Source of the DNA: Sulfurovum sp.
Lineage (GTDB): Bacteria > Campylobacterota > Campylobacteria > Campylobacterales > Sulfurovaceae
Reading direction: 5' to 3'
DNA length: 41,495 nucleotides
Assembly (NCBI GenBank): GCA_027062365.1
Contig: JAMOTK010000034.1
Location: forward strand, 1 to 41,495
Below the pieces are notes generated by a model, which saw only the letters and a program-made list of their open reading frames with translations, had not been told where the DNA came from and made no database searches. Every line of letters starts with the position of its first letter. Position 1 is the stretch's first letter. The position numbers and the translations under genes are program-made. Shown piece by piece: positions 1 through 41,495 of the stretch.

Positions 1-82
1 TACTTTTATAGCGTACTTCATTTTTTATGATTTCTTCTAATGCTTCAATTGTCTTTTTATTTAGGTCTGTTATATATCTCAT
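1..82 (-). CDS. Possible N-terminal end of an IS630-like transposase (cut by window edge)
   Basis: An ATG at 82 on the minus strand opens a frame that runs off the left edge, giving 27 codons. It begins MRYITDLNKKTIEALEEI and continues with an Asn-Glu-Val-Arg-Tyr-Lys-Ser stretch. IS630-family transposases often start with a short MRY.. helix followed by an Arg-rich segment leading into the helix-turn-helix, and this fragment resembles that. The match is short and from memory, so the family call is tentative. It could be any small helical protein. No terminal inverted repeat or TA target duplication can be judged because the rest lies outside the window. Confidence 0.35.
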   Translation of the reverse strand, partial: MRYITDLNKKTIEALEEIIKNEVRYKS

Positions 83-536
83 TTTGTATTATACTATTTT
101 TGATGATTTATTTTGGTTAGGTACTTAATAATGATAATGATGAGGTCATTTTAATGCGTATTGGTACGCATTCTGAATTGTTTTAGTAATTTAATATGAA
201 GAAATTATTCATAAAATTAGATTTACTGAAGGTGGGATTTTTGAGGGTTTTTTTGAGACTATAAAATAAACTGTATAGCCTCACCTCATAATCCTAAATC
301 AGTTAGTATATTTTGATATAAATTTGCTGAAGAATATGCTAAGTTGAAAGTGAATTTCAAATTACCTTCTCATACTAATTTTAGTTTGTTTTTGTAAAGC
401 CAGAGAGACGGGTGGCATTACAAGTCTCTTATATATTGGAATTTTGAGAGGGTCATTTTGAACTCCTATTTTTAAATATACGGAAGTATAGGATTATACA
501 TAGACACTAGTTGTCTTTAATTATATTTTATCCTCA
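83..536. other. AT-rich intergenic stretch without a convincing gene
   Basis: About 450 bases separate the left-edge frame from the DUF3883 gene. Only very short frames are present, for example one closing at 397 that reads FAEEYAKLKVNFKLPSH near its end, which could be the tail of a decayed gene but is too short to assign. Small inverted repeats occur at 153-172 and 502-516. No RNA gene or clear terminator is seen. Confidence 0.5.
153..172. repeat. Perfect inverted repeat, 8-bp arms and 4-bp loop
   Basis: AATGCGTA (153-160) and TACGCATT (165-172) are exact reverse complements around TTGG. It lies upstream of the left-edge frame on the minus strand. It is not followed by a T tract on either side, so an operator or element-end role is as likely as a terminator. 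Confidence 0.5.
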
Positions 537-1964
537 CTAAGTATCTTCTCTTCTTGACATTTTACAAATCAAACTTTCTATATCAAAACCTTTCACATTC
601 AACTTTTTCAAAGGGCTATCATCCTCATCAATTAAAATTTTTATTTTATCTGTCAAGTCAATATGTTCAGCCTTTTTTTCATCAACTCCTATTAGTCTCC
701 ATCTGTCTCCAAGTCTTTTAAAAGTATTAATCTCATTTCTTGTTAAATAAAGATAAATATTATCAATATCTATAGCTTTGATTTCATAAGCAATAATTTT
801 AGCATTCTCTACACCAACTACATCAAAACCAGCCCCTGTATGTTTTTGTGAAATTATAAGATTTAAAAAATTATCACCTTCGTAGCGATTAATATTTGCT
901 ATTGTCTTTTTCCAATCTTTTTGAATAACAAGATTATCATCTTCTAATATATCTTTTATATTTTTAGTATCTAGTTGTTCAGATACAAATTTAGCAAATA
1001 TTTTTTCAGCCAAAGAACCTTTTGAATACTTTGCAATATTAATTAATTTTTGTACTTTTTCATTTTCTTTTCTCTCTTCTTCTGAATACTCTGCATGTGG
1101 TTTAAAATTATTACCAATGCTCTTAGCTTCTAAAATACTATTTTCAACTGTCCTAGATTCAGGAATATGGTTTTGGTTTTGGTTTATTCTAGCCAGTTCT
1201 TCATCAAAATTATAACTAGCAAATTCTTTTTTTATATCTAAGTCAAGTAGTTTTAGATTAATATTGTCTAGTTGAATATCGGTATGTTCCTTGATTACTA
1301 AGTTGTACTTATTTTTAAACTGCTGAATAAGCAATCTATTTTTTGTTTCACAATCAAATTGAATAAATCTCTTTTCCAATTTTTCTTCAATTAATATATC
1401 ATCTATCAATATTTGAATATCATTTTCAGTTTTATCCTTACACTTAATACAAGAAAAATCATCTTGTGTATAATGTAATTTAAAAATAATCTCGTCCTTA
1501 AATCCAATATCTTTTAACTCTTGAACAATTTTCTTCTTTGTTGCCTCATCTATTTTTATCCACCATGAATTTATTCTATAAAAAAGTATTTTATTTTGTG
1601 TCTTAATTTTATTAGTCTCTTTACTCAAGATATATTGAAACTTACCCTCTAGTGATTGTGGTGCTTTAAGAATATCAATCAGAATATCAAAAAAATCATC
1701 AAGTCCAGTATCCTCTTTATAGTAAATTTTTTTATTTTCTTTGTCGTAAAATGGTTCATCTTGTTCAAACTCAACATTAAGATTATCTATCTTTACTTTA
1801 ATGACAGATTGTTTTTCAAACACTAAAGCTTCCCATGCTATTCTATGGGTGTTTATATATTCTTTACTACAAGATTCTTCATTTATTTTACTATCTTGAC
1901 TTTCTACTATTTCTAAAATTAAGTAGCATATCTTTTCTTCAATTTTATTCTTTATATTAAACAT
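537..1964 (-). CDS. DUF3883 (NO VEIN C-terminal) protein, nuclease-like, second gene of a GHKL/DUF3883 pair
   Basis: 475 aa, very Lys/Asn/Ile-rich. Residues about 315-435 match the DUF3883 pattern: a helical SLAEKIFAKFVSEQL segment, then GFDVVGV with D381, YEIKA with E394 and K396, the family hallmark LTRNEI (407-412) and RWRLIGV (421-427). The D...ExK spacing is that of PD-(D/E)XK nucleases, so a DNA-cleaving role is plausible but not shown. The first 300 residues are not recognised; a lone CxxC sits at 172-175. The start ATG shares one base with the stop of the upstream ATPase gene (TAATG) and has a GAGGAG site inside that gene, so the two are translationally coupled. By eye the G+C is about a quarter, well below neighbouring lsrK, which suggests acquisition. 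Confidence 0.8.
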   Translation of the reverse strand: MFNIKNKIEEKICYLILEIVESQDSKINEESCSKEYINTHRIAWEALVFEKQSVIKVKIDNLNVEFEQDEPFYDKENKKIYYKEDTGLDDFFDILIDILKAPQSLEGKFQYILSKETNKIKTQNKILFYRINSWWIKIDEATKKKIVQELKDIGFKDEIIFKLHYTQDDFSCIKCKDKTENDIQILIDDILIEEKLEKRFIQFDCETKNRLLIQQFKNKYNLVIKEHTDIQLDNINLKLLDLDIKKEFASYNFDEELARINQNQNHIPESRTVENSILEAKSIGNNFKPHAEYSEEERKENEKVQKLINIAKYSKGSLAEKIFAKFVSEQLDTKNIKDILEDDNLVIQKDWKKTIANINRYEGDNFLNLIISQKHTGAGFDVVGVENAKIIAYEIKAIDIDNIYLYLTRNEINTFKRLGDRWRLIGVDEKKAEHIDLTDKIKILIDEDDSPLKKLNVKGFDIESLICKMSRREDT

Positions 1965-4624
1965 TATTTATTCTCCTCAACTATGGATAATTTTAAATCT
2001 TCAGCAGCATTAAGTTTATCTGTAAAAGCCATTAAAAACTTCTTTTTAATTTGGTCTTTATGCTTCCAAATAAGATTAAAATCTTTCTTTGTTTTTGGCA
2101 CAAATACATCAGTTAATTCAGATAATTCTACTGTTCCATTATTGTATATTAGGTATTTTTTACTTGTAGAATCAATCTCTAGATGTCTATTAAATATACC
2201 TTGATACAGTTTCTTTTTTGTTTCTATATTAGTATTGTCCTCTACTAAACTAGACAATAACTTTTCTAAATATTCTTTAGGATATTTGTTAATAGATTTA
2301 ACTATTTCATTTAAGCTCGTATTTTCATTTAAGCTCGTATTTTTAGTCTTTATCTCTTTTAATAGAGGCTCATAATTTTTATGCTTAGAACATTCCCAAG
2401 CAAACTTTTTTTCTTTATCTACTAAATTAACTATTGCAATATTGGGAATAATTTTACTTGCTTGTAATTGCCCCTCATCTTCAACTACAGCAGGAATACA
2501 CTTCAACCCATCTTTATAATTATCATAAATTTCACCCTCACAGAAAATATATTTATCATCAAAAGATACGCCCAAAAATTGTAAAAAATTATTAAAATCA
2601 TTCTTACCTTCCAATTCTCTATAAAAATCATCTTCTAAATCTAATTCTAAATCTTTTTGTCTACAAAGTTGAGCTGGTTTATATTTATCTCCTTTTATTT
2701 TTAAAAATATAGTAGATATTGAGAAAAAAGCATTGTTTTCTGCATTAGCATTATCTCGTAATTTATCATCAATATATTTACCGTATCTATGAGTAGAGAA
2801 ATATTTTGTCTTCTCTTTTACCTTATATACTTGATATAAAAAGTTTAAAATTTCTTTTTGTTCTTCTTCTGTATAATTATGGTCAGATAAATTTTGGGAA
2901 AGCATATTTTTTGGAATTTGCCTAAAATGTTTCAAAATTGCATTAGAATTGGTCAAATTCCTTAGTTTTATATCTTTAAATTCAGGATATGATGCTGTTA
3001 ATTCATCAATGTTTTTCAATCTATAGCTAGTTACTTTGATAGTATTTATAAAGCTTGGAATAACTAGACTAGCTTCATCATTTTTTCCTGTATCTTTTTT
3101 GAAAAAAATATCAATATCAAAGGATGACTTATCCACTAAAACTTGTTCCCCTTCAATTACTTGCGTAATGGGGATACATCTAATACTTTTTAGTTTCGAT
3201 AAATACTGTTTATTAAATGCTCTTCTAATCCATTTAATACTAAATAAAGATGACCCTATGTGATTTACTTTTTCTAATTTGAAATAATCAAAAACAACCT
3301 TCCAGAAATCATCAAAATTTTGAATAGTTAAATTATTTTTTTCATCAAAATATTTTTTAGCTAACTTGGCTATAAAGTTTCCAAAATTATTCCAGTCATC
3401 ATTAAATATTTTTTTGATAATTTTAATAGTCTCTTTTCTTACCAAAGGCTCATTATTTAGCTGTAAATATTTCCACAAATTATTATCATCAAAATTAACT
3501 ATATTATTATTTTTATCTTCGATATATTCAAAATTAAAGCAATTAGTACAATCATCAATATACTTGGATAATGACAAAAAATGTAATTCAATACAAGCAG
3601 TCAAAAGTGCTGTATTATATTGAGAAATTTTTCCACTTTTATTAAAATCCATTGATTCTCTATTCTCTTTTGTCTGAAAATCTGAATTTATGTCGCAGTG
3701 AAGAAAAGGGCTTTTCATTTTAGTTGGTAGATAAGTATAGATATTTGTAGTTTCATTTTCATTAAAGTATAGAGATACATTAGGAAGATTAGCACTCAAT
3801 CCAGCTTCTTCTGACAATTTTTTTAATTCGTCTTTATTTTTTAATACTCCAGTAATTAAATTTTTATTGCTAGTTTCCCTTGAAAAATCATCATTAGAAT
3901 TAGGGTGAAAATCAATTGTTATATTTTGGGAATGAGCTTTTTTTGTACTAACAAAATAAAAATGTTTTTTCTTGATTTCCTCAAATAACTTGTCAATATC
4001 AAGCCCCTCTTTTAAAGGAATTTTTATCACTGTGACATAGTTATCAAATTCACTGCTTAACTTTTCATCTTCTAAAAGAATAGGATAATAAAATCCTGCT
4101 ATAAACTTTTTTTTATTGGTTAATTGTCTGTTTATAGAAGCATTATTTTTATATTTTTTTTCTTTTTCTACAATATCTTTATCTATTTTTCCATAATATT
4201 TAAAAACTATAAATTCTTCATTATCATCAGGTTTAGCATAAATAGTTACACTACCATCAGAGGAAGAAGAAAATACTGATTTAAATCCTATACCTTTGTT
4301 ACCAATAGAGTCTGCTGAACTTTTATTTGAATTATGAATGGAACATAAGGCTTTAAAATCACTATCTCCATCTTCTCCGAAGGTCATTCTCTTGCCATTA
4401 TTAGCAATATAAAGCTCATTATCAATAACTTTAACTAAGATTTTATCTTCTGCTTTATCAAGTGCATTTTGAAGTAATTCAAAGATAACTCTATCTTCAT
4501 ACGCTTTTATTACTTCGCCTATATCCCCACTTTGCTCTGCAACAGTTATTGGTGGTAACTTCTGTTTTTCTTCCCAATGGTTTTTAAATACATCTTCTAT
4601 CTTGCTTCTAGTACCTTCTTCCAT
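1964..4624 (-). CDS. GHKL (sacsin/NO VEIN-type) ATPase, first gene of a GHKL/DUF3883 pair
   Basis: 886 aa from the ATG at 4624. A TTG three bases earlier is in frame, but AAGGAG lies 5 bases before the ATG, which favours the ATG. The N-terminal 150 residues form a Bergerat ATP-binding fold: N-box FELLQNALDKAED (Glu and Asn about 49-53), a degenerate G1 box around IANNGKRM (74-81) and the glycine lid SIGNKGIGFKSVF (about 106-118). This is the HSP90/sacsin subgroup, also seen in plant NO VEIN and in many uncharacterised bacterial proteins near restriction or phage-defence genes. The remaining roughly 700 residues have no motif I recognise. It is followed without a gap by the DUF3883 gene, so the pair probably acts together. 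The sequence is strongly AT-rich, and no helicase or methyltransferase gene is nearby. Confidence 0.85.
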   Translation of the reverse strand: MEEGTRSKIEDVFKNHWEEKQKLPPITVAEQSGDIGEVIKAYEDRVIFELLQNALDKAEDKILVKVIDNELYIANNGKRMTFGEDGDSDFKALCSIHNSNKSSADSIGNKGIGFKSVFSSSSDGSVTIYAKPDDNEEFIVFKYYGKIDKDIVEKEKKYKNNASINRQLTNKKKFIAGFYYPILLEDEKLSSEFDNYVTVIKIPLKEGLDIDKLFEEIKKKHFYFVSTKKAHSQNITIDFHPNSNDDFSRETSNKNLITGVLKNKDELKKLSEEAGLSANLPNVSLYFNENETTNIYTYLPTKMKSPFLHCDINSDFQTKENRESMDFNKSGKISQYNTALLTACIELHFLSLSKYIDDCTNCFNFEYIEDKNNNIVNFDDNNLWKYLQLNNEPLVRKETIKIIKKIFNDDWNNFGNFIAKLAKKYFDEKNNLTIQNFDDFWKVVFDYFKLEKVNHIGSSLFSIKWIRRAFNKQYLSKLKSIRCIPITQVIEGEQVLVDKSSFDIDIFFKKDTGKNDEASLVIPSFINTIKVTSYRLKNIDELTASYPEFKDIKLRNLTNSNAILKHFRQIPKNMLSQNLSDHNYTEEEQKEILNFLYQVYKVKEKTKYFSTHRYGKYIDDKLRDNANAENNAFFSISTIFLKIKGDKYKPAQLCRQKDLELDLEDDFYRELEGKNDFNNFLQFLGVSFDDKYIFCEGEIYDNYKDGLKCIPAVVEDEGQLQASKIIPNIAIVNLVDKEKKFAWECSKHKNYEPLLKEIKTKNTSLNENTSLNEIVKSINKYPKEYLEKLLSSLVEDNTNIETKKKLYQGIFNRHLEIDSTSKKYLIYNNGTVELSELTDVFVPKTKKDFNLIWKHKDQIKKKFLMAFTDKLNAAEDLKLSIVEENK
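2308..2343. repeat. Tandem duplication of 18 bp inside the GHKL ATPase gene
   Basis: Two exact 18-bp copies (2308-2325 and 2326-2343) encode a doubled Asn-Thr-Ser-Leu-Asn-Glu in the C-terminal part of the ATPase. The frame is kept. It looks like a recent slippage duplication. Confidence 0.85.
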
Positions 4625-4642
4625 CAAAACTCCTTGTCCAAA

Positions 4643-4694
4643 ATTATACTACCATTAACTTGATAAAGGCACTTCATTCACCTAACTTTATCAA
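4643..4694 (-). promoter_or_regulatory. Promoter and inverted-repeat operator candidate of the GHKL/DUF3883 operon
   Basis: On the minus strand TATAAT occupies 4648-4643, about 20 bases before the start codon of the ATPase gene. Just upstream, TTGATAAAG (4660-4668) and CTTTATCAA (4686-4694) are exact 9-bp inverted arms 17 bases apart, covering the expected -35 region. The position suits a dimeric repressor or activator. No regulator gene is adjacent. The -35 itself is weak. Confidence 0.5.
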
Positions 4695-4757
4695 CTACTT
4701 TGAGATGCATAACCACAAAGAGTACGTTAATGGGTAGAAATACTAAAAACCCTCTCA

Positions 4758-6320
4758 TCAAACCCCTGGAGCCATCCACATGCTTGTGGTTAGTCCTTTG
4801 TCTACAAGTCCAAGTTGTGTGCTATAGACTTCTTGCCATTGTGTTTTTATCTTTTGATAGAGGGTGTGGTTTTGGTTGTTTGGGGTGTAGGTTTTATCCC
4901 ATTTTACCCATGCTAGGGAGGCACTGTCTATCGTGGGGTATAGTCCTGCTCCTACGGATGCACTCATGGCTGTGCCGAGGGCTGTGGCTTCTTTGACTTT
5001 GGGGATTTTTATGGTGCATCCTGTGACATCGCTGAGTATTTGACACCACAATTCTCCTTTACTTGCTCCTCCTGCAAAGACAATTTCATCTATCTCTAGT
5101 GCTGTAAATGCTTTGATTTTTTCTAGGTTAATCATAGAGACGATACAGGCATTTTCTTCTAGGCTTCTAAACATTGAGGCTTTATTGCATACCTTTGCAT
5201 CTAAAGAAAGATTGATAAAAGAAGGACTTGCATGGTACCATTTACCATAATTCATACTGTCCGAAAAGATAGGTAAAATACCATGAGAGCCTACAGGTAC
5301 ATCTTTGGCTTTTTCTTCTAGTAGGGTATAGGTATCTATCCCTCTTTGTGTTGCATCACGCTTTTCTAGCTCACAAAATGCATCTCTAAACCATCGCATA
5401 ATAAGCCCTGAGAAAAAGGTAATGCCCTCAGCTTGTGAGAGTCCAGCGATGACATGAGGATTGACTCTGATACCCATATCTTTAGGCGGTTTTACGGATG
5501 ATTTTATGTTGACCACTTGTTGCCAAAAAGAGCCTCCTAGTATGGCTACTTGCCCCTCTTTGACCACACCCAATCCTGCTGCACCTAACTGTACATCGCC
5601 TCCACCCATGACTACTTTGGTTTGGGTAGAGAGTCCTGTTTGGAGCGATGCTTCGCTTGTGACTCTCCCCATGAGTGTACCTGTCTCTAAAGATGGAGGA
5701 AATATATCTGCTTTAATCCCCACCTTTTGAGCCATAGAAGCGACCCAATCTCTCTTTTGTAAGTCATAAATACCTGTAGTTCCTCCATTGCTAGGGTCTG
5801 TAGCGATGACCCCTGAAAGCTTGGCTAATATCCAATCTCCTATCATAGAAATGGAGGCTACTTTGTCATAAAGTGTAGGTTCATTATGTTTGAGCCACAA
5901 AATACGAGGCAATGCCCCCAATGCAAAGGTTTGACCCGATTGTTGATAAAATTCTTCTTCTATGCCTTGATAGGTCTCTTTGAGTTCTTTTACTTCTTTA
6001 TCGGCTCTTGCATCGACATTTGCCACTGCCCATAGTGCCTCTCCTTCTTTGTCATAGAGTACGATACCCTCACGCATAGAAGTAGCAGAAACAGCAAGAA
6101 TATCAGAGCCTTTTAGCTTCGCATTTTCTAAAGATTGAGAAATACACTTTCGTGTCAACTCCCAATTTTTATCTGTATCAAAAGTCATAGAATTAGCCAC
6201 ACCTGCTACGGTTAGATGTGTCCATTCTTGTTGTGCTACTGCGATTTGATTGCCATTACTATCAAAGATAACAGCCCGTACTGAACCTGTCCCTGCGTCT
6301 ATTGCCATGAGATATTGCAT
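4758..6320 (-). CDS. lsrK: Autoinducer-2 kinase LsrK (FGGY family)
   Basis: 520 aa from the ATG at 6320, which has AAGG 9 bases upstream; a longer frame reaching 6356 lacks such a site. LsrK phosphorylates linear DPD (autoinducer-2) in the cytoplasm, trapping it after uptake. The sequence follows enterobacterial LsrK almost end to end: YLMAIDAGTGSVRAVIFD near the N-terminus, SMREGIVLY, ANVDARADKEVKELKE, VVMGGGDVQLGAAGLG, MRWFRDAFCELEK, GIDTYTLLEE, LPIFSDSMNYGKWYHASPS, VFAGGASKGELWCQILSDV and the ending LGLVDKGLTTSMWMAPG. Length agrees with the family. None of lsrA/B/C/D/F/R lies beside it, which is unusual. G+C is close to the rest of the chromosome and above the AT-rich pair downstream. Confidence in family is high; true substrate in this host is inferred. 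Confidence 0.93.
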   Translation of the reverse strand: MQYLMAIDAGTGSVRAVIFDSNGNQIAVAQQEWTHLTVAGVANSMTFDTDKNWELTRKCISQSLENAKLKGSDILAVSATSMREGIVLYDKEGEALWAVANVDARADKEVKELKETYQGIEEEFYQQSGQTFALGALPRILWLKHNEPTLYDKVASISMIGDWILAKLSGVIATDPSNGGTTGIYDLQKRDWVASMAQKVGIKADIFPPSLETGTLMGRVTSEASLQTGLSTQTKVVMGGGDVQLGAAGLGVVKEGQVAILGGSFWQQVVNIKSSVKPPKDMGIRVNPHVIAGLSQAEGITFFSGLIMRWFRDAFCELEKRDATQRGIDTYTLLEEKAKDVPVGSHGILPIFSDSMNYGKWYHASPSFINLSLDAKVCNKASMFRSLEENACIVSMINLEKIKAFTALEIDEIVFAGGASKGELWCQILSDVTGCTIKIPKVKEATALGTAMSASVGAGLYPTIDSASLAWVKWDKTYTPNNQNHTLYQKIKTQWQEVYSTQLGLVDKGLTTSMWMAPGV

Positions 6321-6450
6321 TGTTTTTTTCCTTTGAATTATATCTAATAGATACAATGGTAGTGCAAATAATACCTTTTGTCAAGACTTCACTCTGCGAC
6401 TCATTTTTACTTTGCGAAGAGGTTTAATAAGTGGCATCATGCTTTTTAGA

Positions 6451-6456
6451 TATAAT
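6451..6456 (+). promoter_or_regulatory. -10 box upstream of the nucleotide-sugar dehydrogenase gene
   Basis: TATAAT lies 27 bases before the ATG at 6484, preceded by a T-rich GCTTTTTAGA stretch, as is common for Campylobacterota housekeeping promoters with weak -35 elements. Confidence 0.55.
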
Positions 6457-6483
6457 AGTTAAAATTATAAAAAGCAGTGATAG

Positions 6484-7764
6484 ATGAAAGATACGATAGC
6501 GATTATAGGGTTAGGGTATGTGGGGCTTCCTTTGGCACATGCTTTTGCTGAAAAGTATGATGTGGTGGGTTTTGATATTAATCAAAGCCGTATTTCTGAG
6601 CTACATAGTGGGAAAGATAGAACGTTAGAATTGACCAATGCACAGTTATTAGAGGTTAAAGAGAAACTTTTACTTACCACAAGTATCGAAGATATTGCTA
6701 CATGTAATATTTATATCGTAACCGTACCTACGCCTATAGATAAGCATAATCGTCCTGATTTAACACCTTTAATCACATCATCTCAAATGATAGGGCGTAT
6801 TTTAAAAAAGGGAGATATTGTGATTTATGAATCTACGGTGTATCCTGGGGTAACCGAAGAAGAGTGTGTCCCTCAGCTTGAAAAAGTCTCGGGACTTGCT
6901 TTTAATCAAGATTTTTTTGTGGGGTACTCTCCTGAACGTATCAACCCAGGAGACAAAGAACATACGGTTAAAAAGATACTCAAAGTCACATCAGGTTCTA
7001 CGCCAAAGATAGCCAAACGTATCGATGCCCTCTATGCCTCGGTCATAGAAGCAGGGACACACTTAGCATCGAGTATCAAAGTAGCAGAAGCTTCTAAAGT
7101 GATAGAAAATACCCAAAGAGATGTCAATATCGCTCTCATCAATGAATTAGCCCTTATCTTTGATGTCATGGGCATAGATACCAATGAAGTCATAGAATCA
7201 GCCTCTACCAAATGGAACTTTATCAAGCTTACCCCTGGTTTGGTCGGTGGGCATTGTATCGGTGTTGACCCCTATTACCTTACCTATAAAGCTGAAGAGT
7301 TTGGCTATAAACCAAACCTCATTTTGGGTGCGAGACAGATAAACAACGGTATGGGAAAGTATATCGCAGAACAGACGATTAAGCAGATGATATACCATGA
7401 TAAAAAAGTAAAAAATGCCCATATCTTAGTACTAGGCATTACCTTTAAAGAAGATTGTCCTGATATGCGAAATACAAAAGTTGTTGATATTATAGAAGAG
7501 TTAAAAACCTATGGCTGTCATATCGATGTGTATGACCCTTGTATCAATCCTAATGAACATAGAAAGCATTATAAACACGGTTTTATTGACAATCCTTTTC
7601 AGGTAGACAAAAAAGGAAATAAAAAATACGATGCCATCATCATCGCAGTAGCCCATCAACAATTTAAGCTACTAGAGAGAAGCATCTATGAAAAGATAAG
7701 TACCCATACCCCTGTCTTGATAGATGTCAAAGGGATTGTAGAAAATCCAACGTGGAGACTGTAA
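6484..7764 (+). CDS. tviB: UDP-N-acetylhexosamine 6-dehydrogenase (TviB/WbpO type)
   Basis: 426 aa. It should oxidise the C6 of a UDP-HexNAc (GlcNAc or GalNAc) to the uronic acid using two NAD+, feeding surface polysaccharide or glycan synthesis. Visible features are the N-terminal Rossmann motif IAIIGLGYVGLPLA, VTVPTPID followed by RPDLTPL, YESTVYPGVTEEECVP, VGYSPERINPGDK, KVAEASKVIENTQRDVNIAL, the catalytic cysteine in GGHCIGVDPYYLTYKAEEFG and the C-terminal ITFKEDCPDMRNTKVVDI. The wording matches Salmonella TviB more closely than UDP-glucose dehydrogenases. It leads a plus-strand group of glycosyltransferase genes, with a 6-base gap to the next. The exact sugar is inferred. Confidence 0.87.
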   Translation: MKDTIAIIGLGYVGLPLAHAFAEKYDVVGFDINQSRISELHSGKDRTLELTNAQLLEVKEKLLLTTSIEDIATCNIYIVTVPTPIDKHNRPDLTPLITSSQMIGRILKKGDIVIYESTVYPGVTEEECVPQLEKVSGLAFNQDFFVGYSPERINPGDKEHTVKKILKVTSGSTPKIAKRIDALYASVIEAGTHLASSIKVAEASKVIENTQRDVNIALINELALIFDVMGIDTNEVIESASTKWNFIKLTPGLVGGHCIGVDPYYLTYKAEEFGYKPNLILGARQINNGMGKYIAEQTIKQMIYHDKKVKNAHILVLGITFKEDCPDMRNTKVVDIIEELKTYGCHIDVYDPCINPNEHRKHYKHGFIDNPFQVDKKGNKKYDAIIIAVAHQQFKLLERSIYEKISTHTPVLIDVKGIVENPTWRL

Positions 7765-7770
7765 GCCATC

Positions 7771-9516
7771 ATGAACACCCATAGAGTAAGATTAACGCTA
7801 CAGGTATTGGCTCTTTTGCCTATGATAGGTTTTTTGCTTATCTATATAGGAGATGTCTTTGCTGTGGTAGGGGCATTTTTGCTTTTGATGTTTATTGCTG
7901 TGTCATTGTATCGCTATAGTCAAAAACATCCTCCTTTTAATACCCCTTTGGTGGTTTTGTTGATGGGGAGTTTTTATCTTTATGCTTTTTATGGATTAGG
8001 CAGTACGCAGACCCCTCAGACTTTTCATACGCTCAAAAATGGGCAGGGTGTGACGCTTTTTGATTTTGATACTTCTGTAAAGATAGATGAGGTGTGCTAC
8101 TATGTAGGCATAGATAAAAATGTCAATTTTACCTTAGAGTCTCAGAGTGCTAAAGGGTGGAAAAAATTTTATACCTATGAAAATAGTTATCCCTATTCAT
8201 TTCGTTGGAAGTGTATCTCTACGAAGCTTCACACCTCTAAAATCTTACTGCGTATTACTAAAAACCAGATGATGCTCAATGAAATACGATTTAGGTATCA
8301 AGGGGAAGTCCTTGCGTATACCAATAGCAAAAAGTATCTCAATGATGAGCCTACTTGTGAGATAGACACAGGGTATTATACGGGGATGTTTTTTGATGAG
8401 ATTTATTTTGGTAGGACAGCGTATGAAATCATGTATGATATAAATGTGTATGAAAATACCCATCCCTATCTAGGTAAATACCTCATCATCCCAGGGATTA
8501 AGCTCTTTGGGATGACTCCTTTTGGGTGGCGTTTTATGAATGTACTTTTTGCTGGGATACTTATCTTTATGGCATACTATTTTGGATTACATCTTTTTAA
8601 AAGAGAAGAATATGCCTTTACCTCAGCATTTTTGATGACCTATAGTTTTATGCACCTAGCCCAAGCAAGGGTAGGATTGATAGATACTTTTGGGGTGCTT
8701 TTTGTTTTTATCTCTTATTTTTATCTCTATCGCTTTATCGTAGGACAACAGCTTTCACGTTTACTTGTGAGTGGTGTATTTTTTGGCTTGTCAGCATCGG
8801 TGAAATGGTCTGCTGTATTTGCCTCTTTGGGATTTGTTTTTATCGCTTTGTACCTCCTATGGATACGCTACCCTTTGGCAAAACGCTTTGCAGGATATAG
8901 GCTTCTTTTGTATGGTGGGTTGAGTTATGGCATTGTGGCATTGTTGGTCTATACGTTGAGCTTTTGGGAGATAGGGAGTATGGAGTATATCATCAACTAC
9001 AATACCAATATGTACCACTACCACAGTACCCTACAAGCTACACACCCCTATAGCTCTGCATGGTGGTCATGGCTTTTAGATATGAAGCCCATGGGCTATT
9101 ATAAAGCACTCAAAGAGGGGATGCTTAGTTCTATCAACTCTTTTGGTAATCCTGCTATATTTTGGATGGGAATCGTCTCTCTTTTTTATCTCATAGGGGT
9201 CGTAGTGATACGCAAAAGTATGGAAGCAGGATTTATCCTCTTTGCCTTTTTGGGTCTATATTTACCCTATATCTCGGTGGAACGTTTGATGTTTATCTAT
9301 CATATCTATTATGCTTTACCTTTTTTATTGCTTGGTATTGTTTATATGTTTAGAGATATGATAGAACGTTTTAGCCTTATGCGTTTGGCTCTATGGGGGT
9401 ATTTGTTGATAGTGATGTGCCTGTTTTTGGCTTTTTATCCTGTGCTTAGTGGCTATGAGATAGACAATGCCTATGTCTCACTGTGGCTTAAATGGTTTGG
9501 GACTTGGTGGTTTTAA
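7771..9516 (+). CDS. Protein O-mannosyltransferase-like GT39 membrane glycosyltransferase with inserted soluble domain
   Basis: 581 aa polytopic membrane protein. GT39 enzymes transfer a sugar from a polyprenyl-phosphate donor to Ser/Thr on exported proteins. The hallmark acidic pair is in FFDEIYFGRTAYE (D209, E210), followed by ENTHPYLGKYLIIPGI (229-243) and FGWRFMNVLF. Further on are QARVGLIDTFG and, before the C-terminal four-helix part, HPYSSAWWSWLLDMKPMGYY, all typical of the bacterial PMT family. Three membrane helices (about 8-26, 29-48, 58-76) come first, then a soluble beta-rich stretch at about 85-185 that resembles a discoidin-like insert, and only then the catalytic loop. That insert is unusual. 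Neighbouring genes supply a nucleotide sugar and a polyprenyl-phosphate glycosyltransferase. The sugar and the acceptor proteins are unknown. Confidence 0.8.
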   Translation: MNTHRVRLTLQVLALLPMIGFLLIYIGDVFAVVGAFLLLMFIAVSLYRYSQKHPPFNTPLVVLLMGSFYLYAFYGLGSTQTPQTFHTLKNGQGVTLFDFDTSVKIDEVCYYVGIDKNVNFTLESQSAKGWKKFYTYENSYPYSFRWKCISTKLHTSKILLRITKNQMMLNEIRFRYQGEVLAYTNSKKYLNDEPTCEIDTGYYTGMFFDEIYFGRTAYEIMYDINVYENTHPYLGKYLIIPGIKLFGMTPFGWRFMNVLFAGILIFMAYYFGLHLFKREEYAFTSAFLMTYSFMHLAQARVGLIDTFGVLFVFISYFYLYRFIVGQQLSRLLVSGVFFGLSASVKWSAVFASLGFVFIALYLLWIRYPLAKRFAGYRLLLYGGLSYGIVALLVYTLSFWEIGSMEYIINYNTNMYHYHSTLQATHPYSSAWWSWLLDMKPMGYYKALKEGMLSSINSFGNPAIFWMGIVSLFYLIGVVVIRKSMEAGFILFAFLGLYLPYISVERLMFIYHIYYALPFLLLGIVYMFRDMIERFSLMRLALWGYLLIVMCLFLAFYPVLSGYEIDNAYVSLWLKWFGTWWF

Positions 9517-9537
9517 TAACTTATGTTAAAATCTCTC

Positions 9538-9543
9538 TATAAT
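9538..9543 (+). promoter_or_regulatory. -10 box upstream of the GtrB/DPM1-like gene
   Basis: TATAAT 35 bases before the ATG at 9579, in the 62-base gap after the GT39 gene. It suggests that the second half of the glycosylation group can be transcribed separately. Confidence 0.5.
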
Positions 9544-9578
9544 ATACACCATCACATAAAAAAACAAAGGGTACATAT

Positions 9579-10517
9579 ATGAAACTAGGTATCATTATCC
9601 CTTGTTACAATGAAGCCTTAGGCTTAGATGAGACACAAAAAAGGCTTCAACGACTGTTAGAAGCCATGATAGAAGAAAAACAGATAGACAAAGAGAGTTT
9701 TATCGTCTATGTAGATGATGGTAGTGATGATACTACATGGGAAAAGATAGTAGGGTATCGAGCAAAGAGTACGATGTGTAAGGGGCTAAAACTCTCACGT
9801 AATTTTGGACATCAAAATGCATTAATTGCAGGACTGATGCAGTTTAGAAATGATGCCGATGCTCTTATCTCCATGGATGCTGATTTACAAGATGATATTA
9901 CCCTTGTACAAGGGTTTGTCCAAAAGTATAAAGAGGGCTATGAGGTGGTGTATGGGGTGAGAGAAGATAGAAAAAGTGATAGCTATTTTAAGCGTCATAC
10001 AGCCACGGTTTTTTATAAGTTTCAACATTTTATGGAGATAGAGAGTATGCAAAATCATGCTGACTATCGGCTACTTAGTGCCAAAGCATTGGAGGCATTG
10101 TCAGAGTTTAAAGAGATAAACCTTTTTTTACGAGGGATTGTCCCGATGCTAGGATTTCGCTCCTGTAGTCTCTCTTATACCCGTGCCAAACGTTTTGCAG
10201 GAGAGAGTAAATATCCATTTATAAAGATGCTCTTGTTTGCTTTTGATGGTATCGTCTCTTTTTCTGTGAGACCTTTACGTCTTATCACTCTCATAGGGTT
10301 TTTACTTTTTCTTTTGTCTTTGCTAGGTATCACGTGGGTGGTGATAGAAAAGTTTATCTTAGGAAATACCGTGCAGGGGTGGGCTTCTACGATGGTTTCT
10401 ATCTATTTTATAGGGGGTATTCAAGTGATGAGCTTGGGTATTATCGGTGAGTATGTTGGTAGAAGCTTCCAACAAGGCAAAGGACGACCCCGTTACATCA
10501 TAGAAAAAGAGATATAA
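9579..10517 (+). CDS. Polyprenyl-phosphate glycosyltransferase, GT2 family (GtrB/DPM1-like)
   Basis: 312 aa. Such enzymes load a sugar from a nucleotide donor onto undecaprenyl phosphate at the inner face of the membrane. The N-terminal GT-A domain shows IIPCYNEALGL, VYVDDGSDDTTW (43-54), LSRNFGHQNALIAGL and the DxD metal motif SMDADLQDD (D100, D102). ADYRLLSAKAL and an EINLFLRGI segment follow. Two membrane helices near 240-260 and 270-292 end the protein, then a Lys/Arg-rich IIGEYVGRSFQQGKGRPRYI tail that is standard for the GtrB/YfdH group. Between two GT-C-type genes, it most likely makes their lipid-linked donor. The sugar is not predictable. Confidence 0.88.
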   Translation: MKLGIIIPCYNEALGLDETQKRLQRLLEAMIEEKQIDKESFIVYVDDGSDDTTWEKIVGYRAKSTMCKGLKLSRNFGHQNALIAGLMQFRNDADALISMDADLQDDITLVQGFVQKYKEGYEVVYGVREDRKSDSYFKRHTATVFYKFQHFMEIESMQNHADYRLLSAKALEALSEFKEINLFLRGIVPMLGFRSCSLSYTRAKRFAGESKYPFIKMLLFAFDGIVSFSVRPLRLITLIGFLLFLLSLLGITWVVIEKFILGNTVQGWASTMVSIYFIGGIQVMSLGIIGEYVGRSFQQGKGRPRYIIEKEI

Positions 10518-10575
10518 AAAAGATATAGCGTCATAATTATGGTAAAATGGCTTATATTTATTTCATAGGTGTATT

Positions 10576-12510
10576 ATGTTTACAAAGGCACATATCTCAG
10601 CAACTTCCTTTTCTTATCTTTTAGGGGGTAGTGTACTGCTTCTTATTGGACTAGGTACTGCTTTATATACATATTATTTTCATGGTATCTCCTTGCATCC
10701 TATCGCCTTTGGCTTTATTGTTTTAGGGATTATCACACTTTTTATGTCTGTATTTTTTGATATAGATAGAACACTCAACAATAGATTTTATAGTGCATTT
10801 ATCTTAGGTTTTTTACTCTTACTTTACTTTTTATTACGTCTTAAGTTCTCTCGTTTTGACTTTGGGGTAGGGGATGCGGCTGATTATTATGTGGCAGGGG
10901 TTTGTTCTGTGACTTATGGGCAAGATATTGGATTTTTCTTACCTCTTACGGCATCTATCTCTGCTTTAGGTTATAGTATGTTTGGTAGTGAGTATGCCCC
11001 TTTTATCCATGTATTGCTTTATGTGGCTTCTTTGCCTGTGGGGTATTTTATCATGAGGAAAATGTCTTTAGATGTAGGGGTAAGTCTATTTATGCTCTTT
11101 TTATTTATCATCAATCCTCTAAGTATATGGTTTTCTAAAACCTCTTTTACAGAACCTCTTTGGCAACTTTTATTACTTATATTTGTATTTTTATTTTATC
11201 AAATTACTTCCAAAAAAAGTTTAAAATTTACAGAAATCATGGGGCTGTTTTTACTTTTGGCACTTGTCCCTTTTTTGCGAGGCGAAGGGGTGCTTTATTA
11301 TGGGTTGGTCTTTATTTTAAGTTTCTATCACTTTTGGAGATTTGGGCAGTTGAAGTCTGCTTTTGTACTCATGCTAGGGCTTGTAGTTCTTGCTGTGAGT
11401 ATTCATTTGACCTTGGGTATTCGTGAACACTATCTACTAGGATGGCAGTTTAGCCGTATTATCCCCCATATTACAGAGTTCCAGTTGATGAGTATCCTGT
11501 ATGGGTCAGCAGGATTCTCTTTGCTTCTTTTGTCTTTGAGTTATTTTATCAAAAAAGGGTTTTCTCATATCCCCTTGCCTTTAGTCATTACTTTTTTGGC
11601 GATACTCTTTAAAGTCCTTATTGCCACTCTTTTTGCCCAAAAGAAATCACTTCCTTTTGAAGATGTTTTATTTTTAAATGAATATGGCATTGTCTTAGGG
11701 AATTTTGGTTTACCCCTTACCCTGCTTATAGGCGTAGGTCTTTTGCTTTTACATTTTTATGCACTCAAAGGAGAGAGGATTGCTTTGCTTCTTGTGGTAA
11801 TGTATGCACTTTTTGACCTGCCTTTTGTGATGCAAGGAGTGACATTTTATGACCCTCATGAACTCTTTTTGTATTGGAATAGATATTACTTTTCTATTTT
11901 GATGATGGTACACCTCTTTGGGCTAGGGTTAGTGTTTCAAGCATGGTACACGATGAGTCATTTTTTTATCAAAGATACGCTTGTGAGAGTGATGGCTTTA
12001 GGGGTAGTGATGCTTAGCCTCTTTGCTTTTTCTCTCAATCTCAAAGTAGGCTATATCGTAAGCACTGAAGCCTATCTGGAAAATTCGGACAAAGTATTTA
12101 CATGGATATACCAAAAGGTAGGACGCAATCCTCTTTTGGTGGTGTATGATAATGGGATACGCTATGAGCGTCATAATGGGGTATATGATGCCAAAGTTTT
12201 TGTCTCACGGATGTTTAGTGTACGCAAAATCAATGCCAAAGCATGGAAGAAAATCAAAGTATCCCAATATTCTAGCCCTCTTATCCTTGATGAAAAGTAT
12301 TCTAAAATCAGATATGTACTCGTACTTTCTAGCCAAAAGCCAAGCTTTTCTCAAGATAATTTACGCAAAGTAGCAGAAACAATGATTCCTATCTCATGGA
12401 GAGAACACTACCAAGCACAGCCTACACACAAAAATGTGTTTCAAGGCGATGTCAGCCACTCAAAGCGTAATGCACTAGATTTATATATGACCATTTATAC
12501 CACACAGTAG
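10576..12510 (+). CDS. Large polytopic membrane protein, probable GT-C glycosyltransferase
   Basis: 644 aa with about a dozen predicted membrane helices and a soluble C-terminal part from about 500. The first long loop contains FDFGVGDAADYYVAG (D100, D103), the place where GT-C enzymes carry catalytic acidic residues, and a later KTSFTEPLW loop is also GT-C-like. I cannot name the family. Its position directly after the GtrB-like gene suggests it uses polyprenyl-phosphate-sugar to decorate a glycan or protein. A -10-like TATATT lies in the 58-base gap upstream. The stop is 2 bases from the convergent globin gene, so no dedicated terminator fits between them. Confidence 0.6.
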   Translation: MFTKAHISATSFSYLLGGSVLLLIGLGTALYTYYFHGISLHPIAFGFIVLGIITLFMSVFFDIDRTLNNRFYSAFILGFLLLLYFLLRLKFSRFDFGVGDAADYYVAGVCSVTYGQDIGFFLPLTASISALGYSMFGSEYAPFIHVLLYVASLPVGYFIMRKMSLDVGVSLFMLFLFIINPLSIWFSKTSFTEPLWQLLLLIFVFLFYQITSKKSLKFTEIMGLFLLLALVPFLRGEGVLYYGLVFILSFYHFWRFGQLKSAFVLMLGLVVLAVSIHLTLGIREHYLLGWQFSRIIPHITEFQLMSILYGSAGFSLLLLSLSYFIKKGFSHIPLPLVITFLAILFKVLIATLFAQKKSLPFEDVLFLNEYGIVLGNFGLPLTLLIGVGLLLLHFYALKGERIALLLVVMYALFDLPFVMQGVTFYDPHELFLYWNRYYFSILMMVHLFGLGLVFQAWYTMSHFFIKDTLVRVMALGVVMLSLFAFSLNLKVGYIVSTEAYLENSDKVFTWIYQKVGRNPLLVVYDNGIRYERHNGVYDAKVFVSRMFSVRKINAKAWKKIKVSQYSSPLILDEKYSKIRYVLVLSSQKPSFSQDNLRKVAETMIPISWREHYQAQPTHKNVFQGDVSHSKRNALDLYMTIYTTQ

Positions 12511-12512
12511 TG

Positions 12513-12977
12513 TTAGTCTCTATTGTTTATCATCCATTGAGAAAAAGTATTGAGATAGTTCCAAAAGCTTTGTATATTGGCTTGAGTGCTTAACTTTTGT
12601 TCGACAATAGGTTGTAAAGCTTCTTCAAAAGTGACAAGCCAATGTAAACGTGCATGAGGGGTAATATGAAAAGGGGCGTGTCTTTTTCTCATCTGTGGAG
12701 CACCTCTATTTTGACTAAAATATGCTGTGCCTCCACATATCTGTATAAAAAAATCAGCAGAGTATTGTCCTGCTATTTTCATTGATTTTTCAGAGGGAGG
12801 AAAAATATCTTTAATAGGGCTAGTAAATAACCCCATATAAAATCTATCCAACAAATCACGCATACCCTCTTCGCCAATATCGCTTAAAAATGTTGGGTTT
12901 GGCTTGGTCACAGGAATGGTAACGCCTTCTGTATAAGGGAGGATTGAGAAGTCTAACGTAGAAGTACTAAAAGTCAT
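12513..12977 (-). CDS. Truncated (2-on-2) haemoglobin-like protein
   Basis: 154 aa, a haem-binding cytoplasmic globin likely used for oxygen or nitric oxide chemistry. Seen in the sequence are GMRDLLDRFYMGLF (helix B with Tyr47), a CGGTAYFSQNRGAP stretch, RKRHAPFHI with the probable proximal histidine H100, and LHWLVTFEEAL with Trp113 at the G8-like position. These place it with the bacterial truncated globins, most like group II or III. There is an N-terminal extension of about 30 residues ahead of the globin core. It is followed on the minus strand only by the convergent membrane-protein gene. Confidence 0.78.
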   Translation of the reverse strand: MTFSTSTLDFSILPYTEGVTIPVTKPNPTFLSDIGEEGMRDLLDRFYMGLFTSPIKDIFPPSEKSMKIAGQYSADFFIQICGGTAYFSQNRGAPQMRKRHAPFHITPHARLHWLVTFEEALQPIVEQKLSTQANIQSFWNYLNTFSQWMINNRD

Positions 12978-13019
12978 AATATACCTTTTTTTTAGAGTTA
13001 TAGCATACTTATACTTTAG

Positions 13020-13295
13020 TTAGCGACAACTACCACCACTACAACAGCTATCAGAACTATCCACAGCAAAACTATTGATATAGCCACAAGAGAGACACTC
13101 AAAAGTAAGCATCTTAGGGCCAGAACATCCTGATGAGCGTTGGTCTGTAAGCTCTATATCATCTTGTTTACAACGAGGACAAAACCCTCTTCGGATACTG
13201 TCTAGTTGCTCTTTTTTTTCTTTGAGATAGTAGATATAGACCATCACAGAGCCTACGAGTATGATAAGCATAAATGCTAAAAGATAAAAGTCCAT
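13020..13295 (-). CDS. Small membrane-anchored zinc-ribbon protein of unknown function
   Basis: 91 aa. One membrane helix (about 4-24) is followed by a charged linker and a cysteine-rich cytoplasmic region: CPRC at 39-42 and CLSC at 67-70 form a four-cysteine zinc ribbon. Extra cysteines are C57 and the Cys-Cys-Ser-Gly-Gly-Ser-Cys tail at 84-90. I do not recognise a named family. The gene sits 9 bases after the YgjP-like metalloprotein gene and is probably co-transcribed with it. Confidence 0.65.
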   Translation of the reverse strand: MDFYLLAFMLIILVGSVMVYIYYLKEKKEQLDSIRRGFCPRCKQDDIELTDQRSSGCSGPKMLTFECLSCGYINSFAVDSSDSCCSGGSCR

Positions 13296-13304
13296 AATAT
13301 TCCT

Positions 13305-13970
13305 TTATGTGGTAAATTGTTTGAGTGCATTGACCTGTACTTTATATTCAGGTAAATAGTGTTGTACCAATGCCCAAAAGCTTTTTTGATGGTGCTTATG
13401 GCTAATGTGTGCGAGTTCATGTACAATAATGTATTGTATCATATCTAAAGGTAATTTCATCATCATGGTATTAAAACTTAGGTCATTATGTATGCTACAG
13501 CTTCCCCATTGGCGTGAGGCTTTTCTAAAGCGTATTTTTCTAGGTAGTAGTGCCATTGTCTTAGACCATGTTTGTATCAAAGCAGGGAGATGGGCTTGGG
13601 CTTCTTTTTTATAAAACTTATCAATATGCTGTTGAAAAATCGTCTCATCATAGTGACTATAATAAAGGCTAAATTTTTTTGTATCAAAGTGAAGCTTTGT
13701 ATATTTTTTTTCATAAGGGATGAGGTAAAGAGGATAGGCTTGACCTAAAAAATAGAGGGTACAAGAGTCAGAGAAATCAACACGTTGACCCTTTTTTTCT
13801 AAAAACTTTTGTCGAGATATACTAATCCACTGAGCCTTTTTGAGTAAAAGTTGTTCAATACGTTTTTGTGATATTTTAGGAGACTTGATTACAAGGTTTC
13901 CCCTTGTATCAAAGCTTAGATAAATATGTTTTAACGTGGGCTTGATGATGTGGATATACTGAGGTAGCAT
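13305..13970 (-). CDS. YgjP-like (DUF45, M48-related) metalloprotein
   Basis: 221 aa, cytoplasmic. The C-terminal metal site is clear: the HELAH motif at 184-188, further histidines in HKHHQKSFW (191-199), and the preceding family signature RQWGSCSIHNDLSFN (153-167). This is the SprT/WSS1-like YgjP group. E. coli YgjP has been reported to act on nucleotides, but the sequence alone does not tell peptidase from pyrophosphatase activity. The length is slightly below the usual 230-240 aa. Gaps of 9 and 12 bases link it to the zinc-ribbon gene and the lipoprotein gene on the same strand. Confidence 0.82.
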   Translation of the reverse strand: MLPQYIHIIKPTLKHIYLSFDTRGNLVIKSPKISQKRIEQLLLKKAQWISISRQKFLEKKGQRVDFSDSCTLYFLGQAYPLYLIPYEKKYTKLHFDTKKFSLYYSHYDETIFQQHIDKFYKKEAQAHLPALIQTWSKTMALLPRKIRFRKASRQWGSCSIHNDLSFNTMMMKLPLDMIQYIIVHELAHISHKHHQKSFWALVQHYLPEYKVQVNALKQFTT

Positions 13971-13982
13971 AAAGAGCCTTGA

Positions 13983-14447
13983 TTAATTTACTATCTTACC
14001 TTTACTAAATATGACGGTACGAGCAATAGAGCCATCTTTTCTAAATGAGTATGCTTCACCTTCACGAACACCATTGATATAAGGTATCGTAGCAAGTATA
14101 TCCCCATTTGGATAAAAGTCTGTAAACGTACCATTGATACGACCATTGACGTAAGGGACATGTCTGATAGGGCGTTGTTTCTCATCATACAACACTTCCA
14201 TCCCATTTTTTACCCCATTGCTTACATCTACAATAGAGGTTAGATTACCCTTGTAGCCATATCTTTTGAGTCTTCCATTGAGTCCAGATTTGTCTATCAT
14301 CAAAAACTCACTACTGATTTGCCCCCCTGTAAAGTACTCTTTTTTAGTATCGATAACCTCTTTTCCTTGAACCGTAGGCGTATTATTGCTACAGCCCAAA
14401 AAAGTGAATACCACAAAGAAAGAGAGAAATAAAAAATGTTTTGTCAT
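13983..14447 (-). CDS. Lipoprotein with YwqK/MORN-like antitoxin repeats
   Basis: 154 aa. A short signal peptide ends in a lipobox with Cys19 (FTFLGCSNN), so the mature protein should be a lipid-anchored envelope protein. The rest consists of repeats of about 22 residues with the pattern NG.inGtftdfYpnG, as in FTDFYPNGDILATIPYINGV and the following SFRKDGSIARTV copy. These are YwqK-type (MORN_2) repeats, often annotated as antitoxin component but found in many unrelated proteins. Function is unknown and no toxin gene is adjacent. It heads the three-gene minus-strand run toward the zinc-ribbon gene. Confidence 0.75.
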   Translation of the reverse strand: MTKHFLFLSFFVVFTFLGCSNNTPTVQGKEVIDTKKEYFTGGQISSEFLMIDKSGLNGRLKRYGYKGNLTSIVDVSNGVKNGMEVLYDEKQRPIRHVPYVNGRINGTFTDFYPNGDILATIPYINGVREGEAYSFRKDGSIARTVIFSKGKIVN

Positions 14448-14525
14448 TAGTGTAACCTTAGTGTATTAATATAAGGAGGATTATACTATTAAATAGCATT
14501 GACCTTGATAATAGAAAATTAAAAA

Positions 14526-16274
14526 TCAAGCGTCACTCTTTCTTCTTTTTGCCTTTTGTAGTTTTTGATATTCATTGAGTAATGATTGGTGATTTTTAAA
14601 GTACTTTAGCGTTAAATCATCATTATCAAGCCCATAAAAAGTCTCTTTTGTCTCTATAATATCCATAGCAAGATTAAAAATATCTTTGGTATATATCAAA
14701 ATGAGTGACTCTTTATACTCACTGAGTTTTTTATCTTCGTCAAGCTCTATCTCAATGAACGCAGACAAAGCATGATAAAGTACTTTTTGTGTATCGTCCA
14801 AACTACTACTATGTATGCACCATGATACCCATTCTTTTGCTCCCTCATACTCTTTTAAAGCGAGATATATCATGGCTTTTAGCTCACCTATTTGAAGTGT
14901 TTGATAGCAAGTGTTTGCATCAGGTGTTATACCGATGAACTCCATAACTCTTCTTCTGTCATCATATCCTCCCTCTTCTAAGCCCTCTAATAAGCTCTGT
15001 AGGGCTTTACAAGAGAGTGTTTTTAAAGATAAAATTGCTTCTCTAAAATAGGCTCCTTCATTATTATTACTCCATAATAAATCATCTACAGGGTATATCT
15101 CAGACATTTTAGGGATGATTATTCTACAGGCATATAGATTAAAATATTCATAATTGGCAATATAAATATCAAGATTCATATCATAAACAATTTGACTGAG
15201 GTATTCAAAATGAGATACATTATTAGCGTCATGATTCCAATCTACAAAATCATAATCTGCTTTTTCTTTAAAAAAATCATAAGAGATTAGACCACTAGAA
15301 TTGATAAAATGTTCTTCTAAATTATGTGCAGATGCGATGTGTTCTTCATCAAAGGATGGAGGAAAAAAATCATTCATCGTAGTGAGTGTGCGACCTTGAA
15401 GAAGTTCTGTGATGGTGCGTTCTAGGGCTATCTCAAAACATGGATGACTGCCAAAAGAGGCAAAAACCGAAGCATTTTTATGATTGATGAGTGTCACACT
15501 AATGACAGGATAAATACCACCTAAGGAAGCATCACAAATATGTAAAGAGTAGCCAAAGGCTATGAGTTTTTCTATGGATTGTTGAATGTGTGGATACCTA
15601 TCAAGAACATTTTGAGGAATCTTGGGTAAGGATATACCCTCAGCAATAATTTTATTTTTTACAAATCTCTCAAAAATTTCACACAGTGCTTGGACTCTGG
15701 CTTCTGCTTTGCTATTTCCTGCTGACATACCGTTGCTTACATAAAGATTGTTTAAAATATTGACAGGAAAATATACTTCTTTATTCTCTTTTTGTAAGGT
15801 AAACGGCAAGGCACAAATACCTCTTTTATCCATACCAATATTAAAATCAAACAAATCATCTATGCTAAGTTCATTATCACAGTTATAATATGCCCATAAT
15901 GCTTGGCTAAGTAAGCCTTTTGGAAGTGTATTGTCTTCTTGTTTAAACCACTTTTCATTTGGATAATGGACAAAATCTCCATCAATAATCTCTTGACCCA
16001 AATAATAATCAGCAAAAAAGTAGTTACAACTTAAGCGTTCAAAGTATTCCCCTAAGGCACTGGCTAAAGAAGCCTTTTCACAAGCACCTTTCCCATTGGT
16101 AAAGATAAGAGCAGACGCTTCATTTTGAATAAATGTAGAATAGACAAAAGGCAGAGGATTTAAAGCCGATACCTCTTTGACTTTCATATCTAATAGTGCT
16201 AAATCGCTTTTTATGAGTTTAATAGAAGATTCTAAATCTCTATCTTTACCTTTTATCATGGTTTGATGCTTCAT
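14526..16274 (-). CDS. ycaO: YcaO, ribosomal protein S12 methylthiotransferase (RimO) accessory factor
   Basis: 582 aa, the full length of E. coli YcaO, including the C-terminal TPR-like part after about 430. YcaO proteins use ATP to activate amide backbones; this non-azoline subgroup is implicated in RimO-dependent methylthiolation of S12. The match is close throughout: TNGKGACEKASLASALGEYF, NYFFADYYLGQEI, HYPNEKWF, LYVSNGMSAGNSKAEARVQA, EIFERFVKNKIIAEGISLP, DASLGGIYPVISV, FASFGSHP, ERTITELLQGR, SSGLISYDFFKEKADYDFVD and HQSLLNEYQKLQKAK. No peptide precursor or dehydrogenase gene is nearby, so a RiPP role is unlikely. It starts 5 bases after the recA stop, with GGAG in the last recA codons, so it is read in the recA operon. 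The first ATG was chosen because it aligns with the E. coli start. Confidence 0.92.
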   Translation of the reverse strand: MKHQTMIKGKDRDLESSIKLIKSDLALLDMKVKEVSALNPLPFVYSTFIQNEASALIFTNGKGACEKASLASALGEYFERLSCNYFFADYYLGQEIIDGDFVHYPNEKWFKQEDNTLPKGLLSQALWAYYNCDNELSIDDLFDFNIGMDKRGICALPFTLQKENKEVYFPVNILNNLYVSNGMSAGNSKAEARVQALCEIFERFVKNKIIAEGISLPKIPQNVLDRYPHIQQSIEKLIAFGYSLHICDASLGGIYPVISVTLINHKNASVFASFGSHPCFEIALERTITELLQGRTLTTMNDFFPPSFDEEHIASAHNLEEHFINSSGLISYDFFKEKADYDFVDWNHDANNVSHFEYLSQIVYDMNLDIYIANYEYFNLYACRIIIPKMSEIYPVDDLLWSNNNEGAYFREAILSLKTLSCKALQSLLEGLEEGGYDDRRRVMEFIGITPDANTCYQTLQIGELKAMIYLALKEYEGAKEWVSWCIHSSSLDDTQKVLYHALSAFIEIELDEDKKLSEYKESLILIYTKDIFNLAMDIIETKETFYGLDNDDLTLKYFKNHQSLLNEYQKLQKAKRRKSDA

Positions 16275-16279
16275 TCTTT

Positions 16280-17317
16280 TTATGACTCCTTCATTTCACT
16301 TTCATCTACTGTGAGACTTTCACCATATCCTAGTGCTTCTTTAATTTTAGCTTCTATTTCTGCCATCATTTCTGGGTTTTCTTTGATAGTAATTTTGGCA
16401 TTTTCTTTTCCTTGACCTAGTTTGGCCGAACCATAAGAGAACCATGCTCCTGACTTGTCTACAATATCCATCTTGACACCATAGTCAATGAGTTCGCCAA
16501 CAAATGAGATACCCTCTCCAAACATAATATCAAATTCTGCTTGTCTAAATGGTGGGGCTACTTTATTTTTGACTACTTTGGCTTTGACACGGTTACCGAT
16601 GCTAGATTCGCCTTGTTTGAGTGTGGCGATACGTCTTACATCAATACGCACAGAACAGTAAAATTTCAGTGCATTCCCTCCTGAGGTTGTCTCTGGGCTA
16701 CCATATCCCATCGTACCAATTTTCATACGAATTTGGTTGATAAAAATCACGGTTGTGTTGGTCTTATGTAAAATTGCTGTTAGTTTACGAAGTGCTTGAG
16801 ACATGAGTCTTGCTTGAAGTCCAACATGTGTATCACCCATATCTCCTTCTATCTCTGCTTTAGGGGTAAGTGCTGCTACGGAATCCACTACGATAAGATC
16901 CACAGCACCTGAACGTGTCAAAGTCTCTAATACATCTAAGGCTTGTTCTCCAAAGTCTGGTTGAGATACCAATAAATTGTCTGTATCCACGCCTAAGTTT
17001 TTGGCATAGACGACATCTAGGGCATGTTCGGCATCAATAAAGGCACAAACCATGTCTTTCTTTTGGGCAGAAGCGATAGTTTGTAGTGCTAGAGTGGTTT
17101 TACCAGAAGATTCTGGACCATAAATCTCTATCACTCTCCCTTGTGGAATACCACCAATCCCCAATGCCATATCTAAGCCTAGTGAGCCTGTAGAGATAGA
17201 TTCGATAGGTTCAAATTCTTTATCTCCTAATCTCATCAGTGTACCTTTACCAAAAGTTTTGTCTATTTGTTTTATTGCCATATCTAGTGCTTTTTGTTTG
17301 TTTGCGTCCATTGCCAT
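16280..17317 (-). CDS. recA: Recombinase RecA
   Basis: 345 aa from the ATG at 17317, which has GAAGGA about 8 bases upstream; an in-frame TTG at 17332 overlaps that site and is rejected. RecA forms ATP-dependent filaments on single-stranded DNA for strand exchange and repair. Motifs are Walker [24 protein letters not shown], the Walker B region [12 protein letters not shown], loop L1 around [27 protein letters not shown] and the L2 region GGNALKFY. The C-terminus is short and acidic, as usual. Divergent to it across 210 bases is a Sel1-repeat gene, and that gap holds a perfect 27-bp palindrome. No SOS box of the gamma-proteobacterial type was seen, which fits the absence of LexA in this group. 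Confidence 0.98.
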
Positions 17318-17412
17318 TGTGTTTTCCTTCAAGCGTAATAATACATTTTAGCTAAATAAATAGATATTATTTAGTCATAGGGGTAGTTTAGTGTAATTTT
17401 TAGAAAAAAGAG

Positions 17413-17439
17413 AAAAATATGTCAAATTGACATATTTTT
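17413..17439. promoter_or_regulatory. Perfect 27-bp palindrome between divergent recA and the Sel1-repeat gene
   Basis: Arms at 17413-17425 and 17427-17439 are exact reverse complements around one base, with the core TATGTCAAATTGACATA. It lies upstream of genes on both sides, so a transcription terminator makes little sense. A dimer-binding operator shared by the two divergent genes, or by one of them, is the simpler reading. Confidence 0.6.
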
Positions 17440-17467
17440 TAGATTTGATATTTGCTTACTTTATCGT

Positions 17468-17499
17468 TATAATACCAATATATATTCAAAACATATAAT
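17468..17499 (+). promoter_or_regulatory. Two candidate -10 boxes for the Sel1-repeat gene
   Basis: TATAAT occurs at 17468-17473 and again at 17494-17499, both upstream of GAAGAGGTG and the ATG at 17528. The upstream copy leaves a leader of about 50 bases, the downstream one about 20. Which is used cannot be decided from sequence. Confidence 0.45.
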
Positions 17500-17527
17500 C
17501 TTGTGTCTCATGGAAGAGGTGTAAAAT

Positions 17528-18493
17528 ATGAAATTTATTGTACCAATCATAGTCTTATTGAGTCTAGGAAATCTCCTCTATGGGACACCCTTGCCTAAAG
17601 CTGTGATAAAAGCCTATAGTCAAGGGAAGTATGAAAAAGCCAAAAGCTTACTACGTACTTCTGCACGCAAAGGGGATGTGGAAGCACAGATACATTTAGC
17701 AGTGATGTATGCCCAAGGCAAGGGTATAGCACAGGCGTATGATAAAGCCCTTTATTGGTATACACAAGCAGGATTAAAAGGGGATGCTTCTGCACAATAT
17801 ACCGTAGCTACAATGTACGAACAAGGGTTAGGTACAGAAAATAATATGACGATGGCACTACAATGGTACAACAAAGCAGCAGACAATAAAGATGTCAATG
17901 CCCAGTATACATTGGGGATACTATATTATAATGGTGAAATGGTAAAAAGAGAGTATCACAAAGCATTTGAATACTTCAAAATGGCTTCACTCCAAAATGA
18001 TGCACAAGCACAATACAATTTAGCAGTCATGTATGTAGAGGGCAAAGGTGTGACAGCCGATATTAGCAAAGCCTTAGCATGGTATATCAAATCAGCCGAA
18101 AATAAAGATGTCAATGCCCAATATAATCTAGCTTCACTCTATTATAAGGGGATAGTTGTACCACAAGACTATGCAAAAGCATTTACATGGTTTAAACAAT
18201 CAGCTGAACAAAATGATACACAAGCACAATACAATTTAGCTGTTATGTATAGTGAAGCTCAGGGCGTAAAGAAATCTTACCAAAAGGCTATTTCTTGGTA
18301 TAAAAAGGCTGCGTTACAAGGCAATATAAAAGCATCTTATTTTTTAGGTTTACTTTTTTATGAGGGTAAAGAGGTCGCTCAAAATAAGATAAAAGCATTT
18401 GAATACTGGATACAAGCAGCTAAAAAAAGCCATATAGAGGCACAAAATAATTTGGATATTTTATGTAAGGAGAGTCCTTGGGCTTGTAGATAA
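17528..18493 (+). CDS. Secreted Sel1-repeat (SLR) protein
   Basis: 321 aa. A signal peptide of about 19 residues precedes a run of 36-residue Sel1-like repeats. Seven complete copies and a partial eighth begin at about residue 49, with the consensus (A)QYNLAVMY..GKGV..D..KA..WY.KAA. Such alpha/alpha solenoids mediate protein-protein contacts and are abundant in Campylobacterota, where the related Hcp proteins of Helicobacter carry disulfide-linked repeats. Here cysteines appear only near the very end (two in the last repeat, LCKESPWAC), unlike Hcp proteins. The gene is followed after 91 bases by the YadA-like adhesin on the same strand. The partner is unknown. Confidence 0.85.
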   Translation: MKFIVPIIVLLSLGNLLYGTPLPKAVIKAYSQGKYEKAKSLLRTSARKGDVEAQIHLAVMYAQGKGIAQAYDKALYWYTQAGLKGDASAQYTVATMYEQGLGTENNMTMALQWYNKAADNKDVNAQYTLGILYYNGEMVKREYHKAFEYFKMASLQNDAQAQYNLAVMYVEGKGVTADISKALAWYIKSAENKDVNAQYNLASLYYKGIVVPQDYAKAFTWFKQSAEQNDTQAQYNLAVMYSEAQGVKKSYQKAISWYKKAALQGNIKASYFLGLLFYEGKEVAQNKIKAFEYWIQAAKKSHIEAQNNLDILCKESPWACR

Positions 18494-18542
18494 AGAAGTA
18501 TAATATAAAGTAATTTTTTAAGTTATTTTATGTTAAAATTTA

Positions 18543-18548
18543 TATAAT
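18543..18548 (+). promoter_or_regulatory. -10 box of the YadA-like adhesin gene
   Basis: TATAAT lies 36 bases before the ATG at 18585 in a T-rich context, with AAAAGGAAA as a good ribosome binding site just ahead of the start. This indicates a promoter of its own in addition to any read-through from the Sel1-repeat gene. Confidence 0.55.
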
Positions 18549-18584
18549 TATTGTTTTAAGACAATACATCTAAAAGGAAACCTT

Positions 18585-19901
18585 ATGGCTCTTAAAAGTA
18601 TTACGCTACAAAAGACACAACTTAAACTTCTTATTTTCTCTTTAACTTTTTCATATTTTTCTATGGGAGTACTTCATGCTACACAATTAGGTTTAAATGC
18701 TACTGATAATGGAGTAGGTCAAAATACAGCAGTAGGTAATAATGCTAACGCATCGGGTAGCCCTTCAAATCCTAGTACAGCTATTGGTTCAGAATCACAA
18801 GCATCAGGCAGTGATAGTACAGCTGTTGGTACAGATGCTAGAGCCACAGGTTCACGTAGTACTGCTATATCCACAAGTTCACGTGCCACGGGAGATGATA
18901 GTGTAGCGATAGGAACACGTGCTACTACCTCTGCTACAGATAGTGTGGCTATGGGTACTGATGCACAAGCTACTGCTTCTAATGCTGTAGCTTTAGGGGC
19001 AAACTCCGTAGCGAGTGAAGCCAATACCGTCTCTGTTGGAAATGTAGGGGCAGAACGAAGAGTTGTCAATGTATCCACAGGGGTCAATACCAATGATGCT
19101 GTCAATGTAGGACAATTACAAACAGTAGAAACAGCCGTGACACAAAATACAACGGATATTGCCAATATATCAATCAGCACAGATCAAATAGATACCAATA
19201 CAAAAGGTATAGCCGTCAACACAGCTCAAATAGATACCAATACAAAAGGTATAGCCGTCAACACAGCTCAAATAGATACCAATACAAGAGGTATCGCCGT
19301 AAACTCTGGTAGAATCACACGCAATACACAACGTATTTCTAGAGTTGAAAATAAAGTACGTTATGTGGATGTGACACAGACAAATGTTGCACTAGGGGGT
19401 GGAGCAGTGGCTTCTGATGTGGGGGCGATTGCCATAGGTTATCATGCCACAACAGCTAGAGGTACGTATGGCTCTGTAGCCATTGGTGCAAATAGTTCGG
19501 TTTTAGTAGGGGCTAATAACTCTGTAGCATTGGGCGAAAATTCCGTAGCTAGTGAATCTAATACCGTGTCAATGGGTAATGATACACTCAAAAGACGTGT
19601 CACCAATGTAGCCGATGGTATCAACCCTTACGATGCTGTTAATATGCGTCAATTGGATAGAGTTGATGCACGTATCAGTGCAGTAGGTGCGATGTCTGGA
19701 GCATTATCTGGGATGATACCTAATGCAAAATTAGATAACAATACACAGTTGAGTATGGGCGTAGGCTATTATGAAAGTGAAATAGCCGTGGCTATTGGAA
19801 TGTTTCATTATATTGATGACCTTGCTTTGTTGAACTTTGGTTTGGTCTATTCAGCTGAGGGTGGAACAGCCGCACGTCTTGGTGTGACGTGGGGCTTTTA
19901 G
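18585..19901 (+). CDS. YadA-type trimeric autotransporter adhesin
   Basis: 438 aa, expected to trimerise in the outer membrane and display an adhesive head. A long signal region reaches about residue 31 (cut near LHATQ). The head consists of 14-residue left-handed beta-roll repeats (AVGTDARATG.., SVAIGTRATT..) at about 40-145, followed by a neck (NTNDAVNVGQL). A coiled-coil stalk contains nearly identical 14-residue units (QIDTNTKGIAVNTA). Then come a second, shorter head (AIAIGYHATT.., VALGENSVAS) and a second neck (NPYDAVNMRQL). The last 75 residues are the YadA anchor, a helix plus four beta strands ending in aromatic Phe (VTWGF), as required for BAM assembly. The protein is short for the family. 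The gene converges with the iron-sulfur subunit gene, 9 bases away. Confidence 0.92.
   Translation: MALKSITLQKTQLKLLIFSLTFSYFSMGVLHATQLGLNATDNGVGQNTAVGNNANASGSPSNPSTAIGSESQASGSDSTAVGTDARATGSRSTAISTSSRATGDDSVAIGTRATTSATDSVAMGTDAQATASNAVALGANSVASEANTVSVGNVGAERRVVNVSTGVNTNDAVNVGQLQTVETAVTQNTTDIANISISTDQIDTNTKGIAVNTAQIDTNTKGIAVNTAQIDTNTRGIAVNSGRITRNTQRISRVENKVRYVDVTQTNVALGGGAVASDVGAIAIGYHATTARGTYGSVAIGANSSVLVGANNSVALGENSVASESNTVSMGNDTLKRRVTNVADGINPYDAVNMRQLDRVDARISAVGAMSGALSGMIPNAKLDNNTQLSMGVGYYESEIAVAIGMFHYIDDLALLNFGLVYSAEGGTAARLGVTWGF
19184..19309 (+). repeat. 42-bp tandem repeats encoding the adhesin stalk
   Basis: Three copies start at 19184, 19226 and 19268. The first two are identical, and the third diverges in its second half. 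Each encodes 14 residues, two heptads of coiled coil. Such an array can expand or contract in frame and so change stalk length. Confidence 0.85.
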
Positions 19902-19910
19902 AATATTTTT

Positions 19911-20627
19911 TTAAAACCCTGCATTGGGGTCAAATCCAAAACTTGGTGTCCCAAAGTCTTGATTTGCAAAGCTAGGGTCATCATATCCCTCTTGTATAGA
20001 AAGACCACGAAGCATGGTAATATCCATCTTTGGGTCTATCCCTTTTGGACATGCGATGGTACACTCTCCACATAAAGTACAATCCCACACACCATTATTT
20101 TGAATGTTATCTATGATAGCTTTGGTATCACTCTCACGTTTATCAATACTATATCTATATGTACGAGTGAGTGAAAAAGGGCCTAAAAAGTCTGGATTGA
20201 CTGCATACACAGGACAAGCAGAATAACAAGAATTACAGAGGATACAATCTGTTTGTATCTCTGAGAGTGTTTCATCTTTGGGTGCGAGTGAGGCTTCTTG
20301 GAAGCGATGTAGCCATGCCGTACTTTGAGACAGTGTCTTGTTTGCACTACGTTTATCTACTTTAAGGTCACGAAGTACAGGATGATATGCCAAAGGCTCT
20401 ATGACATCTCCATCTTTGACTTTATAGGCACAAGAAAGCACCTCTTTCCCATTGACTCGCACGGCACACGTCCCACAAACAGAAGCACGACACCCTGCTG
20501 AAAATGTAAGACTTGTATCAAGTGTAGCCTTAATATGCATGAGCGTATGTAAAAGCGTTGCCTCTTGGTCAGGGAGTAGATAAGACTGCTTTGTATTGCT
20601 TTGGGAACGTAAGATAGATATTTGCAT
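19911..20627 (-). CDS. Fumarate reductase/succinate dehydrogenase-like iron-sulfur subunit with two full 4Fe-4S motifs
   Basis: 238 aa from the ATG at 20627, which shares a base with the stop of the flavoprotein gene (TAATG) and has AAGGAAG upstream. It should relay electrons between the flavoprotein and a quinone or other partner. The [2Fe-2S] ligands are C46, C51, C54 and C66 (GCRASVCGTC). The second motif is C128, C131, C134, C138 (CILCNSCYSACP). The third is C183, C186, C189, C193 (CTLCGECTIACPKG). In classical SdhB/FrdB the third motif lacks the second cysteine and holds [3Fe-4S]; here the cysteine is present, so a [4Fe-4S] centre is predicted, as in type E and thiol-fumarate reductase-like enzymes. 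No anchor gene or CCG domain is found downstream or fused. Confidence 0.85.
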   Translation of the reverse strand: MQISILRSQSNTKQSYLLPDQEATLLHTLMHIKATLDTSLTFSAGCRASVCGTCAVRVNGKEVLSCAYKVKDGDVIEPLAYHPVLRDLKVDKRSANKTLSQSTAWLHRFQEASLAPKDETLSEIQTDCILCNSCYSACPVYAVNPDFLGPFSLTRTYRYSIDKRESDTKAIIDNIQNNGVWDCTLCGECTIACPKGIDPKMDITMLRGLSIQEGYDDPSFANQDFGTPSFGFDPNAGF

Positions 20628-22222
20628 TAGGCTTCCTTTTTCCATTGAAGTACAATATGTTTTTGTAAGTTTTCATCTTCTTTTTCAAAGCCTAGCTTAT
20701 AATGTGCCCCTCTGCTCTCATCTCTAGCGATGGCTGAAGAGATGATAGTAGGGGCTAGAAGTAGGGCATTGCTAAATTCAAGATAGTCTATAAGGTTGCT
20801 ATTATGTGTAGGGCTTTTGTCTCCTATACCCATGAGTGAAGCATTCACTTGTATAAAGATAACTTCTTTTAGAGCTTCTCCTAATTGCTCATTGTCTCTT
20901 ACTATCCCTACCTTCTCATAAAATAGCTTTCCTAAAAAATCTCTTTTTTCGTAGAAATTAATACTATTCTTTTGGGCATAAATATTTGCTATATGGGCTT
21001 TGTCTTGTATAAGTTGGCTATCATCGGCTTCTTTATTGGATGCATAGACGGCATGTTTGTAGGCATTTTCTCCTACAAATTTACCAAACGTTGTAATCTC
21101 CAAAAGAGAGTTCCCTCCCAAACGGTTTGCTCCATGTACTTTGGCATTGGAGCATTCTCCTACAGCAAAACAGCCTTTGATACCATTGACCTCTAAGGCA
21201 TAATCCACATCTATCCCACCCATAGAGTAGTGTGCAACTGGCTTGATAGGGATAAGCTTTGTAGCTGGGTCTATATGTTCGTGTAGTTTACAAAGGGCTA
21301 CTTCTTGTGGGAGGAGGTGCATGAGCTTCTCTTCTCCTAAGTGTCGTAAGTCCAAAAATACTTCTTTGTCTTTTTGTAATTGTGCAAAGATAGCACGTGC
21401 AACTTCATCACGTGGTTTGAGTTCATCGATAAAGCGTTTGCCCTCACAGTTGAGTAGATAGCCACCTTCTCCTCTGGCACTTTCAGAGATGAGAATAGCA
21501 GAGTGTTTGAGTGAGGTAGGGTGAAATTGTATAAATTCCATATCACTCACAGCCCCACCTGCACGAAGGACAGAGGCGATACCATCACCAGTAGAGCCAT
21601 AGGCATTGGTAGTGTAACCATGATAGAGACTACTATATCCACCTGTGGCAATAATAACCGATTTGGCATTGATTTGTTTGACCTCTCCTGAGCGTAATTC
21701 TAAAAATGTAGCACCCTTGACTGTGCCTTCAAAAGTGATAAGATTGAGTAGATAATACTCCTCTAAAAAGTCTATATTTTCTTTCAGACAGGTATCATAA
21801 AGGGTATGAAGTATTTTTAATCCTGTATAGTCTTGGGCATAACAGGCACGTTTGGCAGAAGCCCCACCCATTTGACGTTGGGCGATAGAGTCTATCCCTT
21901 TTCCTTTATTGTCAATACGAGAAAAAGGCACACCGATACGTTCTAACCATGCGATGGTTTCAGGGGCATCAGCACACATTTGACGTACCATATCTTCATC
22001 ACAAAGACCATGTGCAGACTTGATTGTATCAGCAATATGTAAAGAGACATGGTCTTCTTCATTATTTGCAAGAGACGCGTTGATACCCCCTTGAGCCATA
22101 GAAGTTTGAGAGTTTGTAGGATAAGATTTTCCTACAATCAGTACAGAAGCACCTGCTTCTTTGGCAAAAAGAGCAGAGGTAAGTCCTGCCCCTCCCGAGC
22201 CAATGATGAGTACATCAACCAT
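20627..22222 (-). CDS. Fumarate reductase/succinate dehydrogenase-like flavoprotein subunit
   Basis: 531 aa, cytoplasmic (no Tat or Sec signal). The FAD-binding motif is LIIGSGGAGLTSALFAKEAG at the N-terminus. Dicarboxylate-site signatures are FIQFHPTSLKH, SESARGEGGYLLN, DELKPRDEVARAI and KPVAHYSMGGIDVD, followed by GECSNAKVHGANRLGGNSL. These define the SdhA/FrdA/L-aspartate oxidase superfamily. With an SdhB-like partner next door, succinate/fumarate chemistry is more likely than aspartate oxidase. The position that carries the covalent-FAD histidine in E. coli FrdA/SdhA is Gln39 here (PTNSQTSMAQGG), so FAD is probably bound non-covalently. The ATG is 2 bases after the VKOR stop and lacks a clear ribosome site, so translation is probably coupled. 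Direction in the cell (reductive TCA or respiration) is inferred only. Confidence 0.85.
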   Translation of the reverse strand: MVDVLIIGSGGAGLTSALFAKEAGASVLIVGKSYPTNSQTSMAQGGINASLANNEEDHVSLHIADTIKSAHGLCDEDMVRQMCADAPETIAWLERIGVPFSRIDNKGKGIDSIAQRQMGGASAKRACYAQDYTGLKILHTLYDTCLKENIDFLEEYYLLNLITFEGTVKGATFLELRSGEVKQINAKSVIIATGGYSSLYHGYTTNAYGSTGDGIASVLRAGGAVSDMEFIQFHPTSLKHSAILISESARGEGGYLLNCEGKRFIDELKPRDEVARAIFAQLQKDKEVFLDLRHLGEEKLMHLLPQEVALCKLHEHIDPATKLIPIKPVAHYSMGGIDVDYALEVNGIKGCFAVGECSNAKVHGANRLGGNSLLEITTFGKFVGENAYKHAVYASNKEADDSQLIQDKAHIANIYAQKNSINFYEKRDFLGKLFYEKVGIVRDNEQLGEALKEVIFIQVNASLMGIGDKSPTHNSNLIDYLEFSNALLLAPTIISSAIARDESRGAHYKLGFEKEDENLQKHIVLQWKKEA

Positions 22223-22224
22223 CG

Positions 22225-23103
22225 CTATGGTTGTCCATGGCTACTATTGTCTTCGCATGATGGTGTGGCTACAACTGAGATAGCACATCCAGCATCCTCA
22301 TCTCCTGCTGTTAAAAAGTCTGTAGAAAATCCAGAAGAGATAGAAGATTGTGCAGGTATAGCTACTTTTTTTATGACAGTTTTTTCTATATCTGTTTTTT
22401 GTGTTACTTTTTGGTTTTCAAAATAAGCAATAATCTTTTTATCACCAGTGAGTAAAGTAGTTTGTCTTTTCTCTTTGAGTATAAGCACAGGAATACTCTG
22501 AATACCTGCAAATTTCAAAAAGTTCCTAGCAGAGGCTTCTTGTGTAGAGATGGCTGTGTACTCTATCTGATGTTTGCTAAGATAGGCTTTGACTTTAATA
22601 CAGTGAGGACAGGTCTTAGACTGTATAAGATAATTACCTGCCAAAGGGGTAAAGACTTTGTTTTTACTTATGCTAAGGGTATGAAGTCCAATAAAGATAG
22701 CCCCTACCATCGCTAAGGTGATGGCAAAATGTTTGATTTGGCTAAATAATGCGATGAGCAACAAAGAAGAAAAGATACCCAAACAAAAGATACAAGGCTC
22801 AGGATTGGCTATAAATTGATAGCTAATAATCGTGGCTTCAAAGGCTATCCCTGTATAAAGACCTATAAAAAATAGTGCTTCATAAAATTTATTTTTAAGC
22901 GATAAATAGCCTAAAATAATAAGAAAAAATACAGAAACCAATCCAAAATAGTTGAGGTAAATAGCATCAAAATTTAAAAGCTCACCTGCGAGTTTGCATC
23001 CAACTTCATCACACAGTGAACTGTGTTGTAGTTTGAGATAGGTTTCTGTGGCGATGTATCCTAGTAGCAGTATTGGTAAAAAAACACGAGAAAAGAAATG
23101 CAT
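22225..23103 (-). CDS. VKOR-thioredoxin-like fusion (disulfide-forming membrane protein)
   Basis: 292 aa. Bacterial VKOR homologues re-oxidise periplasmic thiol oxidases and pass electrons to quinone, replacing DsbB. The VKOR part has about five membrane helices (first at 5-22), loop cysteines C31 and C36 (LCDEVGC) and the quinone-side active motif CIFC (C104, C107). After the last helix (about 126-143) a thioredoxin/glutaredoxin-like domain carries CPHC (C165, C168) and the cis-proline motif SIPVL (203-207). The roughly 60-residue tail adds C273 and C283, which is unusual. It lies between purT and the flavoprotein gene with gaps of 9 and 2 bases, so it belongs to that operon. AAGGA precedes its ATG. 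Confidence 0.88.
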   Translation of the reverse strand: MHFFSRVFLPILLLGYIATETYLKLQHSSLCDEVGCKLAGELLNFDAIYLNYFGLVSVFFLIILGYLSLKNKFYEALFFIGLYTGIAFEATIISYQFIANPEPCIFCLGIFSSLLLIALFSQIKHFAITLAMVGAIFIGLHTLSISKNKVFTPLAGNYLIQSKTCPHCIKVKAYLSKHQIEYTAISTQEASARNFLKFAGIQSIPVLILKEKRQTTLLTGDKKIIAYFENQKVTQKTDIEKTVIKKVAIPAQSSISSGFSTDFLTAGDEDAGCAISVVATPSCEDNSSHGQP

Positions 23104-23112
23104 ATTTAATCC

Positions 23113-24276
23113 TTAATTATCTTTGATTTGAGAAACTATCTTAGTAGCTTTTGCTTTGGCAGTTTCGACTTCATCTAGGACTAGACTCACAGCCATACGC
23201 CGACCTACATGAGACTCAGGTTTGCCAAAGATACGTACATACGAGTTTGATGAAAAGGCATCATTGGGTATCTCTAGGGTGGGGGTGCTGTTGGCATTTT
23301 TGGCTTTGTACGCACCACAGGCACCACTACCATAGGTAATATAGTCCAAAGGTAGCCCAAGGACAGCCCTCACGTGTAGGGCAAATTGGCTTTGACTTTG
23401 TGTAATGAGTGTGACCATGCCAGTATCATGTGGACGTGGGCTAAGTTCTGAAAAATAAACTTCATCCCCTTTAACAAAAAATTCTACCCCAAAGATACCA
23501 CGACCCCCTAGACCATCGGTCACAGCTTTTGCAATATCTTTGGCTTTTTGTAACACTTTTTCACCCATAGCCATCGGTTGCCATGACAAGATAAAGTCTC
23601 CATCTTTTTGGATATGCCCAATAGCATCACAAAAGGTCGTCCCTGTTTCATTGCGTACCGTAAGCAAGGTAATCTCATAATCAAAAGGCACAAATGCTTC
23701 TACTATAAGCTCACTAGCGTCTCCTCTAGCTTCTTTGGCTATCTCCCATGATGTTGCTATGTCATCAGCTGTTTTGGCGATACTCTGACCATGACCAGAT
23801 GAACTCATCACAGGCTTAATCACACAAGGAAAACCGATACGCTCTGCCGATTCTTGAAGACCCTCTAATGTCGTCACAAATTCATAAGCACTAGTCTTCA
23901 ACCCTAGCTCCTCAGAAGCAAAAACACGGATATTTTTACGGTTCATGGTTTTGCTTACTGCTTCAGCATTGGGGATAACATGAAAACCTCTTTTTTCTGC
24001 TTCAAAAAGAGCCGAGATAGAGATAGCTTCTACTTCAGGCAAGATAAACGTAGGTTGCTCTTTTTCTATCACTTCAATCACAGCTTTTTCATTTTGCATA
24101 TCGATAACATACACACTATTTGCTACCAAATGAGCAGGAGCATTCTTATATTTATCTACAGCTACGACCTCAATACCGAGTCGTTGAGCTTCTATAGCGA
24201 CCTCTTTCCCTAATTCACCAGAGCCTAAAAGCATGATTTTGATAGCAGTTGGTTGGAGTGTTGTTGTAAATGTCAT
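23113..24276 (-). CDS. purT: Formate-dependent phosphoribosylglycinamide formyltransferase 2 (PurT)
   Basis: 387 aa. PurT uses formate and ATP to make formyl-GAR in purine synthesis, independent of formyl-tetrahydrofolate. The ATP-grasp layout is clear: [97 protein letters not shown] and the C-terminal [18 protein letters not shown]. Length matches the family. AAAGG precedes the ATG. It is the first gene of a minus-strand operon with the VKOR fusion and the fumarate reductase-like pair. Metabolic reason for this pairing is not obvious. Confidence 0.96.
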
Positions 24277-24398
24277 AGAAAAACCTTTATAAAATAATGA
24301 GAGTATTTTAGCGAAAAGTTGAGTAATATATACTTTATATGTAAAGTTTTGGGAGAATGTAGAGTGAAAAACAGAGCCGAAGCCCTGCCTTAGATGGA

Positions 24399-24611
24399 TT
24401 AGAGTCTAGACTCGTATCTTCTAAGCATGAAGAGTTTTTTAAGAATTTTTTTGCGAGTTGCAATTTTTTCTTTTTTATTCTTTTCAGTTTGAGTCTCGAA
24501 GTTCTGACGAGCTCTTGCTTCAGTAACGATTAGGTTTCTGTCACACTGTCTTTTAAATTTTCTGTACGCATCATCAAATGAATCACGTGAAGTTAAAATA
24601 ATTCCTGGCAT
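24399..24611 (-). CDS. rpsU: 30S ribosomal protein S21
   Basis: 70 aa from the ATG at 24611, preceded by AAGGGGGTG. The sequence starts [20 protein letters not shown] and continues with [20 protein letters not shown] and a very basic C-terminus, as in epsilonproteobacterial S21. A longer in-frame extension to 24635 covers the ribosome site and is rejected. The last codons form a perfect 12-bp palindrome (24402-24413) next to the stop. The gene is monocistronic as far as can be seen, with its own promoter at 24678-24683. Confidence 0.93.
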
Positions 24612-24677
24612 CGAAAGCACCCCCTTCCTTATCAAGATTTTTTATCGTTTAAGATAAAATAGATAAATATGAGGGCG

Positions 24678-24683
24678 ATTATA
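24678..24683 (-). promoter_or_regulatory. -10 box of rpsU
   Basis: On the minus strand TATAAT at 24683-24678 sits in TAGATATAATCGCCC, with transcription expected to start near 24671, about 60 bases before the rpsU ATG. No good -35 is visible, which is usual for this group. Confidence 0.55.
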
Positions 24684-24802
24684 TCTAAATTTTATTAGAT
24701 TTTGGGTTGGCTATAGCAATTTAGTCATTAAAAAGTAAAATAGGGCTAGAATATAAGCTTAGTTTTGATAAACAATAGAGAATACTCACAAAAGGAAATA
24801 AA

Positions 24803-25090
24803 ATGATAATAACAAAAAGAGTCACTTTCATAGCCAAAGAGGGCTGTGAAGAGAAGATGAAAGAGCTACTTTCTGCGATGGTTGTGCCTAGTAAAGCAGA
24901 ATTTGGGGTCATTTTTTATGAGATATTTCAATATACTGATAATCCAAGAAAATTTATGGCGTATGAGAGTTGGGAAAGCGATGAAGCACTAGATGGGCAT
25001 AAAGCTTCGGCTCATTATGCTGTGTACAAATCAAGCTATGAGCCATATTGTGAGCATAAATATTCTGATAATTTAGAAGTGTTAGGCTAA
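24803..25090 (+). CDS. ABM-domain monooxygenase-like protein (YgiN/LsrG fold)
   Basis: 95 aa, the size of a single antibiotic-biosynthesis-monooxygenase domain, a dimeric ferredoxin-like fold. Diagnostic positions are VTFIAKEGCEEKMKELL in the first strand-helix, a central FYEIFQYTDNPRKFMAYESW and GHKASAHYAVYK with the conserved His-x3-His spacing. Family members include quinol monooxygenase YgiN, LsrG, which isomerises phospho-AI-2, and many of unknown role. Sequence does not decide between them. CAAAAGGAAATAAA provides a good ribosome site. The class II aldolase gene follows after 3 bases, so the two are one transcription unit and may act on the same compound. Confidence 0.78.
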   Translation: MIITKRVTFIAKEGCEEKMKELLSAMVVPSKAEFGVIFYEIFQYTDNPRKFMAYESWESDEALDGHKASAHYAVYKSSYEPYCEHKYSDNLEVLG

Positions 25091-25093
25091 GTC

Positions 25094-26245
25094 TTGAATA
25101 ATTTATGGGATGATGCCAAAGCATTGGCGTGTAAGAGTGATTTGGAATTGCGAGTTTATAGCTCTAACCTTTTGGGGCAGAGTGATGAGCTTGTGCTTCA
25201 TGGTGGGGGAAATACTTCTGTAAAATCTAGCGTTGATGGCGAAGAGATACTTTTTGTCAAAGGTTCGGGATGGGATTTGGTGTCTATCAAAGCAGAGGGT
25301 TTTGCTCCTGTGAAGATGGCGACGCTGTTGGAAATGGCAAAGCTAGAGAGTCTAAGTGATATAGATATGGTAGCAGGGCAAAAAGAGGCGATGATAGACA
25401 AGTCTGCTCCAAATCCCTCCGTAGAAGCCATACTTCATGCCCTTATTCCCTTTAAAGTTGTTGACCATACCCATGCTGATGCCATTGTGACCATTAGCAA
25501 TTCTAAGCAAGGTCAAACGCATATCAAGAGCCTTTATCCCAATTTTTTAATCATTCCTTATGTCATGCCTGGGTTTATTTTGGCACAAAAAATTTATGAA
25601 ATGACGCAAAATAACTTTGATTGGGAGTCTTGTGAAGGGTTAATTTTACACAATCATGGTATTTTTACCTTTGATGATGATGCAAAGAAATCTTATACAA
25701 AAATGATAGAAGCCGTAAGCTTAGCAGAAGCATTTTTAGACAAACACGCCCCTATTTTCTTAGACCACAAAATATCCAAAGCTTTTGATATTGAAGACCT
25801 ATCTTTAGATAAGTTTAGACATATCAACCAAAGCCCTCTAGCCGTGCATTATGCTTCACAAGAAAACCTAAGAACACAAGTCACAAGAGGCGTTCTCACT
25901 CCTGAGCATATTATCCGAACCAAACGCATACCTTTGGTCATAGAAGATTGGGATATTGAAGATGCGATTAGACATTTTATAGTAGATTATGAGACTTATT
26001 TTTCTGCCTATAAAACAGATGAAATCATGCTAGACAGCCGTCCAAAATACGCCGTCATCAAAGATTTCGGCATCGTCACCTTTGGCAAAACCCAAAAAGA
26101 AGCCGATGTCATTAACGATGTCATCACACACACGATGAAAGCAGTACTTCGTGCCGATAAGCTCGGTGGCTATCAAAGTATTTCTATTGCTGATAGTTTT
26201 GCGATGGAGTATTGGGAGTTGGAACAGGCGAAGTTGAAGGGGTAA
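25094..26245 (+). CDS. Class II aldolase/adducin-family protein (RhaD/RhaE aldolase-like)
   Basis: 383 aa from a TTG at 25094, chosen because NLWDDAKAL is the normal N-terminus of the rhamnulose-1-phosphate aldolase/dehydrogenase group. The zinc-dependent aldolase site is visible: HGGGNTSVK (36-44), VKGSGWDL (55-62), PNPSVEAILHA with Glu111, DHTHAD (H125, H127) and ILHNHGIFTF (H186, H188). The C-terminal 180 residues are present but the short-chain dehydrogenase half found in bifunctional RhaD proteins is absent. No rhamnose genes are nearby. It is linked to the ABM-domain gene, which points to processing of a small phosphorylated sugar or ketone, but the substrate is unknown. Confidence 0.8.
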   Translation: MNNLWDDAKALACKSDLELRVYSSNLLGQSDELVLHGGGNTSVKSSVDGEEILFVKGSGWDLVSIKAEGFAPVKMATLLEMAKLESLSDIDMVAGQKEAMIDKSAPNPSVEAILHALIPFKVVDHTHADAIVTISNSKQGQTHIKSLYPNFLIIPYVMPGFILAQKIYEMTQNNFDWESCEGLILHNHGIFTFDDDAKKSYTKMIEAVSLAEAFLDKHAPIFLDHKISKAFDIEDLSLDKFRHINQSPLAVHYASQENLRTQVTRGVLTPEHIIRTKRIPLVIEDWDIEDAIRHFIVDYETYFSAYKTDEIMLDSRPKYAVIKDFGIVTFGKTQKEADVINDVITHTMKAVLRADKLGGYQSISIADSFAMEYWELEQAKLKG

Positions 26246-26332
26246 TAGAATAATAATTATTTTGTTAAGATTTTTTCAATTAAATTGAGTAAAAAGATAC
26301 ATAGGGGCTTAGATGGGTTTTTAGCTTTTCTA

Positions 26333-26420
26333 TGGCTGAGAGGAAGGGATTCGAACCCTCGGTGAGTTGCCCCACACAGACGTTCCAGGTCTGCACCTTC
26401 GACCACTCGGACACCTCTCA
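26333..26420 (-). tRNA. tRNA-Ser (anticodon GGA)
   Basis: Read on the minus strand, the acceptor pairs TGAGAGG with CCTCTCA. The D arm is TCCGAGTGGTCGAAGGT and the anticodon arm CAGACCTGGAACGTCTG exposes GGA. A long variable arm (TGGGGCAACTCAC) marks a class II serine tRNA, the T loop is GGGTTCGAATCCC, and a 3' CCA is encoded at 26335-26333. It reads UCC and UCU codons. Confidence 0.95.
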
Positions 26421-26494
26421 ACATTTATAGGACGCTTTTTGAACGGAGTTCAACAAAGCTACGCTAACACTGAGTTTACTTCAGCAGTAGGCTC

Positions 26495-26510
26495 ATGTGA
26501 CTAGTCACAT
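26495..26510. repeat. Perfect 16-bp palindrome between tRNA-Ser and the SRP RNA
   Basis: ATGTGACTAGTCACAT is its own reverse complement, located about 75 bases upstream of tRNA-Ser and 58 bases downstream of the SRP RNA on their strand. It has no T tract. It may be a protein-binding site or a processing hairpin; nothing else here identifies it. Confidence 0.5.
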
Positions 26511-26567
26511 TAAATACTTAAATCAAATAAAAAAGTAAGTATCGGATTATTGATTAGAATTGTAGTA

Positions 26568-26670
26568 CCTCTTTCCAGATACCTGCGGCACCCAGTAGAA
26601 AAAGGTGGGCTGCTATGTTCCCATCCTGACCCATTGTCTTTTTGTACCGTTGCACAGGTCTAAAAAGAGG
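26568..26670 (-). ncRNA. ffs: Signal recognition particle RNA, small bacterial (4.5S) type
   Basis: On the minus strand a roughly 103-base RNA folds as one long hairpin: 5' CCTCTTTTTAGACCTGTGC pairs with 3' GCAGGTATCTGGAAAGAGG. The apical half holds the universally conserved Ffh-binding element, GGGTCAGG, GGGAACAT, then AGCAGCCC, matching the asymmetric and symmetric loops and a tetraloop-like GGAA. Ends are set by the terminal helix and could extend by a few bases. It would pair with Ffh to target membrane proteins to SecYEG. A -10 box precedes it. Confidence 0.92.
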
Positions 26671-26677
26671 CAAGGGA

Positions 26678-26683
26678 ATTGTA
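26678..26683 (-). promoter_or_regulatory. -10 box of the SRP RNA gene
   Basis: TACAAT on the minus strand (26683-26678) ends 8 bases before the predicted 5' end of the RNA, the normal distance for a transcription start. Confidence 0.6.
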
Positions 26684-26722
26684 TCTAAAAATTCTTTAGC
26701 TAAGGCTTACTTTTGACTAAAA

Positions 26723-27154
26723 TTATCTTACACAACGTACAAAACGGACAGCTGTTTTAGCAACATCACCTGAATTGCCATTATTAAAAAATACAGCCCA
26801 TGCATAGGCATGATTGGAGCTAAATGTGGTAGAACTCCAATAAGGATTACCTGATGCTGTCCAAACAAATTTTGCAGGATCTTGATCAATGGCAGGATTT
26901 ACTCTTGTTCTCTCAATGATACTTTTGAGCTCTTTGATATTTGGTAATCTCCAATCATCATATACACCTAAAACAAGGTCTTCACAATAATCTATTGCTA
27001 ATTCCCAACTTTTTTCTGTTTCCGAATTTTCGAGTTCATTATCTTGCCATTGCAGGGTAGTGTTACTGTCTATGACAATTTTATCAGCTGTTCTGCTAAA
27101 TCCTGCCATACTTAGGCTACTCATGACGATACATAGTAAAAATATTTTTTTCAT
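26723..27154 (-). CDS. Secreted DUF1566 (Lcl C-terminal domain) protein
   Basis: 143 aa. A signal peptide (cut near SMAGFS, about residue 18) is followed by a single DUF1566 domain: NTTLQWQDNE, SWELAIDYCEDL, the hallmark YDDWRLPNIKELKSI, NPYWSSTTFSSNHAYAWAV and the terminal AVRFVRCVR. The Lcl C-terminal domain was named from a Legionella collagen-like adhesin and is common in secreted bacterial proteins, but its activity is unknown. Two cysteines (in YCEDL and VRCVR) are conserved in the neighbour and probably form a disulfide. It follows the cadherin-like gene after 9 bases, with AAGGAGAT ahead of the ATG. Confidence 0.85.
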   Translation of the reverse strand: MKKIFLLCIVMSSLSMAGFSRTADKIVIDSNTTLQWQDNELENSETEKSWELAIDYCEDLVLGVYDDWRLPNIKELKSIIERTRVNPAIDQDPAKFVWTASGNPYWSSTTFSSNHAYAWAVFFNNGNSGDVAKTAVRFVRCVR

Positions 27155-27163
27155 CTTATCTCC

Positions 27164-29239
27164 TTATCTTGTTCTTACACAACGAACATAATTGTTAGCA
27201 TTTCTTACTTGTCTAGAATCTTTGGCATTATCAAAGCGTAGTACCCATGTTCTATTTGAAGTGTTTGGATCGACATCAATTGTTGCACTCCAATAAGAAC
27301 CTGCTGTTATGGTATTTAAAAATATGGGATTGATGGTAGCTATACCAGCAGTATGATGATACTCAACTAGGGAATCCAACTCAACAAGAGAAGGTAGTCT
27401 CCAATCGTCATAAATTCCTAGGGTTAATGTGGTGCAGTAGGTGGTGGCTGTATCACCACTTGTGTCTACTAAGCTCTCATCTGTAGCTAAATCCCAATTG
27501 GCTTGTGTTATCCATTTTTTAGAGATATTAATATCATCTTGCCAGTCTAGTTCGCTAATATCATCTGTCACAATATTGGTAGCAGGATCTCTACTATAAC
27601 TATGGTCATAAATTTGACCCAATTCATAGAGTCCATCATCTCTTAGGGCAAGAGAATCGGATGTATCGTTAATATCAACGATATCTCCGTCCTCGTTATA
27701 ACTAATAGTCTGACCTGTCTTTTTAGGTAATTGTTCAAATATATTAGCGATATTTATACTGACAGGAATATCGCTCTCATTCTGATTCTCATCGTGAGCA
27801 ACAGCTGTAAACCTATAAAGAATCTTACCACTTTCATAATCTGGAGCTATTTTGAAGCTCACTACTCCCGTACTGCTATCTATATTGAAAGAGGCTTTAT
27901 CTAAACCATCTTCTATACTAAATTCTATAGTACTTCGGTTACTGTCTATATCTACAGCATACAGCGTAATGGCTGTTGTGTTTTTTTCTAGTACTGTGAC
28001 GTTGTATTCATCTGCTACGGTAATATTGTCTTCTTCCACAAATATAGGTGATTCATCATCAACATTTAAAATATTGACGATGACAGTCTGTGATACAGAA
28101 CCCCCTATATTTGTAGCGGTTGCAAGAAAGCTGTAAGTAGTAGTAATTTCAAAATCTGTAGATATATCAAATATGACAACACCTGTTATTTCATTGATGA
28201 CAAACAATGTACTATTTCCATCACTGATACTATATCTGTCTGTATTCCTAGATGTGTCTATATTACTAGCAAGAAGAGTAATCACACTTTCATTTCCTTC
28301 GTTGACAGAGACTGTAAAGTTGAGATTAGGATCAAAGACAGGAGGAGGTGTATCCTCCACATCATTGATATTGATAGTTACGGCTTGTGTTGTCTCGTGT
28401 ACTCCATCACTAGCTACGGCTGTAAAGGTATACTTAATGATACCACTTTCATAATCTGGGGCAGTAATAAAAGTAACGATACCTGTAGCAGGGTCTATCT
28501 CAAATAAACTACTATTACCATCACGGATACTATATCTTGGAGTATAATCATCTGAGGCATTTAGGTCTATCGCAAAAAGTTGATTTTCATCAACACTTAC
28601 ATTGTAATCAGGACCAAGATCATTAAAAGTTGGGTCAGTCGTATCTGCTGTAGCACTGATACGTATCTCTCTTGTGCGTTCTATGGCACTATGATTGTCT
28701 TCGTCTTTGGCATTATATCTGATAGTATAATTGCCTTCTGTATTGATGTCTACTGTACCAGTAATATTAATATCTTCACTAATATCTCCTTCAATACTAT
28801 CTTGAACCGTTGCATTGTCTTCAATGTATTGGCTACCTAGCCCTAAGCGTATAAGGTCACTTCCTATCAGTGTAATCACAGGGATACCATTGATAAGTGT
28901 ATTTACAATCGCTTGTATCTCTTCTGTGCTATCTACTTGTGAGGAGGTAAGTAAGGCAATTTGAGCATTGAGAGGGTCTAGGATACGACTCTCCATATTT
29001 ATAATTCCTATGTCTTCATAGTCTGTGAGTGTTAATGTACCTATCGTTCCATTATTATCGGCATATTCTCCTACTTTTTTAAGTGCTAGTACTTTTGGAC
29101 TACTAGTTAAAATAAAATTGGTGATAACACTAAGTACAGCATGTATCTCTGTATTGGTTGGTGCAGAGATGGCTCCTGTAGAGGATAGCATGGCTATTAA
29201 TAAAATAGTGAATGATTTACGTGTTAGCATTTTAAACAT
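27164..29239 (-). CDS. Secreted multidomain surface protein: DUF5011, three cadherin-like repeats and C-terminal DUF1566
   Basis: 691 aa. The signal peptide ends near residue 26 (GAISAP). A helical region (about 27-120) leads to a DUF5011 Ig-like domain (about 122-195; NTEGNYTIRYNAKDEDNH). Three cadherin-like repeats follow at about 196-295, 296-395 and 396-500; each has the YSI.DG....F.I...TGVV.F...PDYE pattern and an acidic Asp-rich end (NINDVED, NILNVDD), consistent with calcium binding. The C-terminal 150 residues are a DUF1566 domain with LDWQDDINISKKW, IYDDWRLPSLVELDSL, SYWSATID and YVRCVRTR. AAGGAA precedes the ATG. No LPXTG or outer-membrane anchor is visible, so it is exported by Sec and then periplasmic or secreted. 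It resembles the single-domain gene that follows it. Confidence 0.85.
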   Translation of the reverse strand: MFKMLTRKSFTILLIAMLSSTGAISAPTNTEIHAVLSVITNFILTSSPKVLALKKVGEYADNNGTIGTLTLTDYEDIGIINMESRILDPLNAQIALLTSSQVDSTEEIQAIVNTLINGIPVITLIGSDLIRLGLGSQYIEDNATVQDSIEGDISEDINITGTVDINTEGNYTIRYNAKDEDNHSAIERTREIRISATADTTDPTFNDLGPDYNVSVDENQLFAIDLNASDDYTPRYSIRDGNSSLFEIDPATGIVTFITAPDYESGIIKYTFTAVASDGVHETTQAVTININDVEDTPPPVFDPNLNFTVSVNEGNESVITLLASNIDTSRNTDRYSISDGNSTLFVINEITGVVIFDISTDFEITTTYSFLATATNIGGSVSQTVIVNILNVDDESPIFVEEDNITVADEYNVTVLEKNTTAITLYAVDIDSNRSTIEFSIEDGLDKASFNIDSSTGVVSFKIAPDYESGKILYRFTAVAHDENQNESDIPVSINIANIFEQLPKKTGQTISYNEDGDIVDINDTSDSLALRDDGLYELGQIYDHSYSRDPATNIVTDDISELDWQDDINISKKWITQANWDLATDESLVDTSGDTATTYCTTLTLGIYDDWRLPSLVELDSLVEYHHTAGIATINPIFLNTITAGSYWSATIDVDPNTSNRTWVLRFDNAKDSRQVRNANNYVRCVRTR

Positions 29240-29360
29240 ATTATTTCCTTCATGTTTTTTAGATGGGTTTTCTCCATTATATCAAAGATTGTATAAAAAT
29301 GCAATAGTAAAGATACTTAATATTTGCTTAATATTATTTTTTGTGTGAAATAGTAATGTT

Positions 29361-30467
29361 TTACTCTTCTTCTGTATTAATTACTGACCATTCATCAAAG
29401 GGTAGGGCTTCAAAGTGTAGCTTTTCTATTTGATAGTGATAGCTATTGGCTACTGTGATGATGATGATTTTGCTGATACCATGGTGTTTATACAGAGAAA
29501 TTTTTTTTTGAGACTTGAGCCATAGACTCTCTTCACTTTCAAAAGGGGCAGGGATGATAAGGGTATTTTTTTGGGTGATATAGCCATGGATACCTAGGGT
29601 TTGTATAGGAATATTGTGTTTGATGAGGGCTAGGGCTATCATGCTATCAAATTGTAGTATAAAGGGTTGTCCTAGTGTGAGATACTTAGCAAAGGCAAAA
29701 TCAAAAAGTATCATCTTTTTAGCAGATTTTTGCTGATAGTCTTCTATAAAAGTAATAAGCTTTTCTTGTTCAAATAGCCTTATGGTTTTATAGAGCCAAT
29801 CTTTAGAGACCTTAAATCTTTCTTTGGCAAAAGTATAGATTTGATGAACGCTCAGGTGTTGGGTATGGTATCTAGCAAGAAGGAGTAAGAGTTTTTGTTC
29901 TTGTGGTAGGAAAGCACTTTGAAAAAAGAGTTTCATCGCTTGGGTACTGGTCTTTTGAGAATGGGCTAGAAGAGGCAGTGTCCCTGAACGTAAAAAGTGA
30001 TTGAATCCTTTGTTTTGGGCAGCACTAGCATCAAATGCTAAGAACTCTTCATAATCAAGAGGGAAAAGTTCTAGGGAAAGAAAACTTTTTGTGGAGGTGA
30101 TGTCTTTTTGTGCTAAGGCTATACGGGTAAGTACAATGATATTGGCTACTTTTGGAAAGTGAGGGAGTAGGGATTCTTCGTAATGATCTAGTACCAATAC
30201 GCTAATGTTGTGCGTATCTATATACTGTTGTAGTGTGAGGGGTTGCCATGTATGAAAAAGCAGTTTAGGGTCTTGCATATCTATATATAAGATAGGCTCG
30301 TTTTGGATTTGAGTGAGAGTATCTAAGACTAATGAAGTTTTGCCTGACCCACGTACACCATAGAGATTGATATGGTGTGTATAAGGGAGTAGGGGTAATT
30401 GTAGTTTTCTAATAACAAAATGTTCATTATTTGGGCGTTGATTATGATAATATTCGAGTAAGTCCAT
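29361..30467 (-). CDS. AAA-type ATPase of the single-gene ATP-binding protein family
   Basis: 368 aa. The P-loop is GVRGSGKTS (37-45) and the Walker B-like strand VLVLDHYEE (91-98), with a sensor-like NIIVLTRIAL strand after it. The middle part LFPLDYEEFLAFD is typical of the archaeal/bacterial ATPase group in which an N-terminal AAA domain is followed by a winged-helix and a DUF4143- or DUF234-like C-terminal part. A helix-turn-helix-like region covers about 215-245. Function of the family is unknown. A perfect palindrome lies 15 bases upstream of the start, and the ribosome site AAAGGATAG sits between them. The gene has no partner on its strand. Confidence 0.72.
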   Translation of the reverse strand: MDLLEYYHNQRPNNEHFVIRKLQLPLLPYTHHINLYGVRGSGKTSLVLDTLTQIQNEPILYIDMQDPKLLFHTWQPLTLQQYIDTHNISVLVLDHYEESLLPHFPKVANIIVLTRIALAQKDITSTKSFLSLELFPLDYEEFLAFDASAAQNKGFNHFLRSGTLPLLAHSQKTSTQAMKLFFQSAFLPQEQKLLLLLARYHTQHLSVHQIYTFAKERFKVSKDWLYKTIRLFEQEKLITFIEDYQQKSAKKMILFDFAFAKYLTLGQPFILQFDSMIALALIKHNIPIQTLGIHGYITQKNTLIIPAPFESEESLWLKSQKKISLYKHHGISKIIIITVANSYHYQIEKLHFEALPFDEWSVINTEEE

Positions 30468-30481
30468 GTAACTATCCTTTA

Positions 30482-30506
30482 TTGTTTCCTTTTAAAAAGG
30501 AAACAA
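30482..30506. promoter_or_regulatory. Perfect 25-bp palindrome in front of the AAA ATPase gene
   Basis: TTGTTTCCTTTT (30482-30493) and AAAAGGAAACAA (30495-30506) are exact inverted arms around a single A. It sits directly upstream of the ribosome site of the minus-strand ATPase gene and about 60 bases upstream of the S10 promoter on the other strand. It suits an operator, possibly for autoregulation through the ATPase's winged-helix-like region. A hairpin in the ATPase leader is the alternative. Confidence 0.55.
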
Positions 30507-30564
30507 ACTAAGTTATTATAGCTATTTTATGGTTAAAAGTATGGTGGAATTGAATAAATTTAGG

Positions 30565-30570
30565 TATAAT
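30565..30570 (+). promoter_or_regulatory. -10 box of the S10 operon
   Basis: TATAAT in TTTAGGTATAATACTCG, with transcription expected near 30577, about 84 bases upstream of rpsJ. No good -35 is seen at 17 bases. Confidence 0.6.
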
Positions 30571-30576
30571 ACTCGT

Positions 30577-30660
30577 TCCTAATTTTATGTTAGAGGGGTA
30601 TCCCTGTGTTTAGGCACCCGAGACTTTGTCTTAGGCTAACGAGTTCTTTAAAGGGTAAAA
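30577..30660 (+). promoter_or_regulatory. Structured S10 operon leader
   Basis: The expected leader can fold with GTTAG (30589-30593) pairing CTAAC (30636-30640), enclosing two hairpins: AGGGGTATCCCT (30593-30604) and AGACTTTGTCT (30621-30631). AAAGGG at 30650-30655 is the rpsJ ribosome site. The fold could be a target for autogenous control by a ribosomal protein, as L4 does in E. coli, but the sequence shows no match to that leader. Confidence 0.4.
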
Positions 30661-30972
30661 ATGGAAAAAATAAGATTAAAGCTTAAGGCTTACGATCATA
30701 GAGTGTTAGACAGATCAGTTGCTGCTATCGTAGATGCAGTTAAGCGTACAGGTGCAGAAATTAGAGGGCCAATTCCAATGCCAACTAAAATGAAGCGTTA
30801 TACGGTTCTTAAATCTCCACACGTAAACAAAGATGCACGTGAGCAGTTTGAGATTAGAATTCACGGAAGAATGATTGACATCGTTTCAGCCACTTCAGAT
30901 ACTATTGATTCACTTATGAAGTTGGATTTAGCACCTGAAATCGAAGTTGAAATTCGTTCAATGGACAAGTAG
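30661..30972 (+). CDS. rpsJ: 30S ribosomal protein S10
   Basis: 103 aa, first gene of the S10 operon. The start [20 protein letters not shown], the [20 protein letters not shown] loop and [11 protein letters not shown] are standard. In the 30S head S10 also serves as NusE in antitermination and contacts NusG. The ribosome site is AAAGGG. rplC follows after 8 bases. Confidence 0.98.
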
Positions 30973-30980
30973 GAGTAGAG

Positions 30981-31562
30981 ATGGAATTTATTATAGAAAA
31001 AATTGGTATGAGCAGAACTGTTGATGTACCAAGTGTTCCAGTTACACTTTTGAAAGTCATTGAAACGAAAGTTTGTGAAGTCAAAGAGGACGGAAAAGCA
31101 CTTGTTGCGTACAACTCAAGTAAAAAACTAAATAAAAGCATTGAAGGTCAACAGACTAAATTTAATGTTTCTAAAGAGTTTAACAAATTTATGACAATTG
31201 AAGTAGCAGAGGGTACTGAAGCTGGCGATTTAAGTACAGCAATCCTTTCTGAAACAACATTGGTTAAAACTTCTCTTAACACTAAGGGTAGAGGTTTTTC
31301 TGGTGGTATGAAACGTCACGGATTTGGTGGTGGACCTGCATCACATGGTCACAGATTTGGTAGACGTATTGGTTCTATCGGTAATGCTGAATGGCCTGGA
31401 CGTGTTCAAAAAGGTAAAAAAATGCCTGGTCAATACGGAAACACTCAAACAACAGTTAAAAATGATGTACTTTCATTTGACGCTGAAAATGGTATCTTAG
31501 TATTAAAAGGTTCAATTCCTGGTCACAATGGGGCTAGAGGATTAGTAAGGATAGTTAAATAA
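30981..31562 (+). CDS. rplC: 50S ribosomal protein L3
   Basis: 193 aa, somewhat shorter than the E. coli protein of 209. L3 binds 23S rRNA early and reaches the peptidyl transferase centre with the extension recognisable as [20 protein letters not shown] and [20 protein letters not shown]. The C-terminus [20 protein letters not shown] is typical. AGGAGTAGAG precedes the ATG. The stop overlaps the rplD start by one base. Confidence 0.97.
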
Positions 31563-32152
31563 TGAATACAACAGTAATTAAAACAACAGACCTTCCAAAA
31601 GCATTCTTGGAAGTGCACCCACACAATCTTTACCTTTATTGTAAAGCGTATGCAGCTGGACTTAGAGCCAACACAGCACAGACTAAAACTAGATCTGATG
31701 TAAGTGGTGGTGGTAAAAAACCATGGGCTCAAAAGGGTGGAGGACGTGCAAGAGCAGGTTCAATAAGATCTCCTATATTTGTAGGTGGTGGTGTTGCATT
31801 TGGTCCTAGTACCAACCGAAACTATGACCAAAAAGTAAATAAAAAGCAAAAAAGACTTGCACTTATGCATGCACTTGCTGATATGGCTGCAAATGATAAA
31901 CTTTTGGTTATCGATTCAATTGCAATTGAATCTGGTAAAACAAAAGATGCTATCGCATTTGTAAATGGTTTAGAGCAAAGAGATGTACTTGTAGTAAAAG
32001 AGATGATAGATGATAAGACTTTCTTAGCATTTAGAAACTTGCAAAATGCATACCTTATCGAACCAAATGAGCTTAATGCTTACCTTGCTGCTGCATATCA
32101 CTCAATTGTGATTGAAAAAGCAGTATTTGATAAATTGACAAAAGAGGCTTAG
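31562..32152 (+). CDS. rplD: 50S ribosomal protein L4
   Basis: 196 aa. The extended exit-tunnel loop is seen as [20 protein letters not shown] followed by [20 protein letters not shown]. Globular signatures are [20 protein letters not shown] and DVLVVKEM. In E. coli L4 represses its own operon; the leader here might serve the same purpose. TAATG coupling joins it to rplC. Confidence 0.97.
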
Positions 32153-32153
32153 T

Positions 32154-32435
32154 ATGGCAGATATTACAGATATTAAAGCAATTATGTATACAGAGAAGAG
32201 TTTGGCTCTTCAAGAAGATGGTGTCATCGTAGTGCAAACTACTCCAAGAATGACTAAAAATGGTCTTAAAGAAGTATTTAAAGAATTTTTTGGGATTAAT
32301 CCACTTAGAGTAAACTCAATGAGAGTCAATGGTAAAGTGAAAAGATTTAAAGGTATCGAAGGAAAAAGAGTTGACACAAAGAAATTTTATGTCACACTTC
32401 CTGCAGATGCTAAAATCGAAAGCCTAGCAGTATAA
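32154..32435 (+). CDS. rplW: 50S ribosomal protein L23
   Basis: 93 aa, a tunnel-exit protein that docks trigger factor and SRP. It shows [40 protein letters not shown] and [20 protein letters not shown]. It starts 1 base after rplD ends. Confidence 0.96.
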
Positions 32436-32444
32436 GGATAGAAG

Positions 32445-33272
32445 ATGGCAATTAAAACATATAAACCAACCACCCCTTCAAGACGTTATATGACGAACCT
32501 TGATAGTGGTGACATTACTGCTAAACCAAGTGTAAGAGCATTACTTAAAAATCTTCCAAGATCTGCAGGTAGAAACTCTAACGGTAGAATTACTTCTCGT
32601 CATAGAGAAGCAGGAGCAAAAAAACTATATAGAATTATTGACTTTAAAAGAAATAAATTCAATGTAGAGGGTACAGTAGCTACTATTGAGTACGACCCAT
32701 ACAGAAACTGTAGAATTTGTCTTGTAAAATATACTGATGGTGATAGAAGATATATTCTTCAACCAAAAGGTCTTAATGTCGGTGATAAAATCATGTCAGC
32801 AGACGCTGGTCTTGATATCAAAACTGGTAACACGATGAAACTCAAATCAATTCCTGTAGGAACATTGGTACATAACATCGAAATGAGTCCTGGTCATGGT
32901 GGTCAGATTGCTCGTTCTGCTGGTGGATATGCACAAATCATGGGTAGAGATGGTAAATACGTTTCTCTTAGATTACCTTCAGGTGAGATGAGATATATCC
33001 TTGATGAGTGTTTATCAACCATTGGTGCAGTTGGAAATGAAGACTTTTCAAATATAGTAATCGGTAAAGCTGGACGTTCAAGACATTTAGGTATCAGACC
33101 TCAGACTCGTGGTTCTGCGATGAACCCAATTGATCACCCACATGGTGGTGGTGAAGGTAAGACGAACTCTGGTAGACATCCTGTATCTCCATGGGGAACT
33201 CCTGCTAAAGGGTTCAAAACACGTAAAAAACAAGCTAGTGATAAACTTATTATCTCTAAGCGTAAAAAGTAA
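32445..33272 (+). CDS. rplB: 50S ribosomal protein L2
   Basis: 275 aa, full length. L2 is needed for subunit joining and peptidyl transfer. Seen are [58 protein letters not shown] and the functionally important [20 protein letters not shown], then [25 protein letters not shown] precedes the ATG. Confidence 0.98.
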
Positions 33273-33283
33273 GGGGCTAAGAT

Positions 33284-33562
33284 ATGGCTAGATCGACAAA
33301 AAAAGGTCCATTTATCGATGGTCACTTAATGAAAAAAGTGCTTAAAGCAAAAGAAGAAGGTTCTCATAAACCAATTAAAACTTGGTCAAGAAGATCAGTA
33401 ATTTTTCCTGAGTTTATTGGTTTGACAATCAATGTTCACAATGGTAGACAATTTGTACCAGTGTTCGTAACTGAAAATCACGTAGGTTACAAACTAGGTG
33501 AATTTTCACCAACAAGAACATTTAAGGGTCATAAAGGCTCGGTTCAGAAGAAGGTAGGTTAA
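33284..33562 (+). CDS. rpsS: 30S ribosomal protein S19
   Basis: 92 aa. The start [19 protein letters not shown], the core [20 protein letters not shown] and [20 protein letters not shown], and the C-terminal [16 protein letters not shown] are standard for the 30S head protein next to S13. AAGGGGCTAAG is the ribosome site. rplV follows after 1 base. Confidence 0.97.
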
Positions 33563-33563
33563 T

Positions 33564-33899
33564 ATGAGTAGAGCATTATTAAAATTCGTAAGAGTTTCTC
33601 CTATTAAAGCAAGACTAATTGCTAGAGAAGTTCAAGGTATGAATGCTGAACTTGCATTGGCTTCACTTGAATTTATGCCAAACAAAGCAGCAGGAATTAT
33701 ATCAAAAGTAATCGCTTCTGCTGTAGCAAATGGTGATTATGAACCAGAAGAAGTGACGATTACTTCTTGTAGAGTTGATAAAGCTGCAGTCATGAAAAGA
33801 TGGAGACCAAGAGCTAGAGGTACTGCTTCTAGAATTATTAAACCAACGGCACATATCCTTGTTGAAGTTGGCGTAATTGAAAAAGAGGGGGACGCATAA
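33564..33899 (+). CDS. rplV: 50S ribosomal protein L22
   Basis: 111 aa. [20 protein letters not shown] at the N-terminus and the tunnel beta-hairpin [20 protein letters not shown] identify it. Changes in this hairpin affect macrolide response in other bacteria; no insertion is visible here. rpsC begins 1 base after the stop. Confidence 0.97.
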
Positions 33900-33900
33900 T

Positions 33901-34602
33901 ATGGGTCAAAAAGTAAATCCTATAGGTCTTAGACTTGGAATTAACAGAAATTGGGAATCAAGATGGTTTCCAGCTAAAGGAAGAACAGCAGATTTTATCG
34001 CTGAGGATTATAAAATCCGTAAATTCCTTAAAAAAGAGCTTTTTTATGCAGGTGTTTCTAACATCATCATCGAAAGAACTGTTAAAAAATTAAGAATCAA
34101 CATTGTAACAGCACGTCCTGGTATTATCATTGGTAAAAAAGGTGCAGATATTGAAAAATTGAAAGCAACACTTATCAAAATGCTTGGAAAAGATGTTGCA
34201 ATTAACATCAAAGAAGAAAAACGTCCACAAGCTTCTGCTCAATTGGCTGCTGAAAATGTAGCAACACAATTAGAAAGAAGAACTGCTTTTAGACGTGCAA
34301 TGAAAAAAGTAATTCAAGGTGCATTAAAATCTGGTGCAAAAGGGATTAAAGTTGCCGTTGCAGGTCGTCTTGGTGGTGCTGAGATGGCGAGAACTGAATG
34401 GTACTTAGAAGGTCGTGTTCCTTTGCATACACTTAGAGCAAAAATCGATTATGGTTTTGCTGAAGCACATACTACTTATGGAATTGTAGGTATTAAAGTA
34501 TGGATTTTCAAAGGTGAAGTACTTGCTAAAGGTATTCAAGCAGACGCTCCCGATGAAAAAAAAGGTGGTAGAAAACCATCTAATAGAAAAAGAGGGGAAT
34601 AG
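33901..34602 (+). CDS. rpsC: 30S ribosomal protein S3
   Basis: 233 aa from the ATG at 33901, starting [21 protein letters not shown] longer in-frame extension back to 33877 overlaps rplV and is rejected because GAGGGGG lies correctly before 33901. The KH domain has the GxxG loop in [18 protein letters not shown]. The C-terminal domain carries [40 protein letters not shown] and a basic tail. S3 lines the mRNA entry channel. Confidence 0.97.
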
Positions 34603-34604
34603 CT

Positions 34605-35030
34605 ATGTTGATGCCTAAAAGAACCAAGTGGAGAAAGCAAATGAAAGGTCGTAATCGCGGCAAAGCTTTCAACGGTCATAAAATTGAATTTGGTGATATT
34701 GCTGTAAAAGCAACAGAGGGTGGTAGAATTGACTCACGTCAAATCGAAGCTGCTCGTATTACAATGACTAGAAAAATTAACAGAACAGGTAAGACTTGGA
34801 TTAGAGTTTTCCCTGATAAGCCTTTGACTGCTAAACCACTTGAGACCAGAATGGGTAAAGGTAAAGGACCAGTTGATAGATGGGTCATGAATATTAAACC
34901 AGGTAGAATTATCTTTGAAATGACTGGTGTTGAAGAAACTCTAGCTAGAGAAGCATTGACACTTGCCATTCATAAAATGCCGTTTAAATGTAAAATCGTT
35001 GCATTAAAGGACACCAATGAACTATATTGA
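34605..35030 (+). CDS. rplP: 50S ribosomal protein L16
   Basis: 141 aa. The start [20 protein letters not shown] matches the family (MLxPKRTK), so the first ATG is kept, with GAGGGGAATAG before it. Conserved segments are [40 protein letters not shown] and [11 protein letters not shown]16 helps place tRNA in the A site. Its last 14 bases overlap the start of rpmC. Confidence 0.97.
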
Positions 35031-35205
35031 TTTAAAAGACAAAAGTATTGCTGATTTGACAGCAATGCTTAAAGAGAAAAAACTTGAATTGTTTACATTA
35101 AATGCAAAGCAAAAAACGATGCAATTAACAAACACTTCAGAGTTAAGAGTAGCGAAAAAAGACATCGCTAGAATTCAAACAGCTATTACAGCTGCTACGA
35201 AGTAA
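35017..35205 (+). CDS. rpmC: 50S ribosomal protein L29
   Basis: 62 aa. The helical hairpin protein starts [20 protein letters not shown] and ends in [16 protein letters not shown], as usual for L29 near the tunnel exit. The start lies inside the rplP end, with AAGGACACC as ribosome site, so the two are translationally coupled. Confidence 0.95.
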
Positions 35206-35215
35206 GGGGTCATTT

Positions 35216-35467
35216 ATGTCAAAAAGACAAATAACAGGTACTGTGATTAAAAAAGCTGGAGACAAAACTGCAACTATCTTAGTTGAAAGACGTGTCCTTC
35301 ATCCTAGATATCACAAGACTGTAAAAAGATTTAAAAAATATCTTATCCATGATGAGAAAAATGACATTCATGTAGGTGATTCTGTCACGGCTATCGAATG
35401 TAGACCACTTTCAAAAACAAAAAGTTTTAGACTTCTTGAAATTTTGAAGAGAGGGGAAGCAGTATGA
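35216..35467 (+). CDS. rpsQ: 30S ribosomal protein S17
   Basis: 83 aa. An OB-fold primary rRNA-binding protein, recognised by [60 protein letters not shown] and LSKTKSFRL. Its TGA stop overlaps the ATG of rplN (ATGA). Confidence 0.96.
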
Positions 35468-35832
35468 TACAAGGTTTTACAAGACTAACAGTAGCAGACA
35501 ACTCTGGTGCAAAAGAAATCATGTGTATCAAGGTTCTTGGTGGATCAAAAAGAAGATACGCTTCAGTTGGTGACGTTATCGTAGCTTCTGTAAAGAAAGC
35601 ACTTCCAACAGGAAAAGTGAAAAAAGGTAAGGTTATTAAAGCCGTTGTTGTTAGAACAAAAAAAGAGATCCAAAGAGAAAATGGTTCACTTATTCGTTTT
35701 GATGACAATGCTGCGGTAATCATTGACGACAAAAGAGAACCAATAGGTACACGTATCTTTGGTCCTGTAAGTCGTGAAACAAGATATGCAGGATTCATGA
35801 AAATTGTATCACTTGCTCCGGAGGTATGGTAA
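35464..35832 (+). CDS. rplN: 50S ribosomal protein L14
   Basis: 122 aa, full length. [57 protein letters not shown] and [13 protein letters not shown] are the standard L14 signatures; it forms the inter-subunit bridge region. GAGAGGGG lies before the ATG. A TAATG overlap leads into rplX. Confidence 0.97.
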
Positions 35833-36065
35833 TGGCAAAAACATTCAAAATCAAAAAAGGTGACCAAGTAATGGTTATCGCTGGTGATGATAAAGGTACA
35901 ACGGCTGAAGTGCTTGAAGTACTTGTTAAAAAAGAAGCAGTAATTGTTGCAGGGTGTAAATTGGCTAAAAAAGCAGTGAAACCAAGTGAACAAAACAAAG
36001 AGGGTGGTTTTGACAATGTTGAAATGCCAATCCACATCTCAAATGTAAAAAAAGTAGAGGCATAA
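35832..36065 (+). CDS. rplX: 50S ribosomal protein L24
   Basis: 77 aa from the ATG at 35832. An in-frame ATG 6 bases earlier is only 1 base after the CCGGAGG site, whereas 35832 has the usual 7-base spacing. [20 protein letters not shown] is the KOW motif, followed by [20 protein letters not shown]-like core residues and MPIHISNV. L24 initiates 50S assembly. The C-terminal part is shorter than in E. coli. Confidence 0.94.
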
Positions 36066-36069
36066 TCTT

Positions 36070-36615
36070 ATGAGTAGAATGAAGCAAAAGTACAATGACA
36101 TCGTTCCTGCACTCCAAGAAGAGTGTGGTATCAAAAATCCGATGCAGACACCTAAGCTTGAAAAGATAGTCATTTCTGTAGGTGCTGGTGAAGAGGGTAA
36201 AGATAATAAACTCATCGCTAACATGGCAGATACTATCTCCCTTATTGCTGGTCAAAAAGCAGTAGTGGTTAATGCTAAAAAGTCTGTTGCTGGTTTTAAA
36301 GCTAGAGAAGGCGCTCCTACAGGTATTAGAGTAACACTTAGAGGTGCTAATATGTATAACTTCTTTGATAAACTCGTATCTATTGCTCTTCCAAGAGTAA
36401 AAGACTTTAGAGGAACACCCAGAAAAGGTTTTGATGGTCGTGGTAATTATAACTTCGGTCTTCAAGAGCAACTTATGTTCCCTGAAGTTGAGTTTGATCA
36501 AGTAATTAAAACACATGGTATGAATATTGTAATTGTTACAAGTACTGAATCTGACAAAGAAGGGTTCGTGCTTTTAGAAAAGCTCGGTATGCCTTTTGCT
36601 AAAGGGAGAAACTAA
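36070..36615 (+). CDS. rplE: 50S ribosomal protein L5
   Basis: 181 aa. It binds 5S rRNA in the central protuberance. Visible signatures are [80 protein letters not shown] and [14 protein letters not shown] coupling joins it to rpsN. Confidence 0.97.
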
Positions 36616-36800
36616 TGGCTAAGAAATCAATGATTGCTAAGCAGAAAAGAACGCCTAAGTTCTCTTCTCAAGGATATACAAGATGTAACATTTGTGGTAG
36701 ACCTCACTCGGTATATAGAGACTTTGGTCTTTGCCGTATATGTTTAAGAAAAATGGCGAACGAGGGTCTTATCCCTGGTATGCGTAAAGCAAGTTGGTAA
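36615..36800 (+). CDS. rpsN: 30S ribosomal protein S14, zinc-binding type
   Basis: 61 aa, the short form with four cysteines ([20 protein letters not shown]), expected to bind zinc. The longer, cysteine-free form used by many Proteobacteria is not present at this locus. The C-terminus [18 protein letters not shown] is typical. Confidence 0.96.
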
Positions 36801-36813
36801 GGAAAATAATCAG

Positions 36814-37209
36814 ATGATGACAGACATAATTGCAGATTCTCTTACTCGTATAAGAAATGCTGCGCAAAGAAGACTAGACGTTACAACACTTCTTCACTCT
36901 AAAACGATTGAAGCAACAGTATCTATTTTGGTAGATAAAGGTTACTTAGAGAGTTTCAAAGTAAAAGAAGATGGCAACAAAAAGACAATTAAAGTGGTTC
37001 TTAAATATGACGAAAATGAAAAAAGCGTTATTAATGAGATTAAAAAAATCTCTAAGCCTGGTAGACGTGTTCACCAAGGCAAAGAAGATATTAGAACTTT
37101 TAAAAATGGTTACGGTACTTTGGTTGTTTCGACTTCACAAGGTGTAATTGCTAACGATGAAGCGTTTAAACGTGGTATCGGTGGCGAAGTAATCTGTAGT
37201 ATTTGGTAA
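36814..37209 (+). CDS. rpsH: 30S ribosomal protein S8
   Basis: 131 aa. [20 protein letters not shown] at the N-terminus and the C-terminal [20 protein letters not shown], then [20 protein letters not shown] identify it. Two adjacent ATGs are possible starts; AAGGA lies 10 bases before the first. In E. coli S8 represses the spc operon. No gap large enough for a special leader precedes it. Confidence 0.96.
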
Positions 37210-37218
37210 GGAGAGAAG

Positions 37219-37755
37219 ATGTCAAGAGTAGGAAAAAGACCAGTTACCGTCGCAAGTGGTATTGAAGTATCAGTTGATGGTACATGTCTCGTGGCTAAGA
37301 AAGGCAATCTTGAAAAAAGACTTGAAACTCATGGAAGAGTAGAAATCAGCATCGATGGTGCTGAAGTTACTTTTACAAGAGTGGGTGAAGAAAAACAAGA
37401 TGCAGCATTTTGGGGAACATACAGAGCATTGTTTAACAATATTATTATTGGACTAGACAAAGGTTACTCTAAAGCTTTAGAAATCAACGGTGTTGGTTAT
37501 AGAGCTGCTGTTGAAGGTAAAGTACTTGTACTTCAATTAGGATTCTCTCATCCTGTTAATTTTGATATTCCTGAGGGACTTGAAGTTAAGGTTGAAAAAA
37601 ATATCATTACTATTAATGGTACCGACAAGCAAACTGTAGGTCAAGCAGCTGCTGAAATTAGATCATTCAGACCACCTGAGCCTTACAAAGGTAAGGGTGT
37701 GAAGTACACAGATGAAGTTATCATTAGAAAAGCTGGTAAAGCAGCTGGTAAGTAA
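37219..37755 (+). CDS. rplF: 50S ribosomal protein L6
   Basis: 178 aa, two tandem copies of the L6 fold. [60 protein letters not shown] and the C-terminal [20 protein letters not shown] are standard. GGAGAGAAG precedes the start. Confidence 0.97.
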
Positions 37756-37766
37756 GGGGCGGTAGT

Positions 37767-38123
37767 ATGTTAAAAAGTATTCAAAAAAGAAAAAATAAAC
37801 TTCGTGCTCAAAGAAAAGCTAGAGTAAGAGGTAAAATCTTCGGAACAGATACCCTTCCTAGACTTTCTATATTTAAGTCAAATAAGTACTTTTATGCTCA
37901 AGCAATTAATGACACAACTGGTGTTACTCTTGCTTCTGTAGATGGAAGAAAAATGGGACTTAAAGCAAACCAAGAAGATGTGAAAAAAGTAGCAGTAGCA
38001 ATGGGTGAGGCTTTAAAGTCAGCTAACATTGAAACAGTTGTTTTTGACAGAAATGGTTACCTTTATCATGGTGTTGTTGCGTCTTTTGCTGATGCACTTA
38101 GAGAATCTGGTATTAAGTTGTAA
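37767..38123 (+). CDS. rplR: 50S ribosomal protein L18
   Basis: 118 aa, a 5S rRNA-binding protein. The basic N-terminus KRKNKLRAQRKARVRGKIFG, PRLSIFKSNKYFYAQAINDT and the ending VFDRNGYLYHGVVASFADAL match the family. AAGGGGCGG is the ribosome site, and rpsE follows after 6 bases. Confidence 0.97.
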   Translation: MLKSIQKRKNKLRAQRKARVRGKIFGTDTLPRLSIFKSNKYFYAQAINDTTGVTLASVDGRKMGLKANQEDVKKVAVAMGEALKSANIETVVFDRNGYLYHGVVASFADALRESGIKL

Positions 38124-38129
38124 GGACTG

Positions 38130-38591
38130 ATGATGCAAAATAAGAATCATAATGAAGAAATTGAAAAAGAGTTTGAAGAGGTAATCGTTAATATCGGTCG
38201 TGTTACTAAAGTTGTCAAGGGTGGTAGAAGATTTAGATTTACTGCACTTGTCGTCATTGGTGATAAAAAAGGTACAGTAGGTTACGGATTTGGTAAAGCC
38301 AAAGAAGTACCTGATGCGATTAAAAAAGCGGTTGATGATGCACACAAAAATCTTGTGAAAGTAAACATCAAAGGAACAACGATAGCACATGACATTGAAC
38401 ACAAATTCAATGCTAGTAGAATTGTACTTAGACCAGCGTCTGAGGGTACAGGTGTTATTGCTGGTGGTGCTGCTAGACCAGTACTTGAGCTTGCAGGCAT
38501 CCAAGATGTTCTTAGCAAATCAATCGGTTCTAACAACCCAAATAACCTAGTAAGAGCAACGATTCAAGCACTTACTAGAATTAAAGCGTAA
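38130..38591 (+). CDS. rpsE: 30S ribosomal protein S5
   Basis: 153 aa as given; the second of two adjacent ATGs (38133) has the better spacing from AAGGA and may be the real start. [60 protein letters not shown] and the [16 protein letters not shown] segment are diagnostic. S5 shapes decoding fidelity. The next gene is rplO; rpmD (L30) is absent from its usual place. Confidence 0.97.
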
Positions 38592-38600
38592 GGGGTAGTT

Positions 38601-38999
38601 ATGGGTTTACATAATTTACAACCTGCACCAGGTTCAACGAAAAATAGAAAAAGAGTTGGTCGTGGAGCAGGTTCAGGTACAGGTAAAACAGCTGGACGTG
38701 GTAACAAAGGTCAAAAGTCAAGATCTGGTTACAGCAGAAAAAGAGGTTTCGAAGGTGGTCAAATGCCACTTTATAAAAGATTACCTAAAATTGGTTTTAC
38801 TTCTAGAGTAGAAAAACCATATGTAATCAACGTTGAAAAAATTAAAGCAATTGCTACACTTTCTGAAATTACACTTGCGAGTATCAAGTCAGTTCATAAG
38901 CTTAGCAAGTCTGTAACAAGAGTAAAATTGATTGGTGCTAGTGCAAAAGATCTTGCTGCTAAAATCAAAGATGAAGCTGTTACAACAAGCGGAAAATAA
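38601..38999 (+). CDS. rplO: 50S ribosomal protein L15
   Basis: 132 aa, shorter than the 144 of E. coli. The glycine/basic N-terminal tail [20 protein letters not shown], then [20 protein letters not shown] and [20 protein letters not shown] are clear. The C-terminal domain is reduced but in frame. It is the last ribosomal gene before secY, with a 2-base gap. Confidence 0.96.
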
Positions 39000-39001
39000 T
39001 T

Positions 39002-40264
39002 ATGGGTAACGCTTTAACTCAGAAAATCCTAATTACATTAGGATTCCTATTTGCGTACAGAGTTTTAGCCTATGTCCCTACACCAGGTGTTGACTTGGGT
39101 GTTATCAAAGAGTTTTTTGATAGCAACTCAGACAATGGTGTGGGTATGTTAAATATGTTCTCTGGTGGTGCCGTTGAACGATTAAGTATTATCTCATTGG
39201 GTATTATGCCCTACATTACAGCATCGATTGTAATGGAACTTCTCTCAGCAACTTTTCCAGCTTTAGGTCAAATGAAAAAAGAACGTGACGGTATGCAAAA
39301 ATACATGCAAATCATTCGTTATTTTACTATTTTTATTACTGTAGTACAAGCTATTGGTGTATCTATGGGACTTCAAAGTATGACTGGACGAGCAGGACAA
39401 AGTGCCGTGATGATTGATCCTATGATGTTTACGCTTATTACTACTTTCTCTATGTTAGCTGGTACGATGTTACTCATGTGGATTGGTGAACAGATTACAC
39501 AAAAAGGTATCGGTAATGGTATTTCATTGATTATCTTTGCTGGTATTGTGTCTGGTTTACCTTCTGCGATTGGTAATACGATTAGAGCAGTTAATGCAGG
39601 AGAGATGAACTTCTTAGTTGTCCTTGGTATTTTAGCTATTATGCTGATTACTATCTTGGCTATTATCTATGTGGAACTAGGAGAGAGACGTGTGCCTATC
39701 TCTTATTCTCGAAAAACAATTATGCAGAATCAGACAAAAAGAGTTATGAACTATATCCCAGTTAAAGTAAACCTTTCTGGTGTCATTCCTCCTATCTTTG
39801 CTTCTGCTGTATTGATGTTTCCTCTGACGATGCTTCAGTCTAGTACCAATCCTTGGATGATGGCTATTGCTGATTCATTAGCACCAGGTGGTATTACATT
39901 TAATGTAGTTACTTTTTTACTGGTAATGTTCTTTGCATTTTTCTATGCGTCTATTGCATTTAGTGCTAAAGATATTGCTGATAATCTAAAACGTCAAGGT
40001 GGATTTATCCCTGGTGTAAGACCAGGTGAACACACTAAAGAGTTTTTAAATGAAGTAGCAAGTAGACTTACAGGCTCAGGGGCAATTTACCTAGCTATTA
40101 TTTCTACTGTACCATTTATGATGATTTCTGGTATGGGTGCATCATTCTACTTCGGTGGGGTTGCTGTACTTATTATCGTACAAGTTGCACTTGATACCAT
40201 GAGAAAAATAGAAGCACAAAGAACAATGAACCAATACGATACTTTAGGTAACGTAGGTCTATAA
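39002..40264 (+). CDS. secY: Protein translocase channel subunit SecY
   Basis: 420 aa, ten membrane helices, the central pore of the SecYEG translocon. Typical segments are ALTQKILITLGFLFAYRVLA, VGMLNMFSGGAVERLSIISL, GIMPYITASIVMELL, WIGEQITQKGIGNGISLIIF, the cytoplasmic loop VELGERRVPISYSRKT, IPVKVNLSGVIPPIFASA and DIADNLKRQGGFIPGVRPGE. It is co-transcribed with the ribosomal genes. TAATG coupling leads into map. Confidence 0.98.
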   Translation: MGNALTQKILITLGFLFAYRVLAYVPTPGVDLGVIKEFFDSNSDNGVGMLNMFSGGAVERLSIISLGIMPYITASIVMELLSATFPALGQMKKERDGMQKYMQIIRYFTIFITVVQAIGVSMGLQSMTGRAGQSAVMIDPMMFTLITTFSMLAGTMLLMWIGEQITQKGIGNGISLIIFAGIVSGLPSAIGNTIRAVNAGEMNFLVVLGILAIMLITILAIIYVELGERRVPISYSRKTIMQNQTKRVMNYIPVKVNLSGVIPPIFASAVLMFPLTMLQSSTNPWMMAIADSLAPGGITFNVVTFLLVMFFAFFYASIAFSAKDIADNLKRQGGFIPGVRPGEHTKEFLNEVASRLTGSGAIYLAIISTVPFMMISGMGASFYFGGVAVLIIVQVALDTMRKIEAQRTMNQYDTLGNVGL

Positions 40265-41019
40265 TGGCTATAGCTATTAGAAAACCACACGAAATTGCCA
40301 AGCTCAAACGGGCTGGGCAAATCGTGGGTCTTACACTCCAATATCTTCAAAATCTTATAAAACCTGGTATGACACTTTCCCAAATTGATGCTTTAGGTGA
40401 CGCATATGTTAGAGAACAAGGTGCCGTACCATCTTTTAAAGGACTCTATGGTTTCACAGGTTCTGTGTGTACTTCTTTGAATGAAGTATGTATTCATGGT
40501 GTACCTAATGATACAGTTTTAAAAGAAGGTGATATTTTAGGTTTAGATATTGGTACAAAATTAGATGGATATTTTGGTGATGCAGCGATTACTATGGCTG
40601 TAGGTACTATCTCTGCTAAAGATGAAGCACTGATAGCATGTTCTAAAGGAGCGTTGTACCATGCAATAGAAAATATTCATGTCGGTATGCGTTTTAAAGA
40701 GCTAACAAAACTGCTTGAAGACTACATCATAAATGCTGGATTTGTGCCTTTACGTGACTATTGTGGACATGGTATTGGTACAAAACCACATGATGAACCA
40801 AACATTCCCAACTATCTTGAAGGTAAACCAAAGCAAGGTCCTAAAATCAAGAATGGTATGGTATTTTGTTTAGAACCTATGGTCTGTCAAGAGAGTGGTC
40901 TGCCTAGATTACTTGAAGACAAATGGTCAGTACTCAGTGAAGATGGACTACGGTCTTCTCACTATGAACACCAAGTAGCCATCGTAGATGGTAAAGCTGT
41001 GATATTGACTGAAGCCTAA
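40264..41019 (+). CDS. map: Methionine aminopeptidase, type I
   Basis: 251 aa. It removes the initiator methionine from nascent proteins. The dinuclear metal ligands lie in GLDIGTKLDGYFGDAAITMA (two Asp), DYCGHGIGTKPHDEPNIPNY (His), VFCLEPMV (Glu) and HYEHQVAIVDG (near the last Glu/His pair). The N-terminus IRKPHEIAKLKRAGQIVG is standard. The last metal-ligand Glu is in the HYEHQ motif. A short hairpin (41010-41025) overlaps its stop. Confidence 0.97.
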   Translation: MAIAIRKPHEIAKLKRAGQIVGLTLQYLQNLIKPGMTLSQIDALGDAYVREQGAVPSFKGLYGFTGSVCTSLNEVCIHGVPNDTVLKEGDILGLDIGTKLDGYFGDAAITMAVGTISAKDEALIACSKGALYHAIENIHVGMRFKELTKLLEDYIINAGFVPLRDYCGHGIGTKPHDEPNIPNYLEGKPKQGPKIKNGMVFCLEPMVCQESGLPRLLEDKWSVLSEDGLRSSHYEHQVAIVDGKAVILTEA

Positions 41020-41055
41020 GCTTCATAGATAAACAAATTTTTGTAAAGGAATACA

Positions 41056-41274
41056 ATGGCAAAAGATGACGTAATTGAAATTGATGGTAAAGTAGTAGAA
41101 GCCTTACCCAACGCAACATTTAGAGTAGAGCTTGATAATAAGCATATCGTGCTTTGTCACATCGCAGGAAAGATGCGTATGCACTATATTAAAATCCTTC
41201 CTGGAGACACGGTAAAGGTTGAATTAACACCGTATAGTCTTGATAAAGGACGTATCACTTTTAGATACAAATAA
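41056..41274 (+). CDS. infA: Translation initiation factor IF-1
   Basis: 72 aa, the exact family length. [60 protein letters not shown] and the end [10 protein letters not shown] form the single S1/OB domain that binds the ribosomal A site. AAAGGAATAC precedes the ATG. In many relatives rpmJ and rpsM follow; here a hairpin and an unrelated start follow instead. Confidence 0.98.
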
Positions 41275-41282
41275 CCTTTTTG

Positions 41283-41305
41283 TACCCAGTAGTTTGTACT
41301 GGGTA
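41283..41305 (+). terminator. Probable terminator hairpin after infA
   Basis: TACCCAGTA (41283-41291) and TACTGGGTA (41297-41305) form a perfect 9-bp stem with a 5-base loop, starting 8 bases after the infA stop. The following bases (TCTCATACTACTTTTCC) are only moderately T-rich, so termination may be partial. It is the only strong hairpin at the end of the operon. Confidence 0.6.
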
Positions 41306-41465
41306 TCTCATACTACTTTTCCAAAACTACTTCCCTCTATTTTACTTCCTTAAGACTATAAATTATTCTATTGTAACCATTCAGCATAAAAGAAAAAAGC
41401 AAAGGAGAGTAGTTTAAAAGTAATTTTTTGATATAGTAAGGGATATATAGTAAGAGGAGTTTTTT

Positions 41466-41495
41466 ATGCATAATCAAGATGAGATGTTAAGAGAC
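41466..41495 (+). CDS. Start of an unidentified gene (cut by window edge)
   Basis: ATG at 41466 has GAGGAG 6 bases upstream and opens MHNQDEMLRD before the window ends. A TATAGT -10-like box is present at 41432-41437. Ten codons are too few to assign a family. The 160 bases between the infA hairpin and this start hold no gene. Confidence 0.5.
   Translation, partial: MHNQDEMLRD

What the first reader, a model, noticed from the sequence alone, without database searches (positions are those of the whole stretch)
537..4624. Split NO VEIN-like pair: GHKL ATPase plus DUF3883 nuclease-like protein
The first gene has a sacsin/NO VEIN-type Bergerat ATPase (N-box FELLQNALD, lid SIGNKGIGFKSVF). The second has the DUF3883 domain that ends plant NO VEIN, with D381 and E394/K396 in a nuclease-like layout. 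In plants both are one protein; here they are two coupled genes sharing a TAATG junction. Both are strikingly AT-rich, lie next to a possible transposase end, and carry no helicase or methyltransferase. This points to a compact two-gene system, most likely antiviral, whose mechanism is not known to me.
Basis: partly seen in the sequence, partly recalled or inferred. Interest (0 to 1): 0.72.

Follow-up and report, generated by a model that had tools for sequence, protein, structure and literature searches.

The report
Split two-gene Tiamat-type defence operon
Two overlapping, very AT-rich bacterial genes together encode the two ends of one large known anti-phage protein (Tiamat, a relative of plant NO VEIN): an Hsp90-like ATPase on one gene and a DNA-cutting-enzyme-like domain on the other, a rare split form of a known kind of probable virus defence.

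Summary
A (1964-4624, minus, 886 aa) has a sacsin-type GHKL ATPase (NF047352, E 2.8e-18). B (537-1964, minus, 475 aa) ends in a NOV_C/DUF3883 domain with E320, D381 and E394-x-K396. The genes overlap at TAATG, with GAGGAG before B's ATG. GC is 25-26%, against 33-42% in neighbours. A multicopy element lies at the contig end.

The pair matches the two ends of the single-chain defence protein Tiamat (TmtA). A aligns with residues 16-846 of a 1633-aa relative (E 2e-42); B's last 107 residues align with 1515-1632 of the same protein (E 7e-9). In trees A joins three such fused proteins with 100/99 support, and B's nuclease domain joins the same three with 88/87. A's last ~190 residues and B's first ~310 match nothing found.

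Both genes are accessory: A occurs in 1 of 78 genus genomes. DUF3883 in this phylum often sits beside Qat, restriction-modification or other GHKL genes.

Best reading: a split Tiamat-type system in which an ATP-driven GHKL clamp (A) senses infection and licenses a separate PD-(D/E)xK nuclease (B). Defence and mechanism are inferred; the closest tested precedent is VcSduA. This is a new variant of a known kind.

The parts
1964..4624 (-). Gene A, 886 aa: sacsin/NO VEIN-type GHKL (Bergerat) ATPase, matching the N-terminal half of single-chain Tiamat; last ~190 aa without detectable relatives
4457..4483 (-). N-box FELLQNALD (A48-56), GHKL motif I
4271..4309 (-). ATP lid SIGNKGIGFKSVF (A106-118), GHKL motif III
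537..1964 (-). Gene B, 475 aa: N-terminal ~310 aa without detectable relatives, C-terminal NOV_C/DUF3883 PD-(D/E)xK-like nuclease domain
540..1019 (-). Nuclease-like domain of B (aa 316-475): GSLAE (E320), GAGFD (D381), YEIK (E394, K396), C-terminal end MSRRED shared with fused relatives
1962..1966 (-). TAATG: stop of A overlapping start of B by one base; GAGGAG ribosome site for B at 1973-1978
4630..4648 (-). AAGGAG ribosome site of A (4630-4635) and a TATAAT hexamer (4643-4648); own promoter possible but not shown
   Evidence: the consensus scan did not list this site
4..127 (.). End of a multicopy element at the contig start, repeated in four other contigs of the same genome

Best explanation
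A-B is a two-gene (split) version of the Tiamat (TmtA)/NO VEIN superfamily and most likely a phage-defence operon. A is an ATP-driven GHKL dimer clamp that senses an infection cue; ATP binding closes it. B is a separate PD-(D/E)xK-type nuclease subunit held to A through the unshared C-terminus of A and N-terminus of B, and it cuts DNA (the invader's, or all DNA as a last resort) only when A is engaged. Shown: domains, motifs, collinearity with single-chain Tiamat-like proteins, overlap and spacing of the genes, accessory distribution. Inferred: complex formation, ATP gating, DNA as substrate, the trigger, and defence itself.
For: A vs fused relatives: Natronosalvus residues 16-846, E 2e-42; Thiodictyon E 9e-33. 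A in one clade with these fused proteins, 100/99. B's nuclease against the same three proteins E 4e-10 to 4e-11, against any other NOV_C protein tested no better than 3e-4; clade 88/87. Alignment runs to the shared C-terminal end. TmtA models: A best E 5.6e-42, with one model spanning A39-688 vs 41-691/1538; B vs 1686-1743/1782 of another. Active-site residues of both halves conserved. Accessory. Defence contexts of relatives: fused TmtA-like gene beside QatA- and QatC-matching genes, IetA-, HEC-05- and Thoeris-like neighbours, restriction-modification genes, GHKL gene next to a DUF3883 gene in R-M-like cassettes. Precedent: VcSduA (GHKL + PD-(D/E)xK) restricts phage, and E27A or K557A abolish it (PMC12137116).
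Against: No second copy of the A-B arrangement was found, so there is no evidence from conservation of the pair. No other defence gene was found in the part of the window tested (only weak matches for one AAA gene). Single-sequence structure models failed (pLDDT 31 and 33), so neither the folds nor an A-B interface were modelled. B alone is borderline for NOV_C. The unshared middle may mean a changed function.
Confidence: 0.62

Rival explanations
1. A broken single-chain Tiamat gene: a frameshift or deletion recently cut one ORF into two, and the locus is decaying.
For: All closest relatives are single chains of ~1630-1660 aa; the pair is shorter in total (1361 aa) and unique in the genomes searched; it sits beside a multicopy element.
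Against: B has its own ribosome site and start overlapping A's stop, with a stop two codons upstream in its frame. Both frames are intact with conserved motifs at both ends. The inner ends of A and B show no residual similarity to the middle of the fused proteins, as expected for an old, separately evolved split and not for a fresh break.
Confidence: 0.12
2. Toxin-antitoxin-like or abortive system: B is a toxic nuclease restrained by A, released when infection disturbs A.
For: Separate effector gene translationally coupled to its partner; two-gene coupling is common in such modules (general knowledge).
Against: Partner very large (886 aa), unlike classical modules. In the closest tested architecture (VcSduA) cultures were protected at all tested multiplicities of infection, consistent with direct restriction (PMC12137116).
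Confidence: 0.16
3. A housekeeping or stress role (Hsp90/sacsin-like chaperone or DNA repair), not defence.
For: GHKL fold related to Hsp90: the A3 profile matches Hsp90 N-domains at the lid motif, E ~0.001.
Against: Present in 1 of 78 genus genomes and, at full length, in 1 of 298 phylum genomes; deviant GC; relatives on plasmids and beside defence genes.
Confidence: 0.1

Closest known systems
Tiamat (TmtA; Millman et al. 2022, not in the held library), single-gene phage defence
   Same: Sacsin-type GHKL ATPase at one end, DUF3883 nuclease-like domain at the other; A matches seven TmtA models, B one; both ends fall with the same fused TmtA-like proteins.
   Different: Two genes instead of one; shorter in total than the closest fused relatives; middle region not detectably related.
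Plant NO VEIN (NOV)
   Same: Same two domain types in the same order (from the Pfam/NCBIfam family names and general knowledge); Tiamat searches also pick up plant genes (PMC12409356).
   Different: Single chain in plants; the plant sequence itself was not compared here.
VcSduA / type I-D Shedu (paraMORC3), PMC12137116
   Same: GHKL ATPase coupled to a PD-(D/E)xK nuclease without helicase or methyltransferase.
   Different: Nuclease is DUF4263, in one chain; GHKL not of sacsin type.
Two-gene helicase-DUF3883 + sacsin-type ATPase locus (Niveispirillum plasmid, L130)
   Same: GHKL and DUF3883 on separate neighbouring genes.
   Different: DUF3883 is fused to an SNF2-type helicase; the window pair has no helicase.
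GHKL + standalone ~450-aa DUF3883 genes in R-M-like cassettes (G407/L099, G381/L101)
   Same: Separate GHKL and DUF3883 genes next to or near each other in the same phylum.
   Different: Different GHKL family (HATPase_c_3), different N-terminus of the DUF3883 protein, extra R-M-like genes; not detected by TmtA models.

Membership tests
Tiamat (TmtA) | N-terminal sacsin-type GHKL ATPase region matching TmtA models | tested here: met
   E 5.6e-42 (PDLC03970), A39-688 vs 41-691/1538 of PDLC03964 (E 1.1e-25)
Tiamat (TmtA) | C-terminal DUF3883 domain matching TmtA models | tested here: met
   B 376-429 vs 1686-1743/1782, E 0.002; confirmed against fused relatives E 7e-9
Tiamat (TmtA) | One gene, one chain carrying both domains | tested here: not met
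   two overlapping ORFs in different frames
Tiamat (TmtA) | Protects against phage | not testable with these tools
   needs plating assays
NOV_C / DUF3883 domain (PF13020) | Profile score over the curated cut-off of 22.1 bits | tested here: inconclusive
   20.3 bits in hmmscan, 22.9 in the six-frame search
PD-(D/E)xK nuclease | D and E-x-K active-site pattern conserved in relatives | tested here: met
   D381, E394, K396; conserved in ten fused and six standalone relatives; Anantharaman et al. call DUF3883 a novel REase domain (PMC3710099)
PD-(D/E)xK nuclease | Fold and cleavage activity | tested here: inconclusive
   model pLDDT 31; activity not testable here
GHKL ATPase | N-box E/N, G-rich lid motif | tested here: met
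   NF047352 over cut-off
Shedu (DUF4263) | DUF4263 nuclease domain | tested here: not met
   no such Pfam, NCBIfam or PADLOC hit

The most novel reading that the evidence does not exclude
A defence type in which the Tiamat ATPase clamp and its nuclease are dissociable subunits joined by two domains with no known relatives (last ~190 aa of A, first ~310 aa of B), so that nuclease recruitment, not just activation in place, is the switch.
Probability: 0.3. Interest if true: 0.55.

Novelty: new variant of a known kind. Interest (0 to 1): 0.42.

Why it matters
A 2026 review lists Tiamat's mechanism as unknown (PMC12926258), and its ~1600-aa single chain is hard to dissect. A natural split gives the ATPase and the nuclease as separate, smaller proteins (886 and 475 aa), so that binding, ATP gating and cleavage could be tested one by one; results would bear on Tiamat and, more distantly, on plant NO VEIN.

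Tried and rejected
Direct relatives of A or B by back-translated patterns: none in genome contigs or viral contigs. tblastn: A found three plasmids only; no phage hits for A or B, no plasmid hit for B. Searching other phyla with the genome search was not possible. Structure prediction of A and B alone: unusable, so no fold search was run. Homology of B's N-terminus and A's C-terminus to the middle of fused proteins: a MAFFT alignment looked suggestive, but profile scores did not exceed those of 300 shuffles, so rejected. Full-length relation of B to the standalone ~450-aa DUF3883 family: only the nuclease part matches, weakly. The weak A-like hits at 330-439 in many genus genomes are short, E ~1e-4, and were treated as unrelated. 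The sacsin ATPase profile also rings in nearly all genomes of the phylum below its cut-off (open frames of ~620-670 aa, which fit HtpG/Hsp90); only the window's gene passes the cut-off. An early guess of a prophage at 27-41 kb was dropped: no PHROG support apart from one weak match of unknown function; ORF order and lengths at ~30.6-41.3 kb look like a ribosomal-protein operon (judged from lengths, not tested).

Full report
OBSERVATION. Two minus-strand genes fill 537-4624. A (ATG 4624, stop 1964-1966; 886 aa) comes first, then B (ATG at 1964; 475 aa), overlapping as TAATG. Both have a ribosome site at a fitting distance: AAGGAG for A, GAGGAG for B. B's frame is closed two codons upstream of its ATG. 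The longest stop-free run in 200 shuffles of the region was 155 codons. GC is 0.26 with GC3 0.17, against 0.33-0.42 and 0.25-0.40 in seven other genes of the window. The contig starts at window base 1; bases 4-127 recur in four other contigs, three times at a contig start, so the operon lies next to a multicopy element and its far side is lost to assembly.

DOMAINS. A: sacsin N-terminal ATPase (NF047352, 66 bits, cut-off 50), N-box FELLQNALD, lid SIGNKGIGFKSVF; a profile made with relatives touches the Hsp90 N-domain at the lid, E ~0.001. B: NOV_C at 368-428, borderline by score (20.3 bits; 22.9; cut-off 22.1), with G-x-x-A-E (E320), GFD (D381) and E-I-K (E394, K396). D and E-x-K recur in ten fused and six standalone relatives. 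Anantharaman et al. 2013 call DUF3883 a novel REase domain (PMC3710099).

WHAT IT IS. PADLOC's Tiamat models (TmtA) match A strongly (best E 5.6e-42), one of them across A39-688, and B's nuclease matches the end of another (E 0.002). Three single-chain TmtA-like proteins on plasmids (Natronosalvus 1633 aa, Thiodictyon 1659 aa, Halorussus 1640 aa) carry both ends: A 8-783 aligns to 16-846 of the first (E 2e-42) and B 369-474 to 1515-1632 (E 7e-9), through to the common C-terminus. In a tree of 20 sacsin-type ATPase regions A joins exactly these three (100/99). In a tree of nuclease domains B joins the same three (88/87), and its BLAST E-values (4e-10 to 4e-11) are far better than to any other NOV_C protein tested (3e-4 or worse). 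The pair therefore corresponds to the two ends of one fused lineage. The inner ends, A ~690-886 and B ~1-310, have no detectable relation to the middle of the fused proteins by profile against 300 shuffles and no Pfam family.

DISTRIBUTION AND CONTEXT. A is absent from the other 77 held genomes of its genus (the only other sacsin-type match there is a remote one in G332, next to a helicase gene) and no full-length relative occurs in 298 phylum genomes; it is accessory. NOV_C occurs in 30 of 397 phylum genomes. Among the loci read there are a fused TmtA-like gene next to QatA/QatC-matching genes (L104, on the Sulfuricurvum kujiense plasmid), a 1751-aa fused TmtA (L102), and ~450-aa standalone DUF3883 genes that in two genomes sit beside or near a different GHKL ATPase in R-M-like cassettes (L099, L101). 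Of the plasmid and chromosome loci scanned, all with both a sacsin ATPase and NOV_C had them in one chain, except the window and the Niveispirillum locus, where DUF3883 sits on an SNF2-type helicase. The window pair is the only helicase-free split seen.

MECHANISM. The nearest tested architecture is VcSduA, a GHKL ATPase fused to a PD-(D/E)xK nuclease: it restricts phage, both active sites are needed, and cultures are protected at all tested multiplicities (PMC12137116). GHKL proteins coupled to nucleases, fused or as neighbouring genes, are a recurrent theme of restriction systems (MORC/paraMORC; PMC2292703). By analogy A would be an ATP-operated clamp and B its nuclease. In the split form the contact has to be non-covalent, and the unshared inner ends are the obvious candidates. 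All of this is inference.

COMPARISON AND NOVELTY. It probably works like, and belongs to the same lineage as, Tiamat, but fails the single-chain criterion, so it is a split variant, not a plain member. Plant NO VEIN is a more distant relative; Tiamat searches detect plant genes (PMC12409356). I found no report of a split Tiamat in the held library, but the defining paper (Millman et al. 2022) is not held, so that absence is weak evidence.

LIMITS. Only one phylum could be searched at genome level, the structure models failed, and there is no second instance of the pair.

Noticed in passing
window 4-127: Multicopy sequence also in contigs C36, C45, C49 and C56 of the same genome; shorter inverted-orientation pairs of its bases ~90-130 on C9, C55 and C58 look like a small derived element. 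Its minus-strand frame begins MRYITDLNKKTIEALEEIIKNEVRYKS, with no Pfam match above cut-off.
   Followed up: partly
window 4758-6356 and 25094-26245: An FGGY-kinase gene (LsrK-like) lies beside a class II aldolase-like gene in three of the genus relatives read (L060, L061, L062), but ~19 kb away and on the other strand in the window; several relatives carry extra partial copies of the kinase gene. The region looks recombination-prone.
   Followed up: partly
window 4660-4694: Perfect 9-bp inverted repeat TTGATAAAG/CTTTATCAA with a 17-nt gap, just upstream of A's putative promoter; could be an operator.
   Followed up: no
L099:7867-12879 and L101:2269-8112: Cassettes with an AAA ATPase (L099 copy matches PtuA/OLD-type models), a GHKL ATPase and a ~450-aa DUF3883 protein next to R-M-like genes; the GHKL and DUF3883 proteins match no PADLOC model.
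   Followed up: partly
L130:1896-10173 (also L125, L126, L127, L144): Two-gene SNF2-helicase + sacsin-type ATPase loci; in L130 the helicase carries NOV_C. The helicases in L125 and L144 match DrmD of DISARM best.
   Followed up: partly
L104:4853-7915: Fused 1020-aa sacsin/NOV_C protein directly upstream of QatA- and QatC-matching genes on the Sulfuricurvum kujiense plasmid.
   Followed up: no
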